Shown: positions 1-64,000 of the stretch, one piece after another
Layout of the letters: the number at the start of each line of letters is the position of its first letter
How positions within the stretch are numbered: the first letter of the stretch is position 1
Origin: an uncultured bacterium
GTDB taxonomy: Bacteria > Planctomycetota > Phycisphaerae > Phycisphaerales > UBA1924
Reading direction: 5' to 3'
Length of the DNA: 64,000 nt
Assembly (NCBI GenBank): GCA_903834785.1
Contig: CAILKP010000061.1
Location: 124,001 to 188,000, forward strand
Program-made: the position numbers and the translations under genes
The notes under the pieces: generated by a model
Database searches by the model: none
What the model was told of the DNA's origin: nothing
The model's input: only the letters and a program-made list of their open reading frames with translations

Positions 1-1
1 C

Positions 2-754
2 CAGTTCACCAGCGCGCTCGACAGCGCGGAGCTGGCTGCCCATCTCAACCGCACCGCACCGCCGGTACCGGTGACCAAGCCCAAGGAAACGGTGGTCGCT
101 GGCGGGCCCGAGGTGGTGGCAGCACCGCCCGCGCCCCCGCCGCCGATGTGGCGGTACATCGGGTCGATGATCCTCGGGCCCGATCGCCGCGCGATCGTGG
201 TGGTGTCCGAGCGGCAGCAGATGGTCAAGGTCGGCGACACGGTCGAGGGTTCACGCGTCACGACGATTGAGCCCGAGTTCCTGATGGTGACCGATGCCGC
301 AGGAAAAGAGAAACGCATCGACCTGGCCCCGCGCCAGACCCGGGCACTGAACGTGACCGAGACGGCGTCCAAGCCTCCGTCCCCCTCGGCGGTTTCGGCG
401 GCTCTGGCGATGGGTGCCCCGGGCAGCGATGAAGCCACGGCGGTGCGCATCAAGGACGCCGCACACCTGTGGGCCAAACACTCCGAACGGATGAGCGATC
501 CGGCGGTGCGCGAGCGCATCGGCAAGATCGGCAAGATCCTGGAGAACGAGCAGGTCGATCCGGACAGCTTCAACAAGCTGATGGACGATCTGCCCCGGAC
601 CCCGGAGCTGGCGGAACTGCACCACCAGTTCTCAGAGGGAACCATCGATCGCGAGATGTTCTCCAAGCTTGCCTCCGAGGCCATTCGCCAGCAGTTGGAT
701 AGCCAGGCGGCTGGCGGCAAGGGCGAGAAGCCGGCGAGGGGTCGCGGCAAGTGA
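2..754 (+). CDS. GspC/PilP-like secretion protein (5' partial)
   Basis: The reading frame is open from the first bases of the window, so the start lies upstream; 250 residues are visible. Residues around 45-105 (MWRYIGSMILGPDRRAI, then QQMVKVGDTVEG and the RIDL strand) have the pattern of the small beta-rich HR domain of GspC/PilP proteins of type II secretion and type IV pili. These bridge the inner-membrane platform to the secretin. The C-terminal half is a charged helical region without a recognised domain. The stop overlaps the next start (GTGA), and the next two genes look like GspL and GspM, so this is the end of one operon. The domain call rests on pattern and context only. Confidence 0.55.
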   Translation, partial: QFTSALDSAELAAHLNRTAPPVPVTKPKETVVAGGPEVVAAPPAPPPPMWRYIGSMILGPDRRAIVVVSERQQMVKVGDTVEGSRVTTIEPEFLMVTDAAGKEKRIDLAPRQTRALNVTETASKPPSPSAVSAALAMGAPGSDEATAVRIKDAAHLWAKHSERMSDPAVRERIGKIGKILENEQVDPDSFNKLMDDLPRTPELAELHHQFSEGTIDREMFSKLASEAIRQQLDSQAAGGKGEKPARGRGK

Positions 755-2943
755 ACTCAGTCATCTGTCACGTAGAACTTGTCCAGCGGGGCGCTGTTGC
801 CGCGGCGGCACGCCTGACTGACCCTCGCACCAGCGCATCGTGGGTCTTTTCCAAGGCCGGCAGCGAGGACGCCCCGCGCGATTCGGTCGTCACGCTGAGC
901 CGCTGGATCAGCCAGCAGCTCGCGGCCGCCGGGGATTCAGCGGAGCTGATGCTGTGTCTGGATGTTGACCAGGCCGCCTGTGGCTGGGTCACTTCCAGCG
1001 GGACTGATGACAAAGCCGTGAAGACCGCGGTGCGCGATGCCCAGAGCGGCGAGCGTGAAGATGCGGGCCAGACCACGCCGGCCAACTGGCTGAAGGTGGG
1101 CGAGGTGGATGCTGACTTGTCGGTACAGGCCCTTGAGCCGGTCGAGACAGCGGCGGGCAAGAAGAACAGCAAGGCCAAAGCCGCCGCAACAACCCGGCGC
1201 CGTCTGGCCGTGGTAGCACTGCCCGATCTGGCGGCACGCGTGCTGGTTGATGAGCTTGACCGGGTCGACCGTCCTGTGGTTCGCATTCTGACGCTGTGGC
1301 ACGCCGCGGCGGAAGCCTGGGATCCGGGTTCGGCTCCGGCCGGTTCCGATGCGGGCGTGCTCAAGACCGCAACTGATGCGCGGATTGTCGCTGATGAGAT
1401 CGGCTGCTCGGCGAGTGTGGTCATCGACCCGCGCGGCCGGCTGCTGTGGTCCTGGCAGCAGGGCGGGCGGCTGCTGTGCTCCGGCACGATGCGTCTGGCA
1501 CTCAAGAACCTCCAAGAAACAAGCGAGAACGCATCGGAGGGTGAGGCCTCCTCCACCGGCGGGCCGTCCGGCCCGGCCGCGGCCCCGGTGTGCGAACTGA
1601 CCGCCAGCGAGGTTGCCCGGCTCACGGCCGACTGGCTTGCCTGGGCGCCGCAGATCGGCACCGGCCCGGTGGCAATCACCGTCGTCGGTCCGCAGCGGCT
1701 GCTGGCACCTGGGCTGACCGAACGCTTTGCAGGTGCGACGGCTCTGAACGCGTTTGCTGCCGCACTGGGCAGTGCATGGCCGGGATCAGTCGTCTCGGCC
1801 GTTGAGCACGACGATCCGATCGAAGCGACCCTGCGGCGGGTGATTGACCGCCGCTCACCGTCGAAGCTACCGGCAGCGGCACAGGCGGGGCCCGTGGACC
1901 CGCGCACCGCGCTGATCGAACTGGCTTCCCGACCGGGCAAGGCGAGCAGGCTCGTGTACCGCTGGTCTGCCGCGGCGATTGCTGCGGGCGCACTGGTGCT
2001 CGTCGCGCTGTGCGTGCGCGTTTCGCTGGCCGCCAAGCAGACCGCGGCCGCCCGCGTGGAAGCCGCGACTGAGCGCGAGAAGCTCCTCAAGTCGCTGGTG
2101 CCGGTGGCACCCAAGATTGTCAGTGAGCAGCGCAAGACGCAGTACCTGCGGACGCTGCTGACCGACCGCGAGAAGCAGAAAGCGGCGATCGTCCCCGAGA
2201 AGCCGATCGTTCCGGAACTGGCGCGGCTTCTTGCTGCCGCGGCACAACTGGACAACGTCACGCTCAAGCGGGTGCAGGGCTCCACCGCGACGGGCTTCCG
2301 GGCCGAGTTCAACGCCCCGGCGGCCAACACCGGCAACACCATTGTCGAGAAACTGCAGACCATTCCGCCGGCGACACCCGAGTACGCAACGTGGTCGGTC
2401 AGCGAGTCGAAAGTCGGCGACATCTTCACGTTCACAGCCACGGGAACCTGGGCGGGCAAGCTGACGCCGATGGCCAAGCCCGAAGGCGGCGTCAAGGCCG
2501 AAAGCCCCAAGCCCGTGGCAAAGACTGAGGCCAAGCCCGAAGCCAATCCCGCAGAGCCCGCAAAGACTGACGGCAAGGCCGAAGCCAAAGCCGAGCCCAA
2601 GCCTGAGGCCAAGCCCGAACCGAAGGCCGCCCCCGTTGCCAAGCCCCGAGGGGCACCCACCACCGCCCCAGCCGACCGCGGCCAGTTGGGCACTCCGAGC
2701 AACGAGAAGCCCGCTCCTGTCAAGGAGGGTGACCCCGCCGGCAAGCCGGTCCCAGTCAAGGTGCAGCCCACCCCGGTCGGCGGCCAGGGCGCTGGCGGGA
2801 CGGAGTCGGGCGGCGGCTCACCCGGCCTGCAGCAGAACGCACCGAGCAACTCAAACAAGCCCAAGATCAACCCCACCGGTGAGAAGCCCGCGGCCAAGCC
2901 CGGCAGCCAGCCGGCGACCGACCCAAGTGAGATTCCGAACTAA
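751..2943 (+). CDS. GspL/PilN-like inner-membrane assembly protein
   Basis: The protein has 730 residues and a GTG start inside the stop codon of the previous gene. The N-terminal ~390 residues look like a cytoplasmic GspL/PilM-type domain. One membrane segment lies near residue 410-430 (SAAAIAAGALVLVALCVRV), followed by a coiled region and a periplasmic ferredoxin-like fold region as in PilN/GspL. GspL recruits the GspE ATPase in type II secretion. Residues ~575-730 are a low-complexity tail rich in Lys-Pro-Glu and Ala, which normal GspL proteins lack. The position between GspC-like and GspM-like genes supports the call. A type IV pilus PilM-PilN fusion is the alternative reading. Confidence 0.6.
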   Translation: MNSVICHVELVQRGAVAAAARLTDPRTSASWVFSKAGSEDAPRDSVVTLSRWISQQLAAAGDSAELMLCLDVDQAACGWVTSSGTDDKAVKTAVRDAQSGEREDAGQTTPANWLKVGEVDADLSVQALEPVETAAGKKNSKAKAAATTRRRLAVVALPDLAARVLVDELDRVDRPVVRILTLWHAAAEAWDPGSAPAGSDAGVLKTATDARIVADEIGCSASVVIDPRGRLLWSWQQGGRLLCSGTMRLALKNLQETSENASEGEASSTGGPSGPAAAPVCELTASEVARLTADWLAWAPQIGTGPVAITVVGPQRLLAPGLTERFAGATALNAFAAALGSAWPGSVVSAVEHDDPIEATLRRVIDRRSPSKLPAAAQAGPVDPRTALIELASRPGKASRLVYRWSAAAIAAGALVLVALCVRVSLAAKQTAAARVEAATEREKLLKSLVPVAPKIVSEQRKTQYLRTLLTDREKQKAAIVPEKPIVPELARLLAAAAQLDNVTLKRVQGSTATGFRAEFNAPAANTGNTIVEKLQTIPPATPEYATWSVSESKVGDIFTFTATGTWAGKLTPMAKPEGGVKAESPKPVAKTEAKPEANPAEPAKTDGKAEAKAEPKPEAKPEPKAAPVAKPRGAPTTAPADRGQLGTPSNEKPAPVKEGDPAGKPVPVKVQPTPVGGQGAGGTESGGGSPGLQQNAPSNSNKPKINPTGEKPAAKPGSQPATDPSEIPN

Positions 2944-3579
2944 ATGACTGCCGCACCGTCCAACATGCGTCCTGCTTCGCGGCTGGTCCCGGTCACCGAT
3001 GATGCGCGTGCCGAGCTTGTCGGCTCGGCCCAGCGTCACGAGCGCCGTAACCGTCCGAAGATCCTGATCATCCTCTCGCTGCTGGTCGCCGCGATCGCGG
3101 TGGTATATCTCATCTTCGCCGCTGCGGAACTGCGGGGCGTGCACGATGAGCTGACGATCGAGCAGAGCCAGACCACCGAGATCAGAACCCTTGGCGACAA
3201 GCTTCTGGCCATGCAGGCTGATCTCGATGGCGAGGAGATGCGCCAGCGGCTGGACCCGTCGCTGGCTGTCTTCGCCGACCTCGAGCGTTTGAGCCGCGAG
3301 GCCGGGCTGATTCAGGGCAACAACCTCCGGCTTGAGGACCGAGGCCAGCAGGACACCATCAAGGACACCGAGCTGGTCAGAAAGAAATGGCACGCCAACC
3401 TCACGGCCCAGCCAGCCGAGGCGATCTTCAAGTGGCTGACCGAAGCCAGCAAGATCAACGGCCTGGAGGTCAGCTTCATCAACGAGTTCAAGCCCGGTGC
3501 CGGCACCCCGGAAGGTGAGCCGCGCTGGGACTGCCAGGTGATCTTTGTCCGAATCCAGAAGAAGCCCGGCGCCAAGTGA
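2944..3579 (+). CDS. GspM/PilO-like membrane protein
   Basis: The protein has 211 residues and its ATG directly follows the upstream TAA. It has a short basic cytoplasmic N-terminus, one membrane helix at about residues 38-60 (ILIILSLLVAAIAVVYLIF), a coiled-coil-like segment and a small C-terminal alpha/beta domain. This is the architecture of GspM and PilO, which pair with GspL/PilN in the inner-membrane platform. No sequence motif is diagnostic, so the assignment depends on architecture plus gene order (C-like, L-like, M-like). Confidence 0.55.
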   Translation: MTAAPSNMRPASRLVPVTDDARAELVGSAQRHERRNRPKILIILSLLVAAIAVVYLIFAAAELRGVHDELTIEQSQTTEIRTLGDKLLAMQADLDGEEMRQRLDPSLAVFADLERLSREAGLIQGNNLRLEDRGQQDTIKDTELVRKKWHANLTAQPAEAIFKWLTEASKINGLEVSFINEFKPGAGTPEGEPRWDCQVIFVRIQKKPGAK

Positions 3580-3643
3580 CCGGGTGAACCGATCCGACCA
3601 ACGAAGCAACCGGACACACTGTTTCCGATACGACCAACACCCC

Positions 3644-4234
3644 ATGAAACTCCTGCCCTTCGCATTCCTGATTGCTCTGGCCGCGGCAACCGTCGGCACG
3701 GGTGGCTGCACCAACCGCCCCGAAGCTCCGACCATGGAAGACCCGATCGTCGCCCGCGAGGATGCACAGCGCATCACCGCCGATGCGATCGATCTGGACA
3801 AACGCGGCGACATCGACGGTGCCATCGCCGGCTACCAGCGGGCCATCGAACGCTACCGCGACCTACCCCAGCCGTGGTACAACATCGGCGTGCTCTACTT
3901 TGAACGCAACATGGCGCTGGAAGCAGCCAGCGCGTTCCGCACCGCGGCCGAACTGATGCCAAAGGACCCCCGCCCGATGAAGGCCCTGGGCGACGTCTGG
4001 GCCAAGCAGGCCTATTACGACGAGGCCAGCAAGTACTACCTGCTGGCACTGGAGCGGGATGAAACCGACCTGCCCAGCCTCCGCCAGAGCATTCTGGCCG
4101 ACCACTTCCGCGACAAGCGGGGCGAGGGCACGGCCGAGCGCATCCGCCGGGCCCTGATGCTCGAGAGCGACCCCAAGTGGCGTGAGTTCCTCCTCCGCCA
4201 GAAGCAGCTGACTGAGCGGACACTGAACAAGTAA
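3644..4234 (+). CDS. TPR lipoprotein
   Basis: The 196-residue protein starts at the ATG that gives a compact lipoprotein signal (MKLLPFAFLIALAA...TGGC, modified Cys at 22); the frame is open further upstream but overlaps gspM-like sequence. Residues ~40-150 form three tetratricopeptide repeats (DLDKRGDIDGAIAGYQRAIE; PWYNIGVLYFERNMALEAAS; ALGDVWAKQAYYDEASKYY). TPR lipoproteins such as PilF/PilW act as pilotins or scaffolds for secretins, which fits a gene at the end of a secretion cluster. That role is inferred. A strong terminator follows 48 nt after the stop. Confidence 0.7.
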   Translation: MKLLPFAFLIALAAATVGTGGCTNRPEAPTMEDPIVAREDAQRITADAIDLDKRGDIDGAIAGYQRAIERYRDLPQPWYNIGVLYFERNMALEAASAFRTAAELMPKDPRPMKALGDVWAKQAYYDEASKYYLLALERDETDLPSLRQSILADHFRDKRGEGTAERIRRALMLESDPKWREFLLRQKQLTERTLNK

Positions 4235-4281
4235 CAGGCACGGTCCGGCGCAGATCCTCCCCAACTCCGACTCCATTTCAT

Positions 4282-4310
4282 CCGCCGCGGCAACGCGGCG
4301 GTGTTTTTTT
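4282..4310 (+). terminator. Rho-independent terminator of the secretion operon
   Basis: A perfect 8-bp GC stem (CCGCCGCG / CGCGGCGG) with a GCAA loop is followed by a run of seven T residues. It lies just downstream of the TPR lipoprotein and before argH. Confidence 0.9.
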
Positions 4311-4511
4311 GTACTCTTCACCGCCGCAGAGGCCGCGAAGTACCAACCGGGCCGCAACAATCTGCCGCCGGATGTGCTTCCGAAGACCTTCACCTGCTCC
4401 CCCCACTTTCCTCGCTCCGGCCGATCGAACCTCCTGGTGTTCACCCACCCGCCAGCCCCGCGTTACCCGCACCGCTGCCGCGTTTCACCTCCTTTCTGCT
4501 GAGAGCTCACC

Positions 4512-5924
4512 ATGTCACTTTGGGGCGGCCGGTTCACCGGCAAGTCTGACCCGCTGTTTAAGGCCTTCAACGATTCCCTGCCGTTTGATTACCGGCTGGT
4601 GCACGCCGACATCGCCGGCAGCATCTGCTGGGCCTCGGCCATCTGCAAGGCCGGCGTCATTACGGCGGCCGAGCGAGACGCGCTGCACGCAGCCCTGCGA
4701 GAGCTGGACAAGGTCGCTGCGGCCGATGGCGACGCCGTTGCCCGCAGCGGGCACGAGGATGTGCACTCCTGGGTCGAGTCCAACCTGATTGCCAAGGTCG
4801 GCGACCTGGGCAAGAAGCTTCACACCGGTAGAAGCCGCAACGATCAGGTAGCCACCGACATCCGGCTGTGGACCACGGCGCAGCTTGACACCCTGAACAT
4901 CGCAGTGCAGCGGGTGCAGCAGGCGCTGCTGGCACTGGCCGACGGCGAGCTCAACACGCCCGCCGGGCCGACGGTCATCCCCGGCTACACGCATCTGCAG
5001 CGTGGGCAGCCCGTGCTGTTCTCACACTGGTGCCTGGCGTATGTGGAGATGCTCCACCGCGACCGCGAGCGCTTCGCTGATGCCCGCAAGCGGGCCGCCC
5101 GCTCGCCCCTGGGCTGCGGCGCACTGGCCGGCACGGCGTTCCCGGTTGACCGCCCCTCGCTGGCTGCCGATCTGCAGCTTCCCGAGGCCTGCCGCAACTC
5201 GCTGGATGCCGTCAGCGACCGCGACTTTGCCTTTGAGACTATGTCCGCCTGCTCGCTGTGCGCGCTGCACCTGTCGCGCCTGGCGGAGGACCTGATCCTG
5301 TACACCTCCAGCGAGTTCGCCTTCGTGCACATGGACGATGCGGTGACCAGCGGCTCCTCGCTGATGCCGCAGAAGAAAAACCCCGACGCGATGGAGCTCA
5401 TCCGTGGCAAGGCCGGCCGCATCATCGGCGATCTGGTGGCCCTGGCCGTCACACTCAAGGGCCTGCCGCTGGCGTACAACAAGGACATGCAGGAGGACAA
5501 GGAGCCGCTGTTTGATGCGGTGGACCACCTGCTGCTCTCGCTGAACATGACGGTGCCGGTGATCGCCACGCTCAAGGTCGACCGCGAAACCTGCCGCACC
5601 GCGGCACTGGGTGATGGCACGGTGCTCTCAACGGATCTGGCCGACTATCTGGTCGACCGCGGCATGCCGTTCCGTACTGCCCACGAGGTTGCCGGCAAGG
5701 CAGTGCGGCTGGCACTGCACAGCAAAACACCACTTCACAAGCTCACGGTCGCCCAGTTCAACGCCATTGTCGGCGAAGCCGGCCCGACGAGCGTCCGCAT
5801 CGCCGAGGACATCTACAAGGCGCTGACGCTGGAGGCCTCGCTGGCCCGCCGAGCGGCGATGGGCGGCACCTCGCCGCTGCGCGTGGCCGAGGCACTGGCC
5901 GCAGCACGGGTCATGGTGGGATAA
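4512..5924 (+). CDS. argH: Argininosuccinate lyase
   Basis: This cytosolic enzyme of arginine biosynthesis cleaves argininosuccinate to arginine and fumarate. The length (470 residues) is normal. It begins SLWGGRFTG, carries the HTGRSRNDQV substrate loop and the family signature GSSLMPQKKNPD near residue 280, followed by the ELIRGKAGR helix. No other arg gene is adjacent, so it appears to be a single transcription unit behind the terminator at 4282-4310. The next gene starts only 16 nt after its stop and may be cotranscribed. Confidence 0.97.
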   Translation: MSLWGGRFTGKSDPLFKAFNDSLPFDYRLVHADIAGSICWASAICKAGVITAAERDALHAALRELDKVAAADGDAVARSGHEDVHSWVESNLIAKVGDLGKKLHTGRSRNDQVATDIRLWTTAQLDTLNIAVQRVQQALLALADGELNTPAGPTVIPGYTHLQRGQPVLFSHWCLAYVEMLHRDRERFADARKRAARSPLGCGALAGTAFPVDRPSLAADLQLPEACRNSLDAVSDRDFAFETMSACSLCALHLSRLAEDLILYTSSEFAFVHMDDAVTSGSSLMPQKKNPDAMELIRGKAGRIIGDLVALAVTLKGLPLAYNKDMQEDKEPLFDAVDHLLLSLNMTVPVIATLKVDRETCRTAALGDGTVLSTDLADYLVDRGMPFRTAHEVAGKAVRLALHSKTPLHKLTVAQFNAIVGEAGPTSVRIAEDIYKALTLEASLARRAAMGGTSPLRVAEALAAARVMVG

Positions 5925-5940
5925 GCCGGGGAGCACGGGA

Positions 5941-6606
5941 ATGAGCTATGAGTCGCGTGACTGGTTCGAGCCGCTGTTTGACCGACCCCGGACGGCAATG
6001 GCCCGGTTCAGAGCGGCGTTCCATCCATCTCCATATGGATGGAACTTCGTTCTCCTTCCCGTGCATAGCTCAAATGAAAAGACGATCTACATCGAACGCT
6101 GGTGGTACAGGGTTTGGATCCCATTGCTGCTCGGAGCTATTTTTTCGTTCGCTCCGGTTATCGGCATGCTCGGCAAGAACTCTCAGGGTCAGAAACGAGA
6201 CGTAGCAGACTACGTAGGCATGGTCGTCTTTAGCACTCTCGGTGGCGGGATTGTTCTGAGCAGCGTGATTGTCGGATCGTGCCGCCGAAAGCTGTCGATT
6301 CTTCCCGACAAGATCGAGATTGTCACCAGCGTGCTCGGGTTCACACTAGGTCGTACGGAAGCTCCACGCGAGTCAGCGTGCATTCTCGTGCAGTACGCTC
6401 GCAGCGGGCTTGAGGGCTCCTCCGGCGTGGGACCAGGCAGCGCTCCGTTTCGATCAGCGTGGTTCGTAACAATCAGGACTAATGACCGACGCATGGCCCT
6501 GGCGGCGCGGGATGATCAAGACGAAGCGATGTCGCTGGGTCGCTCGATCGCAAAGACCCATTCATTGAAGTTGGTAGAGGACCGTCCGCTCTACTTCAAG
6601 GCCTGA
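5941..6606 (+). CDS. Two-TM membrane protein, paralogue of 11039-11632
   Basis: I do not recognise a named family in this 221-residue protein. An SPYGW motif (residues 31-35) and a Trp-Trp pair precede two hydrophobic segments at about 58-78 and 90-112. They are followed by a soluble tail that begins with an ILPDKIEIVTSVLG strand. The protein at 11039-11632 has the same order (SPYGF, WW, two membrane segments, ITPRRIEIVIHLFG), so the two are paralogues. The tail resembles a small PH-like beta domain, which is a guess. A GGGGAG ribosome site lies about 8 nt before the ATG. Confidence 0.7.
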   Translation: MSYESRDWFEPLFDRPRTAMARFRAAFHPSPYGWNFVLLPVHSSNEKTIYIERWWYRVWIPLLLGAIFSFAPVIGMLGKNSQGQKRDVADYVGMVVFSTLGGGIVLSSVIVGSCRRKLSILPDKIEIVTSVLGFTLGRTEAPRESACILVQYARSGLEGSSGVGPGSAPFRSAWFVTIRTNDRRMALAARDDQDEAMSLGRSIAKTHSLKLVEDRPLYFKA

Positions 6607-6894
6607 GACCACGTGCGCTGCCTGAGCGCCGCCGCCTGGCCGCGATGCGCTTCACGACAGGTTCAGAGAGAACTTCGTGTCGGAGACGACGGAAGTGGCC
6701 ATCACCGCATCGGATCGGCTGTACGCGGCAACAAGCCAATCCCCGCGGCCCGATAGAACCACCGGCTCACCCGGGATTTTTCGGACCCACGAGCACTGAA
6801 CCTTTTCGCCCGATCCATCCTCCACAACACAGAGGTCGGCCCGCTGGCGTTCAGCCGGGCTGCCGCCTCGAGCTCGTCCGGACCTGCCTGCCCC

Positions 6895-8202
6895 ATGCCG
6901 CTTCCCTGGTTCATCTCCTCCGGTCTGCTTCTGGTCATCGCGTTGATGCTCGGTGGCATGGCACTACATCGATCCCGCCTGCCGCGGCTGCGGCGATGCC
7001 GAAACTGCCGATACTCGCTCGATGGGCTGACGACCCTGACCTGCCCCGAGTGCGGCAACACCGCCCGCAGCGAACTGGCCTTGCTGCACCGCCCGGCGTG
7101 GAGGCGATATCTTCTGCTTTCCGCGGCATGCACCGCACTTTCCATCGGTCTGGCCGCCGCACCGTACTGGCGGTCGGCACTGCCTGCAGTGCCGACCGGG
7201 CTGCTGGCCACCATTGTCCATCAGGGCCCCAGTTTCAACGCTGAGCTGTCGCAGGCCTGTGCAGTCGAGCTCCGTGAACGGCTCTCCGTCCGGGGCATCA
7301 GCGTCGATGCGTACCTGGACCTGATCGCCTCTCTGGACAGAGTCGACCCAAGTGCATGCGGAAGCTACATCGAGAGTCTGGTCGTATCGGGCGATGGACT
7401 CGTCCGAACAGCATCGGCCTACGACTCTCTCTCGGTGTATCACAAGCTGGGGCCGGACCTGCTGCCGCCGGCGTGGGTAACCCTTTCAGATCGCACCCGT
7501 CGGTTTCTTCCAGGGCTGCAGGCCCGGCTTGGCGCCTCACCTGACGACGACTTTTCCATCTTCTCGCGCATCGCGGTGCTTGCGGCAACGGTGCCAGAGG
7601 CGGCGAAGATCCTCATCAATCAGCTCGATGGTCCGCACCATCAGTTTGCAAAGACGGCGATCCTGACCCACCTCGGCCCGAGCTCGGCGGCGGCCGTCGG
7701 TCGCTTCCTTCGCTCACCATCGAGCGCGACACGCTCAGCCGCGTGTGAGGTACTGCTGGCATTTGGTGCAGAGGCGGCGCCGGCCGCCGACGACCTCCTT
7801 GCGGTAATCAGCACGCCGGGCGATTGCTTCTCGCTGGCCGTTAAACAAACGCTGCTGGCCATCCATCCCTCGCCGGAGGTACTTGTGCCGCACCTTCCCG
7901 CGATTCTAGCCAGCCGGGACAACGGCTGCGCCAGCAGCTCGGGGTCGCCGCCTCAGCACGCATCGGACCGTTCCACCAGCACCGCGCTTGTCGTCCTGCT
8001 CGGAAACCGCGCCGCCCAGTCGCTGATTCCACTGCTGACCCACCCGGATAAAGCTGTACGCCTTGCGGCCATCGACGCGCTCCGCGACTGTGCGGCATCG
8101 GACCCGGCGACGATCCCGGCGCTCGAGACGGTTGTCCGCGACCAACCTCCGAACAGTCCCGAGTCGTTCAACGCCCGCAACGCCCTCAAGAAGCTCCGGT
8201 GA
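6895..8202 (+). CDS. Membrane-anchored zinc-ribbon/HEAT-repeat protein
   Basis: The 435-residue protein starts with a membrane segment (residues 5-24). It continues with a planctomycete-type zinc ribbon whose cysteines are C35, C38, C50 and C53 (CRNCRYSLDG...CPECG), then a second hydrophobic stretch around 64-90. The C-terminal half contains alpha-helical HEAT-like repeats with the typical SATRSAACEVLLAFG and DKAVRLAAIDALRDC units. HEAT repeats bind proteins; no partner is evident. The 288-nt region between the previous gene and this start shows no gene that I can support. Confidence 0.75.
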   Translation: MPLPWFISSGLLLVIALMLGGMALHRSRLPRLRRCRNCRYSLDGLTTLTCPECGNTARSELALLHRPAWRRYLLLSAACTALSIGLAAAPYWRSALPAVPTGLLATIVHQGPSFNAELSQACAVELRERLSVRGISVDAYLDLIASLDRVDPSACGSYIESLVVSGDGLVRTASAYDSLSVYHKLGPDLLPPAWVTLSDRTRRFLPGLQARLGASPDDDFSIFSRIAVLAATVPEAAKILINQLDGPHHQFAKTAILTHLGPSSAAAVGRFLRSPSSATRSAACEVLLAFGAEAAPAADDLLAVISTPGDCFSLAVKQTLLAIHPSPEVLVPHLPAILASRDNGCASSSGSPPQHASDRSTSTALVVLLGNRAAQSLIPLLTHPDKAVRLAAIDALRDCAASDPATIPALETVVRDQPPNSPESFNARNALKKLR

Positions 8203-8311
8203 TCGTTCCACGTTTCGCGTCCAACGGTACCCGCTCCTGCGGTACCCTTCGCCGAACCCCCGGACGCGTTTCGTATCCGCATCACCGGGGCGGACTCTTC
8301 GGAGCACACCC

Positions 8312-11014
8312 ATGTTCCTCGCCAGCGCCATTTGCGTTTCTGCCCTTGTGACCGCAGCCAACCTCCCCGCCGAGCCCTCGCGCCGCTGGACACCGACTGG
8401 CGCACCAGCCTTCGATGGTGTTCTGCTTCAGGTCGACGGCATCGATGCCCAGTACTCCGGCCTTGCTCCAGTGATTCAACGTGCCGACGGCCGCGTGCGC
8501 TGCTATGACCTTCGCGATCTTTCTGCCGAAGATCAGACATACGTCCGCGGGGCCATGGCTCGCGTACCGACCAACCACGGCGGCCCCCACTTCCGTGACC
8601 TTGGACCGTACAAGGCACGAGACCTGGGCTATCCGGACCCGGGCGATTCCAAGCCGACAACCTACGAGACCGACCACTTCAGGTTCTTCTGGGCCAGCCG
8701 CGCGACAGGAGATGCAGCCTGGTGGAACAAGCCCGAGGAGCGGCAGAAGCGGTTTGACTACTTCGAGCGTGTCTGGCGGTTCTTTAACGAGGCCGGCGCC
8801 CACATGCCCCACGAATCTGTAGACGCCGCGAACGGCCGAACGACCAACACGCCCGACCGACGCAAGGTGGACGTGTTCATCACCGGCACCGGTCTGCGGC
8901 ACCATGCCGAGGGCTTTGCCTTCGGGGCCGAGAGCATCGTGGTACACCCGGCAGCCCTCGGAGACGGTTCATCGGTCGTGCCGCACGAGTTCGGACATGT
9001 GCTGCAGTACTACTCCGGCGGCAACCGCGACAGCCGCCTGGTCGGCTGGTTCTGGGAGAATCACGGCAACTGGTGCTCACAGCAGTTCACCCCGACGTAC
9101 CCGCCGTGCATGGACGCGTATCTGGACCGGCTGAACTACGAACTCTCCAGCGAGCGGATGAACTACTGCTCGTGGATGATGCTGCAGCTCATGACCGAGA
9201 CGCCCGAACTCGGCGGCAGCTTTGTCTGGAAGCTCTGGCGGGAGAGCCTTCGCTCCGACACAGGTGCGGCACTGGAATCGCCCATCCAGACAATGATCCG
9301 ACTCGGTGCCGCCCAAGGGACGTTCGCCCGCCCCGGCTCGCCCGATGGGCATGAGGGCTTCGCCGATCTGGCTGGCACGCTGGCCGCACGCTTGGTGAGC
9401 ATGGACTTCCGCAACCAGCCGATTTACCTCAAGACCGTTCGCGAAGTCGAACGGCGGCAAGAGCGACGCACCCGCTGGCGCGTGCCGCTGAACCCGGTTG
9501 CCGGCACTGACCGTCTGTTCGCCCCGCCGCTAGCCGTCGTGCCGATGGACTACGGCATCAACCTGGCAGACATCCGGCCCGCCGAGGGTGCCAAGACCGT
9601 CACCGTGACGCTGCTCGGGCAGTCCGCATTCCCCGCCGAGCAGGGCTGGCGCTGCTCGATCGTCGGCGTGGATGGCGACTTCAACGCCCGCTACAGCACC
9701 GTGGTTCCTGCCGGCACGCCCACCACGCTGGAGGTACTCCCCGGTGAGCGATACACCCTGGCCATTGCCTCAACGCCGCGGAAGTACATGCCCGTCTCCC
9801 CCGATGAGTCCTACGGCGCGCGTCGACGCGCGCCCTACCGCGTGAAGCTGGACAACGCCGTGCCGGAGGACCGGCTGGAAGCAACGCTCCGGCCAGTTCC
9901 CGCTGTTTCAGCAGATGTGGCACCACCGCCGGGCATGACCCGCCACCCCCGTGGCGGCGGCCTCGTGGCAACAACGGCCAAGGTCAGCCCCGAAGCGTTC
10001 ATCGGCCCGCAGGCCATGGTGCTGGAGTCCGCAACCGTTACGGCCGGAGCCAGGGTTGAAGGGCGAGCCATCGTCCGCGGCCAGGCCACCGTGACGGACA
10101 AGGCCATCGTCCGCGGCCATGCCCGTGTGGGTGACCAGGCAACCATCGGCGGCGAATCGCTCGTCACCGGCTATGCAACCGTGCGGGAGCGCGTCACCGT
10201 CGCCGGCAACGCTCACGTCACGGAATGGTCCGCCGTGCTCGGCCACGGCACCGTCACCGGCAACACGCTCGTCCAGGGCTGCGGCGAGGTCATGCTGCAC
10301 TCTCCGTCCGGCAAAGAGGGCAAGGGCCTGATTGATGGTTACACCATCATCGGCAACGACCAGGAGATGCACATCGCGGGCATCACAGTCAAGCCGGGGT
10401 TGTACTGGGGCTTTGTTGATGCCGAGCGGCACACTCCAAAGCCGTCCGGCGACGGGCTCATCGCCCGATGGAACTTCGGCGTTCCTGCCGGCGTTGATGC
10501 TTCAGCCGCAGTGGTGTGCGACTCCCACACCGGACATGATGCGATCATCGAGGGCTCACCCAAACGGACCGCCGAGGGCGTTGTGCTCACGCAGGCAGAG
10601 CAGTTTGTCCGGCTGGATCCATCTGTGATTGATCGGCGGCGCTGGCAGGCCGATGTTGAGTTTTCGGGTTCCGGAACTGTGCTCGCCTTTGGTGATGCTG
10701 ACGGCTCGGTGGCACTGGCGTACGACGCTGCGGAGCATGCAGCCCGCGTGATCGATCGTGGTACGGTCTTGCTGACCCTACCAGTGGCGACGCCGCCCGG
10801 GCAACCAGTGCGGCTGACCATCACGGGTCTGGACGGGCAGATCCGGCTGGGTGCCGGCACCGGGCGCACCGCAGGTCCCGTGCAACTGCCGATGCGCGAT
10901 GCCCCGGTGACGTGGGTCACCCTTGGCCGAGACCTAGGGCCAGGGCGGTCGGGTGCAGCCGCCGGGTTCTCCGGTACAATCCACCAAGGGTCGATCCGCC
11001 GGCACATCGACTGA
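8312..11014 (+). CDS. Secreted DUF6055-like metalloprotease with beta-helix and lectin-like C-terminus
   Basis: The 900-residue protein starts at the ATG that opens a signal peptide (MFLASAICVSALVTAANLPA). Residues ~110-340 resemble DUF6055-type zinc proteins and contain an HEFGH motif at H225-H229, a peptidase-type zinc site. Residues ~540-680 are a series of hexapeptide-like repeats rich in V/A-x-x-x-A-x-V (ARVEGRAIVRGQATVTDKA), expected to form a left-handed beta-helix. The last ~170 residues look like a concanavalin/LamG-type fold. The combination suggests an extracellular enzyme that acts on polymers or binds surfaces. Substrate unknown. Confidence 0.7.
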   Translation: MFLASAICVSALVTAANLPAEPSRRWTPTGAPAFDGVLLQVDGIDAQYSGLAPVIQRADGRVRCYDLRDLSAEDQTYVRGAMARVPTNHGGPHFRDLGPYKARDLGYPDPGDSKPTTYETDHFRFFWASRATGDAAWWNKPEERQKRFDYFERVWRFFNEAGAHMPHESVDAANGRTTNTPDRRKVDVFITGTGLRHHAEGFAFGAESIVVHPAALGDGSSVVPHEFGHVLQYYSGGNRDSRLVGWFWENHGNWCSQQFTPTYPPCMDAYLDRLNYELSSERMNYCSWMMLQLMTETPELGGSFVWKLWRESLRSDTGAALESPIQTMIRLGAAQGTFARPGSPDGHEGFADLAGTLAARLVSMDFRNQPIYLKTVREVERRQERRTRWRVPLNPVAGTDRLFAPPLAVVPMDYGINLADIRPAEGAKTVTVTLLGQSAFPAEQGWRCSIVGVDGDFNARYSTVVPAGTPTTLEVLPGERYTLAIASTPRKYMPVSPDESYGARRRAPYRVKLDNAVPEDRLEATLRPVPAVSADVAPPPGMTRHPRGGGLVATTAKVSPEAFIGPQAMVLESATVTAGARVEGRAIVRGQATVTDKAIVRGHARVGDQATIGGESLVTGYATVRERVTVAGNAHVTEWSAVLGHGTVTGNTLVQGCGEVMLHSPSGKEGKGLIDGYTIIGNDQEMHIAGITVKPGLYWGFVDAERHTPKPSGDGLIARWNFGVPAGVDASAAVVCDSHTGHDAIIEGSPKRTAEGVVLTQAEQFVRLDPSVIDRRRWQADVEFSGSGTVLAFGDADGSVALAYDAAEHAARVIDRGTVLLTLPVATPPGQPVRLTITGLDGQIRLGAGTGRTAGPVQLPMRDAPVTWVTLGRDLGPGRSGAAAGFSGTIHQGSIRRHID

Positions 11015-11038
11015 GGTTGCAGCATCAGGAAGACGGGC

Positions 11039-11632
11039 ATGAAGTCGTTCTCGCTCTATCGACTGATCAGGGGCACGCGGCCTTCACCCTATGGCTTTTT
11101 CTTCACGCTGCGTCCTCGCGCTGTGAACCCGCAGATGCTCCTGTTCTCCGAGCACTGGTGGCAGCTCTCGACAATCGTGCTGGCCCTCGCCGCGCTGTTC
11201 TTCTTCACACCGGTGCTGCTGCAGCACTTCGTGCCACGGATCACCGATGTCCCCGCAGTGACACTGCTGTTCGGAGCAGTCCGCGCTCTCTCCGTTTCTC
11301 TCGGCGTCCTGGCTGCCGTCTCGCTGCTGGTTCGGCGAGACCTCCGAATCACACCGCGCAGGATCGAGATCGTCATCCACCTCTTCGGCCTGCGATTCTG
11401 GTCCACCACGTGCCCGCGCCTGGAGGCGAAGATCCTGATCTTCCGGGTAGAAACCTTCGGCTGGCTGACCGTGGAACGCACAGCGGCGTTCGTGGCGGTC
11501 GAGACGCCCAACGACCGATTCTCGCTGGCGGCCCGACCGCTCAAAAGTGAACTCAATCCGTACGCTCGTGAACTGTCGCAACTCACCGGCCTGCCGGTCG
11601 AAGACACAAGCAGGGTCGTTGAGTACATCTAA
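11039..11632 (+). CDS. Two-TM membrane protein, paralogue of 5941-6606
   Basis: The 197-residue protein has SPYGF near residue 16, HWW near 39, two hydrophobic segments (about 44-64 and 75-99) and a soluble tail starting ITPRRIEIVIHLFG. The same landmarks occur in the protein at 5941-6606. An AGGAAG site precedes the ATG by about 7 nt, and it lies 24 nt after the metalloprotease gene, so cotranscription is likely. Function unknown. Confidence 0.7.
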   Translation: MKSFSLYRLIRGTRPSPYGFFFTLRPRAVNPQMLLFSEHWWQLSTIVLALAALFFFTPVLLQHFVPRITDVPAVTLLFGAVRALSVSLGVLAAVSLLVRRDLRITPRRIEIVIHLFGLRFWSTTCPRLEAKILIFRVETFGWLTVERTAAFVAVETPNDRFSLAARPLKSELNPYARELSQLTGLPVEDTSRVVEYI

Positions 11633-11639
11633 AGAGACC

Positions 11640-12005
11640 TTATGGGGTTGCCGGCCGCCCGGCCTCACCCAGCGGCACCTCGCGCTCGCGAAGCAGATGC
11701 TCCTTGGCGCGGTTCACAAACAGAGTGCCCGCGATGACCAGCAGCGCCAGGCCGATACCCAGCATGACCAGTTTGGCGCGACGGCGGACCGCGCTGGTCG
11801 GCTTCGCGAGCCGCGGGCGGGGCACGCGCATCTCAAGGGTGTCTGGCGGGGTCGCCTGATCGGCGGCCAGTTCCATGATCGTGCCCGGCACAATCAAGCG
11901 GGACCGCACAAACGCGTCGACAGCCGCCGCGGAGTCACCCTCAACCACCGCCCGCCAGGGCTGACCTTTAAACGCGTCCTTTCCGACAACCACAAACCGG
12001 GGCAC
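11640..12005 (-). CDS. Small membrane protein of unknown function
   Basis: The 121-residue protein has a GTG start. The N-terminal ~55 residues form a small alpha/beta segment (VVVGKDAFKGQPWRAVVEGD) and a basic stretch precedes one membrane helix at about 81-99 (LVMLGIGLALLVIAGTLFV). It follows scoB on the same strand with a 48-nt gap, so it is probably the last gene of that unit. It is convergent with the plus-strand gene ending at 11632. No family recognised. Confidence 0.6.
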   Translation of the reverse strand: MPRFVVVGKDAFKGQPWRAVVEGDSAAAVDAFVRSRLIVPGTIMELAADQATPPDTLEMRVPRPRLAKPTSAVRRRAKLVMLGIGLALLVIAGTLFVNRAKEHLLREREVPLGEAGRPATP

Positions 12006-12053
12006 AGCGGGCTCCCTTCATCGCGCTGCCAGTGTCCGGATCACCACAGTGAC

Positions 12054-12716
<663 letters not shown>

Positions 12717-12801
12717 GGGATTCGTTCGCTGGGGGGCGCTTGGGCGGAGTGAGGGAGTCTTGAACGTCGACGCGATCGGGCCGATCGGCCGGGACCGGGG
12801 A

Positions 12802-14190
12802 TCAGCCCCCACGCGGCTTGACCGGGGTGCCCTTGCGGAACGGGCTCTGCTCCGCGGGCTTGACCTCCGGCTTGGGTTCCGGCTTCGGATCCAGGGTCGG
12901 CTTGGGCTCGGGCTTCGGTTCGGGCTTCGGTTCGGGCTTCGGTTCGGGCTTCGGTTCAGCCTTGGGCTCGGGCTTGGGTTCGGGCTTGGACTCGGGCTTC
13001 GCTTCCACCTTCGTCTCTGCCTTCACGGCCGGCTTCTCCGTTTCCGGCGCGGGCTTGGCGGCAACCGCCGTGGCGGCGGCTGGCTGCTGGGCTGGCTGTT
13101 GGGCCGCAGGCGGCACCACCGCCGTCGGCTTGGCACCGGCCTGCTCGTTGGGAATCAGGTCCACAGCCGGCGTCGCAGCCTTCGCGGGCGTGGCGGCGGT
13201 CGTCGTCGTCGAGGACTGGGCAGCGACCGGCGGCCCCCCGGCGGTGCTCGCGGTCGGCGCGGGCCCGGCTGCTCCGGCACTGGCAGCCGCAACCGGCGGC
13301 GCACCAGCACCCGCGGCACCCCCACCACTGCTGGGAATACGACGTGCAGCCAGATCCGCCTTGCCATCAGCACCAAGGCCAATGGGCGTACCGCTGATCT
13401 CGTTGGGCGGCGGCGGAACGAAGGGCAGGTACTCGTACCAGTACTTGTCGCGCTGGAAGACCGGATACATAAACGCCTTGCGCTCGACGAAAATGTCCTG
13501 CGTCTCGCCCAGCCACTTGAGCCACGCCCGCTGATCTTCACCAAAATCCTTGCCCGTCAGCGTCTCCAGCGAGCGTCGAACGTTGGTTGTCACCAGCAGC
13601 GAGTCATCATCCAACGCACCGACGAGCGTCTGCACAACACGACGCTCGGCGTACTGCCCCAGCCCAATGGCCACTTCGGACCGCACATCGGCCTCGGGCT
13701 CGGCCTTGGGCAATAGCAGCGGCATCAGCGGTTCGACAGTCTTTGGGTTGTGGATGCGCTGCAGGGCGCGGGCCGCTTCCAGCCGCACGTTCTTGTCCTT
13801 TTCCTTCAGCAGCGGCAGGATCAGATCCGCACTGGCCGGGTCGCCGTGCATGCCCAGAGCTCGGGCCGCGATACCGCGAACGCCTGGGTCTGGGTCCGGC
13901 TCGGCCGCCGGCGGGGCACCGAGCTTGCTGGCGTACATGCGGACGTACACGTCCTCGCCACCGAACGGTGCATTGGCCAGCAGGTTTGTGCCGCGGTAAC
14001 GCTTGTCGGCGTCGTACGGATCCTGCGACCACGCGGCGGCCTCGGCCGGCTTTGGCGGGGCAAACAGGCCGAAGATGGACTCGGTCTGGGCGGCACGCTT
14101 GGTGTCCAGTTCGCTGGCACATCCGCCGGCGAGCATGACCAGGGCCAAGGTGGCCGCCACACCGCACACGGCAGCGGCAGGGCCACGCAT
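12802..14190 (-). CDS. HEAT-repeat lipoprotein with Lys-Pro-Glu tail
   Basis: From the ATG at 14190 the protein has 462 residues and a compact lipoprotein signal ending VMLAGGC (Cys 24). An in-frame ATG at 14235 would give a 15-residue longer signal. Residues ~100-220 carry HEAT/PBS-type repeats ([38 protein letters not shown]). A conserved-looking aromatic stretch ([16 protein letters not shown]) follows, then ~200 residues of Ala/Pro and Lys-Pro-Glu low complexity probably spanning the periplasm. It is divergent from the lipoprotein gene at 14334. Confidence 0.7.
12911..12958. repeat. Four tandem 12-bp units coding for Lys-Pro-Glu-Pro
   Basis: Four head-to-tail copies of GGCTTCGGTTCG (the last ends in A) lie inside the tail of the HEAT lipoprotein gene. 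They encode the repeated Pro-Glu-Pro-Lys unit on the minus strand. Flanking, diverged copies extend the array on both sides. Such an array can expand or contract by slippage. Confidence 0.9.
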
Positions 14191-14333
14191 ACCAACACGA
14201 TCACTCTGGGCAACTACGCGGGCCGAAGTCGTCATCCGCGATGGTAAGGCGGCCACAGGCCCCGGCGGCAAAGGCGAAGACTTCCGCTGTGGATTCACCC
14301 GCCCGTTTTGGGGCGGCCTGCCAACCCTTACGC

Positions 14334-15119
14334 ATGGCTCAGATATACCAGTTCCGCCTCCTGCCGTGCTTGCTCACCTCGGCCGCCCTCCTCCCCGGTT
14401 GTGCGGCCATCGAGGAGCCCCCAAGCCCCGTCGTCGTGACAGCAGCGGGCGATGGCCCGGGCACTCCACTGACGCTGAGCATGTTCTCCGCCGAGGGAGC
14501 ACGGGCTCAGGTATTCGTCGATGCTGCCGATCAGGCCCGGACGCTGGAAGTCAGCCGCGGCTCGCCCTCAACAACCCCCGGTGCCACGTGGACTGTCCGA
14601 AAGTCCCTCGGAGGCACACCGGATTCGCTGCTGACGTTTATCCGCGAGGAAGATGGCGGCATCGGGCTGGTCTCAACAGCCGAGTTCTCCGACGGTGCCT
14701 TCACCGTCTTTTCTCCACCCATGCCCATCAGCCGGCCGAGCATCGCCCCGGGCAAGCAGGGCAGCTATCAGCGGGCCGTCGAGATGAAAGTCACTCACCT
14801 CGATGCCGCGGGTAAGGACACCGGGAAGTCCAAGGCCTCGGGCAGCGGAACCGTGACGATGACCTACCAGGGAACCACGCCGATTCCGCGGGCGGCAGCC
14901 AACGGCCTTGGCACAGCTTCTGGTTTACTCCTGGTCTCCACGCTCACCGCCGAGCTTTCACCAGCAACCGTCCTGAGCACCACCGAGACGTGGTACGACC
15001 CAGCCGGCACCGGCATCATCGCCGAACGTCGAACCGAGCGGGTGAAAGTGATGGGCGTGCAGATCCGCGGCAAGCAGACCCTGTGGCTGCGTCAAGAAGA
15101 CAAGCCAACCTCGAAGTGA
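14334..15119 (+). CDS. Lipoprotein of unknown function
   Basis: The 261-residue protein has a lipoprotein signal (MAQIYQFRLLPCLLTSAALLPGC, Cys at 23). The mature part is predicted beta-rich with Ser/Thr-Pro-Gly loops and no recognisable domain. The ATG at 14334 is chosen because it opens the signal sequence; the frame reaches 31 codons further upstream. It faces away from the HEAT lipoprotein, with about 140 nt between them that must hold both promoters. Confidence 0.6.
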   Translation: MAQIYQFRLLPCLLTSAALLPGCAAIEEPPSPVVVTAAGDGPGTPLTLSMFSAEGARAQVFVDAADQARTLEVSRGSPSTTPGATWTVRKSLGGTPDSLLTFIREEDGGIGLVSTAEFSDGAFTVFSPPMPISRPSIAPGKQGSYQRAVEMKVTHLDAAGKDTGKSKASGSGTVTMTYQGTTPIPRAAANGLGTASGLLLVSTLTAELSPATVLSTTETWYDPAGTGIIAERRTERVKVMGVQIRGKQTLWLRQEDKPTSK

Positions 15120-15149
15120 CCGCCGGTGGGCTAGGGCCGCTCAGAGGGC

Positions 15150-15461
15150 TCAGCGGTAGTAGCCGGTGTTGTTACTGCGGGCGTTGCGGGCGTTCTGGTC
15201 ACCGAGCACGCCGCCGCCCAGTGCGCCGGCGGCACCGCCGATGATCGCGCCACGGCCGGACGAGCCGGTAAATGAGCCGATCACCGCGCCAAGGCCAGCA
15301 CCGAGTGCCGCTCCGGAGAGCGCACCCTCGCCGGCGTTGTTGCAGCCGCCGCTGAACGCCGCGGCGGCGGCCAGGCCCAGAACCAGTGCCGTGCGGGCAA
15401 CCGCCCGGTCGGGAGCGAAGGCAAGGGTGCGGGCAGGGTTTGCAGAAGAAGAAGTGGTCAT
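15150..15461 (-). CDS. Glycine-zipper lipoprotein
   Basis: The 103-residue protein has a lipobox ending FSGGC. It is followed by Gly/Ala zipper repeats (GALSGAALGAGLGAVIG and GAIIGGAAGALGGGVLG), as in OmpA-like or SlyB-type glycine-zipper envelope proteins. These helices pack in or against the outer membrane. The ATG at 15461 gives the correct signal length. It ends 30 nt from the convergent lipoprotein gene. Confidence 0.75.
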   Translation of the reverse strand: MTTSSSANPARTLAFAPDRAVARTALVLGLAAAAAFSGGCNNAGEGALSGAALGAGLGAVIGSFTGSSGRGAIIGGAAGALGGGVLGDQNARNARSNNTGYYR

Positions 15462-15774
15462 TGGTAGGCTCACAAACTGGTCGTCACGATGGCTCAGACT
15501 GGAGATACGGCGGACCGGTGCTTTGGAGTTCGGTCGGGCCGAACCCCCACTGCAACACAGGCCGCTATCAGGGGTGATTTCGTCGCCCCGGCAAGTTTGT
15601 ATTCGCAAACCGGAAGGGGAAGTTGCGCATCGGATACCCTTGGCGAGACGAGGTTTTGCAGGATGGCATGGTTATTCGGACCTAAACGGACCCTTCGGCG
15701 ACACTCAAGGGCCCCTTGCGGTCTCAGTTGACTGCCGGACCGGCCCGACTCGAAAAAAATGGCCCGGCTGCAAC

Positions 15775-15803
15775 TTGGCCCCCGGCCGCCTCCCGTCTAT
15801 CCT
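15775..15803 (+). promoter_or_regulatory. Candidate sigma-70 promoter for rpsL
   Basis: TTGGCC and TATCCT are separated by 17 nt and lie 38 nt upstream of the rpsL start. Each hexamer matches 4 of 6 consensus bases. The rest of the 380-nt region 15462-15841 shows no gene that I can support, only GC-rich sequence and a run of seven A at 15753-15759. Confidence 0.3.
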
Positions 15804-15841
15804 TCCCTCCCTGTACTTTTTGAACCCCTGACGATCTCGCC

Positions 15842-16216
15842 ATGCCGACTATCAATCAGCTCATCCGCAAACCCCGTCAGTCTCCCCGGGCCAAGAGCAA
15901 GTCTCGCGACTTGCAGCTGTCTCCGCAGCGTCGCGGCGTGTGCACCATCGTGCGTACGCAGACCCCCAAGAAGCCAAACTCGGCTCTCCGTAAGGTCGCC
16001 CGCGTGCGTCTGAGCAACGGCAAGGAAATCACCGCGTACATCGGTGGCGAAGGTCACAACCTTCAGGAACACTCCATCGTGCTGGTCCGCGGCGGCCGCG
16101 TCCGTGACCTCCCCGGTGTGCGTTACCACATCGTCCGCGGTTCGCTGGACTGCCTGGGCGTTGAGAAGCGCAAGCAGGGCCGGTCCAAGTACGGCGCCAA
16201 GCGCGGCAAGTCGTAA
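15842..16216 (+). CDS. rpsL: 30S ribosomal protein S12
   Basis: The 124-residue protein of the small-subunit decoding centre is full length, with the conserved [17 protein letters not shown] segment, where streptomycin-resistance changes occur in other bacteria, and the [12 protein letters not shown] core. It is followed after 233 nt by rpsG, as in the str operon. The usual downstream fusA and tuf genes are absent here. Confidence 0.98.
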
Positions 16217-16449
16217 GACTTTGAACCAAACACCACTCACCGGCTGCCGGAGCAATACCGCCAGCCGGTTTTTCATCTCTACTGCCTCTTCCTTCCCTTC
16301 AGCCGTCTGCCTTTCCTCTTTCCAGTCTTTCCAGTTTCCGACCTGTCGTGTCGAGTTGCCCGGCCGCGTGTGCCAGGCAAGACGCCATCGGGGTCAGAAT
16401 CGCCGCCAGCGAATCAACGCCGGCCGCAGCACCGTTCCGGAGCATCACC

Positions 16450-16944
16450 ATGGGTTCTAAGAGCTTCACCAAATCCGCCGTCCAGCTTCGTCCCGACCCC
16501 CGCTTCAACGACCTGCAGCTGAGCAAGTTCATCAACTGCATCATGCAGCGCGGCCAGAAGGCCTCGGCCCAGCGCATCGTTTACGACGCGCTCGACGAGA
16601 TCATGACCAAGCTGGCCAAGGAAACCGACCCCAACGCCCCGAAGGAGTCGATCCAGGTCTTCCGTATGGCCATTGACAACGTCAAGCCGTTCGTCGAAGT
16701 CCGCTCCAAGCGTATCGGTGGTGCCAACTACCAGGTCCCGATCCAGGTCAACGCCAAGCGTCAGCAGTCGCTGGCCTTCCGCTGGATCATCGACTCGGTC
16801 CGCGGCGAGAAGGGTCGCCCGACCCACCGCAAGCTCGCCGATGAGCTCTTTGCCGCCGCCAAGAAGGAAGGCAAGGCCATGGCCACCCGCGACCAGACCC
16901 ACCGCATGGCCGACGCCAACAAGGCGTTCGCCCACTTCGCGTAA
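16450..16944 (+). CDS. rpsG: 30S ribosomal protein S7
   Basis: The 164-residue protein nucleates folding of the 16S rRNA head. The family core is clear (SKFINCIMQRGQKASAQRI, VEVRSKRIGGANYQVP, RWIIDSVRGEKGRPTHRKLA). The ATG at 16450 is chosen because it starts the family-typical region. The frame is open further upstream, but that sequence is intergenic in character. A terminator follows 26 nt after the stop, so the operon ends here. Confidence 0.97.
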   Translation: MGSKSFTKSAVQLRPDPRFNDLQLSKFINCIMQRGQKASAQRIVYDALDEIMTKLAKETDPNAPKESIQVFRMAIDNVKPFVEVRSKRIGGANYQVPIQVNAKRQQSLAFRWIIDSVRGEKGRPTHRKLADELFAAAKKEGKAMATRDQTHRMADANKAFAHFA

Positions 16945-16970
16945 GTCCGGCTTCAACAGTTCACGTCCCA

Positions 16971-17003
16971 ACAAGCCCCGCCCTGCGGGGCTTGTTGCTT
17001 TTT
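16971..17003 (+). terminator. Terminator of rpsL-rpsG
   Basis: An 11-bp stem (ACAAGCCCCGC / GCGGGGCTTGT) with a 3-nt loop is followed by TGCTTTTT. It ends the rpsL-rpsG unit immediately after S7. Confidence 0.92.
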
Positions 17004-17071
17004 GGCCGGCACGCGTGCGGCCATCGCCGGGGGGGCCGCTGTCGGCGACAGTCACCGCTCCCAATGGACCA

Positions 17072-17101
17072 AAACAAAAGACCCGGCTTACACCGGGTCT
17101 T
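17072..17101 (-). terminator. Terminator of the minus-strand TPR gene
   Basis: Read on the minus strand, a 9-bp stem (AAGACCCGG / CCGGGTCTT) with a 6-nt loop is followed by TTGTTTT. It lies 33 nt beyond the stop of the YfgM-like gene at 17135. Confidence 0.8.
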
Positions 17102-17134
17102 CGAAGTTAATCTCTAGTTGCGATTCGGCAGGAC

Positions 17135-18052
17135 TCACCGCTTCGGTGGCTCAGCGGAGCCCGGCGCCGGAGCGGGGCTCGGGGCCGGGGTCGCCGCGGG
17201 GGCCGGGGCAGCGGCCGGTGCGGCTGCAGGTGCAGCAGGATCCGTTGCCGGGGCGGGGGCCGTCGCGGGCGCGGCCGGGGTCACGGGCACCGTTGCAGGG
17301 GCATCGGGAGTCAGCAGCGGCGTCGGCGGGGGCGTCGGAGCTGGCGGCTGAGGCTTGCTCCTGATCTCACTGGCGGCCAGCAGGCGGACACCGCCAAGGA
17401 ACTTCTCAGCATCCTCGCCGCGGGCCTTGGCAATGTCGCCGAGGGCGGGCAGGCCGGCCTCGGTGGCGATCGTCGCGGCGGCGGCATAGGCCGCCTTGGC
17501 ATCCCCGGCGTTGCCCTGCGTCTCAGCAACGGCGGCCAGGCCGAACAGGGCACCGATGGAGTGCGTGGCCTTGAACTTGTCGCCGCGGGTCACATCCAGC
17601 ACGCGCTGGTACTGGGCCTTGGCATCGTTCAGCAGCGCGGTCCGCTTGTCGGCAGAGAGCACATCGTCGGCGTTCTTCACCGAGCCGTCGGCGTTGAGCT
17701 CGGCGCCCGGAACAAGGCCCTTGATGGCCGCTGAGATGTAGATATCAGCCGCGGCGAGGCGGGCCAGTGTGGGGATCTCGCCCTGGCCGGGGAAGTCCTC
17801 GGCAACGCGGAGCAGGTTGGTCGGGTTGCCGGCCTTTGTGGCGGCTTCCAGCTGGGCGAAGGCGTCGCCGAGCTTGGCCTCGCGGAACTCCTTGAGCTTG
17901 TTGATGCCGACGTAGCCGCCGACGACGAGAAGCACAACGACCAGCAGCGGCGTGGAGAACCGCTTGAGCAGGTCAATGAAGTCCTTGTTCACCCGCGCAT
18001 CTTCAAGGCCGGCGGAGGTCTGAATCTGTTTTTGACGATCGTCAAGAGCCAT
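17135..18052 (-). CDS. YfgM-like TPR membrane protein
   Basis: The 305-residue protein begins at the ATG for MALDDRQKQ. One membrane helix lies at about 36-54 (PLLVVVLLVVGGYVGINKL), with a periplasmic part that resembles the TPR-like domain of YfgM/BamB-linked proteins (KLGDAFAQLEAATKAG; ALFGLAAVAETQGNAGDAKAAY). YfgM-type proteins help envelope protein folding at the Sec translocon. The last ~65 residues are an Ala-Pro-Thr low-complexity tail not typical of YfgM. The next upstream gene on the strand is the CpcT-like lipoprotein. Confidence 0.65.
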   Translation of the reverse strand: MALDDRQKQIQTSAGLEDARVNKDFIDLLKRFSTPLLVVVLLVVGGYVGINKLKEFREAKLGDAFAQLEAATKAGNPTNLLRVAEDFPGQGEIPTLARLAAADIYISAAIKGLVPGAELNADGSVKNADDVLSADKRTALLNDAKAQYQRVLDVTRGDKFKATHSIGALFGLAAVAETQGNAGDAKAAYAAAATIATEAGLPALGDIAKARGEDAEKFLGGVRLLAASEIRSKPQPPAPTPPPTPLLTPDAPATVPVTPAAPATAPAPATDPAAPAAAPAAAPAPAATPAPSPAPAPGSAEPPKR

Positions 18053-18211
18053 GAGGAGGTACCCGGGCGGGAATGGAAGCAGTCCGAGACAGGAGGGAAG
18101 GATAGAAGGGCGGGGCCGCGGGGATTGAAGGCAGCCAACCAGAAACCTGCACCCTACCACGACGAAACGCCGGGCGAACCCGAGACCCGACCTGCCCTCC
18201 CCAAACGCCGG

Positions 18212-18973
18212 TTATCTGGCCGGCTTCGGGCTGGGCCCGGTCGCCGGAGCCGCCGGGGGTGCCCCCAGGGGGGTCTGACGAACGAAGTCGTACCCGCCTT
18301 TGGTGGCCCCCCACACCTGCTTGCCCGCGGCATCAAAGCCCCGGTCCCACGTCAGCAGCCCCTGCGGCGAGATGATGGCCTCACTGACGGCGTAGGCCGC
18401 CCCTTGCAGGTCGCTGGCGCAACCGGTGCCGCTCGTCCCGCCGGTAAACGGGGTCGGGCCAGGGGCCTTGGAGCTGATCTCGAGTTTGGCCCGCGTCAAC
18501 GTGATAGAGCACCCCTCCCGCAAGGTCAGATCCTTCTCGGCAACACCGGCCAGAAGGGCAGGATTCGAGGCCCCCCCGACAAAGTTCAGCCGCGGTTCGG
18601 GCAGGGTGAAGACGTCCGACCGGATGGAGCGATCCTCAAGTACCGAGAGCTTGTAGACCCGCTGGCGGTACGGCTTGGCCGGCTGCTGGGCAACCGCCTG
18701 CTCGACGTAGAGCCAGCGGACTTTGGCGGTGCCCCGCTCCGGCCAGATCGGGGCCATGTGCAGCACGATGTCGCGGAACTCCGGATCGGCCTTGGCCTGC
18801 GCAGCGGAGGAGAAGGTGCCGGTCATCCAGGAGGTGAGTTCATCAAGCTCAGCCCTCGCGGCGACCGCGGCGGCATCACTCGTGGACTGGCTGCCAGCGC
18901 ACCCTGCCAGCATGGGCAGGCACACAAGCGGACCGGCGGCAAGGACGCTGAGCAGCAGGATGCGGGGGTTCAT
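18212..18973 (-). CDS. CpcT/CpeT-like lipoprotein
   Basis: The 253-residue protein has a lipoprotein signal ending MLAGC. Residues ~40-230 match the layout of the CpcT/CpeT family: ELDELTSWMTGTFSSAAQA at the start, WLYVEQAV followed by PYRQRVYKL, then a GCSITLTR segment and WDRGFDAAGKQVWGATKGGYDF near the end. In cyanobacteria these attach bilins to phycobiliproteins. Homologues occur in bacteria without phycobilisomes, where the role is unknown. The lipid anchor would place this one in the cell envelope, so bilin ligation on a phycobiliprotein is unlikely. Confidence 0.8.
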   Translation of the reverse strand: MNPRILLLSVLAAGPLVCLPMLAGCAGSQSTSDAAAVAARAELDELTSWMTGTFSSAAQAKADPEFRDIVLHMAPIWPERGTAKVRWLYVEQAVAQQPAKPYRQRVYKLSVLEDRSIRSDVFTLPEPRLNFVGGASNPALLAGVAEKDLTLREGCSITLTRAKLEISSKAPGPTPFTGGTSGTGCASDLQGAAYAVSEAIISPQGLLTWDRGFDAAGKQVWGATKGGYDFVRQTPLGAPPAAPATGPSPKPAR

Positions 18974-19047
18974 GTCCGGAGCGTACCCATGCCGCCCAGC
19001 GGCGGGGAGTCTGGTGTTGACCACAGCACAAAGCAGGATCCTGCCGA

Positions 19048-20379
19048 TCAGCAACCGGCGGCGAATGCATTGATGAATGCGATGAAGTCGGTGCCATCGA
19101 TGGTGCCGTCGGGCCCACCACCAGGCCGGCCAGCGTTGGTGCCGCCGGCAATGTCCGCCGTGGGATCAACGGTCACTGAGCCGATGGCAAACGAGTTGAT
19201 GAACGCGATGAAGTCCGTCCCGTCGACCGACCCGTCCTGGCCACCGGCGGGCAGACCGATGTCCGTACCACCAGCCAGGTCGGCCAGGCAGACTGCGGGG
19301 ATCGGCGGGATCACCAGCGCAAAGCCGCGGGACGAGCCGTTGGCATGAACTCGGCCGACGATCACGGTGCCGTCGAAGGACACATCTTCCGGGTCGATGT
19401 CGGTCAGCCCGCTTGTGCTCAGTCCGAGTTGGGTCATCAGCGACTCGATGGAGCTGACAGTTCCATCGCGCCAGATGAAGTTTGACGGGCTGCCGGAGCT
19501 CACACGATTTCCGATGATGGTGCGTCCATCGCCCGAGACAATCCGCGCTCGCCAGCCCAGGCCCGCACTCCCCGGGATGAGCTGCTCGGCTCCCGAACTG
19601 GTCCACCGCACGGGAACGCTATCGAGCGAACCGCCCACATCGGCACTGGCCTCACCGACGATCACCGAGCCATCAAAGGAGATGCTGTTGGCCTGATTCA
19701 GGCCGGTGCTGGCGTTCGGAAGCAGCGGCAGGAGCGTGAGCACGCCGGTCGCGGCGTTGAAGGAGAACGCCCGGCTGTCCAGATTCGCCACATAACCGAT
19801 GACGACATTGCCATCGCCCGAGAGGCAGCGAGTCACCTGCAGCCCCGAGTTGGCGTTCGGATAGCCAGCGGGAATCGGCACCGCCTGGGTGCCCGTGGCG
19901 GCTGACCATCGCCACATAGTCTGCGTGCCGCCGGTGCGATCCGACCAGCCGGCGAACACATCACCGCTGGCTGAGACGCCCTCGGTGTAGGCAAACGTGG
20001 CTCCCGGGAGCGTCGGAATCGCCAGCCGGCTTGCACCCTGTACGCGGTACGGGACCGGGTTGAAGGATCCATTGAGTACGTTGAGGCCCAGAACACTGGC
20101 CGAGGTGCTGGCCGCAACGGCCTGCGTGTAGGGGCGTCCTGCAACCGCGGGGGAGAGCGCACGGCGGGTGCCCGCGCCATTGGCAGTCGACCAGGTGGCG
20201 GCATCGAGGTTGCTGGCCCCGCTGGAACCGAGCACCGTGGTGCCGTCGGGCGAGACCGAACGGATCGTGACCGTCGTGTCCGTTCCGATCGGACTCAGAA
20301 CCCGGAACGCGGACTGAGCAAAGGTCGACGTGGCACACAGCAGCAGTATGGCGGCGGCGGGGAGACTGGAACGCTTCAT
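19048..20379 (-). CDS. Secreted dockerin-type (terminal GC) protein with HAF-like repeats
   Basis: The 443-residue protein has a signal peptide (MKRSSLPAAAILLLCATSTFA). The ATG at 20379 has a GAGGTG site 7 nt upstream and is preferred over the in-frame GTG at 20388. The body repeats SxDGxxVxG strands (GVSASGDVFAGWSD, SFDGSVIVGEASA, SGDGRTIIGNRV), like extracellular HAF repeat proteins. The C-terminus has two DGS/T-V/I-DGTDFIAFIN dockerin-like calcium motifs and ends AFAAGC. The terminal Gly-Cys form is typical of Phycisphaerae surface proteins and probably mediates anchoring. Confidence 0.85.
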   Translation of the reverse strand: MKRSSLPAAAILLLCATSTFAQSAFRVLSPIGTDTTVTIRSVSPDGTTVLGSSGASNLDAATWSTANGAGTRRALSPAVAGRPYTQAVAASTSASVLGLNVLNGSFNPVPYRVQGASRLAIPTLPGATFAYTEGVSASGDVFAGWSDRTGGTQTMWRWSAATGTQAVPIPAGYPNANSGLQVTRCLSGDGNVVIGYVANLDSRAFSFNAATGVLTLLPLLPNASTGLNQANSISFDGSVIVGEASADVGGSLDSVPVRWTSSGAEQLIPGSAGLGWRARIVSGDGRTIIGNRVSSGSPSNFIWRDGTVSSIESLMTQLGLSTSGLTDIDPEDVSFDGTVIVGRVHANGSSRGFALVIPPIPAVCLADLAGGTDIGLPAGGQDGSVDGTDFIAFINSFAIGSVTVDPTADIAGGTNAGRPGGGPDGTIDGTDFIAFINAFAAGC

Positions 20380-20571
20380 CTTGTTCACCTCGTGGGGGCG
20401 GCGGAGTTACCGCTCTAGAAGCGCAAGCCGGCCGCGAACCACGCCAAACTACGCAAAAGGGTGCTGAGCCCACGGCAAGTCCGAGAAACAGCCGCAGCCC
20501 GATCAGGGCTGAGTTACTGATGTCCCCGCGAGTCGGGGATGTTCTCGGCATAGCCAAAGCACCGACCGCGG

Positions 20572-22140
20572 TCAGAACATCTTGAGCTGAGGGCTCAGCC
20601 GCTCTTCGGCACTGGGATGCTCAACATCAATCCGGTAATCGCCGCTGAAGCAGGCGGTGCAATAACTCGGAGCCGGACGCTGCATGCAGCTGAGCATGCC
20701 CTCCATGGACAGGAAGCTCAGTGAGTCAACACCCAGGAAGCTCCGGATCTGCTCGATGGTCTTGCCCGAAGCAATGAGCTGGTCGCGGGTGGCGAAGTCC
20801 ACACCGAAGAAGCATGGGTGGCGGATCGGCGGGCAGCTGATGCGGAGGTGAATCTCCTTGGCGCCGGCCTGGCGAATCTGCTCGATCTTCGCTTTCGTGG
20901 TCGTGCCGCGGACGATTGAGTCATCCACGATGATCAGCCGCTTGCCGCGGACGATGTCGCCGACCACGTTCAGCTTGAGGCGGACCGCTGAGAGGCGGGC
21001 CTTCTGCGTGGGCTTGATGAACGTGCGACCCACGTACCGGTTGGGCACGATGCCCTCGCGATACGAGATGCCCGACTGGCGGGCGTAGCCGATGGCCGCC
21101 GAGCGGCCGCTGTCGGGCATGGCCACGACATAGTCGGCCTCAACGGGCGACTCCTTGGCCAGTTGCACGCCGAACTCTTCGCGTGTGACCTGCACATTCT
21201 GGCCGAACACGTTGCTGGCCGGTGAGGCGAAGTACACGTGCTCGAAGACGCAATGGGCCGGGCGGGGAGCAGGATCGGCAAAGCGGCGGCTCGATACACC
21301 CTCATCCGAAAGCGTGACAATCTCGCCGGGCTCGATCTCGCGGTCAACGGTCGCGCCGACGACATCCAGCGCAACCGTCTCACTGGCCACGACCGGCCGT
21401 CCATCGGGCATGGTGCCCAGCACCAGCGGCCGCCAGCCCCACGGATCGCGGGCAGCCTCGATGCGGTCGGGGAACAGGAACAGCAGGGAGAAGGCACCCT
21501 GCAGGTGCCGCAGCGTCTCGGCCACGGGGTCCACAGCACTCTGCTGCTCAGGGCTGGCCAGCAGATGGATGACGACCTCGGTGTCGCTCGTCGTATGGAA
21601 GAGGTGACCGCGGCCCTCGAACATGTTGCGAAGTGCATCGGCATTGGTCAGGTTACCGTTGTGCGCAATGGCCACCTGCCCGCCGATGTACCGCTCCAGC
21701 AGGGGCTGGGCGTTGCACGCGGCCGAACCGCCGGCTGTCGAGTACCGGGTGTGGCCGATGGCCCCGCCGATCTTGGGGTTGGCCTCCTGCGGCGTCGAGG
21801 GCGAGCCCCGAAGCTCCGCCGCGGCATTGAGTTCATCGAGCGTCCGCTGCTTGAAGACTTCTGGTACAAGCCCCTGACCGGTAAAGCCGGTGATGATCCG
21901 GCCGCTGGTCACCGCGATGCCCGCAGCTTCCTGGCCGCGGTGTTGCTGGGCGAACAGACCGAGATACGCCAGCGTGGCGGGCTGCTCGGAACCCCAGACG
22001 CCGAACACGCCGCACTTTTCTTTCTTTTCACTGGCCGCAACCAAGGCGCCCTGCCCCGTCTCCGGCCAGCCCATGGCCGCACCGGTTGAGGGGAGTTGGG
22101 GCAGGGGCAGACGGATGGGTTCGCGGTGGCTCGGCTGCAT
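20572..22140 (-). CDS. purF: Amidophosphoribosyltransferase
   Basis: The enzyme makes 5-phosphoribosylamine from PRPP and glutamine, the first step of purine synthesis. The 522 residues include a leader that would be removed to expose the catalytic C43 (KCGVFGVWG). GHTRYSTAG and AHNGNLTN form the glutaminase site, and VDDSIVRGTTT near residue 400 is the PRPP loop. Cysteines in HCVFEHVYF, HPCFFGVDF and YCTACFSGDY match the Bacillus-type enzyme with a 4Fe-4S cluster. The leader is long (42 residues from the first ATG, 20 from Met23). Confidence 0.96.
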   Translation of the reverse strand: MQPSHREPIRLPLPQLPSTGAAMGWPETGQGALVAASEKKEKCGVFGVWGSEQPATLAYLGLFAQQHRGQEAAGIAVTSGRIITGFTGQGLVPEVFKQRTLDELNAAAELRGSPSTPQEANPKIGGAIGHTRYSTAGGSAACNAQPLLERYIGGQVAIAHNGNLTNADALRNMFEGRGHLFHTTSDTEVVIHLLASPEQQSAVDPVAETLRHLQGAFSLLFLFPDRIEAARDPWGWRPLVLGTMPDGRPVVASETVALDVVGATVDREIEPGEIVTLSDEGVSSRRFADPAPRPAHCVFEHVYFASPASNVFGQNVQVTREEFGVQLAKESPVEADYVVAMPDSGRSAAIGYARQSGISYREGIVPNRYVGRTFIKPTQKARLSAVRLKLNVVGDIVRGKRLIIVDDSIVRGTTTKAKIEQIRQAGAKEIHLRISCPPIRHPCFFGVDFATRDQLIASGKTIEQIRSFLGVDSLSFLSMEGMLSCMQRPAPSYCTACFSGDYRIDVEHPSAEERLSPQLKMF

Positions 22141-22151
22141 CGGGCGGCAGT

Positions 22152-22472
22152 TTAGCGGGTGGGCGGCGCGGGGGCCGCGGGGGAGCCGGCGGGGGCGGCA
22201 CCGGGGGCGGGTGTTGTGGAAACTCCGGGAGGATTCCCCGCCGATTCAAGCGTCTCGATCTGCTTCATCTGCTGGCGGCGGAGAAAAAACAGCCCGACCA
22301 GAATCAACCCGATCCCGACACCGATTCCGTAAATGCGCAGGCGTTCACGCAGCGGCATCCCCGAACCGGGGGCGGGAGGCAGTTGAGGTTCAAGGGCTCG
22401 GGTCTGGGGGGGGCGTTCGGCCATCATCTCAAGGATAGAACCGTCTGAAGGCTTCCTCGCATCGATGCTCAC
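22152..22472 (-). CDS. Single-TM protein of unknown function
   Basis: The 106-residue protein has a GTG start. One membrane segment lies at about 47-63 (IYGIGVGIGLILVGLFFL) followed by basic residues, and an Ala-Pro-Gly tail follows. It lies 11 nt upstream of purF on the same strand, so it is likely cotranscribed. No family recognised. Confidence 0.55.
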   Translation of the reverse strand: MSIDARKPSDGSILEMMAERPPQTRALEPQLPPAPGSGMPLRERLRIYGIGVGIGLILVGLFFLRRQQMKQIETLESAGNPPGVSTTPAPGAAPAGSPAAPAPPTR

Positions 22473-22537
22473 CGGCGAACGGACCGGAACGGCACCTCAC
22501 AAACGGGGCTACCAGTTGTTGCCGGCCAACGCCTGAC

Positions 22538-23053
22538 TCACAGAAGCTTGAGGGCAACCAGGCCCCACATCAGCCCGCCGGCATACACACCCACGATCAG
22601 GTCGTCCATGAGCACGCCCCAGCCGCCGCGGAGCTTCTGGATGCCGTGTGCGGGCCATGGCTTGGCGATGTCCAGAATCCGAAACAGCAGGAATGCCGCC
22701 AGCACAGCCAGCAGGCCGTGCTTGCCGAAGGCCGCCGGGGGGCAGCAAAGCAGCGTCAGGGCCATGCCGGCGGTTTCATCCGCCACGACCTGACCGGGAT
22801 CCTTCTTGTAGAAAACATGCTCGGCCAGGTCACCGTCGCGCAGGCAGGCCAGCGAGAACAAGACAGTCATCAGCGCCAGCGGGACGTACCAGCCGAGCAT
22901 GCCCAAATCGGTACCATCAGCCGGTGAGTGGCCAAGCCAGACCATGATGGCCGCGAACACCGCCGGGGGCAGGCTGCCCCACGTGCCCGAGGCGGGGCGG
23001 CAATAGCCAAGGCCGAAGGTCGTGATCAGCAGCAGGCGGGAGCGCGGGGGCAT
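22538..23053 (-). CDS. pgpA: Phosphatidylglycerophosphatase A
   Basis: The 171-residue membrane enzyme removes the phosphate from phosphatidylglycerophosphate to give phosphatidylglycerol. The family motifs are present: GLGYCRPASGTWGSL near the start, KDPGQVVADETAG, FRILDIAKPWP and GGWGVLMDDLIVGVYAG. Several hydrophobic helices fit an inner-membrane location. It lies between the alkaline phosphatase and purF units. Confidence 0.95.
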   Translation of the reverse strand: MPPRSRLLLITTFGLGYCRPASGTWGSLPPAVFAAIMVWLGHSPADGTDLGMLGWYVPLALMTVLFSLACLRDGDLAEHVFYKKDPGQVVADETAGMALTLLCCPPAAFGKHGLLAVLAAFLLFRILDIAKPWPAHGIQKLRGGWGVLMDDLIVGVYAGGLMWGLVALKLL

Positions 23054-23170
23054 AGATGCGAACGTAGGGGCGGCAAAGTCGCCGGCCCCAGATGCCTCCC
23101 ACTTTGTCAGCCGGTGGCGTGCCGCCTCAAGCTGCTCAAAGCCGCAGGGCCCGCCGCCGGATCACCAGAT

Positions 23171-24604
23171 TCAGCTCAGCGCGGGCGCCAGCCCCAGCAA
23201 GCTGGTGAACCAGTCGTGCAGTTCAGTGTTGTCGATCAGGCCCGGCAGCCCGTCGCTGCCTGCGCCAACAGCAAGCAGGTCGACCGCATCGGCGGAGTGA
23301 TTGATCGAGATGAACCCCACACCGAACTGATTGGCGGCCAGCGACCCCAGAACGCCGTAAGCAGTGGAACGGGCGGTAAAGGGGTCCACGGCGATCGCGT
23401 CGTAGACGTTCTGCAGCAGGCGCGGCGCATCATCACCCAGCGGGATGCCCAGGTGCTGCTCGGCGAGCTTTGCGAGCTCGAGGCCGCGGACTTCCTTCTG
23501 GGTGGTCTTCGCGACGCTGGCGAGGATCCACTCCAGGCTGTGCGTGGCGGCGGCCGTGCGCTCCATGCCGAGTCGGCCGGCAGGGCCGTACAGCGTCAGC
23601 CCCGGGTTGGCGGTAGCGTGGTCAGCGACCGTCACCAGCAGCGTGCCGGGGTTCTGGTCGGTGTAGGCGACAAGGGCCTCCAGCGTCGCGTCGTACTCGA
23701 GCATCTCGCCCAGCAGGGCCGGTGCATCGTTGTTGTGCGCAGCATGATCTATACGGCCGGCCTCAACCTGCAGGAAGAAGGGCGAACCACCCGCACTGAG
23801 CCGCCGTGCCGCGAGCACCGCCGCCTCGGCAAGGTTGAACTGCTCGCGCGCCGGACCACGCCGGTCCACGACGAACGGAATCTGCTCGCTGGACATGAGG
23901 CCAAGGATCCGCGGGGCGGGGTTCTCGATGGCAGCGCGAAGCCCGTCCATGCTGCGAGCAACCAGCAGGCCCATCGCCTTGCCAGCGGCCTGGGCTGCTT
24001 CCAGTGCCGGGTCGACATGCTTGGCACCGCCGCCGATCGCCAGATCAATGCCCCGCTCAATAAGCTGCTCGCCGATGGCCTTCTCGTCGTTGCGTTCCGG
24101 GGCATTGCAGTAAAAGCCCGCGGGCGTCGCGTGGGTGATCGTGGTCGTCGTGACGCAGCCGACCTTGTATCCCGCAGCTTTGGCACGCATCAGGATCGGC
24201 CGCGGTTGCCTGCCGTCGGGCGTGATGCACAAGTGCTTGATCTTGTGCTTGATGCCGGTGGACCAGGCGGACGAGGCGGCCGCCGAGTCCGTAACCAGCG
24301 ACTCATGGGCGTAAGTGGTGTGGGTGGCGTGACGCGTACCGGCCCGCGCACGGAGGCGGTTCCAGAACGAGGGCTTGCCGGTCGTCAGCCGGCTGTGCAT
24401 GTCCAGCAGCGACAGCGAACCGGTTGACATGCCGTCGGGCACCAGCATGATCACATTGCGAACCTTGCCTGCGGGGCGAGCCGCCGCGGCAACCGGCTTG
24501 GGTGCTGCTGCCGTGGCCAGACCTGAGCCGGCCAGCGTGGCCAGACCGACCAAAGAGGCCTTGAGGATGCCGCGGCGGGATGCAGGAGGAAGTTCAGTGG
24601 TCAT
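23171..24604 (-). CDS. Tat-exported alkaline phosphatase
   Basis: The 477-residue protein hydrolyses phosphate monoesters outside the cytoplasm. The N-terminus has a twin-arginine signal (SRRGILKASLVG, R10-R11). The catalytic serine is S107 in VTDSAAASSAW, with metal ligands in VPDGMS (D57), EAGRIDHAAHNND and VTVADHAT, as in the PhoA fold. Its stop is followed by pgpA. The outer-membrane barrel gene ends 30 nt upstream on the same strand, which suggests one operon for phosphate acquisition (inference). No Pho box could be scored by eye. Confidence 0.92.
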   Translation of the reverse strand: MTTELPPASRRGILKASLVGLATLAGSGLATAAAPKPVAAAARPAGKVRNVIMLVPDGMSTGSLSLLDMHSRLTTGKPSFWNRLRARAGTRHATHTTYAHESLVTDSAAASSAWSTGIKHKIKHLCITPDGRQPRPILMRAKAAGYKVGCVTTTTITHATPAGFYCNAPERNDEKAIGEQLIERGIDLAIGGGAKHVDPALEAAQAAGKAMGLLVARSMDGLRAAIENPAPRILGLMSSEQIPFVVDRRGPAREQFNLAEAAVLAARRLSAGGSPFFLQVEAGRIDHAAHNNDAPALLGEMLEYDATLEALVAYTDQNPGTLLVTVADHATANPGLTLYGPAGRLGMERTAAATHSLEWILASVAKTTQKEVRGLELAKLAEQHLGIPLGDDAPRLLQNVYDAIAVDPFTARSTAYGVLGSLAANQFGVGFISINHSADAVDLLAVGAGSDGLPGLIDNTELHDWFTSLLGLAPALS

Positions 24605-24634
24605 GGCTGCTCAGCACGGACAAGTGAAAGTGGA

Positions 24635-25654
24635 TTAGAACTTGAACTCCACCCGGGCGCCGATGTACGGCATGGGATCGGCATCGAACGTGCCGATCTC
24701 ATCGCCGCTCGCGTTGTCCAGACGGATGCTGCGATACACCGATGCACCACCGACGACAGAAGCGGTGAGATTGGGCATCGGCTTCCACGCCAGAGTGACG
24801 TCGAGGCTGACTTCGCGATCACGAACCGCACCATCGCGAAATGGGGAGCCATCATCAAGCTTGAACGCCCGGCGGTCGTACTCGCCACCGATGGAAAGCG
24901 TCAGCGATTCCGACAGCGTCGCGACAACCTCGGCACCGAGGCGGCGTGAGCGGACGGTGACGGTGTCGCTGACCCTCCAATCAAAGGACGCGAAGGGAAT
25001 GATCAGCACCGAGTCGTTGATTCGGCTGGTCGCACCGATGCCAAAGCCTGCGGTGAACGTGGGGCTGAACTTGTAGGTGGCGATCGCCACACCGCCGCCC
25101 TCAAAGCCGCTGGAGAAGGCGTTCTGCGGCTCGCCGCCCCAGCGGAAGCGACCGGCGAAGATGCCCGTCCACTTGTCATCGAACTTCACAACCACTCCAG
25201 GATCGATGCCGAACTCGTTGAGATCATTAAACGGCCGCGAACGCGACGTGCCGAACACGGGGGAGGAGCCGAAGCTGAAGTAGTAGTGCGTCGCCTCAGT
25301 GTTCAGCGTGAGCGTGACCGTGTCGCTGAGGCGGTATCCCAGACGGATCTCGCCGCCGACCTCGGAGATGCCAACCGAGCCGTTGCCGTCCTTCTCATCG
25401 GACCGGGCAGCGACCTGGCCAAAGGCGGCGGTCGTCACCGCCAGCGGCGAACGGGGTGCCTCCGCCGTCGAGCGGGCCGAGGGAGCCGCCGCGGAGGCGG
25501 GGGCGGGCTGCAGCATCAGCGAGGTCGCCAGGGCTGTAACCGTTCCGGACTGCTGGAACGAGTCGTTGGCTGTTTCCAGAGCAACAGCCATCGCGCACGG
25601 GGCGACGACGAGGGAGGCAGAGGCGGCGGTGATCAGCAAGCGAGCGGTGAGCAT
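24635..25654 (-). CDS. Outer-membrane beta-barrel protein
   Basis: From the ATG at 25654 the protein has 339 residues with a signal peptide (MLTARLLITAASASLVVAPCAMA). Residues ~90-339 alternate hydrophobic and polar residues in strands (LSDTVTLTLNTEATHYYFS, SPTFTAGFGIGATSRI), and the last strand ends ARVEFKF with a C-terminal Phe, the outer-membrane insertion signature. It resembles DUF6268-type barrels, a tentative call. It precedes the alkaline phosphatase by 30 nt on the same strand. Confidence 0.75.
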   Translation of the reverse strand: MLTARLLITAASASLVVAPCAMAVALETANDSFQQSGTVTALATSLMLQPAPASAAAPSARSTAEAPRSPLAVTTAAFGQVAARSDEKDGNGSVGISEVGGEIRLGYRLSDTVTLTLNTEATHYYFSFGSSPVFGTSRSRPFNDLNEFGIDPGVVVKFDDKWTGIFAGRFRWGGEPQNAFSSGFEGGGVAIATYKFSPTFTAGFGIGATSRINDSVLIIPFASFDWRVSDTVTVRSRRLGAEVVATLSESLTLSIGGEYDRRAFKLDDGSPFRDGAVRDREVSLDVTLAWKPMPNLTASVVGGASVYRSIRLDNASGDEIGTFDADPMPYIGARVEFKF

Positions 25655-25988
25655 GTCTGTCCTTTGCGAGGCGGTGAATACAAGGCGGGGAGGGACGGGA
25701 TGCAAGTGCCGAAGTGTTGTGGTTGTGTGAACGCCGGACCGGCTGTTTTCCACAAAGACGCCGGACGAGGATCGTTGGTTCGGCAACGGTTGGCTGGCAG
25801 ATGCCCGCAGGGCCGGGGCAATCGCCAAAATTGCGGGATTGTCGCCGGGTGGTGGGCAGGCCTACAAGGGAGTGCGTCAGGCCGCACCGGAGGTCCAAAC
25901 GTGGGATCTACGGCCTGCCGCCGGGCTCGGTTGCCGCAACCTCGTCCCGGGCAGCTTCCATTCCATCCCACTTCCTGAGCAGCACCCC
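25655..25988. other. Divergent promoter region between the barrel gene and pgk
   Basis: These 334 nt separate the minus-strand barrel gene from plus-strand pgk. They must hold both promoters. A weak candidate for pgk is TTGTCG (25839-25844), 18 nt, TACAAG (25863-25868). No gene or strong hairpin seen. Confidence 0.4.
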
Positions 25989-27194
25989 ATGGCCAAGCAA
26001 TCCATCACCAAAGTCAACGTCTCCGGCAAGCGGGTCCTCATCCGCGTGGATTTCAACGTCCCCATCGAGAACGGACACATCAGCGATGATCGCCGCATCC
26101 GTGAGGCCCTGCCCACCATCAAGTCGGTGATCGACCGGGGCGGTTCCGTCCTGCTCATGAGCCACCTGGGCCGTCCCGAGGGCAAGGGCTACCAGGCCGA
26201 GTTCAGCCTCAAGCCCGTCGCCGCGAAGCTGGGCGAACTGCTGGTCAAGCCGGTGATTTTCCCGAGCACAGACTGCACCGACGAGGCCGCCGCGGCGGCC
26301 TGTGCCGCCGCCAAGCCGGGCGATGTCGTGCTGCTGGAAAACGTGCGCTTCGCCAAGGGCGAGAAGAAGGGCGAGGCCACCTACGCCGCCCGGATGGCCA
26401 GCTACGGCGACATCTACTGCAACGACGCCTTCGGCACCGCCCACCGCGAGGATGGCAGCATGTTCGCCGTGCCCAAAGCTATGGCCGGCAAGCCGCGCGT
26501 CGCGGGCCTGCTGCTGCTTAAGGAGCTTGAGTACCTCGGCGACCGGCTGGCCCACCCGGCCAAGCCCTTCACCGTGATCCTGGGCGGGGCCAAAGTCTCC
26601 GACAAGATCCAGCTCGTCGAGAACCTCCTTCCCAAGGCCAACAACATCATCGTCGGCGGGGCCATGGCCTACACCTTCCTGGCCGCCAAGGGCGTGAAGG
26701 TCGGCAAGAGCCGCGTTGAGGAAAGCCACCTCGAGCACGCCAAGAGCATGCTCGACAAGGCCGCCGCGGCAGGCTGCACCATCCACCTGCCCAGCGACCA
26801 CGTCTGCGCCAGCGAGTTCAGCGAGTCCGGCGGCACCGTTAAGGTCTGCGCGGGCTCAATCGATGAAGGCCTGATGGGCCTGGACATCGGCCCGGCCACG
26901 CTGGCAGCCTTTACCAAGGTCATCACCGGGTCCAAGACGGTCGTCTGGAACGGGCCGATGGGCGTGTTTGAGTGGGCCAAGTTCGCCGCAGGCACCAAGG
27001 GCGTGGCCGATGCACTGGTGGTGGCCACCGCCGCCGGCGCGGTGACCATCGTTGGTGGTGGCGACTCCGCCGCGGCGGCAGAGCAGTTCGGCATCGCCAA
27101 GAAGCTGAGCCACGTTTCGACTGGCGGCGGCGCATCGCTGGAGATGCTGGCGGGCATCCCGTTCACGACGGTTGCACTGCTGGACAACGAGTGA
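25989..27194 (+). CDS. pgk: Phosphoglycerate kinase
   Basis: The 401-residue glycolytic enzyme moves phosphate between 1,3-bisphosphoglycerate and ADP. The ATG at 25989 gives a normal N-terminus. RVLIRVDFNVPI is the substrate loop, LLMSHLGRPEG and GGAKVSDKIQLVENLL are family motifs, and WNGPMGVFE with GGGDSAAA near the end bind the nucleotide. No other glycolytic gene is adjacent. Confidence 0.98.
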   Translation: MAKQSITKVNVSGKRVLIRVDFNVPIENGHISDDRRIREALPTIKSVIDRGGSVLLMSHLGRPEGKGYQAEFSLKPVAAKLGELLVKPVIFPSTDCTDEAAAAACAAAKPGDVVLLENVRFAKGEKKGEATYAARMASYGDIYCNDAFGTAHREDGSMFAVPKAMAGKPRVAGLLLLKELEYLGDRLAHPAKPFTVILGGAKVSDKIQLVENLLPKANNIIVGGAMAYTFLAAKGVKVGKSRVEESHLEHAKSMLDKAAAAGCTIHLPSDHVCASEFSESGGTVKVCAGSIDEGLMGLDIGPATLAAFTKVITGSKTVVWNGPMGVFEWAKFAAGTKGVADALVVATAAGAVTIVGGGDSAAAAEQFGIAKKLSHVSTGGGASLEMLAGIPFTTVALLDNE

Positions 27195-27398
27195 TCCTTC
27201 CAGAGCACCTGCAAAGCGTTTATTATTGGACCTTATGCAAGAAAAGAGTTTGCCGCCGGGGCGACTTTGATCGCCGTGGCGACAATACTTCTCCCCCTCC
27301 ACGGCGACCCGGGAACACAAAGCCGGGATTGACGAAGTACGGGCAGCCGCCCGAGTCACTCCCCCCCGCGAGCGATGGACAGTTTCAGGAGCATGGCG

Positions 27399-27746
27399 AT
27401 GGCAGCCAGCGACAAGTTTGCGATTATTCAGGAAGGCGGCGGTCAGCGCCGCGTGACCGAGGGAATGGTGATTGATGCGGATCTGATCAACGGCGGCGAG
27501 ACGGCTCCCGGCACCGTGATCACGTTCGACAAGGTCCTGCTCATCGGCAGCGTTGACGGTAAGACGGCGGCCAAGCTCGGCCTCCCGTTCGTTGCGGGCG
27601 CCAAGGTCACCGGCGAGGTCGTCGAGAGCCTGGTCAAGGGCGAGAAGATCCACATCTTCAAGTTCCGCCGCCGCAAGGGCTACCGCCGCAAGACCGGCCA
27701 CCGTCAGAAGTACACTTCGATCAAGATCACCGGCATCGTCGGCTGA
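27399..27746 (+). CDS. rplU: 50S ribosomal protein L21
   Basis: The 115-residue protein begins at the second nearby ATG, because AGGAG lies 7 nt upstream of 27399 and only 1 nt upstream of the ATG at 27393. KFAIIQEGGGQRRVTEG and the C-terminal KFRRRKGYRRKTGHRQKYT are typical L21 sequence. The usual partner rpmA (L27) does not follow: a terminator and a convergent transporter gene come next. Confidence 0.95.
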   Translation: MAASDKFAIIQEGGGQRRVTEGMVIDADLINGGETAPGTVITFDKVLLIGSVDGKTAAKLGLPFVAGAKVTGEVVESLVKGEKIHIFKFRRRKGYRRKTGHRQKYTSIKITGIVG

Positions 27747-27812
27747 GACTGATCGAAAGGGGGCGAGACGGGAGGCAGAGAGAGGCGCGAGCCCCTCTGG
27801 ATTGCAGAGAGT

Positions 27813-27843
27813 AAAGAACCCGCCGGAAGGCGGGTTCTTTTAT
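27813..27843 (+). terminator. Terminator of rplU
   Basis: A 12-bp stem (AAAGAACCCGCC / GGCGGGTTCTTT) with a GGAA loop and TTTTATT. The A/T ends make it usable from both directions, so it may also stop the convergent transporter gene. Confidence 0.92.
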
Positions 27844-27889
27844 TGCGCGATCGAACTGATGGGCAGCGTGGGCTGACGCGAGCAGGCGG

Positions 27890-29212
27890 TCAGGCCGCTG
27901 CGGTGGGTGCCGAGCCGGGCTTGCCACTCTCGGTGCCTGCTACCGCCACCGCCACCGCGGCATCGCCGGTCACATTCACGACGGTGCGGCACATGTCCAG
28001 GACGCGGTCGACGGCCAGAATCATGGCGATGCCGTCGGCCGGGACGCCGACAGATCGCAGCACGATGACGAGCATCACCATGCCGCCCGAGGGAATGCCC
28101 GGCGAGCCGATGGCCGAGAAGACCGCGGTGAACACGATCGAAATCTGCTGCGTCATCGAGAGTTCGATGGCGTAGAACTGGGCGAGGAAGACGGTGGCCA
28201 CGGCCTGCATGAGCGCGGTGCCGTCCATGTTGATCTTGGCACCCATGGCGCAGACGAAACTGGTGATGTCGGCGGGAACGCCAAGGCGATCGCGGACGGT
28301 CTGAATGGTCACCGGGAGAGTTGCTGCGGAACTGGAACTGCTGAAGGCCACCAGTTGCACCTGGGCGAGGCCCTTGAAGAAATCGCGGATCGTCATCCTG
28401 GAAAAGAGCTTCACGACGGTGGGGTAGATGACGAACTGAATCACAGCCAGGCCGAGCAGCACAGTCAGGCAGTAGGCCGCCAGCGACGAGAGCACCGCAA
28501 AGCCGAGGTTGGCGACGATGGGCACGATCAGGCAGAACACGCCGTAGGGCGCGACGTGCATGATGCCACGGACAATGAGGATAAACGCCTCGTTGAGGCC
28601 CTCTATGGCCGCAAACACCGGAGCGGACCGCTCGCGGGGCAGAAGCGAAAGGCCGACACCCAGCAGCAGCGCGAAGACGACAACCTGCATCATGTCGCCG
28701 CGGACCAGTGCATCAAACGGGTTGGTCGGGATGATCTCGCGTGCCAGATCCCAGGGCTTGACACTCTTGGCCGCGGTCATCACCTTGCTGGCCGATTCGG
28801 TCTGCAGCGAGGCCATCAGCTTCTCGCGGGCCTCCGGGCTGATGAACCGTGACCCGCCCGGCTGGATGAGGTTCACCAGCAGCAGCCCGACGGCGACGCT
28901 GCTGAACGCCGTGCAGGCGAAGATGCCCACCGTCTTGCCGCCGATGCGTCCGAGCTTCTTGAGGTCTCCCAGCGAGCCGATCGCCAGGATCATCGCAAAG
29001 AGGATGATCGGCACGGCGATGAACTGCAGCGACCGCTTGAAGAGGTCGCCGAGCAGTTGATTGAGATTGATCGCAAAGTCCAGCGCGGCAACATACAGGC
29101 CATCAGGCCCGGCGGCGGAGCGGACACCAGGCCCGACCATGTTGAGCACAAGGCCCAGCACAATGCCCAAGCCCAGCCCGATGAGGATCTTCCAGTGCAG
29201 GGCGAGTTTCAA
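27890..29212 (-). CDS. Dicarboxylate/amino acid:cation symporter
   Basis: The 440-residue membrane protein of the DAACS (GltP/DctA) family takes up glutamate, aspartate or C4-dicarboxylates with protons or sodium. The serine-rich hairpin AFSSSSSAATLPVT, the NMDGTAL motif and VDRVLDMCRTVVNVTGDA define the binding site. The start is TTG at 29212, supported by AGGAG about 10 nt upstream. The substrate cannot be told from sequence alone. It is divergent from the FGE gene. Confidence 0.93.
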   Translation of the reverse strand: MKLALHWKILIGLGLGIVLGLVLNMVGPGVRSAAGPDGLYVAALDFAINLNQLLGDLFKRSLQFIAVPIILFAMILAIGSLGDLKKLGRIGGKTVGIFACTAFSSVAVGLLLVNLIQPGGSRFISPEAREKLMASLQTESASKVMTAAKSVKPWDLAREIIPTNPFDALVRGDMMQVVVFALLLGVGLSLLPRERSAPVFAAIEGLNEAFILIVRGIMHVAPYGVFCLIVPIVANLGFAVLSSLAAYCLTVLLGLAVIQFVIYPTVVKLFSRMTIRDFFKGLAQVQLVAFSSSSSAATLPVTIQTVRDRLGVPADITSFVCAMGAKINMDGTALMQAVATVFLAQFYAIELSMTQQISIVFTAVFSAIGSPGIPSGGMVMLVIVLRSVGVPADGIAMILAVDRVLDMCRTVVNVTGDAAVAVAVAGTESGKPGSAPTAAA

Positions 29213-29361
29213 GGCGGGGGACTCCTGATGAACACGATCTTTGACAATGAGTTTGGCGGCCGGTTGTTGATCAAAGCGGGTGGATTCATCCGCACGCGGC
29301 AGCAGGACCAGCCGGCCGATGGTCTATTATTATGACCTTCCGCTCCATGACTTGAGCCCCC

Positions 29362-30570
29362 ATGATGCAAGTTTCCTTCATTCTGTGCGTGCTCGTCCCG
29401 CTGCTGGCTGGAAGCGACACACCCAACCCCGATGCATTGAACTCCTGCTGCACGCCGGTCGGCCGGGCGGGGCGCCTGGTTGCTCAGGCACCACAATCGC
29501 CCGCAACCCAGCCCATGCCGGCGAGCGCCACGCCGAAATCCATCCCGGCCGGCATGGTCTTTATTCGCGGTGGCGAGTTCGCCATGGGCAGCAAAGACAC
29601 GCTCGCCCGGCCGGATGAACAGCCCATTCACCGCGTCCGCGTCGACGGGTTCTGGATGGACGTGACGGAGGTCACTAACGCCCAGTACGCGGCGTTCGTC
29701 AAGGCGACCGGGTACAAGACCGTGGCCGAGCGGCCGGTGGACTGGGAGGAACTCAAGAAGCAGCTTCCGCCAGGAACGCCCAAGCCGGATCCCAAGATGC
29801 TGCTCCCCGGATCGCTTGTCTTTACTCCTCCGGCTCAGCCGGTGGACCTTCGGGATACCCAGCAATGGTGGAGTTGGACGACCGGGGCGAACTGGCGCCA
29901 CCCCGAAGGACCGGGCAGTTCGATCGAAGGCAAAGACAACCTCCCCGTCGTGCACATCGCCTTTGAGGATGCCGTGGCGTACTGCAACTGGGCCGGCAAG
30001 CGGCTCCCGACCGAGGCCGAGTGGGAGTTTGCCGCTCGCGGCGGGCTGGACGGCAAGACCAACGTGTGGGGCGACGAGCCGGTCGATGCCAAACGATGCA
30101 ACACCTGGCAGGGCCACTTTCCTGACAAAAACACGAACGAGGACGGCTTCGCCCGCGCAGCCCCTGTCCGCAGCTTCGCGGCCAACGGATACGGCCTCTA
30201 TGACATGGCCGGCAACGTGTGGGAGTGGTGCAGCGACCTGTACCGGCCCGACACGTACGCCCGGCAAATGCTGGAACTGGATTCGGCGGGGACCAAGGGT
30301 GACAGGCGGGTACTGGTCAACCCCAAAGGCCCCGCACGCAGCTACGACCCCCGAAGCCCGGGCGCACCTGAAAGCCGCGTTCATCGCGGCGGCAGCTTCC
30401 TGTGCAACGACAGCTACTGCGCCAGCTACCGGCCCAGTGCCCGCATGGCCTGCCCGCCCGACACGGGGATGCAGCACCTGGGATTTCGCTGCGTGATCTC
30501 ACAAGCGGATTGGGAAAGAAACGCAACCAAAGCAGCGGCGAGCGATCCCGCTGACCAGGTCAAGAAGTGA
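29362..30570 (+). CDS. Formylglycine-generating enzyme (sulfatase activator)
   Basis: The 402-residue FGE-sulfatase family protein oxidises a sulfatase cysteine to formylglycine using copper and oxygen. The N-terminus looks like a signal peptide. GMVFIRGGEFAMGS opens the FGE fold, and RGGSFLCNDSYCASYRPSARM holds both catalytic cysteines, C348 and C353, so it should be a true FGE and not an inactive SUMF-like relative. The next gene, 37 nt downstream, is its probable substrate. Confidence 0.93.
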   Translation: MMQVSFILCVLVPLLAGSDTPNPDALNSCCTPVGRAGRLVAQAPQSPATQPMPASATPKSIPAGMVFIRGGEFAMGSKDTLARPDEQPIHRVRVDGFWMDVTEVTNAQYAAFVKATGYKTVAERPVDWEELKKQLPPGTPKPDPKMLLPGSLVFTPPAQPVDLRDTQQWWSWTTGANWRHPEGPGSSIEGKDNLPVVHIAFEDAVAYCNWAGKRLPTEAEWEFAARGGLDGKTNVWGDEPVDAKRCNTWQGHFPDKNTNEDGFARAAPVRSFAANGYGLYDMAGNVWEWCSDLYRPDTYARQMLELDSAGTKGDRRVLVNPKGPARSYDPRSPGAPESRVHRGGSFLCNDSYCASYRPSARMACPPDTGMQHLGFRCVISQADWERNATKAAASDPADQVKK

Positions 30571-30607
30571 TCGCTTGACTCACACCCATTTAGCAAGGAG
30601 CAATCGG

Positions 30608-32218
30608 ATGATCTCACCGTTCAGGCCGCTTCTGGAACTTTTTCCGAGTCGCGTCGTCGCCCGCCCCAAAGCAACGCTCGCCGCACTGGCGGCATGCCTC
30701 ATCGCCGCATTCGTCGGTGTCGCCGATGCGCGGGCCCAGGCCGCACCGGCCAAGAAGCCCAACATCCTGGTCATCTGGGGTGACGATGTCGGCGGATTCA
30801 ACATCAGCGCATACAACATGGGAATGATGGGGTACAAGACCCCGAACATCGATCGCATCGCCAAAGAAGGCGCGATCTTCACCGACTGGTACGGCGGCCA
30901 GTCCTGCACTGCCGGACGTGCGGCATTCATCACCGGCCAGTCCCCAATCCGCACCGGCCTGACCAAGGTCGGCCTACCCGGCGCCCCCGAGGGGATGAAG
31001 AAAGAAGATCCCACCATCGCCACGCTCCTGAAGGCGCAGGGATACATGACCGGCCAGTTCGGCAAGAACCACCTCGGCGACCGGGATGACATGCTCCCGA
31101 CCGCCCACGGTTTCGATGAGTTCTTCGGCAACCTCTACCACCTCAACGCCGAGGAGGAGCCGGAGAACCCCGACTATCCCAAGGACCCAGAGTTCAAGAA
31201 GAAGTTCGGCCCCCGCGGCGTCATCCACAGCTTCGCCGGCGGCAAGATCACCGACACCGGCCCGCTGACCAAGAAGCGCATGGAGACGATCGACGAGGAG
31301 GTCAACGCCAAGGCCCTGGACTTCATGGAGCGAGCCGCCAAGGCCAACAAGCCCTTCTTCCTGTGGTGGAACTCGACGCGGATGCACATCTTCACCCACC
31401 TCAAGGCGGAGTCTGAGGGCAAGACCGGCCTTGGCGTCTACGCCGACGGCATGGTCGAGCACGACGGGCACGTCGGCCAGGTGCTTGACAAGCTCAAGGC
31501 GCTCGGCCTGGAAGACAACACGATCGTGATGTACTCGACGGACAACGGAGCCGAGAGCTTCACGTGGCCCGACGGCGGCACCACCATGTTCCGCGGCGAG
31601 AAGAACACCAACTGGGAAGGCGGCTACCGCGTCCCGTGCGTGATCCGCTGGCCCGGCACGATCAAGCCCGGCACCGTGATCAACGACATCGGCGCCCACG
31701 AGGACATGCTGATGACCTTCGTCACCGCCGCCGGCGATGCGACCGCCAAGCAGGACCTCCTCAAGGGCCGCAAGATCGGTGACATGACCTACAAGGTCCA
31801 CCTCGACGGCTACGACCTGGCCCCCGCGTTCCGCGGACAGGCCGCCTGGCCCCGCAAGGAGTTCATCTACTGGACCGACGACGGCAGCGTCGCCGCCCTC
31901 CGTTACGGTAACTGGAAGGTCACGTTCCTGGCGCAGGAAGCCGAGGGGCTCAAGGTCTGGCAGCAGCCCTTCGTCGAACTGCGAGCCCCCCTGATCACCA
32001 ACCTCCGAATGGACCCCTTCGAGCGTGCTGAGCACGAGAACGCCATGGGCTACCAGAGGTGGTACATGGAGCGCATGTTCATGATTGCTCCGGCTGGGGC
32101 GTACGTCGGCCAGTGGCTCCAGAGCTTCAAGGATTTCCCGCCGCGCCAGAAGCCCGGCAGCTTCAACCTTGAGCGTGTCATGGAGGCCGTTTCGAATCCC
32201 CAGGGTTCGGGCCGGTAA
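30608..32218 (+). CDS. Arylsulfatase (cysteine type)
   Basis: The 536-residue exported sulfatase starts at the ATG with AAGGAG 7 nt upstream. A signal sequence (ALAACLIAAFVGVADARAQA) is followed by NILVIWGDDVGG with the metal-binding aspartates. The formylglycine motif is SCTAGRAAF with C100 as the modified residue (C-x-A-x-R). FGKNHLGD and STDNGAE are further active-site segments. It hydrolyses sulfate esters; planctomycetes use such enzymes on sulfated polysaccharides, but the substrate here is not known. It pairs with the FGE gene. Confidence 0.93.
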   Translation: MISPFRPLLELFPSRVVARPKATLAALAACLIAAFVGVADARAQAAPAKKPNILVIWGDDVGGFNISAYNMGMMGYKTPNIDRIAKEGAIFTDWYGGQSCTAGRAAFITGQSPIRTGLTKVGLPGAPEGMKKEDPTIATLLKAQGYMTGQFGKNHLGDRDDMLPTAHGFDEFFGNLYHLNAEEEPENPDYPKDPEFKKKFGPRGVIHSFAGGKITDTGPLTKKRMETIDEEVNAKALDFMERAAKANKPFFLWWNSTRMHIFTHLKAESEGKTGLGVYADGMVEHDGHVGQVLDKLKALGLEDNTIVMYSTDNGAESFTWPDGGTTMFRGEKNTNWEGGYRVPCVIRWPGTIKPGTVINDIGAHEDMLMTFVTAAGDATAKQDLLKGRKIGDMTYKVHLDGYDLAPAFRGQAAWPRKEFIYWTDDGSVAALRYGNWKVTFLAQEAEGLKVWQQPFVELRAPLITNLRMDPFERAEHENAMGYQRWYMERMFMIAPAGAYVGQWLQSFKDFPPRQKPGSFNLERVMEAVSNPQGSGR

Positions 32219-32240
32219 GGTCTTGACTACCTGATCCATG

Positions 32241-32270
32241 CCATCCCGGCACCGAGAGGTGCCGGGATGG
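32241..32270 (+). terminator. Hairpin after the sulfatase gene
   Basis: A perfect 13-bp stem (CCATCCCGGCACC / GGTGCCGGGATGG) with a GAGA loop lies 22 nt after the sulfatase stop. The T tract is weak (ATTTGTC), so it may act as an mRNA-stabilising 3' hairpin as well as a terminator. Confidence 0.65.
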
Positions 32271-32405
32271 ATTTGTCGAAAGCGATTTGGGGGTCCGCCA
32301 ACTGCCCGGAATCTGACATCCGCCGCTGAGCGGCCGTTCCGCCCGATCAGCCCGTTTGCATTGATTCCGTCGCACACCTGCTCATTGCTGTTGAACTGGA
32401 CATCT

Positions 32406-33470
32406 ATGAAGCACTCATCTGTCGTGAAGAACCTCTCAGTGCTCTCCGCCCTCCTGGGCACGCTGTCGCTAGCAGGCTGCGCCTCGCCCGCATCGACTTC
32501 GAGTTCCCCAACATCCGGCCAACAAACCGGGGCTCGCCAGCCGCTGCAATCCTGGAACGACACGGCCGCCCGAAAGGCCCTCATCTCGTTCGTGGAGCGA
32601 ACCACCAAACCCGGATCAGCGGAGTTTGTCCCGGTCGCCGAGCGCATCGCCGTCTTCGACAACGATGGCACGCTCTGGGCCGAGCAGCCGATGTACTTCC
32701 AGTTCCTCTTCGCCGTCGACCGCATCAAGGCACTGGCGGGCCAGCACCCGGAGTGGAAAGACAAGGAGCCGATGGCGTCGGTGCTCCGCGGCGACATGAA
32801 GGCCGCGATGGCCGGCGGCGAGCATGCGCTGCTGGAGATCGTGATGGCGGCCCACGCAGGCATGACCACCGATGAGTTTGATGCCATCGTCAAACAATGG
32901 TGCGCGACCGCCACGCACCCGACGACCGGACGGCCGTACACCAGCATGGTGTACAAACCCATGCTCGAAGTCCTCGAGTATCTACGCGCCAACGGCTTTA
33001 AGACCTTCATCGTTTCCGGAGGCGGGGTGGAGTTCATGCGAGCATTCGCAGAAGCCACCTACGGCATCCCGCCCGAGCAGATCATCGGCAGCAGCGGCAA
33101 GCAGAAGTTCGAACTCCGTGATGGCAAGCCCGTGATCGTCAAGCTTCCCGCCGTCGAGTTCATCGACGACAAGGAAGGAAAGCCGGTCGCCATTCAGAAG
33201 CACATCGGCCGCCGCCCTACAGCGGCCTTCGGCAACTCAGACGGTGACCTGCCGATGCTGCAGTGGACCGCCGCCGGTTCCAGCCCGCGGCTGTGCGTGT
33301 TCATCCGCCACACCGATGCCGCCCGGGAATGGGCTTACGACCGTGCGTCGTCCGTCGGCCGTCTGGACAAGGGCCTCGACGAGGCGCTGGCCAAGGGCTG
33401 GACCGTCGTGGATATCAAGGCGGACTGGCGCGAAGTCTTTGCCGCCCCGGCGGGCTCGCCCGGTCGGTAA
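32406..33470 (+). CDS. HAD-family phosphatase lipoprotein
   Basis: The 354-residue lipoprotein (SLAGC, Cys 25) carries a haloacid-dehalogenase domain. The DxD nucleophile motif is VFDNDGTL with D85 and D87, the second motif is FKTFIVSGGG, and GNSDGDLPML holds the metal acidics. A phosphatase on the outside of the cytoplasmic membrane or in the outer membrane is expected. It follows the FGE-sulfatase pair on the same strand with a hairpin between, so it may or may not be cotranscribed. Confidence 0.88.
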   Translation: MKHSSVVKNLSVLSALLGTLSLAGCASPASTSSSPTSGQQTGARQPLQSWNDTAARKALISFVERTTKPGSAEFVPVAERIAVFDNDGTLWAEQPMYFQFLFAVDRIKALAGQHPEWKDKEPMASVLRGDMKAAMAGGEHALLEIVMAAHAGMTTDEFDAIVKQWCATATHPTTGRPYTSMVYKPMLEVLEYLRANGFKTFIVSGGGVEFMRAFAEATYGIPPEQIIGSSGKQKFELRDGKPVIVKLPAVEFIDDKEGKPVAIQKHIGRRPTAAFGNSDGDLPMLQWTAAGSSPRLCVFIRHTDAAREWAYDRASSVGRLDKGLDEALAKGWTVVDIKADWREVFAAPAGSPGR

Positions 33471-33551
33471 GTCGACGGTTCATACACTCGCCGCTGATCT
33501 TCGCCACCGTCCGCAACGGCCGGGACCTGCCACGAACTCTGCGGGAGCACC

Positions 33552-34064
33552 ATGTCATCCCACAAACAGACTCATCTCGCCACCGTCGACGATGCACCGC
33601 TGCAGATGGGCCTTCGCCTGCTCCGTGCCACCGTTGTCGAGCCCTGGGAGTCCGTCGATCAACTCATCAAGGACCACGGGCATCGTGATCTTGGCGATCC
33701 GCTGACAGAGGGCACCGGTGCCTGGCACCTCCGTCACATCGTGGAGATCTTCCGGCTCCACGCGCGAACTGTCGCCGAAGGGCTTTCCGGTGATGCCGCA
33801 GCCACAGGAATCGCATCCCCCCAGGCCCCGATACCACTAACGGCCAGTTGGAGCCCTGCAGCCGCTCGCAATGAACTGCTGGCCGATGTCGACCGCTTCT
33901 GCACCTGGCTCGAGACCGTTCCACCCCAGGCACGCGCTCGCCAGTTCTCCTACGGCAGCCAGACCGATCTGACTCGCATGCTCAGCACCATGCTCCAGCA
34001 CATCACCTGGCACGCCGCGGCAGTGCACTACTGGGTCAAGTGGAAGTTAGTACCCGCCAGGTGA
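33552..34064 (+). CDS. DinB-like protein
   Basis: The 170-residue protein has the four-helix DinB/YfiT layout. The histidines expected to bind a metal are in GAWHLRHIVEIF and in HITWHAAAVHYW near the C-terminus. DinB-like proteins often act as thiol-dependent transferases or are of unknown role. It is convergent with the DUF192 gene, 16 nt away. Confidence 0.65.
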   Translation: MSSHKQTHLATVDDAPLQMGLRLLRATVVEPWESVDQLIKDHGHRDLGDPLTEGTGAWHLRHIVEIFRLHARTVAEGLSGDAAATGIASPQAPIPLTASWSPAAARNELLADVDRFCTWLETVPPQARARQFSYGSQTDLTRMLSTMLQHITWHAAAVHYWVKWKLVPAR

Positions 34065-34080
34065 CCCTTACCGCCAGCCA

Positions 34081-34626
34081 TTACCGCGCACGCTTGCGCA
34101 GCGATGCGTCCAGCTGCACCAGGTCGCCTTCCTTGACGTTGAGCTTCTTGATCGTGCCCTCCGCCAGCTCAATGACGTACTGGCTTGGGTACCGGCTCGA
34201 ATACTGCTTGAGCCGGCTGTTGTACACGGGGTTCAAGGCGTCCTTGGGCGTGCCCTCGCCCTTGGCCGGATCCCGCGGCGGCTCGGCCTTCATCTCATGC
34301 ATCGCCAGAATCCGGCCCGCGCTGTCAAGATAAATGATGTCGATGCCGATCGGGCAATCCCGCATCACAAAGCCCTGCACCTGCACCTGATTATCCGGGA
34401 ACACAAACAGCAGTCCGCCATCCGGCTCGATAAACGTGCGCTCGGAAAGCCCGCGGAACCGCGACTCAACTGTCAGCGCGGTCTCCAGGAAAAATGTCTT
34501 GTTACCGATGGTCACCTTGGTCACGTCGGCTCCGGAGCGATCGTCGCAGCCCGCGAGCACGCAGCAAACCGCGGCGGCGACGACAAGGGCGGGCATGGCA
34601 AAGTTCGGTGCGAGATTGTGGTTCAT
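34081..34626 (-). CDS. DUF192 lipoprotein
   Basis: The 181-residue lipoprotein (CCVLAGC) has a DUF192 domain: FRGLSERTFIEPDGGLLFVF, the DCPIGIDIIYLD strand and YVIELAEGTIKKLNVKEGD. The fold is a small beta-barrel of unknown function. Its ATG overlaps the stop of gluQ (ATGA-type 4-nt overlap), so translation is coupled to the gluQ gene. Confidence 0.88.
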   Translation of the reverse strand: MNHNLAPNFAMPALVVAAAVCCVLAGCDDRSGADVTKVTIGNKTFFLETALTVESRFRGLSERTFIEPDGGLLFVFPDNQVQVQGFVMRDCPIGIDIIYLDSAGRILAMHEMKAEPPRDPAKGEGTPKDALNPVYNSRLKQYSSRYPSQYVIELAEGTIKKLNVKEGDLVQLDASLRKRAR

Positions 34627-35639
34627 CGGGTCAGCCAGGCATCGTCCTCGGGCGTGAAGACGGCGGGAGTGCGGGGAACGAGCGTCAAGTCTACAGCGGC
34701 CACAAGGTCATCGGGCGAAAGCTCCTGGCGGCTGGGCAAAAGCCCTGACCACCACGCCACCAGGCCGATGATCCGCTCCCGCCGAACACCTCTGGACCGG
34801 TAATAGTCGATCCGGGAATCCCCGTGCCGCTTGGCCAGCCGCCGCCCGTCAGCCCCAACTACCAGAGGCACGTGCGTGTACCGCGGCTCCGGCCCCAGCC
34901 CCAGAGCACGGTACAGCAGCAACTGCCTCCCGGCGGAGGGCAGCAGATCATCGCCACGCACGATCTCGCTGACCTGCTGGCGGTGATCATCCACCACCAC
35001 AGCCAGCTGGTACGCCGGTGTCCCGCGCTTGGTCCAGATCACAAAGTCGCCAATGCTCGATGCAGGGTCCACGACCTGCCTGCCCGCAAAGGCATCGTCG
35101 AACCCCACTGTTCCGGGGGGTGTCACGAACCGCCAGTTGGACTCGGGCAGGTCAAATCCACGAGGCCCGACCGGCGGCCGAAGCGAGGCCGGAAACACCA
35201 CCTCACTGACGCCCTCCTGCGGGGCCGATGCCGCCGCCTCGATTTGCGCTCGGGTCAGGTCGCTCGGGTACGCCGCGGCACGGCTCGCCAGCCGCTCCAT
35301 GGCCTCCCGGTACGGGCTCAGGTCTGTTGACTGCACCAAAGCGTTGTTTGCCGCCGTTCCCAGCGGGTGGGTGTCCCACTCAATCCCCAGCCAGTGCAGG
35401 GTGTCGGCGATGGCCTGAGCCGCGCCCGGCTTGATCCGCGGGCCGTCGAGATCCTCAATCCGAAACACCAGCGACCACCCGCCGCGGCGTGCCAGGGCCC
35501 AGTTCAACAGGAAAGTCCGGGCGTTGCCCAGATGCAAGGCCCCCGTCGGGCTGGGGGCCAGCCGCGAAACGCCCTGCCGCGACGCCGGCTGGGCCGGATC
35601 GCCGTTCTGGTGTTCAGGTGATAAGGACGCCTCGGGCAT
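34623..35639 (-). CDS. gluQ: Glutamyl-Q tRNA(Asp) synthetase
   Basis: The 338-residue truncated class I synthetase attaches glutamate to queuosine of tRNA-Asp. RLAPSPTGALHLGN (26-39) is the HIGH region and LAKRHGD replaces KMSKS. No anticodon-binding domain is present, which separates it from GltX. The Cys residues that bind zinc in the E. coli enzyme are missing: the region reads YPSDLTRAQIEAA. GluQRS needs queuosine, so the organism probably makes or salvages it. Confidence 0.9.
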   Translation of the reverse strand: MPEASLSPEHQNGDPAQPASRQGVSRLAPSPTGALHLGNARTFLLNWALARRGGWSLVFRIEDLDGPRIKPGAAQAIADTLHWLGIEWDTHPLGTAANNALVQSTDLSPYREAMERLASRAAAYPSDLTRAQIEAAASAPQEGVSEVVFPASLRPPVGPRGFDLPESNWRFVTPPGTVGFDDAFAGRQVVDPASSIGDFVIWTKRGTPAYQLAVVVDDHRQQVSEIVRGDDLLPSAGRQLLLYRALGLGPEPRYTHVPLVVGADGRRLAKRHGDSRIDYYRSRGVRRERIIGLVAWWSGLLPSRQELSPDDLVAAVDLTLVPRTPAVFTPEDDAWLTR

Positions 35640-35810
35640 GGGGGCATGATTGGCGGTCGTCCGCCGGCCTGCGGGCGGCGCGATACACTCGGCCGCCGGG
35701 TTTTGGTCTGGGTTTGATCGGGTCGGCCTCCGACCCGCGGCAGCCCGCTGATCCGGCTTGCGTCGCTCCCAATCAATGGGCGGAGTCGGGTGTCTTTGAA
35801 GGCAACCACC

Positions 35811-36158
35811 ATGGCCAAGGCCGTTCGTTCCAGCAAGAAATCAGGCTCCGGCTCGGAAGCAGCGGCAGGCGAGGGCGGGCGGATGGATTCAACCGCCATC
35901 GAGCGGGCCCTTGCCAACATGCCCGAATGGGCCGAGGTGGGCGGCAGCATCCAGCGCACCTTCGGCTTCCCCAACTTCGTCGCCGCGATGGAGTTTGTCA
36001 ACAAGGTTGCCGCCGCGGCAGAGGCCGACCAGCACCATCCGGACATCCTGATCCGGTACAACAAGGTGACCATGTCGCTCAACACCCATGATGCCGGCGG
36101 CATCACGGCCAAGGACTTCGCACTGGCCGCCAAGATGGACGCCATGGTCGCCGGGTAA
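35811..36158 (+). CDS. Pterin-4a-carbinolamine dehydratase
   Basis: The 115-residue protein (from the ATG at 35811; an in-frame GTG lies 21 nt upstream) has the PCD/PhhB core FPNFVAAMEFVNKVAAAAE and the active-site HHPDI with THDAGGITAKD. The enzyme recycles 4a-hydroxytetrahydrobiopterin after aromatic amino acid hydroxylation; in bacteria it can also have a molybdopterin-related role. No hydroxylase gene is nearby. Confidence 0.92.
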   Translation: MAKAVRSSKKSGSGSEAAAGEGGRMDSTAIERALANMPEWAEVGGSIQRTFGFPNFVAAMEFVNKVAAAAEADQHHPDILIRYNKVTMSLNTHDAGGITAKDFALAAKMDAMVAG

Positions 36159-36173
36159 CGGGGCGGACCCAGC

Positions 36174-37163
36174 ATGGACGATTCGACGAATCCCGCGAGC
36201 AAACCGTCTGCCTCAACCAGACCGGCCCCCCCACTGCCACTGCCGCCCCGGAATCCCGCAGGCCACAAGGGCACCTTCGGAACCGTCAGCGTGATCGGCG
36301 GCTGCGCCATGCATCCGCACCGGATGGCCGGTGCCCCCGCGCTGTCCGCCCGGGCTGCCCTCCGCACCGGTGCCGGACTGGCCCGACTGGTGATGCCCGC
36401 CGCACTGTGCGACATCGGCCTGACACTCTGCCCGTCGGCCACGGCCCGGCCGGTCCGCCAGCTCGACGATGGCGATCTGGATCGCAATGACCTTGCCGCC
36501 GCGATGGATGCCGCCCGTTTCGATCAGCACGTCATGGCCGTCGGGCCCGGCCTGAGTACCGGCGAAGGTGCCCAGCACACGGTCATGCTCGCCGTCGGTC
36601 AGGGCGAGTGTCACGTTGTCCTCGATGCCGACGGCATCAACTCGCTCGGGCTCCTCACCGATTTGCAAGACACACTCGTCGCTCCGGTGATCATGACGCC
36701 GCACCCCGGCGAGTTCCGTCGCCTTGCCAGGGTGCTGGAGATGGAGCAAGCGATCGACACGCCGGAACAGCGTGAGCAGGCCGCAGGCGAAATGGCCCGG
36801 CGGCTGGGTTGCATCGTCGTGCTCAAAGGTGCCGGCACCGTGGTGACGGACGGCCACCGGATGTACGTCAACCCCACCGGCAACGCGGCCATGGCTACCG
36901 CCGGCACCGGTGATGTACTGACGGGCATCATCGCAGGCCTTGCCGCCCAGTTCGTGCCGCCGCCCAGTGAGCCCCGCCCCTGGCCGATGGCCCCGCGCCC
37001 GGCCGATCCGTCACGGCCATGGTCGCTCTACGACGCCGCATGCTTCGGCGTCTGGCTGCACGGTGCGGCAGGCGACGCGTGGTGCCAAAGCCGAAACTCA
37101 CCGGCCGGGTTACTCGCCGATGAACTCGCCGATGCGGTTCCCGGCGTCCTCGGCTCGCTGTAG
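36174..37163 (+). CDS. nnrD: ADP-dependent NAD(P)H-hydrate dehydratase
   Basis: The 329-residue ribokinase-fold enzyme repairs hydrated NAD(P)H. GTVSVIGGCAMHPHRMAGAP opens the YjeF_C domain, and TPHPGEFRRL and NPTGNAAMATAGTGDVLTG are the nucleotide-binding signatures. The NnrE epimerase domain that often precedes it is missing here. A ~30-residue insert of Pro-rich sequence (FVPPPSEPRPWPM) lies near the C-terminus. It starts 15 nt after the pterin dehydratase gene. Confidence 0.93.
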   Translation: MDDSTNPASKPSASTRPAPPLPLPPRNPAGHKGTFGTVSVIGGCAMHPHRMAGAPALSARAALRTGAGLARLVMPAALCDIGLTLCPSATARPVRQLDDGDLDRNDLAAAMDAARFDQHVMAVGPGLSTGEGAQHTVMLAVGQGECHVVLDADGINSLGLLTDLQDTLVAPVIMTPHPGEFRRLARVLEMEQAIDTPEQREQAAGEMARRLGCIVVLKGAGTVVTDGHRMYVNPTGNAAMATAGTGDVLTGIIAGLAAQFVPPPSEPRPWPMAPRPADPSRPWSLYDAACFGVWLHGAAGDAWCQSRNSPAGLLADELADAVPGVLGSL

Positions 37164-37196
37164 CACACGCAACTGCAAGCACCCCCGCTCCACCGC

Positions 37197-39098
37197 TCAT
37201 CCGCCGGCCAGCGCGGCCTCATGCGAGCCGCTGGTTTCCACAAGCGACATGTCGTAGATCGGCAGGATCGGGATCCTGCCCGTAATGCTGTGCCGGGCTG
37301 CCGCAAGCAACTCGGGCTCGAACCGATCGCTCGACAGCACAACGGCATCGGGCGCAAGGTCATCACACGCTCGCCCGGGTGCGACAATCGGCAGCCCCGC
37401 CAGCATCGCACGCTCACCGGGATTCACGGCCGCCGCATCATCAATGAAGCCGACAACACCAAGCCCGTTGCAAGGGCCAAGCTCCAGCACATCACACAAC
37501 ATTCTCGAGTGGTTCCCGGCACCGTACAGCGCGATGCGTCGGAAGCCCTCCTCGGCCAGCCGGTGCAGCACAATGAGAGCACGGTCGGCAGGACGTGTAT
37601 TCAGCAGAGCGTGCGGCACAATCGGAATACTCCCCCGCCGCAGCATGCCCGAGACCACCGCCGGTGTCGGCGGCAGTTGCCCCGGATCGAAGATCACCGC
37701 CTTGCCGGGCAGCGCCGTCAGCGGGCTTGAAGCGATCTCGACGCCGGCTTCCGCAGCCCAAAGCTTGCAGAGCTCCATCCCCTGACCCGCCTGATCCGGC
37801 GGAAACGTACACCGCGGCCAGTGCGCCTGACCGTGCACGTCCGACCCAGAGCCCGCCGCCGAGTGCAGCCGGCGCAGGCCGAGCATGTGCGAACGCTGGA
37901 CCGGAACTGGCAGTGCCATGACATTGTCCAGGAGGGCGACGTACTTCCTAGCCGTCGCCGCCGCCGAGAAGTGCTCACTGGCGACCTTCCACGCCTCGCT
38001 GCCGATTCTCGCCAGAGCATCCCGCCGCAGCGCGAGCAGCGCAATGTGCTCGGCGAGCGTGTCGGTATCACCGATCTCCGCAAGCAGCCCGCTTCGATTG
38101 TGCGTGATCCATCGCTCAATACCCGGAATCCGCGTGACGACCGGGGCCAGCCCCAGGCCCATCGCCTCCTGCATGGCCACGCTGGTCCCCTCGGCCGCTG
38201 AGGTCAGCGTGAAGATATCGCAACTTCTCAGCAGCGACTGAACCTCCGCAGCGCCCAGCGCACCGAGCAGCTGAACCGGGCCGTGCTGATGGGCCAGCAG
38301 ATGCGCCTGGCTCATCGCCGCCGTCAGCGGAACCCGCATGTCGCCATCACCGGCGATGTGAAGCTGAAAGTCGACATTCCGTCGGCGAAGCGTCGCCGCC
38401 AGGGCAACCAGATCCATCACCCGCTTCTGCGGCTGTTCCAGCCTTCCCAGCCAGACGATTCGAACCGGCCCGCCGCTCGCCGGCGTTCGTGGAGCCTCCG
38501 CGACGGGCGCACCTGAGGGAATCATGCTCACCGGAAGATACCGATCCGTGCAGTGCGCTCGAAGGATGTCGCGCAGCCAGTCGGCACACACCGCACTGAC
38601 ACCCACCCCACCGTCCGTCGGCTGGTAACGTTCGATCAGCACTCGGTTGGAAGGCTCATCGGTCCGGGCTGCGGAAATCACACGCACAGGTCGATCAGTC
38701 CCCATCGCCTCGTCGCGAACCTGCTGCGCAACCATCTGGCACAGGTCGCTGTTGGCGGGAAGAAGCACATCCGGCGCCAGCGCGAGCACCTGGCGACGGG
38801 TGAGTTCCAGCATCTCCAGCACGTCGCCGGACTGCGGCCACGAAATCAACTTCGCATCGGGCTCATCACACAGCGCAGGCGGCAGCCCCGCACCGGCATC
38901 AACCGGCATCACAACCGTGCACAGCCGCCAAGGGCTTGCCCCGCTCACCCGCTGGCGAAGCTGGGCGGCAAGCCTGGAAGCCCATGTCGCCACACCCCCA
39001 ACATTCGCCTCACCCGCCCGCGCAGTCAGGATCGCAACAGCCGTGCGTGGCACAGCGGCGCTACCGACCGACGGGTTGGCATCTGCAGGGTCAGGCAT
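37197..39098 (-). CDS. Fused GT4-type glycosyltransferase, copy 2
   Basis: The 633-residue protein resembles family GT4 glycosyltransferases in residues 1-410. ARAGEANVGGVATWASRLA is the N-terminal Gly loop, VWLGRLEQPQKRVMDL starts the donor domain, and AAEGTSVAMQEAMGLGLAPV with a Glu pair is the nucleotide-sugar site. Residues ~480-620 form a second Rossmann-like domain (RRIALYGAGNHSRMLCDVL, VVGFIDDAA, DAVVLSSDRFEPEL) similar to the nucleotide-binding part of PglD/NeuD or C-methyltransferase partner domains. The neighbour at 39255-41168 is a full-length duplicate. Confidence 0.8.
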   Translation of the reverse strand: MPDPADANPSVGSAAVPRTAVAILTARAGEANVGGVATWASRLAAQLRQRVSGASPWRLCTVVMPVDAGAGLPPALCDEPDAKLISWPQSGDVLEMLELTRRQVLALAPDVLLPANSDLCQMVAQQVRDEAMGTDRPVRVISAARTDEPSNRVLIERYQPTDGGVGVSAVCADWLRDILRAHCTDRYLPVSMIPSGAPVAEAPRTPASGGPVRIVWLGRLEQPQKRVMDLVALAATLRRRNVDFQLHIAGDGDMRVPLTAAMSQAHLLAHQHGPVQLLGALGAAEVQSLLRSCDIFTLTSAAEGTSVAMQEAMGLGLAPVVTRIPGIERWITHNRSGLLAEIGDTDTLAEHIALLALRRDALARIGSEAWKVASEHFSAAATARKYVALLDNVMALPVPVQRSHMLGLRRLHSAAGSGSDVHGQAHWPRCTFPPDQAGQGMELCKLWAAEAGVEIASSPLTALPGKAVIFDPGQLPPTPAVVSGMLRRGSIPIVPHALLNTRPADRALIVLHRLAEEGFRRIALYGAGNHSRMLCDVLELGPCNGLGVVGFIDDAAAVNPGERAMLAGLPIVAPGRACDDLAPDAVVLSSDRFEPELLAAARHSITGRIPILPIYDMSLVETSGSHEAALAGG

Positions 39099-39254
39099 GT
39101 TCCGCCCTCAGTATCGGCGTGGCCTCACCCGCGTGTGCAGCACCCGGCCGCTGGTGGGTGAAACGCCCCACCCGACGCGTGCTTTCAGACTGAAGACAGC
39201 ACCCTCCAAACCACCGAACAACACCCGAGGCCTGTTTTCTTCACGGCCCGCGCC

Positions 39255-41168
39255 TCAGGCCACCCGGCGGCCCGCGGCCTCGGCACGCCCATGCTCCAGT
39301 GACGGGTCGTAGATCGAGCGAACCGGGATCCCTGCACGACGGAACCTCTGGGCGGCATCCGTCAGCGACGGCTCATGACGGTCGCTGGAGAGCACGATCG
39401 CATCGGGTGCCAGATCATCGCTGGCACGATCAGGATGCACCACCGGCAGACCGGCGATCTTCGTGCCGCCACCGCGGGCCGCTTCAGCTGGCGCAGCAGC
39501 ATCATCGATGATGCCCACGATCGGAAAACCGCCGCCCGCGGCCAGATTCAACCCGCCGCACAAGGCGCGTGTGTGGGCACCCGCTCCATACAGCGCAATC
39601 CGCCGATGGCCCGCCCGCACCAGATCGCTCAGCACGCCCCGAGCACGCTCACATGGCCGATGGTCCATCAGCGCGTGCGGCACCACCGGGATCACACCCC
39701 GGGCCAACAACGTGCACACCAGCCGCGGCGTCGGCGGCAGCCGTGCCGGATCAAAGATCACGCAGTCACCGCCGATCGCTGTTTCCGGCGATGTCGCAAT
39801 CCGCACACCCGCCTGGGTCGCCCACCGGCTGCAGATCTCCACGGCACGGGCGGCGGCACCATCGTCGAAGGTGCAACGCGGCCAATGAGCCAGCGCATGC
39901 GATGCGGCCGTCGAGGCAGCCGCAGCATTGAGCCGGCGAAGTCCCAGCAGGCGTGACGGTCCGCCGTCGGCCGGCAGCGCAACGACTTGCTCAAACAGCG
40001 AGACATAGCGATCATCCGTCGCCGCAGTCGCAAAGTGCCGGCACGCCGTTTCCCACGCCGCCCGGCCCATCTCAGCCAGTACGCAGCGGTCCGCAGCAAC
40101 TGCGGCGATGCGTCCAGCCAGCACCTCAGGCCGGCCGACCGGTGCGACCACCCCGCTGCGACCATCACTGATCCAATGCTCGATACCGGGAATCTGCGTC
40201 ACCGCGGGCACCACGCCCAGGCCCATGGCCTCCTGCATAGCCAAACTGGTGCCTTCCGCGGCACTGGTCAGCACCAGTACATCACAGCCCGCCAGCAACT
40301 CGCCGGTGGCGACAGGATCCAGCGGTCCATGGAAGCGGACCGGCCCGCCCTGATACGCAAACAACCGCTGGCTTGCCAGCACGGTCGACAGAGGGCCCCG
40401 CATCTCGCCATCACCGGCGATGTGCAGCACAAAATCCACCCCGCACTCACGCAGTGCCGTGGCCAGCAGCGGCAGGTCCATCACACGTTTTTGTGACTGT
40501 TCCAGCCGTCCCAGCCAGGCCAGTTGCAACGGGCCGCCGCTCGCCACCGTGCGCGGCTGCGAGGCAACATCAGCACCCGCGGGGATCAGTTCAACCGGTA
40601 GCGTGCGCTGCGGGGCGTGCACCCGAAGGATGCCGCGGAGCCACTCCTCGCACGGCACGCTGACGCCGAACCCTCCATCGGCGGGCTGATACCGCTCCAG
40701 CAGCGTGCGATTCGCCGCTTCATCAGTCTGAGCCGAAACAATGACCCGAACCGGCCGGGCGCTTCGCGCTGTGGCATCGCGCACCTGCTGCGCCACCATC
40801 TGGCACAAGTCGGAGTTCCCGGGAAGCAGCACACACGGATCGCGGGAGATGATCTCCAGCCGCGTCGCCTCCAGCAGCTCCAGCAGATCGCCCGACTCCG
40901 GCCACGGAACCACCGTCACGTCCGGTTCACCGGCCAGCGCAGCAGGCATCACCGCGCAGGGCTCCACGGACATCACAACGGTGTGCAGCCTCCACCGATG
41001 GCGGCTGGCACGGAGCCGCGAGGCCAGACGAGCCGACCAGGTCGCCACACCACCGATGTTCGCCTCGTTTGCGCGAGCGGTCAGAACAGAGATGGCGACG
41101 CGGTACCCGGTGCCAGCAGGGGCACCGACAGACGGATCCGGGTTGGATGCTGTTTGTTGCAGGGCCAT
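39255..41168 (-). CDS. Fused GT4-type glycosyltransferase, copy 1
   Basis: The 637-residue protein starts at the ATG of MALQQTASN. It has the same two-domain plan as the gene at 37197-39098: GT4 (EANIGGVATWSARLA, AWLGRLEQSQKRVMDL, EGTSLAMQEAMGLG) and the C-terminal Rossmann-like domain (RRIALYGAGAHTRALC, IVGIIDDAAAP, DAIVLSSDRHEP). Identical stretches such as NSDLCQMVAQQVRD show a recent tandem duplication. The acceptor is unknown; cell-surface polysaccharide is plausible. No flippase or polymerase gene is adjacent. Confidence 0.8.
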   Translation of the reverse strand: MALQQTASNPDPSVGAPAGTGYRVAISVLTARANEANIGGVATWSARLASRLRASRHRWRLHTVVMSVEPCAVMPAALAGEPDVTVVPWPESGDLLELLEATRLEIISRDPCVLLPGNSDLCQMVAQQVRDATARSARPVRVIVSAQTDEAANRTLLERYQPADGGFGVSVPCEEWLRGILRVHAPQRTLPVELIPAGADVASQPRTVASGGPLQLAWLGRLEQSQKRVMDLPLLATALRECGVDFVLHIAGDGEMRGPLSTVLASQRLFAYQGGPVRFHGPLDPVATGELLAGCDVLVLTSAAEGTSLAMQEAMGLGVVPAVTQIPGIEHWISDGRSGVVAPVGRPEVLAGRIAAVAADRCVLAEMGRAAWETACRHFATAATDDRYVSLFEQVVALPADGGPSRLLGLRRLNAAAASTAASHALAHWPRCTFDDGAAARAVEICSRWATQAGVRIATSPETAIGGDCVIFDPARLPPTPRLVCTLLARGVIPVVPHALMDHRPCERARGVLSDLVRAGHRRIALYGAGAHTRALCGGLNLAAGGGFPIVGIIDDAAAPAEAARGGGTKIAGLPVVHPDRASDDLAPDAIVLSSDRHEPSLTDAAQRFRRAGIPVRSIYDPSLEHGRAEAAGRRVA

Positions 41169-41282
41169 GGTGGGGTCTGAGCAGTATCGACTCACCAAAC
41201 ACCCCCCCAGCCGGGGGTGGCCACGATGCTGGCTGTTGGGCCGTCAATGACACGGGATGTACCGGCCCGGAAAGCCCGCAGG

Positions 41283-41291
41283 TGCGATAAT
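41283..41291 (+). promoter_or_regulatory. Extended -10 promoter, possible leaderless start of the histidine kinase
   Basis: TGC-GATAAT is an extended -10 element ending 5 nt before the kinase ATG at 41297. With normal spacing transcription would begin at or within the start codon, so the mRNA would be leaderless. No convincing -35 is present. Confidence 0.45.
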
Positions 41292-41296
41292 CAACC

Positions 41297-42208
41297 ATGC
41301 GAACGCTGGCAAGTTGGATAACCAGCCCCCGGGCCAGGCCTGTGCGCACCCTGGCCGCGGTGCTGCTGCTTGCGTTCACCATCGAATGCACCATCATGCT
41401 GCTGATGGCCTGGCTCTGGCCCGGCCGCGATGATGCCGTTGGCGAGGCAGTCGTCGATGCCATGCTGCTGACCCTGATCCTCGCCCCCGTCCTGTGGGTT
41501 CTCATCGTTCGTCCGCTCCAGCAGCTCTCCGCCGACCGCGGCCGTCTGCTGGGCCAGCTGTTCACCGCACAGGAGGAGGAGCGAGGTCGCCTCGCCCAGG
41601 ACATGCACGACGAGCTCGGCCAGCATCTCACAGCGATCCTCGTCGGGCTCCGCACCATCGAACTCGCCGAGGACCTGCCCACCGCCAAGGCCCGCGCCGC
41701 AGCCGCGACCGAAGCCGCTTCCATCGGCCTGCAGACCGTCCGCCAGATCTCCCGTGGATTGCGCCCGACCGTGCTGACCGATCTGGGATTGATCCCCGCG
41801 GTCGAGCGGCTCTGCAAAGATTTCACCGAAACCCACGGCATCCCGGTCTCAGCAAGCATCGACCTGCCACCAGACGCTCGCTTTTCTCCAGAAGTCGAAA
41901 TCGGCGTGTTCCGCGTGCTCCAGGAGTCCCTGACCAACTGCGCCCGCCATGCCGCCGCGCGGCAGGTCACCGTCTCACTCCGCCACGACGGCAGCGACAT
42001 TCTCATGTCCATCCGCGACGACGGCACCGGGTTCAACTCCAGATCACTGGCAGGCCGGTCATTCGGTATCGACGGGATGCGCCAGCGGGTCGAGCTGCTC
42101 AACGGCCGGTTCCAGATCCGGTCCGCTGCCAGCGAGGGAACTACCGTAAACCTCTTCCTCCCCGCTACGAGGACCGCACATGAGCAAAACAAGAGTCTTC
42201 CTGGTTGA
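41297..42208 (+). CDS. NarX/DesK-type sensor histidine kinase
   Basis: The 303-residue membrane kinase has two membrane helices (about 17-40 and 52-71) with a short periplasmic loop. A HisKA_3 domain follows with H104 in EEERGRLAQDMHDELGQHL, and an HATPase domain with VLQESLTNCARHA, IRDDGTGF and FGIDGMRQRVE. It should phosphorylate the response regulator that overlaps its 3' end. The sensed signal is unknown; the periplasmic part is too short for a classic ligand domain. Confidence 0.93.
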   Translation: MRTLASWITSPRARPVRTLAAVLLLAFTIECTIMLLMAWLWPGRDDAVGEAVVDAMLLTLILAPVLWVLIVRPLQQLSADRGRLLGQLFTAQEEERGRLAQDMHDELGQHLTAILVGLRTIELAEDLPTAKARAAAATEAASIGLQTVRQISRGLRPTVLTDLGLIPAVERLCKDFTETHGIPVSASIDLPPDARFSPEVEIGVFRVLQESLTNCARHAAARQVTVSLRHDGSDILMSIRDDGTGFNSRSLAGRSFGIDGMRQRVELLNGRFQIRSAASEGTTVNLFLPATRTAHEQNKSLPG

Positions 42209-42845
42209 TGACCACCTGCTGCTCCGCAGCGGCATCAAGCTGCTGATCAACGCCCAGTTCGACATGGAGGTTGTCGGCGAGGCCGGGACGCTGCACCAGG
42301 CCATCGATGGCGCCCCTGCCGCGAAGCCGGATGTCATCACGCTGGACCTCTCCATGCCCGGCGGCTCGGGCGTCGCCGGCGTCCAGCGACTGCTCGCAGT
42401 CGCCCAGAGTGCCCGCATTCTCGTGCTGACCATGCACGATGACCCCGCTTACGTCCGCACCGCCATGGCGATGGGCGCCTCCGGCTACGTCGTCAAAAGT
42501 GCGGCAGACACCGAACTGATCAGCGCCATCCGCGCAGTGGCCAAGGGCCGTGTCTTCGTCGATATCCAGAGCAGCGGCGCGATGGACAAGGTCTTCGGAT
42601 CCACTTCCGCCGACTCTGGCGGTCCGGCTCCCATCGCCACCCTCAGCGAGCGCGAACGCGAAGTCCTCGCATCCGTCGCCAAGGGTTACACCAACCAGCA
42701 GATCGCCGACCGGCTCAGCCTCAGCGTCAAGACCGTCGAGTCCTACCGCGCCCGGCTGATGCAGAAACTCGGTCTCAAGGATCGCGCCGATCTCATGCGG
42801 CTTGCCGTTGAAGCTGGGGTGCTCAAGGCCGGCGACGAGCCATAA
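42180..42845 (+). CDS. NarL/LuxR-family response regulator
   Basis: The 221-residue protein has a receiver domain with D10-D11 and the phosphorylated D56 (ITLDLSMPG), and a LuxR helix-turn-helix (ATLSEREREVLASVAKGYTN, then IADRLSLSVKTVESYR). It overlaps the kinase gene by 29 nt, so the two are translated together. The divergently placed glycosyltransferases upstream and the dockerin gene downstream are possible targets, which is inference. Confidence 0.95.
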   Translation: MSKTRVFLVDDHLLLRSGIKLLINAQFDMEVVGEAGTLHQAIDGAPAAKPDVITLDLSMPGGSGVAGVQRLLAVAQSARILVLTMHDDPAYVRTAMAMGASGYVVKSAADTELISAIRAVAKGRVFVDIQSSGAMDKVFGSTSADSGGPAPIATLSEREREVLASVAKGYTNQQIADRLSLSVKTVESYRARLMQKLGLKDRADLMRLAVEAGVLKAGDEP

Positions 42846-43147
42846 CAAGCGCTGCTGTGGCGAAGATCTTCTCGACTGACCGGGGATTCCCCGGCAGATC
42901 ACACACGCCGCCGGGCATGCCCCCTCACGCCCCGGCACGAAGTGGTGTTTTGCACTTTTGCACGCGCTCGCGCACGTGGTATTGTGCACGGTCAACATCA
43001 CCACAGCAGCCACATGGCTGCTTCTGGACTCAAGTCGATCCGGGTTCTGACTGCAACCGCACGCCGTCACCACACGCCCCGGACCAGCCGGCCTGACAAC
43101 AGCCCACACGCACCGCCCGGCGGTGCATTTTCGATAAGGAGCCTTGC
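42846..43147. other. Intergenic region before the Ig/dockerin gene
   Basis: These 302 nt hold a 6-bp hairpin without T tract at 42880-42894 (CCGGGG / CCCCGG), the TTTTGCAC repeat region at 42948-42989, and AAGGAG just before the ATG at 43148. No gene seen. Confidence 0.5.
42948..42989. promoter_or_regulatory. Operator-like TTTTGCAC repeats and weak promoter
   Basis: TTTTGCAC occurs twice in tandem (42948-42955 and 42956-42963), and GTGCAC occurs at 42984-42989 in inverted sense. TTGCAC (42958-42963) and TATTGT (42980-42985) are 16 nt apart and could act as weak -35 and -10. The arrangement suggests a regulated promoter for the dockerin gene at 43148. Confidence 0.35.
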
Positions 43148-44458
43148 ATGATCGGACTGAACTTTGGACACAACGCCGCCACCAGGTACCTGCTGGCCGC
43201 CGCCCCCGCCGCCCTGCTGTTTGCCTGCGGCAGTGCCATCGCTGATGTGACCATCGTCGGCGCGATCACCAACTGTGACGTGACCAACACAACGCCCGAG
43301 GTCTGCGATGAGATGGAAATCGAACTCGAAGGCCCCCACGCCTCCGACGTGGTGTACACCTGGCGCAACTACAACTACGGCGCACCGACCATCACCGATC
43401 TGCCCGGCAACACCGGCGTCCGCGTGAGCTACCACGCCGCCGGCCGCGTCACCCAGCGCAACGCGGTCGAGCACTTCGGCATCACCCTTCGCGACTTCAG
43501 CGTCCTGACCCGCCGCACCTTCCGCTGGAAGCACAACGGCGTGGTGGTCATGGCCGGCCCCGGCGCCAACGTGCAGATCCCCATTCCTGTCACCTACATC
43601 CCCCCCGCTCCCGTGCCCGTCGTCACCGAGGTCATCGAAAACGAGAGCCCCGAACAGGTCATGTGGATCCGGCGTTCCATCCACCGCATCCCCGGAGTTG
43701 TCACGCTCGACCAGCTCATGAGCGATAACCCGATCATCACGGGCGCCACCGTCCTGGAGACCGAGCTGTTCCGACTCGACCCGGGTGATGTGCTCGAGAG
43801 CGTCGAGAACCTCGATACCGAGGACTACCTCTTCTCTCAGATCATCGTCGTCGAGAACTACGCCGACATTCCAACCTTCAACGCCGCGACCGGCGACTGG
43901 GATCACGCCGCCGGCGCCCTGACCAGCCGCAACATGAGCGCCACGATCATCCAGCAGACTCCCTGCAGCGTTCGCCCAGTGCTCACCCTCGAGCCCGTAT
44001 CCGTTGCCGCCCCGCTCGACGGCACCGCGGAGTTCGACGCCCTCGCCACCGGCCAGTCGGAGTTCGGCCAGCTCAACTACCAGTGGTTCCACGACGGTGT
44101 GGCGATGACAGGCGAGGATTCCGAGCATCTCCGCGTCGACCCCGTCACTCCAGCCGATGTCGGCTACTACGTCTGCATCGTCACCAACGACTGCGGACAA
44201 GTCACCACCCACGGCGTCCAGTTGACTATCGCGATCAACTGCTCCCAGGCCGACATCGCCGGCGGCAACCCCGGTGGTGATGGCACCGTTGACGGCAACG
44301 ACTTCATCGCGTTCATCAATAGCTTCTCCATCGGTGATCCCGAGATCGACCCGGCGGCGGACGTCGAAGGCGGCGGTCCGAATAACGATCGCCCCGACGG
44401 CACCATCGACGGCGGCGACTTCATCGCCTTCATCAACGCCTTCGCAGCCGGTTGCTGA
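43148..44458 (+). CDS. Secreted Ig-like dockerin-type (terminal GC) protein
   Basis: The 436-residue secreted protein has a signal peptide ending GSAIA. Residues ~285-365 form an Ig-like domain (LEPVSVAAPLDGTAEFD, LNYQWFHDGVAMTG, ADVGYYVCIVTNDCG). Two dockerin-like motifs (DGTVDGNDFIAFIN and DGTIDGGDFIAFIN) lead to the terminal AFAAGC, as in the protein at 19048-20379. AAGGAG precedes the ATG. It is expected at the cell surface; no enzymatic domain is seen. Confidence 0.85.
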   Translation: MIGLNFGHNAATRYLLAAAPAALLFACGSAIADVTIVGAITNCDVTNTTPEVCDEMEIELEGPHASDVVYTWRNYNYGAPTITDLPGNTGVRVSYHAAGRVTQRNAVEHFGITLRDFSVLTRRTFRWKHNGVVVMAGPGANVQIPIPVTYIPPAPVPVVTEVIENESPEQVMWIRRSIHRIPGVVTLDQLMSDNPIITGATVLETELFRLDPGDVLESVENLDTEDYLFSQIIVVENYADIPTFNAATGDWDHAAGALTSRNMSATIIQQTPCSVRPVLTLEPVSVAAPLDGTAEFDALATGQSEFGQLNYQWFHDGVAMTGEDSEHLRVDPVTPADVGYYVCIVTNDCGQVTTHGVQLTIAINCSQADIAGGNPGGDGTVDGNDFIAFINSFSIGDPEIDPAADVEGGGPNNDRPDGTIDGGDFIAFINAFAAGC

Positions 44459-44787
44459 AGCAAAGTCCCGGACCCCGCTCCACTCAAACTCCCCAGACAG
44501 CGTCGACGGCATCACCACTCGATGCCGCCGCCGCTGCTTTTGCGAGGATCGCCCCTCTCAGTACACAACCAGGATGGGACCGGTTGTCGTCTCGCACCAC
44601 CGACACGCTTGCAACGCCGGGCACGTCGCAAGCGACGGTTCTCGGACGCTGGAAACAGGATTCAGGTACTCTCAAGTCACGTGAAGAACGGGCTTTACTT
44701 GCGTTTTGCCGTTGAGGCGGTATGATGCCAACCGGTCGGCCGCGTTTCCCGCGGCGGCCCCGAACCACACCCCTGGAGATGAGAGAG
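44459..44787. other. Intergenic region before the PEP-CTERM gene
   Basis: These 329 nt hold a weak GGCATC/GATGCC hairpin at about 44500-44520 after the dockerin gene and the promoter at 44699-44726. No gene seen. Confidence 0.4.
44699..44726 (+). promoter_or_regulatory. Candidate promoter of the PEP-CTERM gene
   Basis: TTGCGT, 16 nt, TATGAT (5 of 6 matches at -10) lies 62 nt upstream of the ATG at 44788. Confidence 0.4.
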
Positions 44788-45477
44788 ATGAAGCTCGCTA
44801 TCACTGCCGCCGCTGTTGCCTCGCTGGTCGCCGCCTCCGCCGCGTCCGCTCAGATTGCCTATTGGGCCTTCCCCGCCACGGCCCCCGCCCAGAACTATCA
44901 GATCAGCTTCCCCCTGGCTGCTGATCAGAAGGCTAACGCCGGCGCGGCGGTGATCACCACCAGCGCGGCCACCTGGACGGGCGGCGCCCCGACCGATTCG
45001 CTGGTGCAGGGCTCCTTCCAGTACTTCGGCGGCAGCACCCTCAACACGCTGCCCGGTTTCACCGCCGGTCAGGGCCTCAGCCTTCGCGGCAACACCCTCA
45101 ACGACTCCAACGGCAAGTCGATGACCCTGCAGTTCGACACCACCGGCTTCAGCGACATCGTCCTGTCCTACGCCGAGCGCGTGACCAGCACCGGCGCGAA
45201 CTCCATCGCCTTCTCCTACTCCACCGACGGCACGAACTTCACCCCCTTCACCACCGTCGCCCCGACCCGCGACTCCACGTTCCGCGTCCGCACCGTTGAC
45301 TTCTCCTCGGTGCCGGCTCTCAACAACCTCGCCGCGGCGTACATCCGCATGGAGTTCACCGGCTTCTCCAGCGCTGCCGGCGCCGTCCGCTTCGACAACA
45401 TCCAGGTCGTCCCGACCCCGGGCGCTGCCGCCCTGCTGGGCCTGGGTGGTCTGGCCGCCTTCCGTCGCCGCCGCTAA
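44788..45477 (+). CDS. PEP-CTERM sorting-domain protein
   Basis: The 229-residue secreted protein has a clean signal peptide (MKLAITAAAVASLVAASAASA) and a beta-rich jelly-roll-like body (SMTLQFDTTGFSDIVLSYAE; IAFSYSTDGTNFTPF). The C-terminus is VPTPGAAALLGLGGLAAF plus four arginines, the planctomycete version of the PEP-CTERM signal handled by exosortase. Exosortase is not encoded in this window. A strong terminator follows. Confidence 0.88.
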   Translation: MKLAITAAAVASLVAASAASAQIAYWAFPATAPAQNYQISFPLAADQKANAGAAVITTSAATWTGGAPTDSLVQGSFQYFGGSTLNTLPGFTAGQGLSLRGNTLNDSNGKSMTLQFDTTGFSDIVLSYAERVTSTGANSIAFSYSTDGTNFTPFTTVAPTRDSTFRVRTVDFSSVPALNNLAAAYIRMEFTGFSSAAGAVRFDNIQVVPTPGAAALLGLGGLAAFRRRR

Positions 45478-45514
45478 AGCTCGGCCCGGTCCGCAACGCT
45501 TCAACGAACATGAC

Positions 45515-45551
45515 ACAGCCCCACGCCCCGCGGCGTGGGGCCTGTTCTTTT
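45515..45551 (+). terminator. Terminator of the PEP-CTERM gene
   Basis: A 10-bp stem (GCCCCACGCC / GGCGTGGGGC), extended by ACA/TGT across a bulge, has a 4-nt loop and TTCTTTT. Confidence 0.9.
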
Positions 45552-45628
45552 GCACTGTTGTGGCGTTCTAACCGCACCTTCCCGCCCGCCAGCACCCATC
45601 CGGGTCCGTTTGCTGCTTATCCTCCCCC

Positions 45629-47536
45629 ATGCCTTCACGCGCCCGCCGTCTCCGAGCAGAAAAAGCCGCCGAGTTCCGCAAGCAGGCCGGCGACTTTGAC
45701 CCCTCCAAGGCGGGTCGCTCGCTGGACCTCCGCCGGACCAAGGAGCAAAAGCGCAGCGCCCGGCCCGATCGCAAGCCCCTCAAGCCAGCCCACAACACCA
45801 CACCGGGCGAAGGCCCCCGCGCCCCCGACGGCTTCCCGCTGGTCCGCCTCCAGCGACTCATGGCCGATGCGGGCGTCGCCGCCCGACGCGTCTGTGAATC
45901 CATGATCGAGCAGGGCAAGGTCGAGGTCAACCGCAAGGTCGTCACCCGCCTGCCCATCTTCGTCGACCCGCGCCACGACAAGATCACCGTCGCCGGACGC
46001 CTCCTGGCCGTCTCGCGCGACTCGCGCCACAAGCTCGGCTCCGCCGGGCCCACCCGCTCCGTGTACGTCATGCTCAACAAGCCGCCGCGGGTGATGACCA
46101 CCACCAGCGACGACGGCGGACGAACCACCGTCATGGAGCTGCTCGATGTCCCAGGCCGGCCCCGCCTCTTCCCCGTCGGCCGCCTCGACTTCAACGCCTC
46201 AGGCATCGTCATCCTGACCAACGACGGAGATCTGGCCAACCGCCTCACCCACGCCCGCTACAACGTGCCGCGCACGTATCAGCTCACACTCAAGGGCTAC
46301 GCGTCCAACGAACAACTGATGGAACTGGCCCGGACCATCCTCCCGCGCTCGGTGGCCATCGACCCGCGCTGGTTCGGTGCCACAATCGTCGAGCAGCCCG
46401 TCTTCGCCGAGCCCGAGCAGCCCAACGAGCAGGACGCCGATCCGCGCTTCCGCTACCGCCTGCTCCGCAAACGCCGCGAGGAACGCGAGCGCCAGGCTCG
46501 TCTCCAAGGCCCCGTCCCCGGTGCCGAGGACACCAGCGACTACGACCACGTCGACGATGAAGAGGCCGTCAGCCAGCAGCTCAACAGCCCGGCTCCGCGA
46601 CAGATCGGCATCGAGAAGGTCATCGTGCCGACCGGCGAGTTCGTTCACGACGGGCCCTTCCGCATCCTCCGCCGCGGCACGCCTTCCAGTCGCAACCGCG
46701 CCGATCAGTCACGCGCCGGCGGCCCCAAGACGCAGATCGAGTTCGACCTTGACCGCGCCCCCTTTGCCTCACTCGACGATCTGGTCACCAGCACCGGGCT
46801 CGAACTGCAGCACTGGTCGCTCGTGGCCATCGGTGGCGTCAAGCTCTCCGGCGTCACCCCCGGCCAGTGGCGCATGCTCACGCCGCAGGAGGTGCGCACG
46901 CTCAAGCACGCGGGCACCGAGCCCTACAAGCCCTCCTCCGGAATGACCGGTCCGGGCAAGAAGCTCGCCGGCAAAACACCGACACCAGGCGCCGGCTGGC
47001 AAAGCGACGCGCTCCCGCCCGCCCGCGGCGGTCGCCCCGCGCCCGCATCCCGTGACGCCGAGTTCGCCCGCGACGATGATGCCGCGTTCGATGCCGAGTA
47101 CGAAGGCGCTGACTTTGACCACGAGCAAGACGGCGACGAGGCGATCATCGGCCCCTCAACCGCATCCGGCTCCGGCGCACCTGCCGCCTTCATCCCCCCG
47201 GCCGCGGCAGGCAGCACCGGCTGGCCCGGCGATACCGACGGCGACGACGATCTCGAGAACCTCGACGACGTCGAGGACTCCGACGGTGCGGACGCCGAGT
47301 CCGACCCGGACTCCGCCGACGAGTCACCCGCTTCCGGCTACGGCCGCCCCATGCTCACCCCCGAGCCCGGCACCCCGGCCCGTGGCAAAGCACCACAGGC
47401 AGGCAAACCCGGCAAGGGCAAGCCCGCCTCCCCCGCCGCCAAGCCGCGGCAGGATGACGATGCCAGCATCCCGCCGGCAGCCGGCTTGCCCAAGAACCGG
47501 GCCAAGGGCCCCCGTACGTTGCGTCCGAACTTCTAA
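45629..47536 (+). CDS. RluB/RsuA-family pseudouridine synthase with long extensions
   Basis: The 635-residue protein has an S4 RNA-binding domain at about 70-125 (VRLQRLMADAGVAARRVCE) and the RsuA/RluB catalytic core with D187 in GRLDFNASGIVILTNDGDLA. The family normally has about 230-300 residues. Here an acidic/basic insert of ~110 residues (about 250-360) splits the catalytic domain, which resumes at LELQHWSLVAIGGVKLSGVT. A disordered ~200-residue acidic and Pro-rich tail ends it. It should modify 23S or 16S rRNA; the exact site cannot be told. Confidence 0.88.
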   Translation: MPSRARRLRAEKAAEFRKQAGDFDPSKAGRSLDLRRTKEQKRSARPDRKPLKPAHNTTPGEGPRAPDGFPLVRLQRLMADAGVAARRVCESMIEQGKVEVNRKVVTRLPIFVDPRHDKITVAGRLLAVSRDSRHKLGSAGPTRSVYVMLNKPPRVMTTTSDDGGRTTVMELLDVPGRPRLFPVGRLDFNASGIVILTNDGDLANRLTHARYNVPRTYQLTLKGYASNEQLMELARTILPRSVAIDPRWFGATIVEQPVFAEPEQPNEQDADPRFRYRLLRKRREERERQARLQGPVPGAEDTSDYDHVDDEEAVSQQLNSPAPRQIGIEKVIVPTGEFVHDGPFRILRRGTPSSRNRADQSRAGGPKTQIEFDLDRAPFASLDDLVTSTGLELQHWSLVAIGGVKLSGVTPGQWRMLTPQEVRTLKHAGTEPYKPSSGMTGPGKKLAGKTPTPGAGWQSDALPPARGGRPAPASRDAEFARDDDAAFDAEYEGADFDHEQDGDEAIIGPSTASGSGAPAAFIPPAAAGSTGWPGDTDGDDDLENLDDVEDSDGADAESDPDSADESPASGYGRPMLTPEPGTPARGKAPQAGKPGKGKPASPAAKPRQDDDASIPPAAGLPKNRAKGPRTLRPNF

Positions 47537-47761
47537 GATCTCTCCCAGAGAGAACTTACCTCCATTTTCCATCGCCCCGTGAGGACGCGACCGCCTTGCC
47601 TTGCCCACAGGACATCCCGGGCGGGCACACACCCGCGGCCGCGAACCAAAATCAACGGGCGAGGCAACTCGGTCCCTAGAATGACCGGTACGCACATCAC
47701 TCCCACTCCCGCGGCCATTGCCGCGGCGAGAGGAGGACAGACTCGGTTGCACGGAGGCACT

Positions 47762-49459
47762 ATGTCACATCCTTCCTGGATGACGGTTTTGGTTTCAGTT
47801 GCCGGTACGCTCGCGGTTGCGAACTCGGCCCTCGCTCAGAACTCCCCCGCTACCCCCGGTAACGCCCCGGCCCCCACTGCGGGCTCCTCCGGCGGCGGCA
47901 CGCTCAATATGGCGGTGAATGTCACCGCGCCGAAGGTGCTCGTCACCACCGGACCGGCTGAGCTCCGCTGCGGCGATGCGTTCGGCTTCTACGCCGTCGC
48001 CCGCCTCCAGCCCGGCACCAAGCTCCTGCACGAAGGTGCAAGCAACGACTACATGAAGGTCGCGTATCCCGCTGGCAGCAAGGCCTTCGTCGCTGGCGAT
48101 GAACTCATCCCCGATGCCGCCGGCCGCACCGGCAAGCTCGCCCGCCCCTCGAAGCTTAAAGCCGCCAACGCCGATGCTGGCCCCCGTGCCAGCTGGAACA
48201 CCCTCACCGAGCGCGACCTGCCCGCCGGCACCGAGCTGACCATCATCGAAACCGTCAGCGAAGGCGGCAAGCCGATCTTCTTCGGCGTCACCCCGCCCAA
48301 GGAAGCCTTCGCCTTCATCTCCAAGCAGTCCGTCCGCGATGCCACCGCCGAGGAAGCCGCGGCGTTCCTGACCTCCATCGGCCTCGGCGCGCCGGCTCCC
48401 GCACCGACTCCCGCACCGGCCCCCACTCCCGCACCGGCGCCCGCTGCGACGCCCGCGGCAGCACCTGCCGCAGCGACAACGCCCGCGGCCCCCACCGCGA
48501 CTCCGGCCGCGGCACCCGCTGCTGCCCCCGCAGCCACTCCCGCCGCAGCGCCCACCACACCCGCTCCGGCACCGGCACCCGCCACGATCTCAACGGTTGC
48601 CCCCATGCCCGGCTCCACACCGCCGCTGCCCGGCGACCAGTCCGCCCCCAAGGGCAACGCCGGCACACCCGCGGCACCGGCCGCTGGCACCGAGCCCAAG
48701 CTCAAGCCCACCGCCCCCGGCGAGCCCGAAGCGGCCCCCGTTGCACCGACGACCCCGGCGGCAGAACCGCAGGCCGCTCCCGCACCGACCGCCAAGATCA
48801 CCGAGGCCATCCGCACCGTCTCGCCGACCGAGGAGCTCAACTCAATCTTCCAGCGCGTGCAGAAGCAGCCCCTCGAGGAAGCCGAGTTCGAGCAGGCCAT
48901 CGCCCGCTTCGAGCAGTACGCCGCCTCTCTGGGCAGCATGCCCGGCGAGGTCAAGCTCAAGGACCGCGTCAAGCGCATGGAGGAAGTCATCAAGATGCGC
49001 ATGGAGATCCGCGACGCCCAGCGCAAGAACCGCGACGCCGATGCCGCCATCAAGGCCTCCCGCTCCGGGATGCGCACCGTCATCGAGCAGTACGAGAAGC
49101 AGCGCATCTACACCATCATCGGCCGCCTCATCCCCAGCACCGTCTACGACGGCACCCGCCTGCCCCTGCTCTACCGCGTTCACTCCCCCGAGCCCGGCAC
49201 CGCCCGCACGCTCGGCTACCTCCAGCCCGATGCCGGCATGGACCTGACCAGCAAGCTGGGCCAGATCGTCGGCGTCGTCGGTGACACCCGCTACGACGAG
49301 ACCCTCAAGGCCACGCTCATCACCGCCCGCAAGGTCGATGTCGTCTCACTGGCCCCCGTGCAGGCCGTTCCCGCCACCGAAGGCGAGAAGAAGCCCGCTG
49401 ACACCAAACCGGCCGAGCCCAAGAGGGACGCCAAGCCCACCATGGACGATGTGAAGTAA
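47762..49459 (+). CDS. Secreted protein with SH3-like domain and Ala-Pro linker
   Basis: The 565-residue protein starts at the ATG after GGAGG, with a signal peptide ending ANSALA. Residues ~60-110 (TTGPAELRCGDAFGFYAVAR) and ~140-185 look like bacterial SH3-type domains. They are followed by ~130 residues of Ala-Pro-Thr repeats, a coiled coil at about 360-440 (VKRMEEVIKMRMEIRDAQRK) and a beta-rich C-terminal domain. The layout suggests an envelope-spanning peptidoglycan-associated protein. No enzymatic site is seen. Confidence 0.65.
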   Translation: MSHPSWMTVLVSVAGTLAVANSALAQNSPATPGNAPAPTAGSSGGGTLNMAVNVTAPKVLVTTGPAELRCGDAFGFYAVARLQPGTKLLHEGASNDYMKVAYPAGSKAFVAGDELIPDAAGRTGKLARPSKLKAANADAGPRASWNTLTERDLPAGTELTIIETVSEGGKPIFFGVTPPKEAFAFISKQSVRDATAEEAAAFLTSIGLGAPAPAPTPAPAPTPAPAPAATPAAAPAAATTPAAPTATPAAAPAAAPAATPAAAPTTPAPAPAPATISTVAPMPGSTPPLPGDQSAPKGNAGTPAAPAAGTEPKLKPTAPGEPEAAPVAPTTPAAEPQAAPAPTAKITEAIRTVSPTEELNSIFQRVQKQPLEEAEFEQAIARFEQYAASLGSMPGEVKLKDRVKRMEEVIKMRMEIRDAQRKNRDADAAIKASRSGMRTVIEQYEKQRIYTIIGRLIPSTVYDGTRLPLLYRVHSPEPGTARTLGYLQPDAGMDLTSKLGQIVGVVGDTRYDETLKATLITARKVDVVSLAPVQAVPATEGEKKPADTKPAEPKRDAKPTMDDVK

Positions 49460-49491
49460 CCGTCACGCCGCCAGGAGTCCGCACAACGTAC

Positions 49492-49525
49492 AAAGCCCCG
49501 GAGTCACACTCCGGGGCTTTTCATT
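49492..49525 (+). terminator. Terminator after the SH3-like gene
   Basis: A perfect 13-bp stem (AAAGCCCCGGAGT / ACTCCGGGGCTTT) with a CAC loop and a trailing TCATTT. Confidence 0.9.
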
Positions 49526-49566
49526 TCGTTCCAGCGTTTGCCGCACCTCACCCGCTCCAGCTCATC

Positions 49567-49857
49567 TCACCGCGGCTCACGCAGCTTCGCCGCGATCCGC
49601 GCCTTGGCATCCTCCGGCATCCCCGTCTTCACACCCGCACCCACCTCCGCCCCACGTCCACCAATCGCCCTCGCCGCTGCACGAATCGCCAGCAGCGACC
49701 GGTAGTACGCCCGGCACCCGATGCAGCTGTACCTGTGAATCCGCAGCAGCAGCCGCGCCGGCCACGACAGCCGCCCGTCAATCTCGTACGACATGCTCTC
49801 TGCATGGTCGCAGCAGCGGCCCTTGAGCACCTGCATCACCGTCGGCGGCTTGTTCAT
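49567..49857 (-). CDS. Zinc-type anti-sigma factor
   Basis: The 96-residue protein has the ZAS pattern: an upstream CCDHAESMSYEIDG helix and the HRYSCIGC motif (His-x3-Cys-x2-Cys) that binds zinc. It has no membrane helix, so it should act in the cytoplasm, possibly as a redox-sensitive inhibitor. Its start overlaps the stop of the sigma factor gene by 4 nt, the typical sigma/anti-sigma arrangement. Confidence 0.8.
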   Translation of the reverse strand: MNKPPTVMQVLKGRCCDHAESMSYEIDGRLSWPARLLLRIHRYSCIGCRAYYRSLLAIRAAARAIGGRGAEVGAGVKTGMPEDAKARIAAKLREPR

Positions 49858-50462
49858 GGCTCACCCCCGTCCGCCCCGCGCTCAACACACAATCGCAGCT
49901 GCTGGCGTGCCCGATGCAGCCGCACCCCCAAGTTGTTCGCCTCGATGCCCAGTTCCTGACACACCGCAGGCACCGGCATCCCCAGCACCTCGCGCAGATG
50001 AAACGCCGCCCACAGCAGCTCCGGTAGCTTCTCCATACACGCATCCAGCAGCTTCGCCAGCTCAGTCCGGTCTGCCGGGCTGGAGTCCAGTTCCCTGGCC
50101 GGACGCACGAAGTGCCCCGTGTCATCGAACTCCTGCTCCATCGCCACCGTCTGCATCGCCGCCCGCGTGTACCGCTTCCGCTGCCGGTCCGCAACCCGCC
50201 TCAGCAGGATCGACACCAGCCACGTCCGCTCGCTCGATCGCCCCTCAAAGCTCGCCGCCGCGGCAAGGGCCGACAGGAACGTCTCCTGCACCACTTCCTC
50301 CGCCTCCTCAGCATTCCGCAGCCGACCGATCGCCATTTTCCACAGAATGTCGCCGTGGTTCTCGAGCCATCGTTCCGGATCCAGCCGAACCGGATCGCCC
50401 GCAGAATGCGTAACCCCGCTGCCTAAGTCATCGGCCTCAAACTCGCTGGGTTCTGTCCGCAT
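49854..50462 (-). CDS. ECF-family RNA polymerase sigma factor
   Basis: From the ATG at 50462 (an in-frame GTG lies 21 nt upstream) the 202-residue protein has sigma region 2 (ILWKMAIGRLRNAEEAEEVV, ERTWLVSILLRRVADRQRKR) and region 4 (LWAAFHLREVLGMPVPAVCQ, then ELGIEANNLGVRLHRARQQL). Regions 1 and 3 are missing, as in the extracytoplasmic-function group. The next gene is its presumed anti-sigma factor. It is separated from rtcA by a terminator. Confidence 0.93.
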   Translation of the reverse strand: MRTEPSEFEADDLGSGVTHSAGDPVRLDPERWLENHGDILWKMAIGRLRNAEEAEEVVQETFLSALAAAASFEGRSSERTWLVSILLRRVADRQRKRYTRAAMQTVAMEQEFDDTGHFVRPARELDSSPADRTELAKLLDACMEKLPELLWAAFHLREVLGMPVPAVCQELGIEANNLGVRLHRARQQLRLCVERGADGGEP

Positions 50463-50530
50463 AACGCTGTTGAGGCAAGTCACCGTCCGTCTGCAAGGTG
50501 CCGTCGCACCGCCCGCACAACCAGCGCATC

Positions 50531-50567
50531 AAAACGCCACCGCCGACGTTAGACGTCGGCGGTGGCG
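50531..50567 (-). terminator. Terminator of rtcB-rtcA
   Basis: A perfect 15-bp stem (CGCCACCGCCGACGT / ACGTCGGCGGTGGCG) with a TAG loop is followed on the minus strand by TTTT. It lies 28 nt after the rtcA stop. Confidence 0.88.
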
Positions 50568-50595
50568 ATCAGTTACAGGAATCCCGGGAACTCGT

Positions 50596-51684
50596 CTACT
50601 TCGTGCTTCCCGCCCGCTCCGGCCCCACATGCACCCGCCAGCGAAGCTCCGACCCGGCTTCTCGCCGGGCCGACAGTTCCACCGGCAGAAACGCCCGAAT
50701 CGTCTGCATGTTCGTCTCGGTATGGCAGGTCGGCTTCACTGTCGCGAACGCCGATGCTCCGCCGCCTCGGGCAGCCGCAAGGGCCATCGGCAGGATGATC
50801 TGATCCGCCAGGTGCGGCCCCACGGCCACCCCGGCCTCGATCACCTCCTTTGCCTCCTGGCAGGCCCGCGCTGCCGCTTCGCCGGGGGCAAACCCCCGCT
50901 CGCCGAGTTCCGAAACGACCTCGCAGCCTGACCCGTGCCGCAGCAACAGCACCAGCGCACTGACCTGCCCCAGAGCATCCAGCGACGGCACCTCTGGCTC
51001 GGTCACTCGCAGCCCGTCGATCCCGCGCCCGGTCAGCAGCCGCGAAACCGTCTCCACCTCCCGGGCCGCAATCCCCGGGTCCACCCGGCTCAGCAGACAC
51101 CGCGGCGTCACCGTCCGGTACCGACACTCGTCAGTCAGATCAACCCCGCGCAGCCTCGCCGCCGGCGTGATCACGGCCCGAATCAGGCCGCCACCACGCG
51201 GATAGAACCCGTGACGCACCACCTCCAGCCGCAGCCCGCCGCCCATCTTCTCAATCACCGGCGCAAACGCGTGCTCGATGAACTCCGGCATCGGCGCATG
51301 CTTGGCGTGCGTGCCCCCGGTGATCTCCACCGTGCTCTCGCCCGCTGCCAGCAGCAGCGCAGGCACCACCGTCTGCAGCACCAGCATCGTGCTGCCCGCC
51401 GTATCAATCGTGAACCGATACACGCCCGATGCCGACGGCATCGACGGCCGGAACGTCAGCTCTTGCGAGCGCAGCTCCGCACCATGGATCTCCGCCGCCC
51501 CGATCCGCGCCGCGGCATGGACCGAGGCCAGATGCTGTGCAGCCAGCCCCGGCGTCGAACGCCCCGCGCGGATCCGCACCAGCCGAAACGGCCGCTGCGT
51601 TACCAGCGAAAGTGCCACCGCCGTGCGGAGGATCTGCCCGCCGCCTTCACCAACCGAACCATCAAGTTGAACCACATCGTCCAT
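50596..51684 (-). CDS. rtcA: RNA 3'-terminal phosphate cyclase
   Basis: The 362-residue enzyme converts RNA 3'-phosphate ends to 2',3'-cyclic phosphates through an adenylated histidine. GSVGEGGGQILRT at the start, the GGTHAKHAP and FYPRGGG segments, HLADQIILPMALA and the C-terminal HTETNMQTI with the active histidine (near residue 325) define the family. It follows rtcB on the same strand with a 112-nt gap that holds a hairpin. A terminator ends the operon. Confidence 0.96.
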   Translation of the reverse strand: MDDVVQLDGSVGEGGGQILRTAVALSLVTQRPFRLVRIRAGRSTPGLAAQHLASVHAAARIGAAEIHGAELRSQELTFRPSMPSASGVYRFTIDTAGSTMLVLQTVVPALLLAAGESTVEITGGTHAKHAPMPEFIEHAFAPVIEKMGGGLRLEVVRHGFYPRGGGLIRAVITPAARLRGVDLTDECRYRTVTPRCLLSRVDPGIAAREVETVSRLLTGRGIDGLRVTEPEVPSLDALGQVSALVLLLRHGSGCEVVSELGERGFAPGEAAARACQEAKEVIEAGVAVGPHLADQIILPMALAAARGGGASAFATVKPTCHTETNMQTIRAFLPVELSARREAGSELRWRVHVGPERAGSTK

Positions 51685-51716
51685 ACGTCACCATCACGCA
51701 CATCACCAACATCAAA

Positions 51717-51748
51717 CTCCCTGCGGCCGCTCCCGCGTCCGCAGGGAG
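51717..51748 (-). other. Hairpin between rtcB and rtcA
   Basis: A perfect 10-bp stem (CTCCCTGCGG / CCGCAGGGAG) with a 12-nt loop is followed on the minus strand by only TTTG. It may attenuate or stabilise the rtcB part of the transcript. Confidence 0.6.
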
Positions 51749-51796
51749 AAAGGAGAATCGTGCACACCGATCCAGGACTTTCCAGCCGCGTTCAAC

Positions 51797-53320
51797 TCAG
51801 TCGTCCGCTTCCGAACCATCCTTGATCACAAACCGCGCCGACAGCCGGGCCACCTCGCTGGCCAGCCCCGCCAGCTTCACCGAGTCCAGGACCTTGTTAA
51901 AGTCCTTGTACGCGGCAGGTGCCTCATCAATCGGGTACTGCCGGCAGTTGGTCAGGATGTCCAGCTCCGCCAGCTGCCGATCAACCCGGCCCTGATCCAG
52001 CGTCCGCGCCGCGTTCTTGCGGCCCATCCGCCGGCCGGCCCCGTGGTTCACCGAGTAGGCCGAGAGCTTCGCTCCCTCTTCAGCCACCATCACGCTCGAT
52101 CCGTCCGCCGGGTTGCCCGGCAGCAGGATCGGGTGACCGATCGCCTCGAACGGAGTTCCAACCAGCCCGGGGTGACCCGCCGGGAACGCCCGCGTCGCAC
52201 CCTTGCGGTGCACCCACGCCATCGGCGACCCGGCACCACCGGTGTGCTCCTGCCGCGCGATGTTGTGGCTGATGAAGTACACCAGCGAACCCGTGCAGCC
52301 GGGGATCACCTCCTGGAACGCCTCGAGGACCAGCGAGTTGATGATCATGTGGTTCACCGTGGCGAAGTTCGCACCAAGGTGCATGTCATCGATGTAGTCG
52401 TTGGCCTCCTGCGATCCGATCGGCGCGTACACCATGTGCTTGTCCTGGCCGGGCAGCGGGATTCCCCACTTGGCAAAGTGGGCTCCCAGCGTCTTGAACT
52501 GCAAGTCGGCCAGCTTCGCACCAACTCCGCGGCTGCCGCAGTGGCTCAGAAACGCTACATGGCCATCACGCAGGCCAAAGGCCTCCGCCGCCGACTTGGC
52601 ACGCTCACCCTCGGCGATGCGCACCACCTCGGCCTCACCAAAGTGATTTCCGCCGCCGTAGCTGCCTAGTTGGTTCACCTTGTCGGCGAACGTTCCGGCC
52701 CAGCCGTGCTCATCAAGGTGCTTGGTTAGCCGCTTCTCCAGCGCAGCGGTCTGCCCGTTGTGACCGGTGTGCGTCGCATCCTCACACCGCTGCGACCAGT
52801 GCGCCGGCACGCCGCAGCGCTCCAGCACATCAGCCGCCGCGCCGCGCGTGAGGATCTCAAACCCAAGATCGCTCTCAATCCGGCGGCCCTTGCGGACCGA
52901 CCGGCTCCCGCGGCCGGCACCCGTCGGCGTCCGCTCCACGATCGCATCGATCAGGGCCCGACGCGTCTTCTTGTCGCGGATCTCCGACTCGGGCACGTCC
53001 AGCTGCAGCAGCGACATCGAGCACTTGATGTCCACACCCACCGGCCCGGGATAGATGTGCGTGGGCGACACCATCACACACCCGATCGGCGCCCCGTACC
53101 CCACGTGGGCATCGGGGTTCAGCACAACTTCAGTCACACCCGGCGCCGCCCGGCACGTGCGTGCCTGGCGAATCGTCGCCTCGTCAAAGGTCCCGCGGAT
53201 GTCATCGGTTCCGATCACCGTGATCGGCTTGAGCTCGTGCCCCTCAGGCGACGTGACGGGGATAAACCCCGTCGCCTCGCCGGTGACATGAATCGCTGAG
53301 TTGTTCGGTGACGTTGCCAT
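51797..53320 (-). CDS. rtcB: RNA-splicing/repair ligase RtcB
   Basis: The 507-residue GTP- and manganese-dependent ligase joins 2',3'-cyclic-phosphate (or 3'-phosphate) ends to 5'-OH ends, for example in tRNAs cut by ribotoxins. The metal site begins GVDIKC (D97, C100), with GSYGGGNHF, LSHCGSRG and YFISHN; H426 in VNHGAGRRMGR is the guanylated histidine. A GAGGAG site lies 6 nt upstream of the ATG. It starts the rtcB-rtcA operon and lies 90 nt downstream of a tRNA gene on the same strand. Confidence 0.97.
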   Translation of the reverse strand: MATSPNNSAIHVTGEATGFIPVTSPEGHELKPITVIGTDDIRGTFDEATIRQARTCRAAPGVTEVVLNPDAHVGYGAPIGCVMVSPTHIYPGPVGVDIKCSMSLLQLDVPESEIRDKKTRRALIDAIVERTPTGAGRGSRSVRKGRRIESDLGFEILTRGAAADVLERCGVPAHWSQRCEDATHTGHNGQTAALEKRLTKHLDEHGWAGTFADKVNQLGSYGGGNHFGEAEVVRIAEGERAKSAAEAFGLRDGHVAFLSHCGSRGVGAKLADLQFKTLGAHFAKWGIPLPGQDKHMVYAPIGSQEANDYIDDMHLGANFATVNHMIINSLVLEAFQEVIPGCTGSLVYFISHNIARQEHTGGAGSPMAWVHRKGATRAFPAGHPGLVGTPFEAIGHPILLPGNPADGSSVMVAEEGAKLSAYSVNHGAGRRMGRKNAARTLDQGRVDRQLAELDILTNCRQYPIDEAPAAYKDFNKVLDSVKLAGLASEVARLSARFVIKDGSEADD

Positions 53321-53342
53321 GGGTACTCCTCTTCAAAAAGCT

Positions 53343-53381
53343 GCCCGCAACCGTTGGCGGGCCGGCCCGGGTTCGCCGGGC
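53343..53381 (-). promoter_or_regulatory. Two hairpins in the rtcB leader
   Basis: Between tRNA-Arg(GCG) and rtcB, two GC stems lie side by side: GCCCGC / GCGGGC (43-48 with 57-62 of 53300) and GCCCGG / CCGGGC (65-70 with 76-81). Both lack a T run, so they look like leader or processing structures instead of terminators. Confidence 0.5.
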
Positions 53382-53410
53382 ACATTCGCGGTTCACTTCC
53401 AATCCGACAA

Positions 53411-53483
53411 TCTCCCCGGCGGGATTCGAACCCACACACTCCGCCTTCGCAGGGCGGCGACCTATCCGTTGGTCCACAGGGAA
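53411..53483 (-). tRNA. tRNA-Arg (anticodon GCG), atypical
   Basis: The 73-nt cloverleaf folds completely: acceptor TTCCCTG/CGGGGAG, D-stem GACC/GGTC with GGATA in the loop (A20 is an arginine identity base), anticodon stem CCGCC/GGCGG and T-stem GTGGG/CCCGC with TTCGAAT. The loop CTGCGAA gives anticodon GCG for CGC. Bacteria usually read this box with an ACG tRNA whose A34 becomes inosine. The first pair is U1:G72 instead of G1:C72. The discriminator is A73; CCA is not encoded. Confidence 0.85.
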
Positions 53484-53710
53484 TACGCGGCCCCACAGGG
53501 GCGCAAGTCGCAACAGACCGCCAAGTAGCCCCGCCCCAGTCGCGGCGGCCCCCGTTCGGGCCCGCCACCGCAGCTGGTGCGTCTGTCTGTCACGGCTTGC
53601 GCCCCCGTGCCCGCCTCAGTCCAGGCTGGCCCCGCCGCGAGCTCCGCTCCTTTCGGACCCCGGAACCCGCGGCAGCAGTCGCTGGCCTTCCAGCACAAGA
53701 GCAAAACCAG

Positions 53711-53784
53711 AGGCCCGGGAGGGAGTCGAACCCACACTGGCGTGGACCTGAGCCACGCGCCTCTGCCATTTGGGCTACCGGGCC
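53711..53784 (-). tRNA. Leu(CAG)-like tRNA with short variable region
   Basis: The 74-nt cloverleaf has acceptor GGCCCGG/CCGGGCC, a 3-bp D-stem with the 11-nt loop CAAATGGCAGA as in leucine tRNAs, and anticodon stem CGTGG/CCACG with loop CTCAGGT (anticodon CAG, U38 as in leucine tRNAs). The variable region is only 5 nt (CCAGT), while bacterial leucine tRNAs have a long arm. N73 is U, not the A73 that LeuRS needs. The T-stem has a U50:U64 mismatch. CCA is not encoded. Amino acid identity is therefore open. Confidence 0.7.
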
Positions 53785-53840
53785 TACCGCCACATGCCGC
53801 CGGATACCGACGAACACCTGGCCCCCACCTCCCTGCCTTC

Positions 53841-53897
53841 ATTTGACCACTTCCAAATTTGGCCCTTTGGCAATTTGGACCTTTGGCCATTTGACCA
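53841..53897. repeat. Dispersed TTTGG/TTTGACCA repeat, copy 1
   Basis: An AT-richer block of ATTTGACCA, AATTTGG and CTTTGGC units is followed by a C-rich run (CCCCCTCCCCCC). Its 23-nt core, 53855-53877, is identical to 62640-62662. It lies between two of the atypical tRNA genes. Confidence 0.85.
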
Positions 53898-54010
53898 CCC
53901 CCTCCCCCCTTCTCCACCTGGCTGACGAAACGCCCGAGCCGGCTACACACCGACCACGGACGCGTGTTGGGAACAGCAATGTCCACCGGCTACGGCGGCA
54001 GCACCACCAA

Positions 54011-54084
54011 CGACCCTGGCGGGACTCGAACCCGCGATTCCCAGATAATCAGTCTGGTGCTTTCAACCGCTCAGCCACAGGGCC
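54011..54084 (-). tRNA. Ser-bodied tRNA with GAU (Ile) anticodon, atypical
   Basis: The 74-nt cloverleaf has acceptor GGCCCTG/CAGGGTC (one G:U pair), D-arm GCTGAGCGGTTGAAAGC as in serine tRNAs, anticodon stem CCAGA/TCTGG with loop CTGATTA, a 5-nt variable region and T-stem GCGGG/CCCGC. The anticodon reads GAU (Ile codon AUC), but position 37 is U, where nearly all tRNAs have a purine. N73 is G, as in serine tRNAs, not A as in isoleucine tRNAs. The long serine variable arm is missing. CCA is not encoded. Confidence 0.7.
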
Positions 54085-54520
54085 TCGCCAAGATCAACTT
54101 CAACTCATATCACTACACCGAGAAAAAAATGATCGCGCACTATATTGAATGAACTTCAATACATACCGTCCAGCCAGGCACTGCACTGCTGCACTGCACT
54201 CTGAGCTATTTCCGACTCCTTGAACACCCCCGAGAAGCGGAGGAGTCCGCGAGCGCCACCAACCAGTTGGCAGGCCCGCCGGAGTCAGCACAAGATGGAA
54301 CCCGGAACCTCCACGCCCGGCCGGAGCAAACTCCAAGGCCGAACGCGTACCTGATGGCCGCAAGCACCACTGGGGGTGGAACGACGCAGGAGAAGAGAGA
54401 CTTTGCTTGGTTGAGGAGCCCGGTTCACTAAACCGGAAACCCTGAAACAGCAGCTCACATCTGACTTTCCCGCATCGCATCACCCGGCAATCAGCCGCGG
54501 CGTGCGATCGGAAGGCCCGA
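54085..54520. other. Long intergenic region upstream of the tRNA genes
   Basis: These 436 nt hold the palindrome at 54143-54161, the GCACTGCACT direct repeat (54178-54187 and 54191-54200) and a hairpin at 54420-54436 (CCGGTT / AACCGG). An open frame crosses the region on the minus strand, but it has no start signal and no recognisable protein features. Nothing else can be supported. Confidence 0.5.
54143..54161. promoter_or_regulatory. Perfect 7-bp palindrome, candidate operator
   Basis: TATTGAA-TGAAC-TTCAATA is a perfect inverted repeat of AT-rich sequence in a GC-rich genome, 59 nt upstream of the Ser-bodied tRNA gene on the minus strand. It has the size of a dimeric repressor site. Confidence 0.4.
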
Positions 54521-54802
54521 TCAGCCGCGGATCCCGGGATATTCGCCGAACTTCGGCCACATTTGCCCCAGGAACTCATTTTCCTGGGTGCCGCCTGCCG
54601 GAGAGACTGTCCGATAATCTCGGACATCCATATGACCTGGCAGGGTTGAACGGGCCGAATCCGAGCGATCCAAACGACTCCCAATCCCTCGCCCAAGCAG
54701 ACCTCCATCAAGCCCGAGCACCAGATCGCCGGAGCGATCACTGACCGCGGTTTTAACCGTGTCAGTTGGATTCAGGTTGGTTGAGGTAGTCAGGGAGAAC
54801 AT
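54521..54802 (-). CDS. Small protein of unknown function near the tRNA genes
   Basis: The 93-residue hydrophilic protein starts at the ATG at 54802, with AAAGGA 5 nt upstream and a good promoter at 54827-54855. It ends FGEYPGIRG. There is no signal peptide, membrane segment or known motif. Codon usage is more AT-tolerant at third positions than its neighbours, so it could be young or transferred. It is the first possible gene upstream of the atypical tRNAs and rtcB-rtcA on the same strand. Confidence 0.5.
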   Translation of the reverse strand: MFSLTTSTNLNPTDTVKTAVSDRSGDLVLGLDGGLLGRGIGSRLDRSDSARSTLPGHMDVRDYRTVSPAGGTQENEFLGQMWPKFGEYPGIRG

Positions 54803-54826
54803 GGGATTCCTTTGAAAGCGAGCAGA

Positions 54827-54855
54827 AGTATTGCTCATGTATTTCGGCCTGTCAA
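54827..54855 (-). promoter_or_regulatory. Strong sigma-70 type promoter upstream of the small gene
   Basis: On the minus strand TTGACA (54855-54850, perfect -35), 17 nt, AATACT (54832-54827, 4 of 6) points toward the small gene, the tRNA genes and rtcB-rtcA. Transcription should begin near 54820. Confidence 0.6.
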
Positions 54856-54977
54856 GCAAACAGATTCACTTTTTCTCAAAAAGTTACATCCCTCCCCCCA
54901 CCAATCCATCATCCCATCATCTTAATACAAACTCCAATACCGCAATCAAACCCAATCCCTCAGCCCTCGCCACACAC

Positions 54978-56285
54978 TCAGCATTGCCCCAGCGCCCTCA
55001 GCAGCACCGTGGCATAACTGCCCCGAGGCAGCGAGAACGCCACCTCGATCTTCGCCAGTTCCCCGCGTGAGAACTCATCCGCCGCCGGCTCCGACATCGT
55101 GAACTTCTCCGCCATCACAAACAGCGGCCGTGTAAACGTGTCAAAGTTCGGCTGCCGCGCCGGCGGCAGCTCACGCCCCGCCTCGTTCACCGCCGGCCGG
55201 CCCGCCGGCTGGGCCGGCAGCTCCACCGCCGCCACCCGAAGCTGCGGCAGCGTCAGCTTGTGCTCACGCAGCACGTTCTTCGCCGCCTCGCCCCACGGCT
55301 CGGCCAGCGTCGTCCTCGGCGACAGGTGCGGCATCGCCAGCTGCCGATACGCCGCCGTCACCTTCGCCGGCTGCGGAAACACCAGCTGCACAAAGTCATC
55401 TCTCCGCTCCGGCGCCTCAGCATCCAGCCCCCGCGCCAGCTCCAGAGCCATCCCGTTCCACAGCAGCGAACTGAACGCATCCACATGCAGTTCCCGCAGA
55501 AACAGCGGCAGCGCCTGATACGCCCGGTCAAAGGGCTGCCCCGCCGCCAGTGCCGCAATCGCCGCACGCTCCGGCAGCATCGGGCTGCTCTCCTCCAGCA
55601 GTTCGCTCCAGTTCCCCCACTTCTCCGCGCACAAACGCGTGAAGTCCCGCAGCGGGCCGCTGTCCTTTCGCGCCGGGCTCGCCAGCGTCAGCTTCAGCGC
55701 CGTCTCGTAGTCCCCGTCAATCAGCGACCGCCCCACCCACCCCTGCCCGTGCCTGGCCGAGCCAAACCGCTGCGACCCGTAGTAGTTCGTCAGCAGCAGC
55801 CCGTTGCCATCCCGCAGCGCATCCGCATTGCCGTACAGCATCTCCGCATCCGCGCGCGTGCACCGCCGGATCACAATCCGAAACAGGTTCGCCGCAATCG
55901 CCTCCGCCGTCATCGGCGTGTTGGTGTACCCCAGCGACTTGATCGCCACGCCCGAATCCTCACCCAACTGCAGGTCAAGCGTCTCCGGCAGGCTCCGCCG
56001 ATGCGCCGGATCCAGCTCAATGGTGATGTGCTGCACCGTCACCGCGTGCCTGTCCTTGAGCCCGCCATAACTGATCCGCCCCGGCGACATCCGCAGCTCG
56101 CGCGCGATCGTCCGCACCGCATCCGGCGTCGTCATCGACCGCTTCCGCATCTTGTACAGCCCGTACCGCGCCGGCTCAGGCCCCACCGTCGGCGATGCAT
56201 CCACCCCGAGCTCGTACTTCATCTCCAGTCGCTCGGTGACCAGAAAGTCCTCAGGAATGCGGCGGATGACCATGTTCCGCAGCAT
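54978..56285 (-). CDS. truD: tRNA pseudouridine-13 synthase
   Basis: The 435-residue enzyme makes pseudouridine at position 13 of tRNA-Glu and other tRNAs. ISYGGLKDRHAVTVQ holds the catalytic D78, and TNYYGSQRFG is the second signature. Possible starts are GTG 56294, ATG 56285 and ATG 56273; 56285 is used here because the TruD core (IRRIPEDFLV) begins directly after. It is the first gene of a minus-strand run that continues into the tRNA/rtcBA region. The 117 nt after its stop are AT-rich without a GC terminator. Confidence 0.93.
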   Translation of the reverse strand: MLRNMVIRRIPEDFLVTERLEMKYELGVDASPTVGPEPARYGLYKMRKRSMTTPDAVRTIARELRMSPGRISYGGLKDRHAVTVQHITIELDPAHRRSLPETLDLQLGEDSGVAIKSLGYTNTPMTAEAIAANLFRIVIRRCTRADAEMLYGNADALRDGNGLLLTNYYGSQRFGSARHGQGWVGRSLIDGDYETALKLTLASPARKDSGPLRDFTRLCAEKWGNWSELLEESSPMLPERAAIAALAAGQPFDRAYQALPLFLRELHVDAFSSLLWNGMALELARGLDAEAPERRDDFVQLVFPQPAKVTAAYRQLAMPHLSPRTTLAEPWGEAAKNVLREHKLTLPQLRVAAVELPAQPAGRPAVNEAGRELPPARQPNFDTFTRPLFVMAEKFTMSEPAADEFSRGELAKIEVAFSLPRGSYATVLLRALGQC

Positions 56286-56411
56286 ACGGGACACCGCTCC
56301 CCAACGCCCGAACCCACCAGAAACAACATAAACGTCCTATAACACACTACACAACCCATCCCGATCACCCGCCCAAACACCTCCCTTCCAACTTCGCGCC
56401 TACAACCTGCC

Positions 56412-58118
56412 ATGGCCAAGCCGCGTCAAGTCTTCGTCTGCAAGGAATGTGGCAGCGTCCAGACCCGGTGGATGGGCAAGTGCCCCGACTGCAACGCGTG
56501 GGATTCACTCCAGCAGGAGTCCATCGAAAAGTCCGCCAAGACCGATCCGCGTGCCGGCTCCATCGGCCAGTGGTCGCAGGCCGCCATGGCCCACGCCGCC
56601 AACGCCGCCGCTGCACAGATGCTCGCCGAGGCCGCTGAAGGCGGTGGCGTCGCCGATGGCCTGCCCGCCCCCGCGGCAGAGCGCATGGTCGAGCAGCTCA
56701 CCACACGCCAGCCCGCACAGCGTTACCCGCAGATCGGCAAGGCCGCCGAGCTTCCACGCCGCCGCACCGGCATCGACGAGTTCGACCGCGTCCTCGGTGG
56801 CGGCCTCGTCCCCGCGAGCGCGGTGCTGATCGGTGGCGACCCCGGCATCGGCAAGAGCACGCTGCTCCTTCAGGCCGCCGCCAGCTGGGCCCGCACCGGC
56901 GCCCGAGTGCTCTACGTCAGCAGCGAGGAAAGCGTCGAGCAGGTCAAACTCCGCGCCGGTCGCCTGCTCGAAGACCACGACACTCCCGCCGCGGCAGAGA
57001 GCAATCACAGCGACCACTCGGCCTCACCCGCCGCCGGACTCGATGAACTCTTCCTCCTCTCTGACAGCTCGCTGTCCCGAATCTGCGAGCAGGCCGCCCG
57101 CGTCCTCGGCGAGGTCGAGAGCCACCGCCGCGTGCTCATCATCGACTCGGTGCAGATGGTCTACAAGCCCGACCTCGCGGCGTTCCCCGGCTCCATGAGC
57201 CAGCTGCGCCAGTGCTGTGCCGAGCTTGTTTACATGGCCAAGGCCACCGGCACCGCCGTGGTGCTCATTGGCCACGTCACCAAGGAAGGCACGCTCGCCG
57301 GCCCCAAGCTCCTCGAGCACCTCGTCGACAGCGTGCTCTACTTCGAGGGCGACCGCTACCACGCCCACCGCGTCCTGCGCTGCGTCAAGAACCGCTTCGG
57401 CTCCACGCTCGAGCTCGGCCTCTTTGAGATGACCGATGGCGGACTCCGCCAGGCCACCGGCCAGCTCGCCATCGCCGGCGGCCCCGCCCGCAGCGGCACC
57501 GTCATCTGCCCCGTGCAGACCGGCAGCCGCTGCCTGCTCGTTGAAGTCCAGGCCCTCACCGCCACCAGCTTCCCCGGCATGGCCAAACGCAAGGCCTCAG
57601 GCATCGATGCCAACCGCCTGGCCATGCTCATCGCCGTGCTCGAGCAGCACGGCTCCCTCCGCCTGGAGGACCGTGACATCTTCGTCTCCGCCGTCGGCGG
57701 CGTCAAGATCACCGAACCCGCCGCCGATCTGGCCACCCTCCTGGCCATCAGCGGTGCCCACTACCGCAAGGCAGTTTCCAACAACGCCGCGGCAGTCGGC
57801 GAAGTCGGACTCGGTGGCGAGATCCGCCCCGTCACCCAGCTCGATGCCCGCGTGCAGGAAGCAGCCAAACTCGGTGCCCGCACCCTCCTCGTGCCCGCTT
57901 CACAGGCCGCCCGCATCAAGCCGCCCGCCGGTGTCCGCATCATCGGCATCCGCACCGTCGGCCAGGCCCTCAGTGAGCTCGAAGTCGTTCCAGGCACCCA
58001 AGCCGCGGCAGCCAAACCAGCAAACGCCCCCCGGCCCACCCCCGCACCCCAGCCAACCGCAGATCAACTCACACCCCAAGTCCGCACCACCTCCCAAGCC
58101 GCAAAGACCGCCCGCTAA
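56412..58118 (+). CDS. radA: DNA repair protein RadA
   Basis: The 568-residue RecA-like helicase aids branch migration in recombination. The zinc finger is C10, C13, C24, C27, Walker A is GGDPGIGKS (141-149), and VKNRFGST is the RadA-specific KNRFG motif. The C-terminal Lon-like domain includes [12 protein letters not shown]. An insert of ~55 residues separates the zinc finger from the ATPase, and a Pro-rich tail of ~45 residues follows the Lon domain. It is divergent from truD. Confidence 0.97.
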
Positions 58119-58198
58119 TCACCGCCTCCCGCCTTCCCCCTCGCAACTCGAGTCTCGCGACTCGCGACTCCCCTCCCTCCTCTTTGCTCTACCCCTTC

Positions 58199-60439
58199 AT
58201 GCGCATCGTCCAACGCCCATTTGAGCTCTCCAGCCCGCACAAGCCCACCGGCGATCAGCCCGGGGCCATCGCCGAGCTTGTCAGCCGCGCCAACGCGGGC
58301 GAGAAGTGGTCGTGCCTGCTCGGCGCCACCGGCACCGGCAAGACGTTCACGATGGCCAACGTCATCGCCCAGACGCAGAAGCCCACGCTCATCCTGAGCC
58401 ACAACAAAACGCTCGCGGCCCAGCTGTATGAGGAGATGAAAGAGCTGTTCCCCAAGAACGCCGTCAGCTACTTCGTCAGCTATTACGACTACTACCAGCC
58501 CGAGGCCTACATCCCCCAGCGCGACATCTACATCGAAAAGGACGCCAGCCGCAACGACGATCTCGACAAGCTCCGCCTGGCCGCCACCAGCAACATCCTG
58601 GCCCGCCGCGACACCATCGTCGTCGCCAGCGTCTCGTGCATCTTCGGCCTGGGCTCACCCGCCACCTACGGCAACAAGGTCATGACGCTCCGTCGCGACA
58701 TGCTCGTCGACCGCCGCAAGCTCCTGCTCGGCCTTGACGCCATGCAGTACAAGCGCAGCGATATCGAGTTCAAGCGCGGCCAGTTCCGCGTCCGCGGCGA
58801 TGTGCTTGAGATCTACCCCGCCTACGACCAGTACGCCGTCCGCCTCGAGCTCTCCGGCGACTCAGTCAGCGACCTGCTCATCGTCAACCCCACCAGCGGC
58901 GAAGTCATCGGCAGCGAGGAGCAGTTTTTCCTCTTCCCCGCGGCACACTACGTCACCGATGAGTCCCGCATGCAGGCCATCCTCACCGGCATCCGCCAGG
59001 AGATGGAGGACCGCGTCGCCCAGCTCCGCACCGAGGGCAAACTCCTCGAGGCCCAGCGCCTGCTCGCCCGCACCAAGTACGACCTTGAAATGCTCGAGGA
59101 AGTCGGCTTCTGCAACGGCATCGAGAACTACTCACGCCACCTCGACGGTCGCGCCCCCGGCGAGCGCCCCTGGACGCTCATGGACTACTTCGACTACTCC
59201 CCCGAAGACGAAGACGGCACCCGCGAGGTCAACATCGCCCCGCAGGACACAAGCCGCGGCGAGCACCTCTGGCGTCTCATGAAACGCCCCAAGCGTGACT
59301 GGCTCATGATCATCGACGAAAGCCACGTCACGCTCCCGCAGGTCCGCGCCATGTTCAACGGCGACAAGATGCGTAAGCAGGTCCTGGTCGACCACGGCTT
59401 CCGCCTGCCCAGCGCAATGGACAACCGCCCGCTGACCTTTGAGGAGTTCGAAGTCGTCAGCCCGCAGGTCACCTTCGTCTCAGCCACGCCAGGACCCTAT
59501 GAACTCGAGAAGGTCCAGGGCGTCGTCGCCGAGCAGGTCATCCGCCCCACCGGCCTGCTGGATCCCGCTATCGAAGTCCGCCCCGCCCGCGGCCAGGTGC
59601 CCGACCTGCTCGAACGCTGCAAGCAGCGCGTCGCCGCCGGCCAGCGCGTCCTGGTCACCGCCCTGACCAAGCGCCTCTGTGAGGACCTCACGCTCTACCT
59701 CCACGAGCAGGGCCTCAAAGTCCGCTACCTCCACAGCGAAATCGAAACCCTCGAGCGTCTGGAAATCCTCACCGACCTCCGCAAGGGCGAGTTCGATGTC
59801 CTCGTCGGTGTCAACCTCCTGCGTGAAGGCCTCGACTTGCCCGAGGTCTCCCTGGTCGCCATTCTCGATGCCGACAAGGAAGGCTTCCTCCGCTCGCCCC
59901 GCTCGCTCATCCAGCTCATCGGCCGCGCCGCCCGCAACGTCGACGGCTCGGTGATCATGTACGCCGATGCCATGACACCCTCCATGACCGCGGCGATCGA
60001 TGAGACTGATCGCCGCCGCGCCAAGCAGCGGGCGTACAACACCGCCAACAACATCACGCCCACCACCATCATCAAGGCCATCCGCACGGGCCTTGAGCTC
60101 CAGGTCAAGGCCAACCGCACCATGCGCGAGGCCGTCCGCGCCAAGGAACCCGAGTTCGATGTCGCCGAACTCGTCCGCCAGCTCGAAGACGAAATGCTCC
60201 AGGCCGCTGAACAGCTCGAGTTCGAGAAAGCCGCCCGCCTGCGCGATCAGGTCGGCCTGCTCAAATCCGGCAAGCTCGGCGGCAAGGGCAAGGTCCGCCG
60301 CAGCGAGGTCGACGGCGGCGGCAGCGATGGCGAACCCGGCAGCACCAAGGGTGACCGCAAAGCCGGCATGCCCGGCGTCCGCCCCAGCAAGAAGGGCAAG
60401 AAGAAGGGCCGCGACCTCAAAGGCAAATCCGGCTTCTAA
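58199..60439 (+). CDS. uvrB: Excinuclease ABC subunit B
   Basis: The 746-residue helicase-like subunit of nucleotide excision repair verifies DNA damage with UvrA. The ATG at 58199 begins [20 protein letters not shown]. Walker A is GATGTGKT (42-49), the damage-sensing hairpin is [10 protein letters not shown] (95-104), and the UvrC-contact domain near the end reads [15 protein letters not shown] basic tail ([15 protein letters not shown]) extends past the usual end. It follows radA by 80 nt; both are DNA repair genes. Confidence 0.98.
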
Positions 60440-60505
60440 CCACCGCCGCGCTCCCATACCCGGCCCATCACTGGATTCACCCCGCAACCGTGCCGACACT
60501 TCACC

Positions 60506-61351
60506 ATGCGCACGAGCATCCTCGGCTCCAGCCCGGTTGAAGTCCCACCCATCGGGCTGGGCACGGTCAAGCTCGGGCGCCTCGCAGGCCTCAAGTACCC
60601 CGCCAGCCAGCTGCCCACCTCGCTCCCGTCCGATCAATCCGTACTGGAACTTCTGTCCACCGCCGCCGAACTCGGCGTCACACTCATCGACACCGCCCCC
60701 GCCTACGGCATCGCCGAGCAGCGGCTCGGCCAGCTCCTCTACCAGATCCGCCCGCGTGACTTCTGGGTCCTGTGCACCAAAGCCGGCGAGCAGTTCGTAG
60801 CCGATGCCGCCGGCAACCCCGTCAGCACCTACGACTTCTCCGCCGCGGCTATCACCACCAGCGTCGAGCGCTCCCTGGCCGCCCTCCGCACCGATGTGCT
60901 CGACATCGTGCTGCTGCACTTTTCCTCGCTGACTGCCGATGAACTCATCCTCAATCAGGGCGAGGCGTACGAGACGCTGACCAAACTCCAGCGCCAGGGC
61001 AAAATCAAAGCCATCGGCGCCAGCCCCGCCTCGCTGGCCGCGGGCATCCAGACCGTCCAGCGCTGCCAGGTCGCCATGCTCGAGCTCAGCCCCGCCGAGT
61101 CGCGCCATCGCACCGCCATCACCGAAGCCGCCACCACCGGCTGCGGCATCCTCATCAAAAAAGCCCTCGCCAGCGGCCACCTGACCACCGCTGCCCCTTC
61201 TGGCACCGCACCCGCCTCGCCGGATCCCGTACAGGCCGCACTCCGCTTCGTGCTCGGCCACGCCGCCGTGAGCTCCGTGGTCATCGGCACCACCAGCCCC
61301 AGGCACCTCCGCCAGGCCGTGCTCATCGCCGAAGCCGTCCGCGGCGTCTGA
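60506..61351 (+). CDS. Aldo/keto reductase
   Basis: The 281-residue NADPH-dependent reductase has the AKR catalytic set: D62 and Y67 in LIDTAPAYGIAE, K92 in LCTKAG and the histidine in VLLHFSS. GLGTVKLGR opens the barrel and SSVVIGTTSPRHLRQ closes it. The N-terminus has a segment (GRLAGLKYPA) not usual in short AKRs. Substrate unknown. Confidence 0.9.
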   Translation: MRTSILGSSPVEVPPIGLGTVKLGRLAGLKYPASQLPTSLPSDQSVLELLSTAAELGVTLIDTAPAYGIAEQRLGQLLYQIRPRDFWVLCTKAGEQFVADAAGNPVSTYDFSAAAITTSVERSLAALRTDVLDIVLLHFSSLTADELILNQGEAYETLTKLQRQGKIKAIGASPASLAAGIQTVQRCQVAMLELSPAESRHRTAITEAATTGCGILIKKALASGHLTTAAPSGTAPASPDPVQAALRFVLGHAAVSSVVIGTTSPRHLRQAVLIAEAVRGV

Positions 61352-61450
61352 CCCGCCCCACGCACGAAAAACGCCACCGACCCTCCCGGACCCCACCGCT
61401 TTTTGCCCGCCCTCCAAGGTCGGATTTTGCCGTGCCTGCTACCCTTGACC

Positions 61451-62587
61451 GTGAGCAGCAACCGATCCGAACTGGACCCCATCGCCTCCACCGAACTCGC
61501 CGCCGGCCAGGTCGCCCCGCCCGAAGCCCGCGTGCAGAGCATCGTCGACTCGCCCGAGTTCCAGGGCCGGCTCGACGCCCTCATCGCCGAGGTCGCCGCC
61601 AAGGCCAACAAGGCCAGCCCCACCAAGGCCCGCCTCGTGCGCGAACTGCTCTCCAGCGCGCTCAAGCTCATCCCCGACGGCCGCGACACCGGTGAGCTCA
61701 AGCTCATCGCCGCCGCCGTCAAGGAACTCCGCTACGCCTACCGCGTCTTCGGCCAGTACCCCGATCCGCACAAGGTCACCATCTTCGGCTCCGCCCGCAC
61801 GCCCAAGGCCCACCCCGACTACGAGGCCACCGTCGAGTTCAGCCGCCTCATCGCCGAGCAGGGCTGGATGGTCATCACCGGCGCCGGCGGCGGCATCATG
61901 GAAGCCGGCCACGTCGGCCCCGGCAAGGACAAGTCCTTCGGCGTCGCCATCCGCCTGCCCTTCGAGCAGTCCACCAACGAGGTCATCGCCGGCGACAGCA
62001 AGCTCATCACCTTCCGCTACTTCTTCACCCGCAAGCTCATGTTCATCAGCCAGGCCGAGGCCGTCGCCCTCTTCCCCGGCGGCTTCGGCACCATGGATGA
62101 GGGCTTCGAACTCCTCACCCTCGTCCAGACCGGCAAGGCCAGCATGGTCCCCATCGTCATGTGCCAGGGCAAGGGCGAAAGCTACTGGCAGGACTTCGAC
62201 GCCTTCATCCGCAAAGGCCTGATGAGCCGCGGCTGGGTCAGCGAAGAAGACCCCCACCTCTACCACATCGCCGCCACCCCGGCCGAAGCCGTCGAGCACG
62301 TCACCCGCTTCTACCGCATCTACCACTCCTCACGCTACGTCAAGGACGACCTGGTCATCCGCCTCAAGGCACCCCTCACCGCCGAACAGGTCGACAGCCT
62401 CAACACCCGCTTCGCCATGCTCGTCAAAGAAGGCAAAATGGCCCTCCGCGGCCCGTTCGATGTCGAAGAAGACCACCGCGACCTCCCCCGCCTGGTCTTC
62501 ACCCACAACCGCCGCAACTTCGGCCACGTCCGCCGCCTCATCGACGCCATCAACGACTGCACCCCCGCACCAACAGCAACGAAGTAA
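61451..62587 (+). CDS. LOG-family (TIGR00730-like) protein
   Basis: The 378-residue protein is given a GTG start at 61451, because codons upstream are less protein-like; a TTG at 61403 is possible. The LOG nucleotide-binding core is VTIFGSARTP, ITGAGGGIMEAGHVG and PGGFGTMDE, as in cytokinin-forming phosphoribohydrolases. The core is about 200 residues; a ~90-residue N-terminal helical extension and a C-terminal domain of ~100 residues are added. The precise substrate in this architecture is unknown, probably a nucleoside monophosphate. Confidence 0.88.
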   Translation: MSSNRSELDPIASTELAAGQVAPPEARVQSIVDSPEFQGRLDALIAEVAAKANKASPTKARLVRELLSSALKLIPDGRDTGELKLIAAAVKELRYAYRVFGQYPDPHKVTIFGSARTPKAHPDYEATVEFSRLIAEQGWMVITGAGGGIMEAGHVGPGKDKSFGVAIRLPFEQSTNEVIAGDSKLITFRYFFTRKLMFISQAEAVALFPGGFGTMDEGFELLTLVQTGKASMVPIVMCQGKGESYWQDFDAFIRKGLMSRGWVSEEDPHLYHIAATPAEAVEHVTRFYRIYHSSRYVKDDLVIRLKAPLTAEQVDSLNTRFAMLVKEGKMALRGPFDVEEDHRDLPRLVFTHNRRNFGHVRRLIDAINDCTPAPTATK

Positions 62588-62625
62588 TCGAACGTTCCCC
62601 CTCCGCCAAACTCGCACTCCCCCAC

Positions 62626-62702
62626 ATTTGGCAATTTGGAAATTTGGCCCTTTGGCAATTTGACCATTTGACCATTTGACCATTTCCCCATTTGACCATT
62701 TG
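62626..62702. repeat. Dispersed TTTGG/TTTGACCA repeat, copy 2
   Basis: The block has ATTTGG, CTTTGGC and tandem ATTTGACC units followed by a C-rich run (TCCCCCCCTCCCCC). Its core 62640-62662 is identical over 23 nt to 53855-53877. It occupies the short gap between the LOG-family gene and the TPR-YggX gene and ends 15 nt before the latter's ATG. Confidence 0.85.
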
Positions 62703-62717
62703 TCCCCCCCTCCCCCT

Positions 62718-63377
62718 ATGGACCTCACCAAGCGCATCGCCCAGTTTGAGAACATGTGTCAGGCCGACCCGAGCAACGAGATGGCCCACTTCTCCCTCGG
62801 CAAGGCGTACGGCGAATCCGGCCGCTTCGAGGATGCCGCCGCCAGTTTCATGCGCTGCATCCAGCTCGTGCCCGACATGAGCACCGCCTACCAGATGGCC
62901 GGCGACATGCTCGTCAAGGCCGGCAAGCTCGACCGCGCGGGCGATGTCCTGACCGACGGCTTCACCGTCGCCAGCGAAAAGGGCGACCTCAAGCCCAAGA
63001 AGGCCATCGAGGAACTCCTCACCCAGCTCAAGCTCCCCATCCCGCAGGTCAAAAAGCCCGCCGCCACCGCCGCCGCGGCAGCAGTCGACGACTCCGGCCC
63101 CGTCCCCCCTGGCATGATGCGCTGCCGCAAGTCCAGCCGCATCGGCAACCCCATGCCCCGCCCGCCCTTCAAGGGCGCCCTCGGTGAGTGGATCGCCGCC
63201 AACATCTCCAAAGAAACCTTCTCCGCCTGGATCAGCCAGGGCACCAAGGTCATCAACGAACTCCGCCTCGACCTGTCCAAGGACAAGGACCAGGACACCT
63301 ACGACCAGCACATGCGCGAGTACCTCGGCATCGACGATGAAGTCATGGCGGAGATCAGCAGCAAGACCAACGGCTAA
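62718..63377 (+). CDS. TPR domain fused to a YggX-like iron-trafficking domain
   Basis: The 219-residue protein combines an N-terminal TPR pair (MAHFSLGKAYGESGRFEDAA, AYQMAGDMLVKAGKLDRAG) and a C-terminal domain (about 130-219) that follows the Fe(2+)-trafficking YggX pattern. Key pieces are IAANISKETFSAWISQGT, KVINELRLDLS and HMREYLGID, spaced as in YggX. YggX protects iron-sulfur enzymes from oxidative damage. The link from the TPR to a partner is inferred. The ATG at 62718 follows the dispersed repeat. Confidence 0.8.
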   Translation: MDLTKRIAQFENMCQADPSNEMAHFSLGKAYGESGRFEDAAASFMRCIQLVPDMSTAYQMAGDMLVKAGKLDRAGDVLTDGFTVASEKGDLKPKKAIEELLTQLKLPIPQVKKPAATAAAAAVDDSGPVPPGMMRCRKSSRIGNPMPRPPFKGALGEWIAANISKETFSAWISQGTKVINELRLDLSKDKDQDTYDQHMREYLGIDDEVMAEISSKTNG

Positions 63378-63472
63378 ACAGCACAGAACGTGGGCGGCAG
63401 TGAGCAGGTTGCACGGCCGGCTCGCAGGAACAGCTTCTCGCGATCGCCAACTCGGGCAGACACAGCAGGTAC

Positions 63473-63478
63473 AGGAGG
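63473..63478 (+). promoter_or_regulatory. AGGAGG ribosome binding site that sets a TTG start
   Basis: A perfect AGGAGG lies 6 nt before the TTG at 63485. There is no ATG or GTG at this spacing, so the TTG is the likely start of the last gene. Confidence 0.8.
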
Positions 63479-63484
63479 CTTGGA

Positions 63485-64000
63485 TTGTCACACATCAATA
63501 GCACGTTCGTCCCGGCACGCGACCAGCTGCCACGCCCCTTCGGCCGCTTCACCGCCATCGCCAGCGTTGCAACAGCCGCCACGCTGTTCACCGCGGCAGT
63601 CGCCGGACACGCACCGGGCAAGGAGGTCACGCCAACTGACCCCACCTCCAGCCCAAAACCGGCAGGTGCGGCCGCCGCCAAGCCGGCCGAGCCCGATCTC
63701 GTCGATCAGTTCCACGCGATCCTCCTGGAGCAAGCCGGCACACCGCCCGCTGGCGGGCCCGCAGCAGCAGATGACTGCTTCGCTCTGCTTTCGCGCGCCA
63801 TCGCCCAGTTCGAAGCGGCCGCCATCGCAGCGGTCGGTGCTCAAGACGGCAAAGGCGTGTTTATCCAAGGCGTCTGGGAGCCGGCCGACAAGGAACCGAC
63901 CGACCCCGACTTGGTCCGGCAGTATGGTCTCGGAAGAAAGGTCATGCAGCACGCCGCAGGCTCGGAGTGCTGGGCAACCCTCGACACGCTCGCCGCCACC
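63485..64000 (+). CDS. Secreted protein of unknown function (3' partial)
   Basis: The frame is open from the TTG to the window end; 172 residues are visible. A hydrophobic segment at about 25-42 (FTAIASVATAATLFTAAVAG) may be a signal peptide after a longer N-terminal region. An Ala-Pro-Lys linker is followed by a helical region (LVDQFHAILLEQAG, LLSRAIAQFEAAAIAA). No family is recognised. The opposite strand also has an open frame here, which I take as a shadow because this frame has a perfect ribosome site. Confidence 0.65.
   Translation, partial: MSHINSTFVPARDQLPRPFGRFTAIASVATAATLFTAAVAGHAPGKEVTPTDPTSSPKPAGAAAAKPAEPDLVDQFHAILLEQAGTPPAGGPAAADDCFALLSRAIAQFEAAAIAAVGAQDGKGVFIQGVWEPADKEPTDPDLVRQYGLGRKVMQHAAGSECWATLDTLAAT

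Follow-up and report, generated by a model that had tools for sequence, protein, structure and literature searches.

In Salmonella, cut tRNAs induce the rsr-yrlBA-rtcBA operon through RtcR, and the tRNA-like domain of YrlA has been suggested to be a competitor, and possibly an inhibitor, of an anticodon nuclease (PMC7790460). The trn operon of Anabaena shares repression with rtcB and becomes active when translation is under stress (PMC10272220). In Mycobacterium, tRNA clusters with HNH and GOLLD form extra arrays that are thought to be phage-derived, and RtcB is unmentioned in the account of these clusters (PMC9569102). Phage RtcB has been proposed to protect against tRNA cleavage (PMC3203893), and loop mutations of phage tRNAs are predicted to confer resistance to anticodon nucleases (PMC10264068). 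Members of the tRNA arrays of actinobacteriophages include Ile(GAU), Arg(ACG), Pro(UGG), Leu, and His. Among open-licence papers, we found no account of a tRNA array next to an rtcB gene in bacteria. Here, we describe an array of this kind in a 64,000-nucleotide stretch of a planctomycete chromosome, referred to throughout as the window, together with its first member, an unusual tRNA gene at 54011-54084.

An array of three tRNAs upstream of rtcB-rtcA

The window contains a three-tRNA array, Ile-Leu-Arg, located upstream of an rtcB-rtcA pair on the same strand (Table 1). The array lies on the bacterial chromosome between housekeeping genes and not in a phage or prophage; the neighbors that could be identified are rtcB, rtcA, truD, a gene for a KaiC/RadA-type ATPase, and a UvrB-like gene, the last assigned by reading its sequence. 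The three tRNA genes start at 53411, 53711, and 54011, a spacing of exactly 300 bp, and no similarity was detected among the approximately 226-bp gaps between them. The second gene belongs to the GTAGCCCAA family of class-I Leu tRNAs, which is known from rtcB-linked arrays and from phage arrays. Its member in the window shows 82% identity to tRNA-Leu(UAG) from the arrays of actinobacteriophages, and it is through this neighbor, not through the Ile gene itself, that the array is related to those of phages. The class-I Leu(CAG) and Arg(GCG) genes, as well as the alternation with Y RNA/Ro60 and the phage parallel described below, had no part in the original prediction.

Table 1. Coordinates of the array and of the repair genes in the window
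Feature	Position	Strand	Remarks
Chimeric tRNA gene, first tRNA of the array	54011..54084	-	ARAGORN, Rfam, masked-anticodon isotype test
Class-I tRNA-Leu(CAG), no long variable arm	53711..53784	-	GTAGCCCAA family
Rod-like hairpin, 123 nt, between tRNA-Leu and tRNA-Arg	53490..53612	-	-80.9 kcal/mol, z -6.0
Odd tRNA-Arg(GCG)	53411..53483	-	Loop CTGCGAA; additional to the genome's tRNA-Arg(ACG)
rtcB, RNA 3'-phosphate ligase (PF01139)	51797..53320	-	Start codon 90 bp past the last tRNA
rtcA, RNA 3'-terminal phosphate cyclase (PF01137)	50596..51684	-	

The hairpin between the Leu and Arg genes has no Rfam match and no YrlA match, and it sits where relatives have YrlA; it could represent another noncoding RNA belonging to the array. 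Two more features lie past rtcA on the minus strand (49567-50483), a gene for a sigma factor of the ECF type, which might be a regulator of the operon, and a short open reading frame containing cysteine.

Neither Rfam nor our own YrlA model found a YrlA Y RNA in the window: the Rfam family (RF02553) gave no match in the window down to E = 1, and the best match of the local model reached only 19.1 bits and overlapped a tRNA. Where the YrlA model matched weakly across a tandem pair of tRNAs, the match is an artefact of the arm order of YrlA, in which a D-arm follows a T-arm. No TROVE or vWA_Ro60 match indicative of Ro60/Rsr was found in this genome, and a search for full-length RtcR returned AAA+ domain matches only. 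Since neither Ro60 nor full-length RtcR was found, the known inducer route is missing in this genome. The genome yielded a single PIN-domain (VapC-like) gene.

The first tRNA of the array combines an Ile anticodon with a Ser body

Both ARAGORN and Rfam identified the 54011-54084 gene on the minus strand as a full-length tRNA-Ile(GAU), with an Rfam score of 63.8 bits (E = 1.6e-11 over 64 kb). No non-standard pairs were marked in its stems, and the cloverleaf is intact. Direct reading bore out the unusual set of features for which the gene had been singled out, i.e., a serine-type D-arm (GGCTGAGCGGTTGAAAGC on the minus strand), G73, the anticodon GAU (54048-54050), U37 (54047), and the lack of the long variable arm expected of a tRNA-Ser; the variable region is 5 nt, whereas the tRNA-Ser of the same genome are 88-92 nt long. 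The anticodon loop reads CTGATTA, compared to CTGATAA in the canonical isoacceptor. Over positions 7-34, the tRNA is identical to tRNA-Ser(UGA) of relatives at 27 of 28 nucleotides.

The predicted mixture of isotypes was examined by alignment with the anticodon masked and the tRNAs of the own genome left out, a procedure that placed 45 of 46 housekeeping tRNAs nearest their own isotype. The tRNA at 54011-54084 was closest to tRNA-Ser(UGA), with a score of 68.5, while Ile came tenth at 41.0. U37 proved as rare as the original prediction had held; position 37 is a purine in all 46 other tRNAs of the genome (A in 36, G in 10) and in all 123 canonical tRNAs drawn from four genomes (100 A, 23 G). 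Bacterial SerRS recognizes the long arm of tRNA-Ser. The determinants of Ile identity are the discriminator base, the anticodon, and t6A37 (PMC9976931). Among the features of a canonical tRNA-Ile(GAU), the gene has the anticodon GAU and lacks A37, the site of t6A, as well as A73 and an Ile-type body. With U37, G73, and a Ser body devoid of the long arm, the tRNA therefore has the requirements of neither SerRS nor IleRS.

The genome has a near-complete set of tRNAs, with 50 matches, among them canonical long-arm Leu(CAG) and Arg(ACG) and a single canonical tRNA-Ile(GAU) (G000:C33:1130-1203) with the loop CTGATAA and A73. Contig C33 has repeats in common with many other contigs of the genome, and its tRNA-Ile(GAU) matches a tRNA of a same-genus genome at 84%, so a foreign origin of this contig is unlikely. 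The canonical copy rules out that the 54011-54084 gene is the sole tRNA-Ile(GAU) of the cell; the gene is an extra copy. The proposed check for a canonical copy in the rRNA operon was borne out as to its existence; it could not be placed in an rRNA operon, since no rRNA match was obtained on its contig. The original prediction had named a combination that would tell against it, namely, a high score as Ile together with the lack of any other tRNA-Ile(GAU), and the genome does not present this combination.

Recurrence of rtcB-linked tRNAs and Y RNAs in relatives

Of 400 genomes from the order, 46 had a window-type rtcB, giving 47 loci, and this gene was located at 80 named loci, mostly of the PVC group; most of the genomes are metagenome assemblies, in which absence calls can err. 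Neighborhoods of 1.5 kb around these 47 loci contain 40 tRNAs upstream on the same strand as rtcB, distributed over 17 loci that are not independent because many belong to one genus, and none downstream on the same strand (0/47 loci). On the opposite strand, nine tRNAs lie upstream and one lies downstream. One of the 17 linked loci has an Ala(GGC) that resembles an ordinary housekeeping gene. The anticodons that recur at rtcB are Arg(ACG), Leu(CAG/UAG/UAA), Pro(UGG), His(GUG), and Met(CAU), and tRNA-Ile(GAU) genes occur farther upstream of rtcB at three loci (L144, L176, and L199). The 54011-54084 gene shares the arrangement of the linked tRNAs, on the same strand and directly upstream of rtcB. 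Because odd tRNAs recur in this arrangement in many relatives, the connection to RtcB-RtcA that had been suspected from the window is real. When the class-I Leu motif was searched independently of rtcB, it was found in 17 of the 400 genomes and adjoined rtcB in nine. The same-genus genome G001 has rtcR-rtcB-rtcA, with RtcR adjoining rtcB and no tRNA in the flank examined, which indicates that the array is dispensable.

The anticodon loops of the linked tRNAs are altered; the 7-nt loop differs from that of the canonical isoacceptor in 37 of 39 comparable cases. Where the canonical isoacceptor has G37, this base is kept in 6 of 29 linked tRNAs compared to 11 of 11 canonical ones (Fisher p = 5e-6, with kinship ignored). 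U33 is present in 38 of the 40 linked tRNAs and a purine at position 37 in 39; the sole pyrimidine is that of the window's Ile gene, so arguments from the family apply to this gene only in part. Linked Leu tRNAs are 74-76 nt long, compared to 83-88 nt for canonical ones. In the masked-anticodon test, the body of the own isotype is mostly retained by the Arg, Pro, and His members of the linked set; most Leu and Met members do not have it.

In many relatives, the slot upstream of rtcB is filled by YrlA Y RNAs. Ro60 data were available for 43 loci; of these, 21 of the 23 with an adjacent Ro60 gene have YrlA, compared to 0 of the 20 without one. Within the order, YrlA at rtcB is confined to loci with adjacent Ro60, often as tandem arrays, and YrlA upstream of rtcB is frequent in Planctomycetota and Verrucomicrobiota. 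Six loci have YrlA together with one or two tRNAs, and the loci with tRNAs only, including that of the window, are without Ro60. The difference in tRNA number between loci with and without Ro60 is suggestive only (Mann-Whitney p = 0.07). At L176, the slot upstream of rtcB holds a Band-7 gene, with RtcR divergently upstream.

Other arrays were noted in the course of these searches. Upstream of rtcB at L199 are a tRNA-Ile(GAU) with encoded CCA (6945-7021) and a Met-like tRNA in which A33 replaces U33 (8607-8678). A second type of RtcB (~36% identity) had no tRNAs nearby at the 14 loci checked, and it is accompanied by large tRNA arrays in genomes G096 and G090. In G096, 28 tRNA genes (L102, 9856-18441) surround the second-type RtcB (13235-14509) and an HNH gene (11816-12490); class-I Leu tRNAs are present in this array, and some of its loops have C33. 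Large arrays of 8-15 tRNAs are also found at L300, L309, L319, and L316 in the relatives G168, G371, G143, and G090, with no rtcB within the 1.5-kb flank of those of G168 and G371. An array in G127 that includes class-I Leu(CAG) has a tRNA-like gene to which ARAGORN could assign no isotype (L308, 1072-1144). On viral contigs, two RtcB relatives were found, neither with tRNAs nearby.

Possible function and comparison with known systems

That such arrays recur among relatives, and also in certain phages, points to spare or decoy tRNAs being produced alongside the enzymes that repair cleaved tRNAs. The simplest common reading would be that accessory tRNAs are made together with the repair enzymes, and we consider it an even call that the 54011-54084 gene is such an accessory tRNA, part of a small phage-type array of an RNA-repair operon, with a function that we infer from its setting. 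The array would be transcribed with the repair genes, and thereby induced, while cellular tRNAs are being cut, and most of its members would be spare tRNAs whose altered anticodon loops make them poor substrates for anticodon nucleases. Linked tRNAs with an intact identity would fit this role, whereas the Ile/Ser chimera would fit better as a non-decoding tRNA mimic, either a competitor or sponge for a nuclease or a substrate or ligand of RtcB-RtcA. A similar role has been put forward for the tRNA-like Y RNA found at this position in relatives. Points that weigh against this reading are the missing inducer route, the dispensability of the array, the single PIN-domain gene, the pyrimidine 37 unique to this gene, and the non-independence of the linked loci. 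The original prediction is supported in part; misreading of isoleucine codons and a role as decoy or signal, both raised there, would be conjectures. The term decoy does not extend to the whole array, because the Arg, Pro, and His members have retained the bodies of their isotypes, a state no less suited to spare tRNAs for decoding than to decoys. More tentatively, a phage-type array inside a bacterial RNA-repair operon, swapped with Y RNA/Ro60, may supply both repair and cleavage-resistant or decoy tRNAs, with the chimera perhaps acting as non-decoding bait for a nuclease or as a damage signal.

It is doubtful that the 54011-54084 tRNA is itself a working spare, charged and used by the ribosome when the housekeeping tRNA-Ile is cut, with U37 providing resistance to cleavage. 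Its intact cloverleaf, the retention of U33 and a purine 37 in the linked group, the isotype bodies mostly retained by the Arg, Pro, and His members, and the analogy to phage tRNAs predicted to be nuclease resistant (PMC10264068) are consistent with such a role; however, the gene has U37, G73, and a Ser body with no long arm, determinants for bacterial IleRS include the discriminator base and t6A37 (PMC9976931), and Ile comes only tenth in the isotype ranking. We regard it as unlikely that the gene is a functionless relic, drifting since a mobile array was captured from a phage or another element. The phage-type relatives, the absence of the array from a same-genus genome, and a loop unique to this gene could be accounted for in this way, but drift should give broken pairs, and all stems are intact at 63.8 bits; moreover, tRNAs are linked to rtcB in many genera, and this linkage has a strand bias. 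A housekeeping tRNA-Ile(GAU) with unusual features is highly improbable given the canonical copy elsewhere, the Ser-like body, and the missing A37 and A73, despite the anticodon GAU and an automatic annotation as tRNA-Ile. A chance cloverleaf without a gene, which has nothing beyond the odd isotype mix in its favor, is ruled out by the score (E = 1.6e-11 over 64 kb) and by the context, i.e., two more tRNAs on the same strand where relatives have rtcB-linked tRNAs.

Whichever member is considered, annotators should be warned that rtcB-linked genes of this kind are not ordinary tRNA-Ile, tRNA-Leu, or tRNA-Arg. The loci form a chromosomal operon family in which Y RNA with Ro60 and loop-altered tRNAs occupy one slot, and this family has a phage counterpart. 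It bears on two open questions, the roles of Y RNAs and accessory tRNAs beside RNA-repair enzymes and the purpose of phage tRNAs, and it makes both directly testable.

Among the known systems, actinobacteriophage arrays resemble the linked tRNAs in having short class-I Leu members and some altered anticodon loops. In Mycobacterium phage Aziz, an array is followed by an RtcB-like ligase, a likeness to the array and rtcB of the window; in Gordonia phage Sixama, an array with HNH genes inside follows a gene for a Ro-like protein, with a band-7 gene nearby. Compared to these phage arrays, that of the window has three tRNAs and lies on a bacterial chromosome ahead of an rtcB-rtcA pair, and the combination of a Ser body, GAU, and U37 occurs in no phage tRNA examined here. 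HNH genes are present in the Mycobacterium clusters, as in the 28-tRNA array of G096 (PMC9569102). The Anabaena trn operon is similar in being an extra tRNA set beside the housekeeping set but differs in having 26 tRNAs, in its location on a megaplasmid, and in not adjoining rtcB, to which a shared repressor links it (PMC10272220). In the Salmonella rsr-yrlBA-rtcBA operon, tRNA-like noncoding RNAs precede rtcB-rtcA on the same strand, as in the window (PMC7790460). The window differs from that operon in that full tRNA cloverleaves replace YrlA, with Ro60 and RtcR not found, whereas relatives of the window have Ro60 and YrlA in exactly the position of rsr-yrlBA in Salmonella.
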